From: Desulfobaccales bacterium
Lineage (GTDB): Bacteria > Desulfobacterota > Desulfobaccia > Desulfobaccales > 0-14-0-80-60-11
Direction of reading: 5' to 3'
DNA length: 36,652 nucleotides
Assembly: GCA_030694005.1 (NCBI GenBank)
Contig: JAUXZG010000258.1
Span: 1-36,652, forward strand
The notes beneath the pieces were generated by a model that worked only from the letters and a program-made list of their open reading frames with translations, did not search any database and had not been told where the DNA came from. The position numbers and the translations under genes are program-made. Positions 1 through 36,652 of this stretch are shown in pieces; within the stretch, counting starts at the first letter, position 1; each line of letters starts with the position of its first letter.

Positions 1-178
1 AGGGTTGCAGACCCTTACCCCCTCCCCCAAGCCCCCACCCCCAATCCCTTAAGTTTTGTGGCTTGAGAAGGCGGGGTTCTCGGCCCCGCCTTCTCAAGCC
101 CGTTATGCGGGTTGGGAGGGGGGTTTGGGGGGAGGGCCGGGAGCTCAGGTCCCTGGCCCTCCCCCCAAAACACCCAAA
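1..178. repeat. GC-rich modular palindromic repeat, copy 1
   Basis: A(partial)-B-C-B'-A' layout; central perfect 17-bp stem GGCTTGAGAAGGCGGGG/CCCCGCCTTCTCAAGCC (60-100); GGGTTGGGAGGGGGGTTTGGGGGGAGGG arm. Confidence 0.85.
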
Positions 179-199
179 TCAACCTAAAAGGGGTGGCCC

Positions 200-1024
200 A
201 TGCATGGGCGGCGGTGGTTGACGGCCCTTATTCTCATTCCGGTACTGCTTTTGGTGCTTTTTAAGGGAGGGCGTCTGGGTTTTGTCCTGTTGCTCTTGCT
301 GGTCAACGGGCTGGCCCAGTGGGAATTTTTGGGGATGTTTCAAACAGAGAGCGACAGGGTGCGCCGGCTCAAGACCATCATTTTGGGGTCCTGGCTGCTC
401 ATCAGCTTTTGCACCACCCAGCCGGTTACCTATTTATGTAATCCTTCCGGCCCCTTATCCGTCTTAGTCTTTTGTCTGTTTATCCTGTTTCTGTTTTATC
501 TCCTCAGCTATGGCCATATTGCCAATTTAGAGCAGGACCTGATGGTCCATGTTTTGGGGCTCCTCTACCTGCCCTTACTTTTAGGGCATTTTATCTGGCT
601 CAGGTACATGCCCCAGGGGGAGCAGTGGGTCTTATGGCTGCTGGGGGTTATTTTTGCCGGAGATACCGCGGCCTTTTATAGCGGCAAGGCCTGGGGCCAA
701 AAGAAGCTCTTCCCCCAGGTGAGTCCGGGCAAGACCTGGGTGGGCGCGGTGGGAGGGGTGGCGGCCAGCCTGGTGCTGGGAATTTTGTTGGGCAGATGGC
801 TCTTACCCCAGATGAAGGTCCTGGCCCTGGCCTGGCTGGCCCTGACCCTGGCGGTGGTGGGACTGTTGGGGGACCTCTTTGAGTCGATGCTCAAACGCCA
901 GGCCCAGGTTAAGGACGCCAGCCAAATCCTGCCGGGTCACGGCGGAATGCTGGACCGCCTGGACAGCTTGCTGTTCGCCGCCCCGGCGTTGGTCTATATC
1001 CGTCTTTTTATCCTGAGATTATAA
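200..1024 (+). CDS. cdsA: Phosphatidate cytidylyltransferase
   Basis: Multi-TM protein with C-terminal CdsA signature (PGKTWVGAVGG...LLGDLFESMLKRQAQVKDASQILPGHGGMLDRLDSLLF). Confidence 0.95.
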   Translation: MHGRRWLTALILIPVLLLVLFKGGRLGFVLLLLLVNGLAQWEFLGMFQTESDRVRRLKTIILGSWLLISFCTTQPVTYLCNPSGPLSVLVFCLFILFLFYLLSYGHIANLEQDLMVHVLGLLYLPLLLGHFIWLRYMPQGEQWVLWLLGVIFAGDTAAFYSGKAWGQKKLFPQVSPGKTWVGAVGGVAASLVLGILLGRWLLPQMKVLALAWLALTLAVVGLLGDLFESMLKRQAQVKDASQILPGHGGMLDRLDSLLFAAPALVYIRLFILRL

Positions 1025-1028
1025 AACC

Positions 1029-2435
1029 TCATTTGGTTTGGCTGATGGAATTCTCCGCCGGCAAGGAACGGCGATAAGCGCCGGTGGCTTTATCCAGCTT
1101 GGTCACCGCCAAGTTGTATTGGTAGAGCGCCAGGAGGTAATCTCCCCTAAAGGCTCCATACTTTTCAAAGGCCTGGAAGATATCATCCAACTTTCCCACC
1201 CCCATGTCAAAGTTGCTGAACGCGGTGACCAACCAGCGCCGGGCGTTGACATAGGCCTTTTCCAGGCCCACGCTGGCCTTGTAATTTTCCTGAACCTTGC
1301 CGTACTGCTGGGCCACTTCCACCGGAATGCCCATCAGGGCGGTTTTTTCGGTGTTCTTCAACTGCTCCAGTTCGGCCTGGGCCTGGCCGATCTTGGCCTT
1401 GAGGATGCCAAAGTCAAAGTGCCACTTCACCCCCACGACTGGCAGGGCGTAGATTTGATTAAAATAGTCATAGATGTAAGGGTCCCGGGTGGTTTGACGA
1501 CCGGGGGCGCCGGCCAGGGCGCCCATAACCGCGAAGAAAAGGGAGGGGTACTGGTCAGCCCTGGCGGCGTCCACCAGCAACTGCCGGGCCATCAGGCCTT
1601 GTTTAAGCTGGGTGAACTCCGGGCGCAGCTCCAGGGCCTGGCGGATATGGTAGTCCAGGGTAGACGGCGCCTGGGAGGGGTTAGGCAGCTCCGGGGGGAC
1701 CCGAAAATTCTGGTCGGAGCCATAACCGATCAACGCCTTCAAGGCGAGATAGGCTACCTTGGCCCCTTCATCCGCCTCGGCGGCGAACTTTTCCACTGCC
1801 CCTTCATACGCGGCCAGGCGGTAGAGGTCAGCTTCCCGCACATTGGCGGATTTGAAGCCCAGCAGGCGCGTGATGCGCTGCTTGGTGTCGCTCAGGTAGG
1901 AACGGGCTTCTCTCACCACATCCTTGCCCTGTTCGGCCAACACCAGGCCGTAGTAGGCCTGGGCCACGTTGACTATGACCTCACCTTTCTTGGCCTCCAC
2001 CCCGGCCTCTTTGACCTTGATATTCTTGTCGGCGGCATCTTCCCGAAAAGCAATTTTGCCGAAGGTATAGAGGGGTTGGATCAGAGTAAAATCCAGGCGC
2101 CCAAAGACATTGACCCCGTTGAAGCGGGTGCTGCCGTCGGGATAACGGATCTTGTTGTTGGCGAGGTCCAGTTCCGGCCGGTGGGCATTGGGGACCACGC
2201 CGCCGATGAAGGTGGAGTCAAACTGGGGGAAACGGTAGGCGTGGGCCTCGTTTTTTTGCTCTTGCGCCAGGGTTACTTCACTTTTGCTGGCCTTGACCTC
2301 CGGACTGAATTTCAGGGCCATGGAGATAAGCTGCGGCAAGGTGAGCACCGGCAATTCCGCGGCCGGCGCTGCCATGGGTGTCCCAAGGATGGTCAGGCCC
2401 AAGATCACCCCCCCCAAACGGGCCCAATTACGCAT
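1029..2435 (-). CDS. TolC-family outer membrane efflux protein
   Basis: Signal peptide, then long helical repeats typical of TolC/OEP (LPQLISMALKFSPEVKASKSEVTLAQEQKNEA; VNVAQAYYGLVLAEQ; second internal repeat). Confidence 0.85.
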   Translation of the reverse strand: MRNWARLGGVILGLTILGTPMAAPAAELPVLTLPQLISMALKFSPEVKASKSEVTLAQEQKNEAHAYRFPQFDSTFIGGVVPNAHRPELDLANNKIRYPDGSTRFNGVNVFGRLDFTLIQPLYTFGKIAFREDAADKNIKVKEAGVEAKKGEVIVNVAQAYYGLVLAEQGKDVVREARSYLSDTKQRITRLLGFKSANVREADLYRLAAYEGAVEKFAAEADEGAKVAYLALKALIGYGSDQNFRVPPELPNPSQAPSTLDYHIRQALELRPEFTQLKQGLMARQLLVDAARADQYPSLFFAVMGALAGAPGRQTTRDPYIYDYFNQIYALPVVGVKWHFDFGILKAKIGQAQAELEQLKNTEKTALMGIPVEVAQQYGKVQENYKASVGLEKAYVNARRWLVTAFSNFDMGVGKLDDIFQAFEKYGAFRGDYLLALYQYNLAVTKLDKATGAYRRSLPAENSISQTK

Positions 2436-2688
2436 ATCCCCCCCTCCTTTTTTACTGATACTAAAATTTGAGTTGAGTTATGATTGGTACCCCCTTAAGG
2501 AATCCCCAGAGGGCACCAGCTCCTTTTTAGCAAGTTACGACAAAGAAGTCCATCAACTTTTTCAGGATCTGGTTAAAACCAGTAATCTTTCCCCGGTGAG
2601 GGGGGATGAAAAAATTGCATCCATAACCCTACATCAGTTATGATTTATGATGAGAATTTGCCAGGAAGACCCAAGGGGGAGGCCGGAG

Positions 2689-3612
2689 ATGACGAGGGTT
2701 TTGGTCACCGGGGGGGCGGGGTTTATCGGCTCCCAGGTGGCGGAGGAATTGGTAGCCAGGGGCTGGGAAGTGGCGGTGGTGGATAACCTGAGCACCGGAC
2801 GGCGAGAATATGTGCCGGCCACAGCCCAATTCTGCCCCTATGACATCAACTCCCAAGAGACCTTTGAGCTTATCTGCCGGTGGCGGCCCCAGGTGATTTC
2901 TCACCATGCGGCCCAGATGAATGTGCGCTTCTCGGTGGCCAACCCCTTAGAGGATGCCCGGGAAAATATTCTGGGGTCTTTAAATATCTTCCAGGCTGCG
3001 GCCCAATCAGGCGTTAAGAAGATCATCTTTGCCTCCACCGGGGGAGCCATTTATGGAGATGCAGCCCCGGTGCCGTCCCGAGAGGCAGATGCGGCCTTGC
3101 CGGATTGCCCTTACGGGGTAGCCAAGCTGGCTGTGGAACATTATCTGCGTTTCTATCAACGGCAATACGGCCTGGTTCCCATATCCTTGCGTTACGCCAA
3201 TGTTTACGGCCCGCGCCAGAACGGCCTGGGGGAGGCCGGGGTGGTGGCCATCTTTATAGAAAAATTCCTGGCCGGAGAACAGCCGGTAATCAACGGCGAC
3301 GGCCTGCAGACCCGGGACTTTGTCTATGTGGGGGATGTGGTGACGGCTAACCTCATGGCCCTGGACTACCCTAAGGCCGGAGTATTCAACATCGGCACCG
3401 GCCGGGAAACGGATATCCTTACCATTTTTCTTAAACTTAAAGAACTCACCGGCTCTACCCTTGGCCCAGTGCACGGCCCAGCCAAACCGGGGGAACAGCG
3501 GCGCAGCGTCCTTGATTGCCAACAGGCCAAAGACCTCCTAAGCTGGCAACCCCAGATGAGCCTGACCGAAGGCCTGACCCGCACCGTGGCGGCTTTTAGG
3601 AAGAGAGGGTGA
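2689..3612 (+). CDS. NAD-dependent epimerase/dehydratase (UDP-glucose 4-epimerase-like, extended SDR)
   Basis: Rossmann motif MTRVLVTGGAGFIGSQVAEELV and YGVAKLAVEHY catalytic YxxxK. ORF opens at 2647; ATG at 2689 preferred because a GGGGGAGG stretch precedes it. Confidence 0.9.
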   Translation: MTRVLVTGGAGFIGSQVAEELVARGWEVAVVDNLSTGRREYVPATAQFCPYDINSQETFELICRWRPQVISHHAAQMNVRFSVANPLEDARENILGSLNIFQAAAQSGVKKIIFASTGGAIYGDAAPVPSREADAALPDCPYGVAKLAVEHYLRFYQRQYGLVPISLRYANVYGPRQNGLGEAGVVAIFIEKFLAGEQPVINGDGLQTRDFVYVGDVVTANLMALDYPKAGVFNIGTGRETDILTIFLKLKELTGSTLGPVHGPAKPGEQRRSVLDCQQAKDLLSWQPQMSLTEGLTRTVAAFRKRG

Positions 3613-3618
3613 GAGTAA

Positions 3619-3805
3619 TTTGAGGGGAGGGCTGGGGGAATTTTTTGTAAGTGTTCCCCCACCCTCCCCTCAAACTCTCCTCCCAACCCCCTTTATGGGG
3701 GCCGGAGAAGGCGGGGCCTGAAGGTCCCGACTTCTCCGGCTCAAAAACCATAAGGGATTGGGGGAGGGGGTAAGGGCCTGCGGCCCTTAGCCCCCTCCCC
3801 CAACC
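3619..3805. repeat. GC-rich modular palindromic repeat, copy 2
   Basis: Full A-B-C-B'-A'; central stem GCCGGAGAAG...CTTCTCCGGC (3701-3740). Confidence 0.85.
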
Positions 3806-3833
3806 ATCAATCCTTCAACGTATTGGATGAAGC

Positions 3834-4769
3834 ATGGCGATGATGGTCGAGGTTCGGGATCTGGTCAAGTATTATGGTCCCGTACTGGCGGTCAGCCGGG
3901 TCAATTTTGAGGTGGCCCCCGGGGAGGTGGTGGGTTTTCTGGGCCCCAACGGGGCGGGGAAGACCACGACCTTGAAAATCCTAGCGGGCTTTCTGGCCCC
4001 GTCGGCGGGCACGGCCAGCATCAACGGCTATGATTGTGTCACCCAGTCTTTAGGGGTGCGCCGCTCCCTGGGTTATTTGCCGGAGAGCGTCTGTCTTTAT
4101 CCGGACTTGACGGTGAGCCAGTTTTTAAAGTTCGCGGCCCGGGCCAAGGGGGTGGAGGCCAAAAAAGAGAGAAGCGAGGTGGAGCGGGTGGTGGCTGCCT
4201 GTGGCCTGGAGGAGGTGAGGCACACCTTAAGCGCGGCTCTTTCCAAGGGTTTTCGGCAGAGGCTGGGGTTGGCCCAGGCCCTGATAGGGGATCCGCCTCT
4301 GTTAATCCTGGACGAACCCACCATCGGCCTGGACCCCTCCCAGATTGTGGAGATCCGCTCCATGATCAAGGAATTGGCGGGCTCGCACACGGTGATTTTG
4401 AGTTCGCATATCTTGCCGGAAGTCAGCCAATTATGCCAGCGGGTGATCATCATCAACCGGGGGCAGATTGTGGCCAGCGATACCCCGGAGAACCTCTCCC
4501 GGCAGTTGGGGCATGGTGCCCGCATCGGGCTTATGGTGCGGGGGCCGGCGGCCGAGGTGGAAGCGGCTTTACAGGCCATCGGCGGCGTCATCCAGGTGTC
4601 CTGCCAAGGGGAGGGCAGGTATTTGGTGGAGGGCGGCGATGAAGAGGACCTGGCCCCGAAGTTGGCCCGGCGGGTGGTGGAGCAGGGTTGGGAACTCATG
4701 GAGCTGAAGGCCCAGGAGTTCACCTTGGAAGAGGTCTTCCTTAATCTGGTAACGGAAGAAGGGTCATGA
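3834..4769 (+). CDS. ABC transporter ATP-binding protein (GldA-like)
   Basis: Walker A GPNGAGKTT, signature-like LSKGFRQRLGLAQAL, Walker B LLILDEPTIGLDP; followed by permease and GldG-like gene. Confidence 0.92.
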   Translation: MAMMVEVRDLVKYYGPVLAVSRVNFEVAPGEVVGFLGPNGAGKTTTLKILAGFLAPSAGTASINGYDCVTQSLGVRRSLGYLPESVCLYPDLTVSQFLKFAARAKGVEAKKERSEVERVVAACGLEEVRHTLSAALSKGFRQRLGLAQALIGDPPLLILDEPTIGLDPSQIVEIRSMIKELAGSHTVILSSHILPEVSQLCQRVIIINRGQIVASDTPENLSRQLGHGARIGLMVRGPAAEVEAALQAIGGVIQVSCQGEGRYLVEGGDEEDLAPKLARRVVEQGWELMELKAQEFTLEEVFLNLVTEEGS

Positions 4770-5557
4770 AAGGCTTAAGCGGTTGCCTGGCGTTGATGCG
4801 CAAGGAATTGACGGTCTATTTCGCCACTCCCATTTTTTATCTCACCGGCTTTTTCTTTCTGGTGCTGGCGGGCTATTTCTTTTATACCAATGTCCTTTAT
4901 TACAGCATCATCAGCTTCCAGGTGGTCCAGCAGGCAGCTCAGAATCCCCAGGTGGCGGGCCAGTTGAACCCCCAGCAGATGGTGTTCCGGCCCTTATTGG
5001 GCGCCCTGGCCATAGTGTTGTTGCTCCTGGTGCCGTTGCTCACCATGCGCCTGTTGGCCGAGGAGAAGCGTTCCGGGACCGCGGAGTTGCTGTTTACCTA
5101 TCCGTTGAGCGACTGGGCGGTTATTTTAGGGAAATTTCTCGCCGCGTTATTGGTTTACCTGATACTGGTGGGCCTGACCCTCACTTATGGAGTGGTATTT
5201 GCCTTTGTGGCCCGGCTGGACTGGGGCTCCTTGATTACCGGGTACCTGGGCCTGATCCTGTTAGGGGGCTCCTGCCTGTCCCTGGGGCTGTTCGTCTCCA
5301 GCCTCACCGAGAACCAGATCGTGGCCGGGGTGGCGGCCTTTGCCCTGCTGCTCTTGTTCTGGATCATCGGCTTGGTCCAGGAATTGGGTTCTGGGGGCCC
5401 GGGGGGGATTTTCCAGTACCTGTCCATGATGGAACACTACGAAAGCTTTACCCGGGGGGTGATTGATACCCGGGACCTGGTATATTATTTTAGTTTCATC
5501 TATTTCTTTCTATTCCTTACCAAGCGGCAGTTGGAATCTCGGCGCTGGAGAGCTTAA
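4766..5557 (+). CDS. ABC transporter permease (GldF-like, ABC-2 type)
   Basis: Overlaps the ATPase stop by 4 nt; six-TM ABC-2 architecture with LLTMRLLAEEKRSGTAELLFTYPLSDWAVILGKFLAALLVY. Confidence 0.9.
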   Translation: MKGLSGCLALMRKELTVYFATPIFYLTGFFFLVLAGYFFYTNVLYYSIISFQVVQQAAQNPQVAGQLNPQQMVFRPLLGALAIVLLLLVPLLTMRLLAEEKRSGTAELLFTYPLSDWAVILGKFLAALLVYLILVGLTLTYGVVFAFVARLDWGSLITGYLGLILLGGSCLSLGLFVSSLTENQIVAGVAAFALLLLFWIIGLVQELGSGGPGGIFQYLSMMEHYESFTRGVIDTRDLVYYFSFIYFFLFLTKRQLESRRWRA

Positions 5558-5559
5558 AG

Positions 5560-6984
5560 GTGAGTGGGCCGGGGATGTTCAAGAAACGCACCGTGGTCTA
5601 TGGCGCCGGTTCGGCCGCGGCGGTGCTGTTGGTGGCGGGCATCCTGGTCCTGGTGGTCCTGCTGGCAAACCGCTATCATTACCGGTGGGACACCACCCTG
5701 GGGCAGAGCCAGTCCCTGTCGGCTCTCACCAAGGCCTTGCTGAAGGAGGTGAACAAACCTCTCACCCTGACGGTGTTTTACCGGGAGGGGCACGCCGAAC
5801 GCCACAATACCAAAGCCTTTCTGGAAAGGTATATTTATAACAACCGCTTGGTGAGCTACCAATTTGTGGACCCGGAGCTGGAGCCTCTCAAGGCCCGGGA
5901 GGCGGGGGTGCGCTTCCAGGGGAATGTGTTGCTGGAGTACGAGGGCAGGCGGCAGATGGCCGATAGGCCCGACGAGGAAGCCATCACCAACGCCCTGCGC
6001 AAAATTTTAAAACCCGAACGCCGCAAGCTCTATTTCCTCACCGGCCATGGGGAACGGGGATTCGAGGACCCCCAACCGGAGGGTTTTCAGGTGGCCCGCC
6101 GGGCCCTGGAGAACGAAGGCTACGAAGTGCTGGGCCTCAACCTGTTGAGCGCCCCCCAGGTCCCTCAAGAGGCCGCGGTGGTCCTAGTGGCGTCGCCCAA
6201 AAAGGCGCTTCTGGCTCCTGAGGTGGCGGCCTTGAAGGCCTATCTGGGGCGGGGCGGGCGTCTGTTAGTGATGCTGGAGGCCTTTCAACACGGAGGCCTG
6301 AAGGAATTTCTGGCCGGCTACGGGGTGGAGCTGGACGACGGCATCATCCTGGACGCCAACCAGGTGAGCCGGGCCCTGGGGGCCAGCGTGGTCATGCCCC
6401 TGGTAATGCAATATGGGCCACACCGCATCACCCAGGATTTTAAAAACCTGGTCACCATTTATCCCCTGGCGCGCCCCCTGATCTTGAAACGGGAGGTCAA
6501 GGGGGTGACCTGGCTGCCCCTGGCCATCACCACGGCTACCAGTTGGGAGAGGTTGGGCAAGGAGGGGCTGAAGGAAAGAGAGGCGACTTTCGACCCCAAG
6601 CGGGACCGCAAAGGCCCCTTCACCCTGGCGGCTCTGGGCGAGATTAATCTTCAAGCCGGAAAGCCGGAGAAGGGAAAAAATCAGGCCCAGGCCGGGACAA
6701 AGGCGGACGAGGCCAAGACCTACATGGCGGTCTTTGGGGATGTGGACTTTGCCGACAACGCCTATTTCAACCTTTTCGGCAACGGGGACATGTTTTTAAA
6801 TACCGTGAACTTTCTGGCCGGGGAAGAGAAACAGATCACCATTCGCCTGGAAAAGCAGGCCCAACCACTTTCCCTGACCACCGGGCAGATCTGGATCTTG
6901 CTTTTCACCAGTCTGGTGATGTTTCCCCTGATGATGTTGGTAGCCGGGGTCTGGGCTTACCGCCGGCGGAGGGCGCGGCGGTGA
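5560..6984 (+). CDS. GldG-family ABC-associated extracytoplasmic protein
   Basis: N- and C-terminal TM segments; soluble core with KLYFLTGHGERGF and VLVVASPKKALLAPEVAALKAYLGRGGRLLVMLE typical of GldG/ABC_transp_aux. Confidence 0.87.
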   Translation: MSGPGMFKKRTVVYGAGSAAAVLLVAGILVLVVLLANRYHYRWDTTLGQSQSLSALTKALLKEVNKPLTLTVFYREGHAERHNTKAFLERYIYNNRLVSYQFVDPELEPLKAREAGVRFQGNVLLEYEGRRQMADRPDEEAITNALRKILKPERRKLYFLTGHGERGFEDPQPEGFQVARRALENEGYEVLGLNLLSAPQVPQEAAVVLVASPKKALLAPEVAALKAYLGRGGRLLVMLEAFQHGGLKEFLAGYGVELDDGIILDANQVSRALGASVVMPLVMQYGPHRITQDFKNLVTIYPLARPLILKREVKGVTWLPLAITTATSWERLGKEGLKEREATFDPKRDRKGPFTLAALGEINLQAGKPEKGKNQAQAGTKADEAKTYMAVFGDVDFADNAYFNLFGNGDMFLNTVNFLAGEEKQITIRLEKQAQPLSLTTGQIWILLFTSLVMFPLMMLVAGVWAYRRRRARR

Positions 6985-8324
6985 CCCCTCGCCGGTTGCT
7001 CCCTTATTTGCTGCTTTTCCTGGCCCTGGCCGGAACTTATGTAGGCCTCAAGTTGCGCCAGGACCGCCAGGAGGCCCGAAAGCAAGAGGCCAATAAGATC
7101 TTTCAGGTTAAGGAGGGGGAGATCAGTGAGGTGGCCCTGATAAAGGGTAACCAGGAAATCCGCTTGGTGAAAAAGGACCAGGAATGGCACCTCAGCAAGC
7201 CCCTTGAGACCAAAGCCGACCAGCAGGTGGTGGTCTCTTTGTTGACTACCCTGGCCCATTTGCAGAAGACGCGAGACCTGGGGGCCGGGGTGGATCTAAA
7301 GCCCTTTGGGATGGAGCCGCCAGGATTGCTGGTGGAATTCGCCGCCCGGGGGAAGCCCCATCGCCTGAGCCTCGGCGCGGCCGCCCTGACAGAGAGGTCC
7401 TACTATGCCTTAAAGGACCAGGAGCGTAGCCTTTTCTTGATCAGCGCCGGAGACAAAAACTCCCTGGATCGCCCTATTCTGGCCCTGAGGGACAAGACCT
7501 TGATGGCCTTCAGTCCGGATAAGGTGGAGGCTATCAAAATCAAGACCGGCAACACCTCGGTGGAGTTGGCGCGCCCCGCCCCCCAGATCTGGCGCTGGGT
7601 GGGACAGGAGGGCCTTAAGGTGCGCGGCGATCGGGTAGAAGGGTTGCTGCGCCTTTTCAGTGCCGCCAGGGTGAAGGACTTCGTAGCCGAAGCGCCTAAA
7701 GATTTACGCGCCTATGGTCTGGCCCCTAAACCCCAGACCGAAGTGACGGTGGTTACGGATAAGGGGCCAGAAGTGCTAACCCTGGGGGCCAAGTCAGACA
7801 AAGGCATTTACGCCAAGAAAGGTGGGGAAGCGGCGGTGGTGCTGGTGGACCAGGACCTGCCGGAGCAAATCGTCAGGACCCTTTCCACCCTGGAGGACCG
7901 CCGGGTGTGGCCCGGGCCGGTTACCGAGGTACACAAGGTGGTTTGGGGGCCGAAAGACAAGACCTGGGTTGCCGTAAAGGAAAAAAATTCCTGGAAGATT
8001 TCCGGACCGGCAGGGCAGCAGTTGCCGCAGCCCGCCGGGCGCCTGGAAGCGGCCCTGTGGAGATTAAGCCGATTGGAATATGATCGCCTGGCCCCAAAGG
8101 TTGAGGCTGCGGCCACCAGGGAGAACTACCTGCTGGAAATTTACGATGGGGCCGGAGAAAGACGGTTTCGCCTGGAAGAATTGGGGAAAAAGGGGGAGGG
8201 ACAGGTGGCCGTGCGCACCCAGGCGGGGGATAAAACCGCCACGGCCTTGATGCCCCTGAAGGATCTTACCTCCTGGCAAGAGGAGATGGCGCATCTTACG
8301 GCCCCGCCGGAGGAGAAGGAGTGA
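6981..8324 (+). CDS. DUF4340 domain-containing protein
   Basis: One N-terminal TM, repeated beta-rich domain (DRQEARKQEANKIFQVKEGEISEVALIKGNQEIRLVKKDQEWHLSKPLETKADQQVV); the usual downstream neighbour of GldG-type ABC loci; 4-nt overlap with previous CDS. Confidence 0.85.
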   Translation: MTPRRLLPYLLLFLALAGTYVGLKLRQDRQEARKQEANKIFQVKEGEISEVALIKGNQEIRLVKKDQEWHLSKPLETKADQQVVVSLLTTLAHLQKTRDLGAGVDLKPFGMEPPGLLVEFAARGKPHRLSLGAAALTERSYYALKDQERSLFLISAGDKNSLDRPILALRDKTLMAFSPDKVEAIKIKTGNTSVELARPAPQIWRWVGQEGLKVRGDRVEGLLRLFSAARVKDFVAEAPKDLRAYGLAPKPQTEVTVVTDKGPEVLTLGAKSDKGIYAKKGGEAAVVLVDQDLPEQIVRTLSTLEDRRVWPGPVTEVHKVVWGPKDKTWVAVKEKNSWKISGPAGQQLPQPAGRLEAALWRLSRLEYDRLAPKVEAAATRENYLLEIYDGAGERRFRLEELGKKGEGQVAVRTQAGDKTATALMPLKDLTSWQEEMAHLTAPPEEKE

Positions 8325-8390
8325 AGGAGGGTAGGGGAGGGTGGGGGACCACTTGCAAAAAAGTCCCCCGGCCCTCCCCTCAAAACCATC
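8324..8390. repeat. GC-rich repeat, copy 3 (A module only)
   Basis: GGGGAGGGTGGGGGACC...AGTCCCCCGGCCCTCCCC between the DUF4340 gene and surE. Confidence 0.6.
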
Positions 8391-8406
8391 CACAAGGAAA
8401 ATCATT

Positions 8407-9165
8407 ATGACGATTCTGGTGACCAATGATGACGGCATTTATGCCCCGGGGTTGATGGCTCTCTATCAGGAGTTGCGGCTCTTGGGGGAGGTGGCGGTGG
8501 TGGCCCCGGAGAGCGAGCAGAGTGCGGTGGGGCATGCCATCAGCCTGATAACCCCTTTACGGGTGAAGAAGGTGGCCCTGGCAGGAGGAGTGAAGGGGTA
8601 TGCGGTAAGCGGCACTCCGGCCGATTGCGTCAAGATCGCCTTAGCCGAGTTGCTGCCGGAGCCGCCTACGCTGGTGGTCTCCGGCATCAACCTGGGGCCC
8701 AATGTGGGGATCAATGTGCTATATTCAGGAACCGTGTCCGCGGCCACCGAGGCCACTATTCTGGGGGTGAAGGCCATGGCGGTGTCTTTGAATACCTATA
8801 AAGAGGCGGATTTTGCCACCGCGGCCTGCCTTACCCGGGAACTGGTGGTGCAGCTTAGAAACTGGACCGGGTGGTCCCGAGGAATTTGCCTCAATGTTAA
8901 CCTGCCGGCCTTGCCCAAAGAGCAGATCAAGGGAGTAAAGGTTACCCGCCAGGATACTGGGCCGCTGGTGGAGCACTTCGAGTGCCGGGTGGACCCCCGG
9001 GAGCATGTCTATTACTGGTTGGCGGAAATCAATGAGCGCCGGGACCCAGAGCCGGACACGGATTATGGGGTCCTGAACGCCGGCTATATCTCCGTTACTC
9101 CCATCCATTACGATCTCACCGATTATCCCAGCCTAAAAGACCTGAAGGATAGGATAGGGCGATAA
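8407..9165 (+). CDS. surE: 5'/3'-nucleotidase SurE
   Basis: MTILVTNDDGIYAPGLMAL, SGINLGPNVGINVLYSGTVSAATEA. ORF opens at 8341; ATG at 8407 fits the family start. Confidence 0.96.
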   Translation: MTILVTNDDGIYAPGLMALYQELRLLGEVAVVAPESEQSAVGHAISLITPLRVKKVALAGGVKGYAVSGTPADCVKIALAELLPEPPTLVVSGINLGPNVGINVLYSGTVSAATEATILGVKAMAVSLNTYKEADFATAACLTRELVVQLRNWTGWSRGICLNVNLPALPKEQIKGVKVTRQDTGPLVEHFECRVDPREHVYYWLAEINERRDPEPDTDYGVLNAGYISVTPIHYDLTDYPSLKDLKDRIGR

Positions 9166-9283
9166 AACTCGCACCGCCTTTTACCGGGAGAGCGGGGGCC
9201 GGCAACCCCGGTTGTCTTGATTTCTTCTGACTCATGTTTAAATTAAAGTAAGTAATAAGAAATAATACAGAAATTCCCTGGTT

Positions 9284-9877
9284 ATGAGCGCCATTGGCAA
9301 AGTTTCCGGTTCGGGTGCCTCCCGGCCCGCCATCATTATCAATGAACAGGACCGCCACTTTGCCGCGGAAGTGGAGCGCTTAAGCGGCGCCAACCTGAGT
9401 TGGTGTTACCAATGCCGCACCTGCGCCAATGGTTGCCCTTTTGTGCGAGCCATGGACTACCCTCCCAACAGCGTCATCCGCCTGATACAGTTAGGCCTGC
9501 GGCAAAGGGCCCTGGAGTGCCACACCATCTGGATCTGCGTGGCCTGCCATACCTGCTCCTCCCAGTGTCCCATGGTCATCGACATCGCGGCCATCATGGA
9601 CGCCCTGCGCCGCCTGGCCCTGGAAGAAGGGGCCATGATCGCCGAGGCCAACATCTTAGATTTCCACCGGGAGGTCCTGCACTCCATTAAAAATTACGGC
9701 CGGGCCCACAAGTTGGGAATCATGCTCAGGTACAAGGCCAGGGTGCGCCAGTGGTTCGCGGACCTGGATGTGGGCTTGAGGATGCTGGCCAAACGCAAGC
9801 TGGACCTCAAGGCCTCCCGGGTTAATGCCCTGTCCGAAATCACCCGCCTCTTCATCCCCCACTGGAAAAGAAAGTAG
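9284..9877 (+). CDS. Heterodisulfide reductase subunit C-like [4Fe-4S] protein
   Basis: Two 4Fe-4S motifs (CYQCRTCANGCP and CVACHTCSSQCP) in HdrC context, followed directly by an HdrB-like gene. Confidence 0.9.
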   Translation: MSAIGKVSGSGASRPAIIINEQDRHFAAEVERLSGANLSWCYQCRTCANGCPFVRAMDYPPNSVIRLIQLGLRQRALECHTIWICVACHTCSSQCPMVIDIAAIMDALRRLALEEGAMIAEANILDFHREVLHSIKNYGRAHKLGIMLRYKARVRQWFADLDVGLRMLAKRKLDLKASRVNALSEITRLFIPHWKRK

Positions 9878-9879
9878 CC

Positions 9880-10737
9880 ATGCACGGCGGCGATCTCATT
9901 GACATCTCGTACTTTCCGGGTTGTTCTTTGGCTACCTCCGCCAAGGAAAGCAACATCTCCTTGATGGAGTCCAGCAAGATCCTGGGCCTCAATCTCATTG
10001 AACTGGAAGACTGGAATTGCTGCGGCTCGTCTTCGGCCAGTTGCCTGGATAAAGAACTGGCCTTTGCCCTGGGGGCCCGGGACCTGTCCCTGGCCCCGGC
10101 CGGCCGGCCACTCATGGCCATGTGTCCCCGCTGCCTCCACCACCTGCGCCACGCCCAACTACGCCTGCGGGAAGAGCCGGAAACCCGCCGGGCCCTGGAG
10201 CGCCGCTGGGGGAGGCCCATCTCTCCGGACCTGGAAATCATCCACTTTATGGAGGCCCTGGTGCGAATGGGTCCGGAACGTCTGAAGGGCGGCCAGGTGC
10301 GGAGCTTGAACGGTCTGAAGTTCTTGCCTTATTACGGCTGTACGCTGTTCCGTCCCCCAGCCCTCAGGCGGCAAAAGTACTTTCAGGCCGAGATGGGCAC
10401 CGTCCTGACCACCCTTGGCGGCCAGGAATTGACCAAAGCGCTCATCTACCGCTGTTGCGGCTCCTTTCTTTCCGCGGCCCGGGCCGACGTGGTCACCCCG
10501 CTGGTGAACGAGATCATGGAAAGCGCGGTGGCCACCGGCGCGGAGTGCCTGGTCACGGCCTGCGCCATGTGCCAGCTCAACCTGGAGATCCGCTGCACCT
10601 GGGAGCCCAAGATTCCCATCTTTCATTTTTCGGAGATCCTGGCCCTGGCCCTGGGAGCCCAGGATTATGAGGGCTGGTTCGACCGCCACCTGGTGGACCC
10701 CAGACCTTTGCTGCTGGCCCGGGGCCTGATTACCTAG
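9880..10737 (+). CDS. Heterodisulfide reductase subunit B-like protein (two CCG domains)
   Basis: YFPGCSL...NCCGSSS...CPRC and YYGCTLF...RCCGSFLS...CAMC motifs. Confidence 0.92.
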   Translation: MHGGDLIDISYFPGCSLATSAKESNISLMESSKILGLNLIELEDWNCCGSSSASCLDKELAFALGARDLSLAPAGRPLMAMCPRCLHHLRHAQLRLREEPETRRALERRWGRPISPDLEIIHFMEALVRMGPERLKGGQVRSLNGLKFLPYYGCTLFRPPALRRQKYFQAEMGTVLTTLGGQELTKALIYRCCGSFLSAARADVVTPLVNEIMESAVATGAECLVTACAMCQLNLEIRCTWEPKIPIFHFSEILALALGAQDYEGWFDRHLVDPRPLLLARGLIT

Positions 10738-11019
10738 CAGGATTTTAAAGGAGGGGCCGGGGTTGAAGGCCCTTCTACCTCCTTTATGGTCTATACCTGG
10801 CTGGAAAAAGAGAGGGGTGGCGGCCACCAGGACCGCCGGCCCCACCCCTGCCGTTTGTTCAGGCAAGTGGTGGAGGGTTCCCGGGGAGGCAGGTTTTTCT
10901 TTCCGGTTTGGCGCGGCGGTCTTTAACCTTAAACCACCAGATTTAGAGAAGGAAAGCTACAGGAAGCGGGACTTTGGGGGCTGAACGGGGGCCGGGCTCA
11001 CCCAGCCCCTTAAGTTTTT

Positions 11020-11754
11020 TCACCAGTTGGCGTCAAACAAGTCGGTGATATGGGAGAAAAAGCCCCTTTCGGGTTTTTTGTCAGCAGTGGCCAGGATGGC
11101 CTGGCACTCCTCGATATATTTCTGCACCTCGGCCTTTTTGGGGAAGTCCGGGTATTCCTGCGCCACCACCTGAAAACGGTCTAAGGCTGCCTGGTAGCGT
11201 TTCGTCCGGTAATAGAACTCCGCTACATAAAATTCGTGTTCCCCTAAGTCCTGCCGACAGCGGGCCAAGTATTTATCAGCTTTGGGAATATATTCGCATT
11301 GGGGGAATTTTTGCTTCAGCCGGCGAAATTCCGCCAGGGCCTTGAGGGTGAAAGTCTGGTCCCGGTCGATGGTGGAGCGCTGGCGGTAGTAACACAACCC
11401 CTGGCGAAAGATACAATAGGGAACGGCTTTATTGGTGGGGTGCAGTTTTTCAAATTCCTTGTAAGCCTGGAGAGCTTCGTCGAACTTCTTTTTATAGAAA
11501 TAGGCATCGGCTACCTTGATTTGGGCCAACATAGCCTGATCGCTGTAAGGATAACGGTCCCGCACTTTTTCGAAAGTCTCAATGGCATCGTCATATTTTT
11601 TCTTTTTCAATTGCTTGATGCCTTCTTGAGCCATCACGTCCGGGGGCTTTTCCGGGTTCTTTTTGCCAAACCAACCTTTTATAGTGCCGCAGTGGCTAAT
11701 GAGGGCCACTGCCAGCAGGGGAAAGAGGAGTCTGAGGCATTTTTTCGGTAACAT
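11020..11754 (-). CDS. bamD: Outer membrane protein assembly factor BamD-like (TPR)
   Basis: Short N-terminal export segment; EGIKQLKKKKYDDAIETFEKVRDRYPYSDQAMLAQIKVADAYFYKKKFDEALQAYKEFEKLHPTNKAVPYCIFRQGLCYY. Confidence 0.88.
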   Translation of the reverse strand: MLPKKCLRLLFPLLAVALISHCGTIKGWFGKKNPEKPPDVMAQEGIKQLKKKKYDDAIETFEKVRDRYPYSDQAMLAQIKVADAYFYKKKFDEALQAYKEFEKLHPTNKAVPYCIFRQGLCYYRQRSTIDRDQTFTLKALAEFRRLKQKFPQCEYIPKADKYLARCRQDLGEHEFYVAEFYYRTKRYQAALDRFQVVAQEYPDFPKKAEVQKYIEECQAILATADKKPERGFFSHITDLFDANW

Positions 11755-11759
11755 GGGCC

Positions 11760-12689
11760 TTACCTCTGATGAAGACCGGCCAGGTAATTTTCGGCGGCAA
11801 AGGCGGCGGTGGCGCCGTCCCCCACCGCGGTGCTGATTTGCCGCAAAAGTTTTTGGCGCACATCACCCGCGGCGAAAATCCCCGGGATAGAAGTGGCCAT
11901 CTGGTCATCGGTGATAATGAAGCCCCACTCATCCATGGGGACGCTACTCTGAAGCCAATCGGTGTTGGGGGTGACGCCCACCAAGATGAAGACCCCGGCG
12001 ACGGGCAGGGTGGAGCGCGCCCCGCTTTTGACATTTTTAAGTTCCAAGGCCTCCACCACCTGGGTCCCTTTGATTTCCGACACCACGGTATCCCAATGGA
12101 TCTGGACCTTTTCCTGGGCCAGGACCTGTTCCTGGAGGATTTTGGCGCCCCTAAGGGCGTCCCGGCGATGGAGCAGGTGAATCTTGGCGGCGAAGCGGGT
12201 GAGGAACAGGGTGTCGGTGAGGGCGGTATCGCCGCCGCCCACCACGGCGATTTCCTGGTCCCGGTAAAGGGCGCCGTCACAGGTAGCGCAAAAGCTGACC
12301 CCTTTGCCGGTAAGCTCGTCTTCTCCTTTAACTCCCAGGCGCCGGTAACGGGCGCCGCTGGCGATGATCAGGGCCCCGGCGGTAAGCTGCCGGCCCTCCA
12401 AGATTAATTTATGAGGGGGGCCTATCTTAAGCCCCTTAACTTCGGCGACCTGGAACTCCAGGCCGAAGCGCTCCGCTTGCCGGCGCAGGCGATCGCTCAG
12501 CTCAAATCCGGAAATGCCTTCAGGAAAACCGGGGTAGTTCTCCACCAGGTCGGTGGTCATTACCTGACCGCCGTGGATAAGTTTTTCCAGAAGCAGGGTT
12601 TGGAGTCGGGCGCGGCCGGCATAGATGCCGGCGGTCAGTCCTGCCGGGCCGCCGCCGATGATAATTAAATCATAATCCCAAGAAGTCAT
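11760..12689 (-). CDS. trxB: Thioredoxin-disulfide reductase
   Basis: IIGGGPAGLTAGIYAGRA, redox CATCDGALY motif, second NAD(P) site VVGGGDTALTDTLFL; next to trxA. Confidence 0.95.
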   Translation of the reverse strand: MTSWDYDLIIIGGGPAGLTAGIYAGRARLQTLLLEKLIHGGQVMTTDLVENYPGFPEGISGFELSDRLRRQAERFGLEFQVAEVKGLKIGPPHKLILEGRQLTAGALIIASGARYRRLGVKGEDELTGKGVSFCATCDGALYRDQEIAVVGGGDTALTDTLFLTRFAAKIHLLHRRDALRGAKILQEQVLAQEKVQIHWDTVVSEIKGTQVVEALELKNVKSGARSTLPVAGVFILVGVTPNTDWLQSSVPMDEWGFIITDDQMATSIPGIFAAGDVRQKLLRQISTAVGDGATAAFAAENYLAGLHQR

Positions 12690-12703
12690 GCCGGTCCGAG
12701 GGA

Positions 12704-13027
12704 TTAGAGGGCTTTTTTCAGGGCACTTTCGATGATGGAACGGGAAACGGCGCCGGTAATCTGTTCGACTACCTGGCCCCCTTTAAAGATAATCAGGGTC
12801 GGGATGGCCCGGATGCCGTACTGGGCAGGAGTTTTGGCATTTTCATCCACATTCATTTTAGCTACTTTCACCTTCCCCTGATAATCACGGGCCAGTTCTT
12901 CCACCACCGGGGCGATAGCCCGGCAGGGGCCACACCAGGCGGCCCAAAAATCCACCATGGCCGGAAGATCAGATTTCAGGATCTCCTGCTCAAAATCGGC
13001 GTCGCTCACCTGAAGAGGTTCAGCCAT
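12704..13027 (-). CDS. trxA: Thioredoxin
   Basis: WAAWCGPCRAIAPVVEELA active site; 107 aa. Confidence 0.97.
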   Translation of the reverse strand: MAEPLQVSDADFEQEILKSDLPAMVDFWAAWCGPCRAIAPVVEELARDYQGKVKVAKMNVDENAKTPAQYGIRAIPTLIIFKGGQVVEQITGAVSRSIIESALKKAL

Positions 13028-13154
13028 CTCTTTCTCCTTAGTTAAAATTAAGGGTAGATATTTTTATATTACTATCTTTTTTCCCTGTTGCTTGTCAATT
13101 ACTTTTGCGGGGTGATGGCAGGAAGAACGTGGCTTTCCAGGGCCAGGTCACGGT

Positions 13155-13325
13155 GTTGGGCCTCCCCCAAACCCTCTCCCCCAATCCCTTATGGGGTTAA
13201 AATTGGCTGGGTAAGGCGAGAGGCCAACGGCCTCGCCTTACCCAGCCTCCATATGCGGGTTGGGTGGGGGGTTTGGGGGGAGGGCAGGGACCTCAGGTCC
13301 CTGGCCCTCCTCCCAACCCTCTTCA
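13155..13325. repeat. GC-rich modular palindromic repeat, copy 4
   Basis: B-C-B'-A'; central stem GGCTGGGTAAGGCGagAGGCC-aac-GGCCTCGCCTTACCCAGCC (13205-13246). Confidence 0.85.
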
Positions 13326-13331
13326 ACTACC

Positions 13332-13363
13332 AAAAAAAAGCCCGGTCCTTTAAGGACCGGGCT
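13332..13363 (-). terminator. Rho-independent terminator downstream of metF
   Basis: On the minus strand AGCCCGGTCCTTAAAGGACCGGGCT followed by a T-run, just 3' of the metF stop. Confidence 0.9.
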
Positions 13364-13379
13364 AGAGGCGGTGTCTGAT

Positions 13380-14306
13380 TTAATCAACCTTGGGTCGGGG
13401 CACCAGTTTGGCGGTTTCCAGGATTTCTGGTACCCGTTCTTCCCATTCGATGGCCATGAGGTGGATACCGGCGATGCCTTTCATCTCCAGGCATTCATGG
13501 ATCTGCTCCACCGCGAGCTTGATGCCTTCCGCGGCCTGTTTGTCTTTGGGGACCCCCCGCAGCCGGGCGATACAAGAATCAGGCACGTCCAGGCCGGGGA
13601 CGAATTTTTTCATGTAGTTGGCCATACCCACAGACTTAAGCGGGGTGATGCCCGCCAGGATGTAAGCCTTTTCCGTGAGGCCCATGTCGTTGGCCATTTC
13701 CATGAAATGGCGGAACCTTTCCATGTTGTAGATGCACTGAGTCTGGATGAACTGGGCCCCGGCGGCGATTTTCTTGCCCATGCGCACCACCCGAAAATCC
13801 TGGGGGTCGGCGAAGGGGTTGGCCGCGGCGCCGATGAACATCTGGGGGCGGCCCTGCACCTCGGTGCCGCTGACCATCTTGCCTTCATCCCGCATGGTCT
13901 TCACGGTGTGCAGCAGCATGATGGAGTCCAGGTCATGGACGTTCTTGGACTGGGGATGGTCTCCGAAGGACTGGTGGTCGCCGGTGAGGCACAGCAGGTT
14001 TTTTATCCCTAAGGCCGCGGCCCCCAGGACGTTGCTTTGCAGGCCGATGCGGTTCATATCCCGGGTGACCATCTGCATCACCGGCTCCAGGCCCATCTCC
14101 AGCAGGATTTTGCTGGCGGCCAGGGAACAGAAGCGCACCACCGCGGTCTGGTTGTCGGTGACATTGACGGCGTCGCCACAGCCCTTTAAAAAAGAAGCCT
14201 TATGGCGAAAATGCTCGGCGTCCGCCCCCCGGGGGGGGCCGCATTCGCAAGTTACCGCTTTGTGGCCGCTTTTGAGGATCTTTTCCAGGTTGCTTCCGGC
14301 GGTCAT
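13380..14306 (-). CDS. metF: Methylenetetrahydrofolate reductase
   Basis: VTCECGPPRGADAEHFRHKA, GIKNLLCLTGDHQSFGDHPQSKNVHDLDSI, QFIQTQCIYN; adjacent to metV-type gene. Confidence 0.93.
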   Translation of the reverse strand: MTAGSNLEKILKSGHKAVTCECGPPRGADAEHFRHKASFLKGCGDAVNVTDNQTAVVRFCSLAASKILLEMGLEPVMQMVTRDMNRIGLQSNVLGAAALGIKNLLCLTGDHQSFGDHPQSKNVHDLDSIMLLHTVKTMRDEGKMVSGTEVQGRPQMFIGAAANPFADPQDFRVVRMGKKIAAGAQFIQTQCIYNMERFRHFMEMANDMGLTEKAYILAGITPLKSVGMANYMKKFVPGLDVPDSCIARLRGVPKDKQAAEGIKLAVEQIHECLEMKGIAGIHLMAIEWEERVPEILETAKLVPRPKVD

Positions 14307-14974
14307 TTTTTGAGTTCCTCCCTAATCATGGTGCGTAACCCGCCGTCGCGGCTGGTGGACCAATCTTTATATAATTTGACCTCAACCAGGTTGTGCAGGT
14401 GGCCGAGGTTTTTCAGGCGGTCATAGATGAGCTGCCAGATGCAGGGGATGGAGCCTTTGCCCACTTCGCAAATTCCCTCAGAGGAGCCGCCGCAGGGGCC
14501 GTTCAAGAGTTGTTTGGCGCAGCGGGTGATGGGACACAGCCCGCCGAAGTGGTGGATGATGCAGTTACCGCAGGCCTGGCAGAATTCTTTCCACACCCCG
14601 TGCTCTTGAGAGCCGCCGATGCAGGTGGTGTTGATACCGGGATAAACATTAAGATAGGGGTAACGGGCCACCACATATTGGGGCCCGACGCTGCAGGCAA
14701 TGGAGACCAGGGCGTCGGCGTCCGTCACCAGGTCGTCCAGGGGTTCAATGTATTCCGGATCGCATTGCCTCTCACAGGTGTATTCTTTGATTTCCAGTTC
14801 GTTGCCGCTGGCTTTGCGGGCGATGCGCAACTCCGTGGCCAGGATGGCCACCTCTTTTTCCCCGCCCACATTACAGACGGTGACGCAACCTTTACAGCCG
14901 GCTACCACCACCTTTTTGAAATCCTTGATCATCTCCAGGATTTCCGCCAGGGGTTTTGATTCCCCGATGACCAT
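14303..14974 (-). CDS. metV: Methylenetetrahydrofolate reductase C-terminal domain protein (MetV-type, Cys-rich)
   Basis: Cys-rich (CKGCVTVCNVGG, CERQCDPEY, CQACGNCIIHHFGGLCPITRC) with GPCGG; 4-nt overlap with metF. Confidence 0.9.
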   Translation of the reverse strand: MVIGESKPLAEILEMIKDFKKVVVAGCKGCVTVCNVGGEKEVAILATELRIARKASGNELEIKEYTCERQCDPEYIEPLDDLVTDADALVSIACSVGPQYVVARYPYLNVYPGINTTCIGGSQEHGVWKEFCQACGNCIIHHFGGLCPITRCAKQLLNGPCGGSSEGICEVGKGSIPCIWQLIYDRLKNLGHLHNLVEVKLYKDWSTSRDGGLRTMIREELKK

Positions 14975-15023
14975 AGGGTTCCTCCTCTCCCATTAATGCA
15001 AAAACCGCGCTAACTAACAAATA

Positions 15024-15170
15024 ATGGCCCCTCCGCCCGGTAACGGGTGGTGAGGCGCTGGCCACCTAAGAGCGGAACCGCGCCCACCTGGGAAGGCCTG
15101 GGTAGATACTCAGTTCGCTTAGGGGCGAGTCAACCTCTTAAGAAGGCTAGCCTTACCAAAGAGTTTTGTA
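15024..15170 (-). ncRNA. Candidate structured 5' leader of metV-metF (unassigned)
   Basis: Between a minus-strand TTGACA-N17-TAAAAT promoter and metV. Contains stem TGGCC/GGCCA enclosing CCTC/GAGG and a 6-bp hairpin CGCCCG(gtaa)CGGGTG, plus CCTAAG/CTTAGG enclosing smaller hairpins. Complementarity by eye; no covariance evidence. Confidence 0.4.
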
Positions 15171-15183
15171 CAACTATTCACAT

Positions 15184-15212
15184 ATTTTATGAACCAGGGG
15201 GCATTTTGTCAA
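15184..15212 (-). promoter_or_regulatory. Sigma70-like promoter for metV-metF
   Basis: Minus strand TTGACA (15212-15207), 17-bp spacer, TAAAAT (15189-15184). Confidence 0.65.
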
Positions 15213-15268
15213 ATATAAAAAGCCGGCAGATTTTTTGTTCAGGGTATTCTTAGAGGAAAAAATATTTA

Positions 15269-15297
15269 TTGACAAACCCTGGCAATGTTGTTTAAAA
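15269..15297 (+). promoter_or_regulatory. Sigma70-like promoter for fhs
   Basis: TTGACA (15269-15274), 17-bp spacer, TTAAAA (15292-15297), about 150 bp upstream of fhs. Confidence 0.55.
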
Positions 15298-15323
15298 GGG
15301 GAGACTATGTGAAAAAAAGTATG

Positions 15324-15420
15324 AACCCTGGCGTGATCTGACCCAGAGGGAAGCGCGCTAATGGGTTGCTTTGTGACTATCCCGGTCATTGGTATATGCC
15401 GGGAATTAAACAGTAATCAC
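15324..15420 (+). ncRNA. Candidate structured 5' leader of fhs (unassigned)
   Basis: Stem AACCC-TGGCG / CGCTA-at-GGGTT (15324-15367) enclosing TCTGaccCAGA, then stem GTGA/TCAC (15373-15420) enclosing TCCCGG/CCGGGA. By eye only. Confidence 0.4.
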
Positions 15421-15445
15421 AAAACCTTAAGGAGGCTAGGTTTCT

Positions 15446-17230
15446 ATGGCGAAGTATGATCCCACCAAACAATCGGACTGGCAGATTGCGGAAATTGCCG
15501 AAGCGGAAATGATTCCCTTCGACACGATGTGCGACAAACTGGGAATCCCTAAAGATGAGCGCATCCCTATGGGTCAGAAAATCGGGCGCGTGGACTACAT
15601 GAAGTGCCTGGAGCGCCTGAAGGCCAAGCCCGACGGCAAGTACATCGAGGTCACCGCCATCACCCCCACCCCCCTGGGCGAAGGCAAATCCACCTCCTCC
15701 ATGGGCCTCATCGAAGGCCTGGGCAAACGCGGCATGAACGTGGGCGGCTGCATCCGCCAGCCTTCTGGCGGCCCCACCATGAACATCAAAGGCTCCGCCG
15801 CGGGTGGCGGCATCTCCCTGCTCATCCCCTTAACCGACTTCTCCCTGGGCCTCACCGGCGACATCAACAACATCATGAACGCCCACAACCTGGCCATGGT
15901 GGCCGCCACCTCCCGGCTGCAGCACGAGTTCAACTATGACGACGCCCAGTTGGCCAAACGGAATTTGAAGCGCCTGAACATCGATCCGAAAAACTTCGAA
16001 ATGGGCTGGATCATGGACTTCTGCGCCCAGGCGCTGCGCCACATCATCATCGGCATGGGCGGCAAGATGGACGGCTTCATGATGAAGTCCTCCTTCGGCA
16101 TCGCGGTGTCCTCGGAAGTGATGGCCATCTTATCGGTGTTCACCTCTCTGGAAGACTTGCGGAAGCGGTTGAACGAAATGGTGGTGTGCTACGATAAGAA
16201 GGGCAACCCCATCACCACCGGCGACCTGGAAGTGGGCAACGCCATGACCGCCTGGATGGTGCCCTCCATCAACCCCACCCTGATGCAGACCGTGGAGAAG
16301 CAGCCCTGCTTCGTGCACGCCGGGCCCTTCGCCAACATCGCCGTGGGCCAGTCCTCCATCGTCGCCGACCAGATCGGTTTGAAGCTGTTTGATTACCATA
16401 TCACCGAGTCCGGCTTCGGCGCGGACATCGGCTTTGAGAAGTTCTGGAATGTCAAGTGCCGCTTCAGCGGCCTCATTCCCCACGTATCGGTGATCACCTC
16501 CACCGTGCGTGGCCTGAAGCACCACGGGGTCAACGCCGGCTCCCTGCCCTGCCCGCCGGGCAAACCGATTCCCAAAGAATATTTCTCGCCCTCGCCAAAG
16601 ACCTTTGCATGGCTGGAAGACGGGGTGGAAAACCTCTGCCAGCATATCCGCACCGTCAAGAAAGCCGGCATCACCCCGGTGGTGTGCATCAACTCCTTCC
16701 ATTTCGACAGCGACGAGGAGCACGCCCTCATCCGCCGTCGGGCCGAAGCCGAAGGCGCCATGGTGGCCGTGTCCCGGCACTGGCAGTTCGGCGGCGAAGG
16801 CGCCCTGGAATTCGCCGATGTCGTTATGGATGCCTGCAAAGAAAAACCCAAGTTCAAGTTCCTCTATCCCAACGAGCTGCCCCTTCGCAAGCGCGTTGAA
16901 CTCATCGCCAAGGAAGTGTACGGCGCGGCGGGCGTAGCCTTTGCCCCCGAGGCCAACGCCAAGGCGGAGCGCTTCGAGAAGGATCCCAAGTACAACGAAT
17001 ACGCCACCATGATGGTGAAGACGCACCTGTCCCTGACCCATGATCCCACGATCAAAGGCACCCCCAAGGGTTGGACCCTGCCGGTGCGGGACTTCCTGAT
17101 TTACGGCGGCGCCAAGTTCATCTGCCCGGTGTGCGGCGCTATCAGCCTCATGCCCGGCACCAGCTCCGACCCGGCCTACCGGCGGGTGGACGTGGATGTC
17201 AAGACCGGCAACGTCAAGGGAATATTCTAA
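15446..17230 (+). CDS. fhs: Formate--tetrahydrofolate ligase
   Basis: [17 protein letters not shown]-loop, [34 protein letters not shown]-terminal [25 protein letters not shown]; preceded by AAGGAGG. Confidence 0.94.
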
Positions 17231-17286
17231 ACAGCATCACAATATTTTCCTCCAGGCCCTTCGGGGCCTGGAGGCCTTATAAGCCT

Positions 17287-17336
17287 CCGGCTTTCGGGAA
17301 TATGGCCTAAAGCGGCCCCTGGAAGCCGGTTTTTTT
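17287..17336 (+). terminator. Probable Rho-independent terminator downstream of fhs
   Basis: CCGGCTT...AAGCCGG followed by TTTTTTT. A separate strong hairpin CCTCCAGGCCC-TTCG-GGGCCTGGAGG (17249-17274) lies just upstream. Confidence 0.7.
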
Positions 17337-17368
17337 ATGATTGCCCCAAGTCCCACTCATAGCAATAT

Positions 17369-17701
17369 AAGACCTCTGAAAAAATAGTTATACACAGCGT
17401 CATTAATTGAACATGCACAAGGAGGTTCCATTTTTGTCATTCTGAGCCGCCGCAGGCGGTGAAGAATCTCGAATTTACCGGCAATCATGAGACCCTTCGC
17501 CTGCGGCTCAGGGTGACAAAAAGGGCAGTATTAACGTGGGAAAACCATAATCATGTCCAATTATTTATGACGCTATGTATAATTGGGGTAATTTCTCTAG
17601 TGGGCGGCCAGAGACGGCCGCCCCACCTCTTTAATTTCTCTGGTGGGGCGGGCCTCCGTGCCCGCCATAACTAGTTTTTCCTGTCATTTTTCAGAGGTCT
17701 T
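17369..17701. mobile_element. MITE-like non-autonomous nested inverted-repeat element
   Basis: Perfect 15-bp terminal inverted repeats AAGACCTCTGAAAAA (17369-17383) / TTTTTCAGAGGTCTT (17687-17701); inner IR TTATACAyAGCGTCAT... (17388-17414 vs 17552-17582); core IR TTTTTGTCAyyCTGAGCCGC (about 17431-17524). Confidence 0.75.
17642..17666. repeat. REP-like palindrome GGTGGGGCrGGCCTCCGTGCCyGCC (copy 1)
   Basis: Nearly identical copy at 20520-20544; both self-complementary GGCrGGC...GCCyGCC. Confidence 0.75.
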
Positions 17702-17933
17702 TATTTGGTTTCAGGTAGCCCAGGCCCCTGGGCCGGGCTTTTTCACCAGACCTTGGCTAAACTGAGGCAGAAAATGTGGAAGGGCGTTGCTAGCCAATCA
17801 GGCAAAATCGCTTCGGCCGGCCGGAAAACGACCGGCCCGGGGCGTCTGTTCTATCTGGAGTTGCGGTTTGTTTGCCCTTGCCAATCTTTTCCCTAGCCCC
17901 TCATCCCTTAAGGAATTCTTGATTTTTGTTTTT

Positions 17934-17947
17934 GTGATATTTATCAC
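17934..17947. promoter_or_regulatory. CRP/FNR-superfamily-type operator candidate
   Basis: Perfect 14-bp palindrome GTGATATTTATCAC (TGTGA-N6-TCAC type) about 130 bp upstream of the nfnA-like gene. Confidence 0.4.
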
Positions 17948-18075
17948 TTGCATCTTTTCCCCCACCCGTGGTAAAAATCCAACGATGTAGCAGAGACCAA
18001 GGCAGGCTTTGAAATGAGCCGGCTGGGACAGTCACGGCGGAAGAAAATTTTCACCCATTGAGGAGAGTTGCGCCT

Positions 18076-18933
18076 ATGTTTGAAATAGTGGAGCGTCAGG
18101 AAATGGCCCAGGGGACGGTGGTGAGCAATTGGGTCAAGGCTCCCAAGATCGCCAAAAAGGCCAAACCGGGGCAGTTCGTCATCTTAAGGGCCAACGAAAA
18201 GGGGGAGCGCATCCCCCTGACCATGGCGGACACCGATCCGGCCAAGGGCCTGATCAACATTATCTACCAGGTGGTGGGCAAAAGCACCGCCCTGTTTAAG
18301 ACCCTCAAAGTGGGAGACGGCTATCTGGACGTCATCGGCCCTCTGGGGCAGCCCACTCATCTGGACAAAGTCGGCAAGGTGGTCTGCGTCGGCGGCGGCA
18401 CCGGCGTGGCCGTGGTGCACCCCATCACCCGGGGTTTGAAACAGGTGGGCAACCAGGTTTTCGCGGTCATCGGGGCCCGGAACAAAGATTTGCTCATCCT
18501 GGAAGACCAGATGCGGGCCGCCTCCCATGAGCTGATGGTCTGCACCGACGACGGCTCATACGGCCACCACGGTTTTGTCACCGACATGCTGAAGAAAGTG
18601 CTCACCGAGCACCAGGACATCGCCCTGGCGGTGTGCATCGGCCCGGTGCCCATGATGAAGTTCTGCTGCAAAATGACCAAAGAATTCGGGGTCAAGACCC
18701 TGGTGAGCCTTAATCCCATCATGGTGGACGGCACCGGCATGTGCGGCTGTTGCCGGGTGACGGTGGGCGGCAAGAGGAAGTTCGCCTGCGTGGACGGCCC
18801 GGAGTTTGACGGCCACGAGACCGACTTTGAGGAGCTTACGGCCCGGCTTAAGGGTTATCTGGACCTGGAGAAAGTCTCCTATGACGAGTTCAAGGCAGCC
18901 CACGGCTCCGGGAAATGCTCCTGTTGCAGCTGA
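18076..18933 (+). CDS. nfnA: NfnA/GltB-gamma-like FAD/NAD-binding ferredoxin:NADP+ oxidoreductase subunit
   Basis: VVCVGGGTGVAVVHPITRGL, [2Fe-2S]-binding cysteines CGCCRVTVGGKRKFACVDGPEFDG; next to GltA/NfnB-like gene. ATG at 18076 preferred over TTG at 18058 because AGGAGAG precedes it. Confidence 0.88.
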   Translation: MFEIVERQEMAQGTVVSNWVKAPKIAKKAKPGQFVILRANEKGERIPLTMADTDPAKGLINIIYQVVGKSTALFKTLKVGDGYLDVIGPLGQPTHLDKVGKVVCVGGGTGVAVVHPITRGLKQVGNQVFAVIGARNKDLLILEDQMRAASHELMVCTDDGSYGHHGFVTDMLKKVLTEHQDIALAVCIGPVPMMKFCCKMTKEFGVKTLVSLNPIMVDGTGMCGCCRVTVGGKRKFACVDGPEFDGHETDFEELTARLKGYLDLEKVSYDEFKAAHGSGKCSCCS

Positions 18934-18976
18934 GAACTGAGCCTTTTAAGGCCGTAAGCCAGGGAGGAGAAGAATA

Positions 18977-20395
18977 ATGACCGAAGAAGTAAAACCCCCC
19001 AAAAGAGAGAAAATCCCCCGGCAAAAAATGCCGGAGCAGGAGCCCAAGGTAAGGGCCCGCAACTTTCAAGAAGTGCCCTTCGGCTTATCCCCGGAACTGG
19101 CCCAAAAGGAAGCGGAGCGCTGCATCCAGTGCAAAGACCCCCGCTGCAAGCAGGGCTGCCCGGTGGAGATCGACGTCCCCAGGTTCATCAAAGAAATCAA
19201 GGAAGGCGACTTTGAAGCGGCTATCAGAACCCTGTGGGAAATGAACGCCCTGCCCGCCATTTGCGGGAGGGTCTGCCCCCAGGAAATCCAGTGCGAAGGT
19301 CTCTGCGTCATCGGCAAAAAGGAAGAGCCGGTGGCCATCGGCAACCTGGAGCGCTTCGCCGCAGATTACCAGCGCCTCCACGGCCGGGACATCCTGCCCC
19401 CCAAGGCGGACCCCACGGGCAAGAAGGTGGCGGTGGTGGGGGCCGGCCCGGCCGGCCTGACCGTGGCCGGGGACTTGATCCTCAAGGGCCACGAGGTCAC
19501 CGTTTTCGAGGCTCTCCACGCCCCGGGCGGGGTGCTGCTTTACGGCATCCCGGAGTTCCGCCTGCCCAAGGAGATCGTGGCCCACGAATGCCATTATCTG
19601 GAGAGGCTGGGAGTCAAGATTCTGGTAAACCAGGTCGTCGGCCGCACGGACACCGTGGACGAGCTTTTCGAACAGGGCTTTGACGCGGTCTTCCTGGCCG
19701 TGGGCGCCGGGCTGCCCGTGTTCCTCAACGTCCCCGGGGAAAATCTGATCGGCATTTACTCCGCCAACGAATATCTCACCCGGGCCAACCTGATGAAGGC
19801 CTACGCCTTCCCGGAATACGACACCCCGCTGGTGAAAGGCAAGAACGTGGCCACCTTCGGGGCCGGCAACGTGTCCATGGACTCGGCCCGCACCGCCCTG
19901 CGCATGGGCGCGGACCATTCCTACATCATCTACCGCCGCTCCGAGGCGGAGATGCCGGCCCGGGCCGCCGAGATCCACCATGCCCATGAAGAAGGCGTGG
20001 AATTCATGCTGCTCAGCGCGCCCACCCGCTTCCTCGGCGATGAGGAAGGAAGGGTCAAGGCGGTGGAATGCCTGCGCATGGAACTGGGCGAACCCGACGC
20101 CTCCGGGCGGCGGCGGCCCGTGCCCCTCGAAGGCTCAGAGTTCATCGTGGACATCGACCTGGCGGTGATCTCCATCGGCGCCGGGGCCAACCCCCTGCTC
20201 ACCAAGACCACCCCGGGCCTGGCCCTGAACAAATGGGGCTATATCATCGCGGACCCCAAAACCGGCAAGACCATGAAACCCAAGGTCTGGGCCGGCGGCG
20301 ACATCGTCACCGGCTCGGCCACCGTGATCCTGGCCATGGGCGCCGGACGCCTATCGGCCAACTCCATCCACGACTTCCTGACCATGGGGTGGTAG
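18977..20395 (+). CDS. nfnB: NfnB / glutamate synthase small subunit-like FAD/FeS oxidoreductase
   Basis: CIQCKDPRCKQGCPVEIDVPRFI, CGRVCPQEIQCEGLCV, VVGAGPAGLTVAGDLILKGHEVTVFE, GAGNVSMDSARTALRMGA. Confidence 0.88.
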   Translation: MTEEVKPPKREKIPRQKMPEQEPKVRARNFQEVPFGLSPELAQKEAERCIQCKDPRCKQGCPVEIDVPRFIKEIKEGDFEAAIRTLWEMNALPAICGRVCPQEIQCEGLCVIGKKEEPVAIGNLERFAADYQRLHGRDILPPKADPTGKKVAVVGAGPAGLTVAGDLILKGHEVTVFEALHAPGGVLLYGIPEFRLPKEIVAHECHYLERLGVKILVNQVVGRTDTVDELFEQGFDAVFLAVGAGLPVFLNVPGENLIGIYSANEYLTRANLMKAYAFPEYDTPLVKGKNVATFGAGNVSMDSARTALRMGADHSYIIYRRSEAEMPARAAEIHHAHEEGVEFMLLSAPTRFLGDEEGRVKAVECLRMELGEPDASGRRRPVPLEGSEFIVDIDLAVISIGAGANPLLTKTTPGLALNKWGYIIADPKTGKTMKPKVWAGGDIVTGSATVILAMGAGRLSANSIHDFLTMGW

Positions 20396-20400
20396 TAAAG

Positions 20401-20470
20401 ACTTTGGGGGAGGGGCTAAGGGCCAGTGGGCCCTTACCCCTCCCCCACACCCCCTCCCCAATCCCTTAAG
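20401..20470. repeat. GC-rich repeat, copy 5 (A-B)
   Basis: TTTGGGGGAGGGGCTAAGGGCCAGTGGGCCCTTACCCCTCCCCCACACCCCCTCCCCAATCCCTTAAG. Confidence 0.8.
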
Positions 20471-20471
20471 C

Positions 20472-20503
20472 AAAAGGAGGGCCGAGATGGCCCTCCTTTT
20501 TAT
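20472..20503 (+). terminator. Rho-independent terminator downstream of nfnAB-like pair
   Basis: AAAAGGAGGGCCGAGATGGCCCTCCTTTTTATTT. Confidence 0.88.
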
Positions 20504-20519
20504 TTGGTGGGGGAGACAT

Positions 20520-20544
20520 GGTGGGGCAGGCCTCCGTGCCTGCC
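20520..20544. repeat. REP-like palindrome GGTGGGGCrGGCCTCCGTGCCyGCC (copy 2)
   Basis: GGTGGGGCAGGCCTCCGTGCCTGCC; matches 17642-17666 at all but two positions, which change symmetrically (C/G to A/T pair). Confidence 0.75.
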
Positions 20545-20573
20545 GTCTTATGAAATGCAAGGAATTCTCTCTC

Positions 20574-20720
20574 GTTCCCAAGCTCCTGCTTGGGAACGCA
20601 ATTATTGGCCCAAGCTCTGCTTGGGCACCATATTGTCATAAATTGGGAATATTGTTCTCATAGGCCATGCAAAGCAATGCTTTGTTCCAAAATGGGTTCC
20701 CAAGCTGGAGCTAGGGAACC
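20574..20720. repeat. Cluster of three related CCCAAGC-type hairpins
   Basis: GTTCCCAAGCTCCTGCTTGGGAAC (20574-20597), GCCCAAGCTCTGCTTGGGC (about 20608-20626), GGTTCCCAAGCTGGAGCTAGGGAACC (20695-20720). Confidence 0.7.
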
Positions 20721-20728
20721 AGACATGA

Positions 20729-21784
20729 TTAGTCTTTGCTCGACCCCTCCGGCCCCGAGTCCTCCGGACGCCGCTCTAACAAATAAATGGGCAACTGGGT
20801 TTTCTCATCTATGATGGCTTGGGCAAGTTGCTCCCAAGTGAGGCCGGTGGCGTTTTGCAGGTTTAATCCCTCTAAATGGGCTTTGTAGAGGATTGCCCCC
20901 TCCAATTTGGTTGAAGCGAGAATCGCCCCCTCTAAATGGGCTTCACTAAGGCTAGCCTCTTCCAAATTTGATGCAATGATGAGCGCCTTCTTCAAGTGAG
21001 TTCCATTAAGAAATGCCTTCTCCATGTCGGCTTTAGCCAAAGTTGCCTCCTCCAGATGTGCCTCATCAAGTATTGCTTCCTTCAAATTGATATCAGTAAG
21101 TTTTGCTCCCCGCAAATCGGTGTTGCGTAAATCCAGATTTGCCGTCTCCCCTTTACCATAGCTGTACTTTCGACGGCCCAGGATGGTAAGAACGGCCTGG
21201 ATGTCTGTGGCCGGTTTGGTTTTAGGCTCTTGCCAGGGGAAAGCAGGTCTTTCCGCGACTGTTTGTTTCTCCCCAGAGTCCTCTTCACCTCCATCCTGCG
21301 ATTGCTCCCGGCAAGGTGCATTCTCCCTTACGTAAGCGGTGAGGGTCTCCATGATAGGCCTGTAGTCCTTGTCCGAATCGTTGGCGATGCGCTCCAGGGC
21401 GTAGATGCCCCCAAGTCTGACTTCCATCTTGTCGCTGCCCAACTGCTCGATGGCCCGGGTGAAGCGCTCGGTAATTTGGCCTTCTTGGGCCACCAACACC
21501 TGGCGCTCCAGGGCCCTGATGCGGCGGTGGGCCAGGGTGATGCCGATGATGGCCAGGATGCCGCCCAGGATGTAGGCCAGGGTCTTGCGGGCTTCGTTCT
21601 CGATATCGAAGCAGACCTTGGGAGGCAGCCCCGTTTGGTCCGGAGGGCACAGCGGCACTTGCATTTTGGGCACGTAGATCAACGCCCAAATGCCGCCGGC
21701 TACGGCCAAGGCGGCCAGCACCCATAAGAGGAAAGGCCAGACCTCCCGCCATCCTTGTTTCAAGGCTTCTAGTCTTTCGCCCAC
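20729..21784 (-). CDS. Membrane-anchored pentapeptide-repeat protein
   Basis: N-terminal TM (WPFLLWVLAALAVAGGIWALIYV), second TM (TLAYILGGILAIIGITLA), then A(D/N)LxxA repeats over about 20 pentapeptides. Confidence 0.88.
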   Translation of the reverse strand: MGERLEALKQGWREVWPFLLWVLAALAVAGGIWALIYVPKMQVPLCPPDQTGLPPKVCFDIENEARKTLAYILGGILAIIGITLAHRRIRALERQVLVAQEGQITERFTRAIEQLGSDKMEVRLGGIYALERIANDSDKDYRPIMETLTAYVRENAPCREQSQDGGEEDSGEKQTVAERPAFPWQEPKTKPATDIQAVLTILGRRKYSYGKGETANLDLRNTDLRGAKLTDINLKEAILDEAHLEEATLAKADMEKAFLNGTHLKKALIIASNLEEASLSEAHLEGAILASTKLEGAILYKAHLEGLNLQNATGLTWEQLAQAIIDEKTQLPIYLLERRPEDSGPEGSSKD

Positions 21785-21850
21785 CGCACCCTCTTTTTAC
21801 TCAGTATTACTGACTCTCAGCGTGATTCTTTAGAAAGTTCAACTAATTTA

Positions 21851-21965
21851 AACGTGTTGAGGCGGGCCAACGGTCCGCCTCAACACGTTCCCTTATGGGG
21901 GTTGGGAGGGGGGTTTGGGGGGAGGGCAGGGGCCCACCGGCCCCTGGCCCCCTCCCCCCATAACC
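21851..21965. repeat. GC-rich modular palindromic repeat, copy 6 (C-B'-A')
   Basis: Central stem AACGTGTTGAGGCGGGCC-aac-GGTCCGCCTCAACACGTT (21851-21889), then GGGTTGGGAGGGGGGTTTGGGGGGAGGG arm. Confidence 0.85.
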
Positions 21966-21980
21966 TCATTCTCAAGTCGC

Positions 21981-23999
21981 TTAATGCTCTTCGCCGGCGG
22001 CGGCTTCCAGCTCCCGGCGCATGGCCATGTCAAACAGCACCCGCTCCCGGGCCTTGTCGATGCCTAAGGCCTGGCGCTTTTTGTCGATGTGAGCGATCAT
22101 CTTGGCGGCCATCTTTTCCGGATCCGCCTCGAAGTCCCACTTGCCGCCGTACTCTTCTTCGATCCCCTTGAAGAGGTAGTCCGTGAGGAGTTCGGAGCCG
22201 GTGGTGGGCCAGGTCACGCCAAAGAGGGTATAAACTCCCGAGGCGACGAAATACTGGCCGATGGCGATGGCCTTCTCACTCATCCACTCCGGCGCCGCGC
22301 CCGCGGCGGGCAGGTCGCTGATGTCGGTGCCCAGGCCGCCGGCCTTGACGCAGGCGGTGGCGGCCATGAGAATCCTGGAGTTGTCCACGCAGGCCCCCAT
22401 GTGCAAGACCGGCGGGATGCCCACGGTCTCGCAGACCTCGGCCAGCCCGGGGCCGCAGTACTTGGAGGCGGCCTCCGGGGTGAGCAGGCCGTATTTTCCC
22501 GCGGCCATGGCGGCGCAGCCGGTGGACAGGACGATGACATCGTTCTTCAAGAGCTCCTTGATCAGGGTCATGTGGGAGCTGTCCTGGGTGGTGCGGCAGT
22601 TGTTGCAGCCCACCACGCCGGCCACGCCCCGTATCCGGCCGCCGATGATATTGTCGTTCAAGGTGTAGTAGGAGCCCCGGATGGAGCCGCCCAAAAGATA
22701 CTGGATGGTCTCATAGCTGAAACCTACTATCGTGGGGGAGCTGACCGACGGGATCAACACCGGGGCCCGGCGGTTGGGATAGTTGTCAATGGCCTCCCGG
22801 ATGATCCGGCGGGCTACATCCAGGGCGTGATGCGCGTCAAAAGGGATGTGCAGCGGTGCCCCTTCCATCATGGCCCGGTCGTCGGTGGTGATGATCTTGG
22901 TGTGGTAGCACTTGGCCACATTGGCCAGGGCCTGCATCTCGCACTGGACGTCCACCACCAGGGCGTCCACCGCGCCGGTGATCACCGCCAGCTCCTGGTG
23001 CAGGTAGTTGCCGGCCACCGGCACGCCGTGGCGCATGAGCACCTCGTTGGCGGAGCAGCACATGCCGGCCAACTGGATGCCCTTGGCCCCCTTGTTCTGG
23101 GCATACTGGATGAGCTCCGGTTCCTGGGCCGCCACATAAAGCATCTCCGGCAGCAGCGGCTCATGCCCGTGCATGACGACGTTGACGTGGTCTTCTTTTA
23201 AAACCCCCAGGTTGATTTCCCCGGCTATGGGCACCGGGCAACCGAAAATGATGTCCTGCAGGTCGGTGGAGATCATGGAGCCGCCCCAGCCGTCCGCCAG
23301 GGCGCAGCGGGTGGACTGTTTGATAAGGTTGTGGTAGTCCTGGTCCACCCCCATGTGGGTGCGGTGCATCAATTCCACCACCTCGATGTCCAGGCCCCGG
23401 GGCACCACGCCGTGCTTGCGCCAGATTTCCTGACGCTTTTTGGGGGCCCGGCGGACATAGTTGATTTCGCCGTCCTGCTGGCCGAACTCCGCCAGAATTT
23501 TGTCGGCCAGGTCCTGGGCGATGGCCTCTTTGGGGCGGGGCTGGGCGTCATCGCCTTCGCCTGCGGCGATGGCCACGTCCCAATCCCGGGCCACCCTTCT
23601 GAGTTTGGCCACATCCTTGATTTCGTAACCCGGGGCCTCGCCGTGGGCAATTTCTTTGAAGAGCTTGGCCACGCCCCGGGAATGGTCATTGTGGGAGGCG
23701 GTGCCGGAGGCCACCATGCGGGCGAAGTTGCGGGCCACGATGGTTTCGGCGGTGGCTCCGCACAGCCCCATGCGCTGTTTTTTGTCAGCCGCGGTTTCCC
23801 CTTCCTTCTTTTTGGGAGGGGGCACCCGGCAAGGACCCTGGGCACAGATGCGGCAACAGGCGCCTTCTATGCCGATGGGACAGGGTTTCATGGCCTTGGC
23901 GCGATCAAAAATGGTCTCAACGCCTTCCGCTGCAGCCTTTTTGATCATCTCCTGCGCCGCCACGTCCATAGACAATTTTTCCAGCTCCAACTCCGCCAT
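21981..23999 (-). CDS. cooS: Anaerobic Ni-dependent carbon monoxide dehydrogenase catalytic subunit
   Basis: N-terminal Cys clusters (CPIGIEGACCRICAQGPCR, MGLCGATAETIVARNFARM), GVVGCNNCRTTQD, MGACVDNSRI. Confidence 0.94.
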   Translation of the reverse strand: MAELELEKLSMDVAAQEMIKKAAAEGVETIFDRAKAMKPCPIGIEGACCRICAQGPCRVPPPKKKEGETAADKKQRMGLCGATAETIVARNFARMVASGTASHNDHSRGVAKLFKEIAHGEAPGYEIKDVAKLRRVARDWDVAIAAGEGDDAQPRPKEAIAQDLADKILAEFGQQDGEINYVRRAPKKRQEIWRKHGVVPRGLDIEVVELMHRTHMGVDQDYHNLIKQSTRCALADGWGGSMISTDLQDIIFGCPVPIAGEINLGVLKEDHVNVVMHGHEPLLPEMLYVAAQEPELIQYAQNKGAKGIQLAGMCCSANEVLMRHGVPVAGNYLHQELAVITGAVDALVVDVQCEMQALANVAKCYHTKIITTDDRAMMEGAPLHIPFDAHHALDVARRIIREAIDNYPNRRAPVLIPSVSSPTIVGFSYETIQYLLGGSIRGSYYTLNDNIIGGRIRGVAGVVGCNNCRTTQDSSHMTLIKELLKNDVIVLSTGCAAMAAGKYGLLTPEAASKYCGPGLAEVCETVGIPPVLHMGACVDNSRILMAATACVKAGGLGTDISDLPAAGAAPEWMSEKAIAIGQYFVASGVYTLFGVTWPTTGSELLTDYLFKGIEEEYGGKWDFEADPEKMAAKMIAHIDKKRQALGIDKARERVLFDMAMRRELEAAAGEEH

Positions 24000-24024
24000 A
24001 ATTTACTCCTTATGCCAACAGGTT

Positions 24025-24152
24025 ATACCAAGTTGCGCTCAAAGAGGTAAGTTTCGGCAAAATATGCGTAGGGGCGCAATTCATTGCGCCCAGAAGGGCG
24101 TGATAAATCACGCCCCTACATTAAAATTACCTGATTGATGGCAACTTGGTAT
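24025..24152. mobile_element. MITE-like inverted-repeat element upstream of cooS
   Basis: Terminal IR ATACCAAGTTGC (24025-24036) / GCAACTTGGTAT (24141-24152); arms similar inward (TCAA..AGGTAA.TTT); core GTAGGGGCGCAATTCATTGCGCCC...GGGCGTGATAAATCACGCCCCTAC. Confidence 0.75.
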
Positions 24153-24172
24153 TAGGTTAAGTAAACTTTTTA

Positions 24173-24372
24173 CTAGTATCGTGTCCCGCAATTACCTTTC
24201 ATTAAATTTTGCCCCCTAAACTCCCCCTCCCCTGGTGGGAGGGGGTTGGGGGGAGGGGGAAAAAATAATGAAATCAAAAGATATCTTCACCCCCACCCTA
24301 ACCCTCCCCCATCAAGGGGGAGGGGGAAAGTTTCTTGGTAAATGGCAAGATAATCGTGGGACATGACACTAG
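24173..24372. mobile_element. Second MITE-like inverted-repeat element upstream of cooS
   Basis: Imperfect terminal IR CTAGTATCGTGTCCCGC (24173-24189) / GTGGGACATGACACTAG (24356-24372) extending inward; core of opposed CCCCCTCCCC / GGGGGAGGGGG tracts. Confidence 0.7.
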
Positions 24373-24419
24373 GCCTATATGTATAAATTAGTATCTATAC
24401 ATAATGATGTCAAGATATA

Positions 24420-25274
24420 TTATGGGGAAGAATAAAGGGGGCGAACCACGCGAAAGCCGATGAAGCCATCGGCGTAATGGGGCGGGACGGATTGGCGGGC
24501 TGCCGCGCGCAAATCCCGGGCTCGAGATAGCCAGGAACCCCCTTTGAGCAGGCGTAAAACCCCAGGTTTAAAAGGCCCCCCGGTGCCCAGGGGGGTATAG
24601 CGGTCCAGACACCATTCGGCCACATTGCCGGCCATATCGTCAAGGCCGAAGCCGTTGGCCGGAAAGCTCTCCACCGGCGCCGTGAGGCGAAAGCCGGTGG
24701 CGCCGGGATTGCTGGTCTGGTAATTGGCGCGATAAACGCCTCCGGCATCAGGGGCCTCGGCGCCCCAGGGGAAAGGCTGGCCGGTAAGCCCGCCCCGGGC
24801 CGCGGCCTCCCACTCGGCTTCGGTAGGCAGCCGGTGGGGGACCCCGGTCACCTGGGTGAGCCATTGGGTGAAGGCCACGGCGTCATGCCAGCTTACCCCT
24901 AACACCGGCTGGGAGGGATTGTTTAAGTTCTTGTCCTCCCAGTACAGCGGCGCCGGGTGCTCGGTGGCCTTGAGAAAGCGGCCGTACTGGGCGTTGGTGG
25001 TCTCGGTGACGGCGATATAAAAGGACGCCAGGGTTACCCGGTGGGGCAGGGCTTCATCGGCATAGCGGCCGGGCTCAGCCGCCGGACTCCCCAGAAGATA
25101 GGTGCCGCCGGGGATCAGGCGGAAGCGGAGGCCCTGGGACTCCACCACCTCCTGGGCCTGGGCGGGGTTACAGATGGGCAGCAACAGCCAGCAAAATAAA
25201 AAGAACCAGGTTTTGGGGTTTCGGTTGGCGCTTTTCAGTTCCCGAGACCTGGGCAGCTTTTCGAGATATTTCAT
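24420..25274 (-). CDS. SUMF1/formylglycine-generating-enzyme-family protein, exported
   Basis: Signal-like N-terminus; FRLIPGGTYLLGSP, PVLGVSWHDAVAFTQWLTQVTGVPHRLPTEAEWEAAARGG, NGFGLDDMAGNVAEWCLDRY, LKGGSWLSRARDLRAAAR. Confidence 0.93.
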   Translation of the reverse strand: MKYLEKLPRSRELKSANRNPKTWFFLFCWLLLPICNPAQAQEVVESQGLRFRLIPGGTYLLGSPAAEPGRYADEALPHRVTLASFYIAVTETTNAQYGRFLKATEHPAPLYWEDKNLNNPSQPVLGVSWHDAVAFTQWLTQVTGVPHRLPTEAEWEAAARGGLTGQPFPWGAEAPDAGGVYRANYQTSNPGATGFRLTAPVESFPANGFGLDDMAGNVAEWCLDRYTPLGTGGPFKPGVLRLLKGGSWLSRARDLRAAARQSVPPHYADGFIGFRVVRPLYSSP

Positions 25275-25344
25275 ATCCAGTTATTCTATGCCAGGGTCAT
25301 CGACCGGGCGGCCAAATTGGTTTTCCTTTTGCTCCTCTTGACTT

Positions 25345-25470
25345 TTTCCGTATATAATCTGTTGACGTATAATTTAGGAGTTCAAGGTTATGGCCCACAG
25401 CAAATGTTAGGGGTTTATCAGCGTTATGGCATCCCTTTAAAACCACAGTATGTCATTTTCTGTTACAATG
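25345..25470 (+). pseudogene. SGNH/GDSL-hydrolase-like gene fragment
   Basis: Frame reads VYNLLTYNLGVQGYGPQQMLGVYQRYGIPLKPQYVIFCYNG, resembling the YNLGVPGYGPQQ...LKPxxVI block of SGNH proteins; no N- or C-terminal remainder. Confidence 0.55.
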
Positions 25471-26282
25471 GCAGTCTTTTTACCATGGCAGCGGTCCTGG
25501 AGAAGGGGCATTTCAACGAAATAAGCATTGGCAACTTCTTTGAAATTAAAATTGATTTCCTTCAATTTATAGAGAAAACAATTTATAATATTTGCTGCGT
25601 CAATGTCAAAGATGGCAATGTTGAAACCTTCGCCAAGAGCGCTATGATATGCAATACCATCGAATCCTTCTGACCTAAAAAGCTCAGCCAAAATTTGGGT
25701 AGGAACATAATCAGCGGTACTATCGCTCATACTTACAGGCCTCGAAAAAGCACGATCAATATCGCACCAAACGGCTTTCTCCCGTTGTTCTGCATCTGGC
25801 TCCTCGAAATAAAATAGATGCTGATCTTCAGTGCCAGTACATTGAATAATTTTTAAATCACGCATGATTTTAAACTGACCAACGGAGACCAATGCTCCAA
25901 TCCAGGGGCGCACCTCAGCAAGGGCAGTATCTCGCTGTGTTGCCAAGTATAAATAAGGAATCCCTTTTGGGTTGGCTCTTCCTTCTTTGGCTTCTCCTTT
26001 CAAAGGTTTCATCCTTTCAGAACGGTAGGGGGCAGGAATGTCATCAATGTAAATATCGTCCTGGTAATAAGGCTGAGTGTCATTACCAAGTTGAGCCCTC
26101 CATAAGTTTTTTCCAGCCGAAATTGTTATATCGCGCCCTTTACTCGTTGAAAGCACAGTTTGAAGAAATTCCTCCACTTCTTTCGGCCACACATACCGGT
26201 TCTTTTGGATTGTTGTCCGCCAAAAATCCCAGAAACTAAGCCACGATTTGAATTCGCTCATAGAATTATTTTCCTCCTTCAA
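25437..26282 (-). CDS. RES-domain protein (putative NAD+-degrading RES fold)
   Basis: NLWRAQLG, GRANPKGIPYLYLATQRDTALAEVRP and GFDGIAYHSALGEGFNIAIFD match the RES domain; likely start could also be Met at 26261. Confidence 0.75.
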   Translation of the reverse strand: MKEENNSMSEFKSWLSFWDFWRTTIQKNRYVWPKEVEEFLQTVLSTSKGRDITISAGKNLWRAQLGNDTQPYYQDDIYIDDIPAPYRSERMKPLKGEAKEGRANPKGIPYLYLATQRDTALAEVRPWIGALVSVGQFKIMRDLKIIQCTGTEDQHLFYFEEPDAEQREKAVWCDIDRAFSRPVSMSDSTADYVPTQILAELFRSEGFDGIAYHSALGEGFNIAIFDIDAANIINCFLYKLKEINFNFKEVANAYFVEMPLLQDRCHGKKTAIVTENDILWF

Positions 26283-26507
26283 TGGAGTGCGCGATGGGCA
26301 CCGAACTTATTAACTGAAGACTATGCTGCTGCATTTGCTACGTCCGCTCCCAATTGCTACTTGGGGCCTATTTTAGGGTAAGCATGGTGGCACAAAAATC
26401 TATTCCCCCAGATTTCATGTTATCTTGCCATTATCAAAACTATGCAATTAGTCCTTAATATGTATTTATAACCGAAAACTAAAAACTGGAAACCGAAAAC
26501 CGACTTC

Positions 26508-29500
26508 TCACAGCTCCACCACTTTCCGGATGGCGGTGAAATACAGGGCCACCCGGATGGCCTCCGGGGCCAGGCCCTTGGCCCGGGCCGCCATTTCCCG
26601 GTAAGCCTCAAGTTGGGGGCGGTATTTCTCGGTCTCCTGGGCGATAAAGTCTTCCCAGCTTTCGCCCTCTGGGGGGCGGGAGGTTTTGTAGTCCAGGAGC
26701 CACCAATGCTCACCGTCGAAGGCCAGGCGGTCGAGCTTGCCCCGGCGGACGACCCCTCGTGCGGGCTGGTCTTCGATAAGCCACTCGCTCAAGGCCACCG
26801 GCAGGTTGGGAGCCAGCAGGCGGGCCAGCAAGGGGTCCTGGAGGCAGGCCTCCACTTCCGCTAAAATTTCCGGGGCGAGCCTGTGGGCCGCGGCGGGGGC
26901 CAGCCCCCCTTGCCGCAGGGCCGCGGCCACCGACGCCGGGGCGGGCAGCTCCTGCTCCTGGGACAGGGTGTCAAGCAGGGCATGGATCACCTCGCCCCGC
27001 AGCCGGGGCGTTTCGGCGGCCTCAGCGGTGCCGGTGAAGTAACCGGCCTCCGGGGCCTCTGTCGCCAGTTGCGACGGGAACTGAAGCCGGTAAGGCTCGG
27101 CCTCCGGTTGAAACTCCCAGGGCTCTGGGAGTTCACGGGGTTGGCTCTCTTCAGCCCTGGTGGCCGGGACCTCGGCGTCCGTAAAGAGCCCCGCCCCAAG
27201 TTCCGGCTCGGGCCAGGTCTGGGAACTGCCGGGGGCTAACGGGGCCGGCGCGTAATGTTGCCACAGCCAGCCCAAGGGGCTCTCCGCCGGCGGCGCTTCT
27301 TCCCACTGCTTATTCTGCTTGATCACGCCGGAGAGCACCAGACGCTGCCGGGCCCGGGTGACGGCCACATAAAATACCCGCCGGGCTTCGGCCAGAATCC
27401 GCTGATCCTTCAGATTCCGCAACAATAAATAAAGCGAACTCTGCTTTTCCTCTAAATAGGGCCGGGCCAGGGCCAGGGCGTGCTGTTTGCCGGGAACCTC
27501 CTCCAACAAAAAAGGCGGGGTCCGGTCTTCATTCTTAAGAGGCTGCCAATCCAGATAGGGGACAAAGACCACGTCGAACTCCAGGCCCTTGGCGCCGTGC
27601 ACCGTCAAGACCTCCACCGGCGACTCCAAGGCCCGGGGGTCCGGCGGCTGAAAGGCGTCTTTAAGCATAAAATCGGCCTTTAGGAAGGTGGCTTCGGGCA
27701 GGGCGGCTTCCGCCTCCGCCAGGAGGTCAAGATAAGCTCGGGCATTGGCCACCCCAAGGGGGCCTTCGGCGGCCGCGAGGCCTGACCAGGAGCCGGTGTC
27801 AGCGAGCCAGCGGCCCAGGATGTCCGTTAAGGGCCGACGGCCCACCTGCTCTCGGGCCGCAAGCAGAGCCGCTATTATAGGGGCCAGGTCGGCAGGACAA
27901 CGGTGCTCTTCGGCAAAATGGCGCAATTTCTCGGGCCACCCCTCGCCCGGGGTCTGGGCCACCCGGGCCAGGGTGCCCAGCGACTGGGTCGCCCAGGGCC
28001 CCCTTAAGACTGCGGCCCAGGCCACTTCATCGGCGGGGCGGACCAAGGCCCGGACCAGGTTGTGAAGGTGGGCCGCCACCCGGCTGTCCGTCAGCTTCAA
28101 CCCCTCTCTCACCTTAACCGGCAGGCCGGCGTCATTCAAAGCCTTGAGATAAACCGGCAGATGGGTGCGGGCGAACAGCAGGATACCGATGGTCTCTTTC
28201 TCCTGCCGGTGGGCCAGCGCCTGGGCCACCTGCCCAGCCAGCCAGCGGGCCTCGGCTTGTCGGGCCGCCTGGTCACCATCTCCGGTAAACAGCGCCAGAT
28301 AAGGGATTTCCCCGGCCGGCGCCCCGGGGCGGGGGTCCGCGACGTGGAACCCCACCCCTTCCGGCGTGGCGGCGGCCATGACCGTTTCCCCAAAGACTTT
28401 ATTGGCCCAGGCGATCAAGGTTAAGCTGGCCCGAAAATTGGTGGTCAGCAGGAGGCCTTTAAGGGGAAAGGACCGGGCCGGAGAGCAGGGCAGGCCCTGG
28501 CGCGCTTCCTGAAACAGGCGCACTTTGGCCTGGCGCCACCCATAAATGGACTGTTTAGGATCTCCCACGACCATCAGGGTGCGCTCCCCCCATGCCTCCC
28601 AGCCCTCCAGCAACCGGCAGAGCAGGGTCATCTGGTTGGCGCTGGTGTCCTGGAATTCATCCACCAGAAGATGCTTCAGGCGCCAGTCCAGGCGCAGCAA
28701 CAGGTCGCTGGGGTCTTCCTCCTTAAGAAGCCGCAGGGCCGCCAGCTCCAGGGCAATAAAGTCCAAGGCCCCCCGGTGGGCGCAAAGCTCCTCATAAACG
28801 GCCAGGGTTTCCCCCAGCAGAATCACCAGGTCCTGCAAAGCCGCCACTTCCTCGGGCCGGGCGGCGGTGAGGTTCAGTTGACGGCAGAACTTAAGCCCGC
28901 GCCCCACGGTTTGAGGGAGATTTTGAATCAATGCAGGCCATCTGGTTTGCTTAAAATCCGGAGGAAAACCGTAACTGGGGGTGAGACTTTTCCGCAGCTC
29001 CCCCTGCTTGGTGAGCAGGGCCTGGGCAATATTCTGCCAGCGGGACAGGTCTGCCGGGGTGTCCCCGGGAAGTTGGGGGGGGAGAGTCGCCGCCAGGGGC
29101 GCGCCTTGCTCCTGGAGTTCCTGCCAGAATTGCGGCCAGTTTCTCCCCAATTGAGTGGCGGCAAACTCCAGGGCCAGACCTTCAAGGGCGGATTTGAGCA
29201 GCATCTGAAAGTGTTCTACCAAAAGAGCCTCATAGGCCTTGGGCTTTTGGGAAACCTGCGCCAGGGCCAGGAATTCCTCCAGGCTGTCCCGCCGTGACAG
29301 GAGAGAGCGCAATTCCCCGGCCAGGCGGGGCCAGTCATTGTTGAGCCGCACCAGGCGCCTTACCAAGGCCAGGCGCACCGGGTCCTGAGACGGCCGGGCC
29401 GCCAGCCGCCGCCGCAGCTCTTCCAAGGCTTCCTGCTTAAGCCATAGGGAGTCGCGCTCCTCTAAAAGCTGAAAATCCAAAGGCACCCCGGCCTCATGGG

Positions 29501-29936
29501 GCGCGGCTTTGAGGAGTTGGGCGCAGAAGGAGTGGAAGGTCATGACGGGCAGCCGCTCCGGGGCCAAAATCTCCTGAAGGGCTAATCCCTTGCGGTCAAA
29601 GTGCAGGATGACTTGATCGGCCAGGTCCTGCAAGCGGCGCTCCCAAGGCTGGGCCTCCGGCCCCGGGCCCGTCTTGCGCCAGAAAAGCTGCATCACCCGG
29701 GAGCGCAGCTCCCCGGCGGCCTTGCGGGTAAAGGTTAGGGCCAGGAGTTCCTCCGGGGCCTCCACCCGGGCCAACAGGGTCAGGAAGCGGGCCAACAGCA
29801 CCGAGGTTTTGCCGGAGCCCGCCGGGGCCTCCAGATGGAAGCTCTCGCCGGCGCTCAAGGCCCGGTCCCGAATCTCCTGGTCCGCCGGTAGGTTCGTCAC
29901 TCTTTTTCCACCGCTCCCCTTTGGGTAATAACTCAT
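26508..29936 (-). CDS. addA: UvrD-family helicase/nuclease, AddA-like
   Basis: Walker A APAGSGKTSVLLARF, LLVDEFQDTSANQ, VLTVHGAKGLEFDVVF, C-terminal nuclease LLDYKTSRP. ORF extends to 29981; ATG at 29936 preferred. Confidence 0.85.
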   Translation of the reverse strand: MSYYPKGSGGKRVTNLPADQEIRDRALSAGESFHLEAPAGSGKTSVLLARFLTLLARVEAPEELLALTFTRKAAGELRSRVMQLFWRKTGPGPEAQPWERRLQDLADQVILHFDRKGLALQEILAPERLPVMTFHSFCAQLLKAAPHEAGVPLDFQLLEERDSLWLKQEALEELRRRLAARPSQDPVRLALVRRLVRLNNDWPRLAGELRSLLSRRDSLEEFLALAQVSQKPKAYEALLVEHFQMLLKSALEGLALEFAATQLGRNWPQFWQELQEQGAPLAATLPPQLPGDTPADLSRWQNIAQALLTKQGELRKSLTPSYGFPPDFKQTRWPALIQNLPQTVGRGLKFCRQLNLTAARPEEVAALQDLVILLGETLAVYEELCAHRGALDFIALELAALRLLKEEDPSDLLLRLDWRLKHLLVDEFQDTSANQMTLLCRLLEGWEAWGERTLMVVGDPKQSIYGWRQAKVRLFQEARQGLPCSPARSFPLKGLLLTTNFRASLTLIAWANKVFGETVMAAATPEGVGFHVADPRPGAPAGEIPYLALFTGDGDQAARQAEARWLAGQVAQALAHRQEKETIGILLFARTHLPVYLKALNDAGLPVKVREGLKLTDSRVAAHLHNLVRALVRPADEVAWAAVLRGPWATQSLGTLARVAQTPGEGWPEKLRHFAEEHRCPADLAPIIAALLAAREQVGRRPLTDILGRWLADTGSWSGLAAAEGPLGVANARAYLDLLAEAEAALPEATFLKADFMLKDAFQPPDPRALESPVEVLTVHGAKGLEFDVVFVPYLDWQPLKNEDRTPPFLLEEVPGKQHALALARPYLEEKQSSLYLLLRNLKDQRILAEARRVFYVAVTRARQRLVLSGVIKQNKQWEEAPPAESPLGWLWQHYAPAPLAPGSSQTWPEPELGAGLFTDAEVPATRAEESQPRELPEPWEFQPEAEPYRLQFPSQLATEAPEAGYFTGTAEAAETPRLRGEVIHALLDTLSQEQELPAPASVAAALRQGGLAPAAAHRLAPEILAEVEACLQDPLLARLLAPNLPVALSEWLIEDQPARGVVRRGKLDRLAFDGEHWWLLDYKTSRPPEGESWEDFIAQETEKYRPQLEAYREMAARAKGLAPEAIRVALYFTAIRKVVEL

Positions 29937-29982
29937 TAGTGGCTGCCAATGCACATATGATAGATGGTGGGCCGTGCCCACC

Positions 29983-32697
29983 CTACATGTCTTCTTCCTC
30001 TTCCCCTTCCTCCAGGGCGGGCTCTCTGACGAAGCTGCACACCAGGGGGTAGGGGCAAAACTTACAGGCGCCTTGTTGCCGACCTTCTGGGGGCGGGGTG
30101 GGGTTGGGGGTAAAATCTCCGGCCGCGAGAAGCCGGCCCAAAGCCTTAAGCCGCCCTTCCCAGGCCTCTACCACCGCCTGCCATTGGTCTGCTTGGGAGC
30201 CGAAATCCTCGTATCTCAGGTGCTTCTGCCGGGAGGACTTGAGGCCGATGAAGCCGGCCTTGATTTGGCCTGGGTCTTCAGGCACCTTAACCCGCCCCTG
30301 TTTGACCGCCAACAGATAGCCGGGCAGCTGATTTTCCTCCCCCTGGGCGAACACCTGCTTGGCGGCGGGAATTTTGCCGGTCTTGTAATCCCAGATGACC
30401 AGTTCCTTGGTTTTTAGGTGGTAGTCAAGGCGGTCGAGGCGCCCTTTAAGAGAAAAAGGCCAGCCCGGCCCCTTTAAGTCCTGAAACCGCGCCTCAATCC
30501 CCTGCCAGCGCCAGCCCTGCTCAAAGCGCTCCCTCTCCTTGTCCAGCCATTCCCACAGCAGGCCCGGGGCGGCCTCATCTTCTGCCAGCCAGCGTTCCCC
30601 CTCCGCCTGCCAGTGGGGGTCGGCGAGCAGCGGGGCCAGGAGCTGACGGGTGGCCGCTTTTAGCAATTCCCGCGCTTTACCATGATCCCAACCCTCATCG
30701 CGGTCGAGAATTTTTTTAAATTCGACGGCGAATCGGGCCAGGACCTTGTGAATCAGTTCCCCCCGCTGGCTGGGGTCCAGCCCGGCTTCGATCTCCGGCA
30801 GTTCTTTAATTTCCAGCAGAATTTCCAACAGGAAACGGCAAGGGCAGGACAGGGCGGTTTGCGCCTGGGTGATATAAAGTTCCGGCGGCAAAGACAATGA
30901 AATGGGGGCGGCCGCCTCAGCCACGGGGCCGCCGCCGGCCGCCACGGTTAGGGCTGCCTGCACCGCCGGGGCCATAAGCCAGGCCCGATGCGGCCGGCTC
31001 AAGGGGGCCATCTCGTCGGTGAGCCACTCCCCTTCATATATGGAAGTGGCCACGGTCTCTTCCTGATCCTTAAGGCGGGGCCGGGTCAGGACAATCTCCC
31101 GAGCCGTACCCAAAAAGGTCTCATAAAGCTGACGGGCAAAGTGGTGCTGGCTCTGGTATGTCCCCCCCAGGACCCGACCCTTTTCCTGGGCCGTAAGCAG
31201 CGGCAAATGCCGGGGCGGCGGGGGAAAGACGCCGGAGTTCATCCCCAGGCACCAGACCCGGGAGAAGTCCAGGCCCCGCATCTCCAGCAAGCCCAGGACC
31301 TGGAGGCCGGCTTCCTGCACCCCAGGGCCGGCCACGAGCCTTTGGGAAGCCCCGTGGGTCAGCCACTCCAAAAATTCCCTAAGGCTGAGAGCTTCAGAGG
31401 CCAGGGCCGCCTCCAGTTCCTGGGTCAGGGAGGTTACGCGGTCCCAGGCCGCCTGTTCTACTTCCTCCAGGTCTGCCGAAAACCCCAGCTTCTCCCAGAC
31501 CGCGTTCAGCCTGGCGGCCCACTGGCGTCCGGTGGCCGGGGTTCCCCGCAAGGTCCCCCAAACCTGGTCCAGCAGTTTCAACATCTCGGCGTCGCTTTGA
31601 GTCGAGCCGGGGTCCTGGGCCACGGCCTGGCGGAAGCCTTTCCATCCTTGGTCCAGCCGCCGGTCCCGGAAAAGGCGGTCCCAGGCGGTCCCTTGAACCT
31701 GATGGGGCTTAAGGCTGCCGTAATAAGGGGAAAGCAAAAGAGAAATTAGGTCTTCCCGGCGTTCCCCCAGAGAACTGAATTTCAGGGGCAGCAAGGCCGC
31801 GGCAAAAAGGGGCATGTCCGCTAACCGGGGGCCTTTGGCAAAATTATAGGCCCACCCTTCGGCAGTTTGGGAGGGCCCCAGCAGTTCCGTCAGGACCCGG
31901 GGCAACTGGGTAGTGTAAGTGTCCAGAGCCAGGGAGGTGATGGCCAGCCGATGCCAGGGGAAGCCATCCCGGCAGGCGGATTCCACCGCCTGGGCGGCCA
32001 CCCACTCCAGCTCCTGGCGGCCGTCAGGCAGAACTACGGCCTTTTGGACCGCCTGCGGGTCTCCCTTTACCTGCAGGCGAACCAGGCGCGTCCGCTGGGC
32101 CACGGCCTTGAGCCAGGCCTCTTCCGCCGGGGCCGGGGTCTGAAAACCCGCCAGCCAGATTTGTTTAGGAAGAGCGATTTTCCCGGTTTCCAGAGCAGTT
32201 AAAAGAAAAGTGGGCACTTCCCCTTCGCTAATCAGCCTCTCCTGGCGGAGCAATTCCAGGAAATTTTGGGTTACCTGGCGCCGCCAGGCCGTCAGGGGCG
32301 AATCAGCCGGGGTGGGACCGGTGGTGGGCAGCAAGTGACGGCAAAGCAGATGGTAAGTTTCATCTAAAGCCTGGGCCCAGGCCAGGTCGGAAACCGGGCC
32401 GGCGAGAGCCGGGGCGGCCTGCAAAGCCTGGCGCCAGATGGCCAGGCGCATCAGGGGCGGGGCTAAACTCACGGGGGGCCAAAGGGCCCGGAAGAGGTCA
32501 GCCCACCAGCCCTCCAGGGTTTTCAGGGGCAAAGGCTCCCAGGCGGCCCGGCCGGCCTCCAGTTTGGTGAGCCGCTGCCGGTGCCAGACCTGGTGGGCCA
32601 GCCGCTGGTGGGAGACCACGACCAGAGTCCCGGGGCCGGCCTCATGGAGGAGAAAATCTTGTAAAACCGCGCTGGAAGAAAATATGTGAGTGGGCAT
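29983..32697 (-). CDS. addB: PD-(D/E)XK nuclease family protein, AddB-like
   Basis: C-terminal nuclease WDYKTGK with Fe-S-type cysteines (SCPCRF ... CKFCPYPLVC); directly upstream of addA. ORF extends to 32781, but ATG at 32697 avoids the repeat element. Confidence 0.82.
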   Translation of the reverse strand: MPTHIFSSSAVLQDFLLHEAGPGTLVVVSHQRLAHQVWHRQRLTKLEAGRAAWEPLPLKTLEGWWADLFRALWPPVSLAPPLMRLAIWRQALQAAPALAGPVSDLAWAQALDETYHLLCRHLLPTTGPTPADSPLTAWRRQVTQNFLELLRQERLISEGEVPTFLLTALETGKIALPKQIWLAGFQTPAPAEEAWLKAVAQRTRLVRLQVKGDPQAVQKAVVLPDGRQELEWVAAQAVESACRDGFPWHRLAITSLALDTYTTQLPRVLTELLGPSQTAEGWAYNFAKGPRLADMPLFAAALLPLKFSSLGERREDLISLLLSPYYGSLKPHQVQGTAWDRLFRDRRLDQGWKGFRQAVAQDPGSTQSDAEMLKLLDQVWGTLRGTPATGRQWAARLNAVWEKLGFSADLEEVEQAAWDRVTSLTQELEAALASEALSLREFLEWLTHGASQRLVAGPGVQEAGLQVLGLLEMRGLDFSRVWCLGMNSGVFPPPPRHLPLLTAQEKGRVLGGTYQSQHHFARQLYETFLGTAREIVLTRPRLKDQEETVATSIYEGEWLTDEMAPLSRPHRAWLMAPAVQAALTVAAGGGPVAEAAAPISLSLPPELYITQAQTALSCPCRFLLEILLEIKELPEIEAGLDPSQRGELIHKVLARFAVEFKKILDRDEGWDHGKARELLKAATRQLLAPLLADPHWQAEGERWLAEDEAAPGLLWEWLDKERERFEQGWRWQGIEARFQDLKGPGWPFSLKGRLDRLDYHLKTKELVIWDYKTGKIPAAKQVFAQGEENQLPGYLLAVKQGRVKVPEDPGQIKAGFIGLKSSRQKHLRYEDFGSQADQWQAVVEAWEGRLKALGRLLAAGDFTPNPTPPPEGRQQGACKFCPYPLVCSFVREPALEEGEEEEDM

Positions 32698-32702
32698 AGC
32701 TG

Positions 32703-32900
32703 ATGGTACTGGGGAAGGGGGCCAGGGGCCGAGGGTCCTGCCCCCTTCCCCAGACCCCATCCCCCAACCCCCATAAGGCATTTTTTGGCCGGAGAAGTCC
32801 GGGGGGCCAAAGGTCCCGCCTTACCCGGCCCCATACACGGGTTGGGAGGGGGGCTTGGGGGGGGATTGTCAGGGGAGCTTAGCTCCCTGGCCCTTTCCCC
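32703..32900. repeat. GC-rich modular palindromic repeat, copy 7
   Basis: Full A-B-C-B'-A' between addB start and ftsH stop; imperfect central stem. Confidence 0.82.
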
Positions 32901-32901
32901 A

Positions 32902-34788
32902 CTAAACCGTCTCCGGTTTTGCCGCGGCGTTTAAGATCTGCCGCAGTTCATCCCCTTCCAGGACTTCTTTTTCCAGCAGAATTTTGGCCGCCTTCTCCAG
33001 GACGGGGAGCTGCTGTTCCAGGACTTCTCGGGCCCGGCGGTGGGCCTTGGCCACCAGGGTATTGACCTCCCGGTCGATCTCCTGGGCGGTGGCTTCACTG
33101 TAATCCTTGGCGCCGGGGGGCAGCATGGTCTCCAAGAACAGGGGCCGCCGTTCCCGCTCGAAGGTCATGGGCCCCAACTGCTCGCTCATGCCGTACTCCC
33201 GCACCATGGAGCGGGCGATATCCGTGGCCCGGTAGAGGTCGTTCTGGGCCCCGGTGGAGATTTCCTGGAAATGCAGTTCCTCCGCCACCCGGCCGCCCAT
33301 CAAGACCGCCATGCGGTCTTCCAGCTCGCTTTTGGTCATCAGGTAACGGTCCTCGGTGGGCAGTTGCATGGTATAGCCCAAAGACCCGATGCCCCGGGGG
33401 ATGATGGACACCCGGTGCACCTTGTCGGTGGTGGGCAGGGCTTCGGCCACCAGGGCGTGGCCGGTTTCGTGATAGGCCACGATCTCTTTTTCCCGGGGGT
33501 TCATCAAGCGGTTGCGCTTTTCCAAGCCCGCCACCACCCGGTCAATGGCCTCCTCGAAATCGTCCATTTCCACCTGGCTCTTGTTTTTGCGGGCCGCCAG
33601 CAAGGCGGCCTCATTGACGATGTTGGCCAGGTCCGAGCCCACCATGCCCGGGGTGCGGGCCGCCAGGGTTTTCAGGGTGACCTGCGGGGACAGTTTGATC
33701 TTGCGGGTGTGGATGGTCAGGATATCTTCCCGGCCCTTAAGCGACGGGCGGTCCACCAGGATGTGGCGGTCAAAGCGCCCCGGGCGGATCAAGGCGGGGT
33801 CCAAAATCTCCGGGCGGTTGGTGGCGGCCATGATGATGACGCCCTTGCGGGTATCAAAGCCGTCCATTTCGGAGAGCAGCTGGTTCAAGGTGTTTTCCCG
33901 CTCCTCCGGGCCGCCCAGGGGGCTCAAACCCCGGGCCTTGCCCACCGCGTCCAGCTCGTCGATGAAGATGATGCAGGGGGCCTTCTCCTGGGCCTGGGCG
34001 AAGAGGTCCCGCACCCGGGCGGCGCCCACGCCCACGAACATCTCCACAAAATCGGAGCCGGTGAGGCTTAAAAAAGGCACCCCGGCCTCTCCCGCCACGG
34101 CCCGGGCCAACAACGTCTTGCCCGTGCCCGGAGGACCCACCAGCAGCACCCCCTTGGGAAGTTTGCCGCCCAGGACCTGAAACTTGGCAGGATTTTGTAA
34201 GAATTCGATGATCTCTTTTAATTCCTCTTCCGCCTCCTCCACTCCGGCCACATCCTTAAAGGTCTCCTTGGTTTCGTCCTGCACATAGACCTTGGCCTTG
34301 CTCTTGCCCACGGTCATCAGGCCGCCGGCCCCGCCGGCGCCGATCTTGCGGAAGAAATAGACCCAGATGGCCACCAAAAACAGGGTGGGTAAAACCCAGG
34401 ACATCAGGCTCGTTAACCAGGTCTTCTCCTGGACGCCCCGATACTTGATGCCTTGCTGGTCCAGAGTCTTCACCAGGTCAGGATCCTCCAGCCTGACGGT
34501 GGAGAAAGTCGGCTCCTTGTCGAACTGCTTTTTCAGGCGTTCCGGCAGATCCGGTTCATTGCGGCTTTTGGCCAGAAACTCCACCCCGGCGGGCAGCAGT
34601 TGGCCGGAGATGGTGTCCGTGCTGATCTCCAGATTATCCACGCCCTTGATTTCCACCAGGCGGCGGAATTCACTGTAACTCAAGGTGTTAAGCCGCTGGC
34701 CGGCGACATAATACTGGACCAGCAGCAGTACCGCCATCACTACCAGCAAAGGCCAGAGGGCAAAGCGGGGGGTTGGTTTTTCGGCCAT
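32902..34788 (-). CDS. ftsH: ATP-dependent zinc metalloprotease FtsH
   Basis: Walker [17 protein letters not shown] region, HETGH zinc motif. Confidence 0.97.
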
Positions 34789-34987
34789 GATTACCTCTTA
34801 AGAAGGCCCCTAAAATAGAATATTTTCATAAGCAAAATATAATGGCTTTTCCGATATTTGGCAAGTTCGCGGCCGAAGCCCTTAAGGCCAAGGCGTTTTC
34901 ATGCGGGCAGAGTGGTCCGGATAAAGCCTGATAGGAAGAGATATGTTAGAATAGCGGTAAATTCCTCCGGGAAAAGAGGTCCTGACC

Positions 34988-35992
34988 ATGAAAGCCATGC
35001 TGCTGGAATTCCCGGCGCCCATTTCGGAAGACCCCCTCAAGTTGGTGGAACTGCCGCCGCCCGTGCCGGGGCCGGGGCAGATCCTGATCCAGGTGAGTTT
35101 TTGCGGCATCTGCCACACCGACCTGCACACCGTGGAGGGGGAACTGCCCCTGGAGCGCCTGCCCATCATCCCCGGCCATCAGGTGGTAGGAAAGGTGGTG
35201 GACCAGGGCCCCGGGGTCTTCCGGTTCCGGCCGGGGGATAAGGTGGGGTTGGCCTGGCTGCGCCATGCCTGCGGGGTGTGCCATTTTTGCCGCACCGGCA
35301 GGGAAAACCTGTGTGAGCAGGCGCGCTTCACCGGCCTGCACCGGGACGGGGGCTACGCGGAGCTGGTGGTGGCCATGGAGGATTTCGTCTATCAGCTTCC
35401 AGAAAACCTGGCGGAGCAGGCCGCCGCGCCGCTCTTGTGCGCCGGCATTATCGGCTATCGGGCCTTGAAAATAAGCGCGATCCAGCCCCGGGGCACCCTG
35501 GGGCTGTTCGGCTTCGGAGCCTCGGCCCATATCGCCATCCAGGTGGCCCGCTACTGGGACTGCGAGGTTTTGGTCTTCACCCGCAGCCCCGGCCACCAGG
35601 AACTGGCCAGGCAGTTGGGCGCGGCCTGGGTGGGCCAGGCCCAGGACAGCCCGCCCACCAAGCTGGACAGCGCCATCATCTTCGCCCCGGCCGGCAACCT
35701 GGTGCCCGAGGCCCTGGGACACCTTAACCGGGGGGGCACCCTGGCCCTGGCCGGAATTTATATGACCCCCATCCCCTCCCTGGACTATGAAAAACACCTG
35801 TATTACGAGAAGACCATCCGTTCCGTCACCGCCGGTACCCGCCAGGACGGCCGGGAACTGCTGGCCCTGGCCGCCAAAATCCCCATTATCCCCCAAGTGC
35901 AGCTTTTCCCCCTGGCCCAGGCCAACCAGGCCTTAACACTTTTGAAGGAGGGCAAAATCGACGGCGCCGGAGTGCTGGCCGTGGGGGAGTGA
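34988..35992 (+). CDS. Zinc-dependent alcohol dehydrogenase family protein
   Basis: CGICHTDLHTVEGELP, PGHQVVGKV, structural Zn site CGVCHFCRTGRENLC. Confidence 0.93.
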   Translation: MKAMLLEFPAPISEDPLKLVELPPPVPGPGQILIQVSFCGICHTDLHTVEGELPLERLPIIPGHQVVGKVVDQGPGVFRFRPGDKVGLAWLRHACGVCHFCRTGRENLCEQARFTGLHRDGGYAELVVAMEDFVYQLPENLAEQAAAPLLCAGIIGYRALKISAIQPRGTLGLFGFGASAHIAIQVARYWDCEVLVFTRSPGHQELARQLGAAWVGQAQDSPPTKLDSAIIFAPAGNLVPEALGHLNRGGTLALAGIYMTPIPSLDYEKHLYYEKTIRSVTAGTRQDGRELLALAAKIPIIPQVQLFPLAQANQALTLLKEGKIDGAGVLAVGE

Positions 35993-36004
35993 TTGGAGGT
36001 AGGG

Positions 36005-36085
36005 TAGTTTGGGGGAGGGGGCCAGGGGCCGGTGGGCCCACTTACAATCCTCCCCCAAACCCCCACCCCCAACCCGCATAAGTAG
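36005..36085. repeat. GC-rich repeat, copy 8 (A-B)
   Basis: GTTTGGGGGAGGGGGCCAGGGGCCGGTGGGCCCACTTACAATCCTCCCCCAAACCCCCACCCCCAACCCGCATAAG. Confidence 0.82.
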
Positions 36086-36087
36086 TT

Positions 36088-36303
36088 ATGACCTGGGGGA
36101 GCGACGGCCTGCTCGAAACCCACAAAAAGATACTGGGGCCGGAAGAGAAGGTCCAGAGCCTCAGCTACCGCCTCACCCCCATCCGCTCTTATAAAGACAA
36201 GTCCCAGCCGGGCAAAATCACGGGCTACCAGGCCAGCCACCGCTTTAGGGGGGACATTGGGGATTTGGGGCGCTTGGGGGCGGTATGCGCAGTGGCGCCT
36301 TGA
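36088..36303 (+). pseudogene. SIMPL-domain (DUF541) gene fragment
   Basis: GLLETHKKILGPEEKVQSLSYRLTPIRSYKDKSQPGKITGYQASHRFRGDIGDLGRLGAV resembles the central SIMPL segment (xxTxxYxLxPxYxYxxx...GYxAxxxxxVxxxDLxxLG); lacks signal peptide, N-terminal domain and C-terminal half. Confidence 0.6.
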
Positions 36304-36400
36304 GCCAAGCCGGACGCCGCCACAAGCGCACTAGGGCTTTACAATTGAGGGTACTGGGTTTATTATTTAGGTTAAGATCATAGAAAACTGGAGGACCTAA

Positions 36401-36619
36401 GTGAAAGAACTGGTGGAAAAGGCTTTGGAAAAGATCCGCCCCTTGCTGCAACGGGACGGCGGCGATATTCAACTGGTGGACGTGAAGGACGGCATCGTCA
36501 AAGTAATGCTCACCGGCGCCTGCAAAGGCTGCCCCATGTCCCAGATGACCCTGAAACAAGGGGTGGAAAAAATTCTGATGAAAGAAGTCCCCGGCGTCAA
36601 AGAAGTCCAGGCGCTGTGA
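36401..36619 (+). CDS. NifU-like C-terminal domain (Fe-S scaffold) protein
   Basis: GTG start; IRPLLQRDGGDIQLVDVKDGIVKVMLTGACKGCPMSQMTLKQGVEKILMKEVPGVKEV with CxxC. Confidence 0.93.
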   Translation: MKELVEKALEKIRPLLQRDGGDIQLVDVKDGIVKVMLTGACKGCPMSQMTLKQGVEKILMKEVPGVKEVQAL

Positions 36620-36621
36620 GG

Positions 36622-36652
36622 GTGATTTGGGGGAGGGGGCCAGGGGTCGCAG
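36622..36652. repeat. GC-rich repeat, copy 9 (truncated by window end)
   Basis: GATTTGGGGGAGGGGGCCAGGGGTCGCAG three bases after the nifU-like stop. Confidence 0.7.

Follow-up and report, generated by a model that had tools for sequence, protein, structure and literature searches.

Candidate Rex-type operators at the divergent metVF and fhs promoters and at sulfate-reduction genes

The divergent promoters of metVF and fhs each carry a conserved 18-bp block behind the -10 box, and it is reasonably likely, judging from sequence comparison, that these blocks are two Rex-type operators through which metVF and fhs would be co-repressed together with sulfate-reduction genes. The metVF and fhs genes represent the methyl branch of the Wood-Ljungdahl pathway, which runs in the oxidative direction in acetate-oxidising sulfate reducers. 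The window, the whole 36,652-nt stretch of DNA analysed here, is one contig of a 2.6-Mb draft genome. The coordinated control of metVF and fhs proposed in the initial annotation is well supported by an arrangement, promoters and spacing found in 22 of 22 genomes and by TGTGAA blocks of one kind at both promoters.

The metVF/fhs locus, its promoters and two 18-bp blocks

On the minus strand, metV (methylene-THF reductase C-terminal domain protein; 14303-14974; PF12225, 114 bits) is overlapped at its end by metF (methylene-THF reductase; 13380-14306; PF02219, 138.8 bits), while fhs (formate--tetrahydrofolate ligase; 15446-17230; NF010032, 1011.6 bits; PF01268) is encoded on the plus strand. Gene calls thus agree with the initially described 471-bp gap (14975-15445) between metV (-) and fhs (+). 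The divergent metV/fhs pair is present in all 22 family genomes compared, with the pair of G014 read on its contig C155, and these genomes yielded 21 distinct metV-fhs intergenic sequences of 353-471 bp. The 21 orthologous regions were aligned; they are related by descent and are therefore not independent observations. Relatives with a close metV orthologue are Deltaproteobacteria MAGs, some of them labelled Desulfobacca acetoxidans. No close metV orthologue was found in the sister family and divergent fhs is absent at its best metV loci.

Alignment of the intergenic region across relatives had been proposed as a check in the initial annotation, and it showed that the gene order, the two promoters and the spacing of the promoters are retained in 22/22 family genomes. 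The two divergent promoters are present as sequence matches where they had been placed. The metV promoter, TTGACA-N17-TAAAAT on the minus strand, matches the consensus at 11 of 12 positions, with an invariant -35 box (15207-15212; 21/21 distinct orthologous regions) and a -10 box (15184-15189) of mean consensus frequency 0.87. The fhs promoter, TTGACA-N17-TTAAAA on the plus strand, has its -35 box at 15269-15274 within the conserved TTGACAAAC (8 of the 9 columns of 15269-15277 invariant), preceded by an UP-element-like A/T tract (15257-15268, plus strand; mean consensus frequency 0.79). Its -10 box (15292-15297) is weak, with 3/6 matches, and is absent from the list of the consensus scan, which found 3 promoter-like sites versus 0.7 expected in shuffles. 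Despite this weak consensus match, an AT-rich -10 is kept at the fhs position in all relatives, the -10 region TTAAAAG (15292-15298, plus strand) aligning with TTAAAT or TTATAT. The fhs Shine-Dalgarno sequence AAGGAGG (15429-15435, plus strand) lies in a stretch where 7 of 9 columns (15428-15436) are invariant. Since neither -35 box varies among the 21 distinct orthologous regions, the promoter pair is more than chance, and the -35/-10 pairs stand at the fixed spacing expected of sigma-70-type divergent promoters. The -35 boxes are 56 bp apart in the window, as initially reported, and 53-59 bp apart across the 21 regions. The promoter spacers are poorly conserved (mean consensus frequency 0.53 and 0.63).

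An AT-rich stretch between the promoters had been suggested to hold a shared operator. The stretch is held in length but mostly not in sequence (15213-15256; mean consensus frequency 0.56), which makes a shared central operator unlikely, and this candidate was rejected.

The strongest conserved feature of the region, absent from the initial annotation, is the pair of 18-bp blocks, which we describe as candidate operators; each promoter has one, located downstream of its -10 box. O1 (ATGTGAATAGTTGTACAA; 15166-15183, minus strand) is located directly behind the metV -10 box over the assumed start and is invariant in 10 of 18 columns. O2 (ATGTGAAAAAAAGTATGA; 15307-15324, plus strand), located behind the fhs -10 box and common to the dsrA promoter, is invariant in 15 of 18 columns and is followed by a conserved extension, ACCCTGGCG (15325-15333, plus strand; mean consensus frequency 0.84). 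Mean consensus frequency reaches 0.85 for O1 and 0.98 for O2, compared with 0.45-0.63 for the spacers, the centre and the metV leader. Both blocks carry TGTGAA and each begins about 0-9 bp past its -10 box. O1 has a good left half and a right half reading TGTACAA (TTACAA in g5); O2 possesses the left half only, its right half GTATGA not mirroring the left. The centre-to-centre distance of O1 and O2 stays at 136-142 bp across the 21 regions although the leaders vary widely in length.

Related sites at sat, dsrA and other genes

The promoter-plus-block pattern (TTGACA, then TGTGAAWA) has many matches across the 22 genomes versus a single control match. After matches inside coding frames (e.g. 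L102, L106 and L125) were discarded, the pattern leads to genes for a TauE-type exporter, a CBS-domain protein, Sat and ATP synthase; the g2 matches L103, L122 and L140 sit at the start of a long gene. A separate palindrome search gave a mixed list, from which only sites recurring before the same gene were used. At every readable sat locus (18 family genomes), a palindrome that is complete or nearly so (e.g. ATGTGAAATTTTTCACAT) is located behind the promoter; seven of these loci encode one Sat family and 11 a second that is 31-34% identical to the first. The palindrome reads ATGTGAAATATTTCACAT in the window's own genome and ATGTGAAAAGTTTCTCTT in its weakest form (G007).

Each family member uses one of the two distant Sat proteins, and both kinds share the palindrome behind the promoter. 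At most sat promoters a second GTGAAAAA-like stretch is found just ahead of the -35 box. ATP-synthase genes (atpI-like and atpF-like) of two genomes carry ATGTGAAAAGATTCATTT and ATGTGAAAAGATACACAT behind a TTGACA promoter.

A symmetric matrix was built from 16 sites at the sat, TauE, CBS and atp genes, excluding metV, fhs and dsrA. It scores O1 at 16.4 bits, the best of the region and rank 3 in 36.6 kb, a value unreached in 60 shuffles of the region; in 18 of the 21 orthologous regions O1 is likewise the top matrix site. The metV site is consequently supported by its resemblance to the predicted sites of other genes. O2 scores weakly at 7.2 bits, next after O1 in the window's region and 17th in the whole window; support for the putative fhs site comes from its deep conservation and near-identity with the dsrA site, not from the symmetric matrix.

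With one mismatch allowed, TGTGAAAAAAAGYATRA matches at fhs and, in most genomes, at one other place that recurs, compared with no matches for the reversed-pattern control in 22 genomes and one in a second such search. This second site, present once per genome, follows a TTGACA promoter ahead of dsrA (TIGR02064, 550 bits) and is near-identical to O2. It reads TTGTGAAAAAAAGGATAA and is also found in 7 of 7 sister-family genomes. Its right half is GGATAA and its left half is not mirrored. At both fhs and dsrA, conservation runs past the 18 bp (RCCC) in the family.

Candidate regulators and alternative readings

All but one of the 22 genomes encode Rex (PF06971), and the one without it is 72% complete. 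The Rex of the window's own genome is full-length, with HTH and NAD-binding domains (NF003993, 299 bits; PF02629), and matches solved Rex structures down to 5.6e-51. The Rex operator has been described as TTGTGAAW4TTCACAA (PMC2883068). In Desulfovibrio vulgaris, Rex responds to NADH/NAD+ and represses sat (PMC7531388, citing Christensen 2015), and co-regulation by Rex has been described for many genes of sulfate reduction (PMC4215793). The same kind of site is present at a known Rex target, sat, in the 18 family genomes tested. Strict site patterns matched nothing in the rex loci, so that autoregulation of rex was not seen under those patterns. Rex sites have been called identical to HcpR1 sites (PMC5701242), which makes Rex and HcpR-type sites inseparable by geometry, and the geometry of the sat palindrome fits both. 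In the main CRP/FNR protein the recognition helix, GTISETLSR, is FNR-like, and Ser occupies the position of Arg180 of E. coli CRP and Desulfovibrio HcpR (10 proteins compared); the arginine of TTGTGA-specific HcpR/CRP proteins is thus missing from it. Loss of Arg180 has been linked to the use of TTTGA in place of TTGTGA sites (PMC545781). Because Ser replaces Arg180, Rex is the better candidate, and the binder of the predicted sites is probably Rex.

We consider it unlikely that the sites belong instead to a CRP/FNR-family (HcpR-like) regulator repressing near the start. Such a regulator would be in keeping with the TTGTGA-N6-TCACAA HcpR sites predicted at sat and apsAB in Desulfovibrio, overlapping the -10 boxes (PMC545781), and a CRP/FNR-type HTH match is found in 22/22 genomes, with extra CRP/FNR paralogues in some. 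A GTGAT-N4-ATCAC palindrome upstream of nfnAB is moreover fully conserved, which suggests that a CRP/FNR-type regulator is probably active. However, with Ser in place of Arg180, TTGA(C/T)-type sites would be expected, and every site of the class studied here reads GTGAA, not GTGAT. The inner base T of the nfnAB palindrome appears to fit the FNR-like CRP protein better than Rex. Confining Rex to metV, sat, TauE, CBS and atp and assigning the fhs/dsrA block to an undescribed DNA-binding protein as a separate asymmetric element is improbable in our estimate, even though O2 and the dsrA site have TGTGAAAAAAAGKATRA in common, continue into RCCC in the family and miss the mirrored half, the sister family shows no variation in the dsrA form either, and the symmetric matrix scores O2 weakly. 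The position behind the promoter and the left half TGTGAA are the same as in the palindromic class, and a similar half-degenerate site is present at a 3-hydroxyacyl-CoA dehydrogenase promoter in 4 genomes of another family; in C. kluyveri this function has been connected with Rex (PMC6405883). The proposal that TGTGAAAAAAAGKATRA at fhs and dsrA is an asymmetric operator and no Rex dimer site, bound by an undescribed regulator or by Rex one-sidedly, we hold to be rather unlikely; if true, it would tie the C1 pathway to dissimilatory sulfite reductase in these sulfate reducers.

The nfnAB palindrome, TTGTGATATTTATCACTT, is located at 17932-17949 upstream of nfnAB-like genes (about 18058-20395) and is retained letter for letter in 8 of 8 relatives possessing the region. 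Between fhs and nfnAB, an inverted repeat, TGTCATTCTGAGCCGCCGCAGG...CCTGCGGCTCAGGGTGACA (17436-17520), looks like a dispersed palindromic element. The 3-hydroxyacyl-CoA dehydrogenase gene of the other family of the phylum (G106, G163, G034 and G071) is preceded by TTGACA...TATAAT...ATGTGAAAAAAAGAAC, which contains the same A-rich half site beyond the class.

Readings at the RNA level carry far less weight than the Rex-type operators. From the assumed starts, leaders of about 203 nt (metV) and 142 nt (fhs) would result, in line with the initial estimate of roughly 140-200 nt. The accompanying suggestion that they are structured did not hold: Rfam at gathering and permissive thresholds returned only chance matches to snoRNA, lncRNA and sRNA families, RNAalifold over 21 sequences gave a consensus energy of 0 for both leaders, and no family-wide fold was found. 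The metV leader ranges in length between 99 and 203 nt, with a mean consensus frequency of 0.45, and folds no better than shuffles (z 0.15). Although the fhs leader alone reaches z -2.3 against shuffles and alignments of genera g1, g6 and g7 surpass their column shuffles in folding, at z -3.1 and -4.3, it is highly improbable that either leader, or both, acts as a riboswitch or another kind of structured RNA regulator, given the missing Rfam match, the zero consensus energy and the variable metV leader. A stable hairpin of the fhs leader, CCCGG...CCGGG (about 15380-15403), is located between O2 and the Shine-Dalgarno sequence and is seen only in g1, g6 and g7. We also weighed whether the fhs block is the start of an attenuation leader peptide, GTG AAA AAA AGT ATG..., encoding MKKSM. 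In favour of this, most genomes have a G-rich Shine-Dalgarno-like stretch ahead of the GTG and show little change in the first five codons, but the frames past MKKSM differ in sequence and in length (10 to >40 codons), two of them have no stop before fhs, no Shine-Dalgarno-like stretch is found ahead of the dsrA copy, and conservation is at the base level. The peptide, which we regard as very unlikely, was rejected because the frame is unconserved beyond about MKKSM and its length and stop vary. A role in RNA cannot explain the metV block since most of its TGTGAA half would lie upstream of the start assumed from the promoter position.

A predicted redox-responsive module and its relation to known systems

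The Rex-type reading would describe a compact divergent module in which back-to-back sigma-70-type promoters are each followed by one 18-bp operator of the TTGTGAA-N4-TTCACAA kind. At a low NADH/NAD+ ratio, Rex would bind over or just behind the start and block RNA polymerase at both promoters; the position of the blocks near the start would suit repression. A rise in NADH would release Rex and metVF and fhs would be made together. The same regulator would also act over sat, dsrAB, the TauE-type exporter gene, the CBS-domain gene and the ATP-synthase genes, and a regulator common to these genes would therefore tie the methyl branch to sulfate respiration. A link of the methyl branch to sat and dsrAB is physiologically sensible because the branch is oxidative in acetate-oxidising sulfate reducers. 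The prediction is that a single redox switch would govern the two halves of sulfate reduction with acetate oxidation, namely the C1 (methyl) and the sulfate-to-sulfide branches, and exact 18-bp targets are now available for binding tests. The Rex-type regulon of sulfate reducers would thereby extend to metVF and fhs, a reach that a search of open-licence papers, by title and abstract, did not turn up.

Folate and C1 genes controlled by riboswitches are similar to the present locus in having leaders of 100-200 nt, here before both metV and fhs, but the leaders described here possess no family match, conserved structure or conserved length. The HcpR regulon of Desulfovibrio shares the TTGTGA-N6-TCACAA geometry and a predicted sat target that overlaps with Rex. 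It differs in that the arginine associated with recognising TTGTGA is absent from the main CRP protein here and in that the sites here read GTGAA with an A/T-rich core. The closest likeness is to the Rex regulon, exemplified by sat in Desulfovibrio vulgaris: a palindrome close to the promoter start that follows the TTGTGAA-N4-TTCACAA scheme, sat as a target, an encoded Rex and co-controlled sulfate-reduction genes. In contrast to that regulon, the putative fhs and dsrA sites here are asymmetric with one strong half, and the predicted targets include the divergent metVF and fhs promoters.
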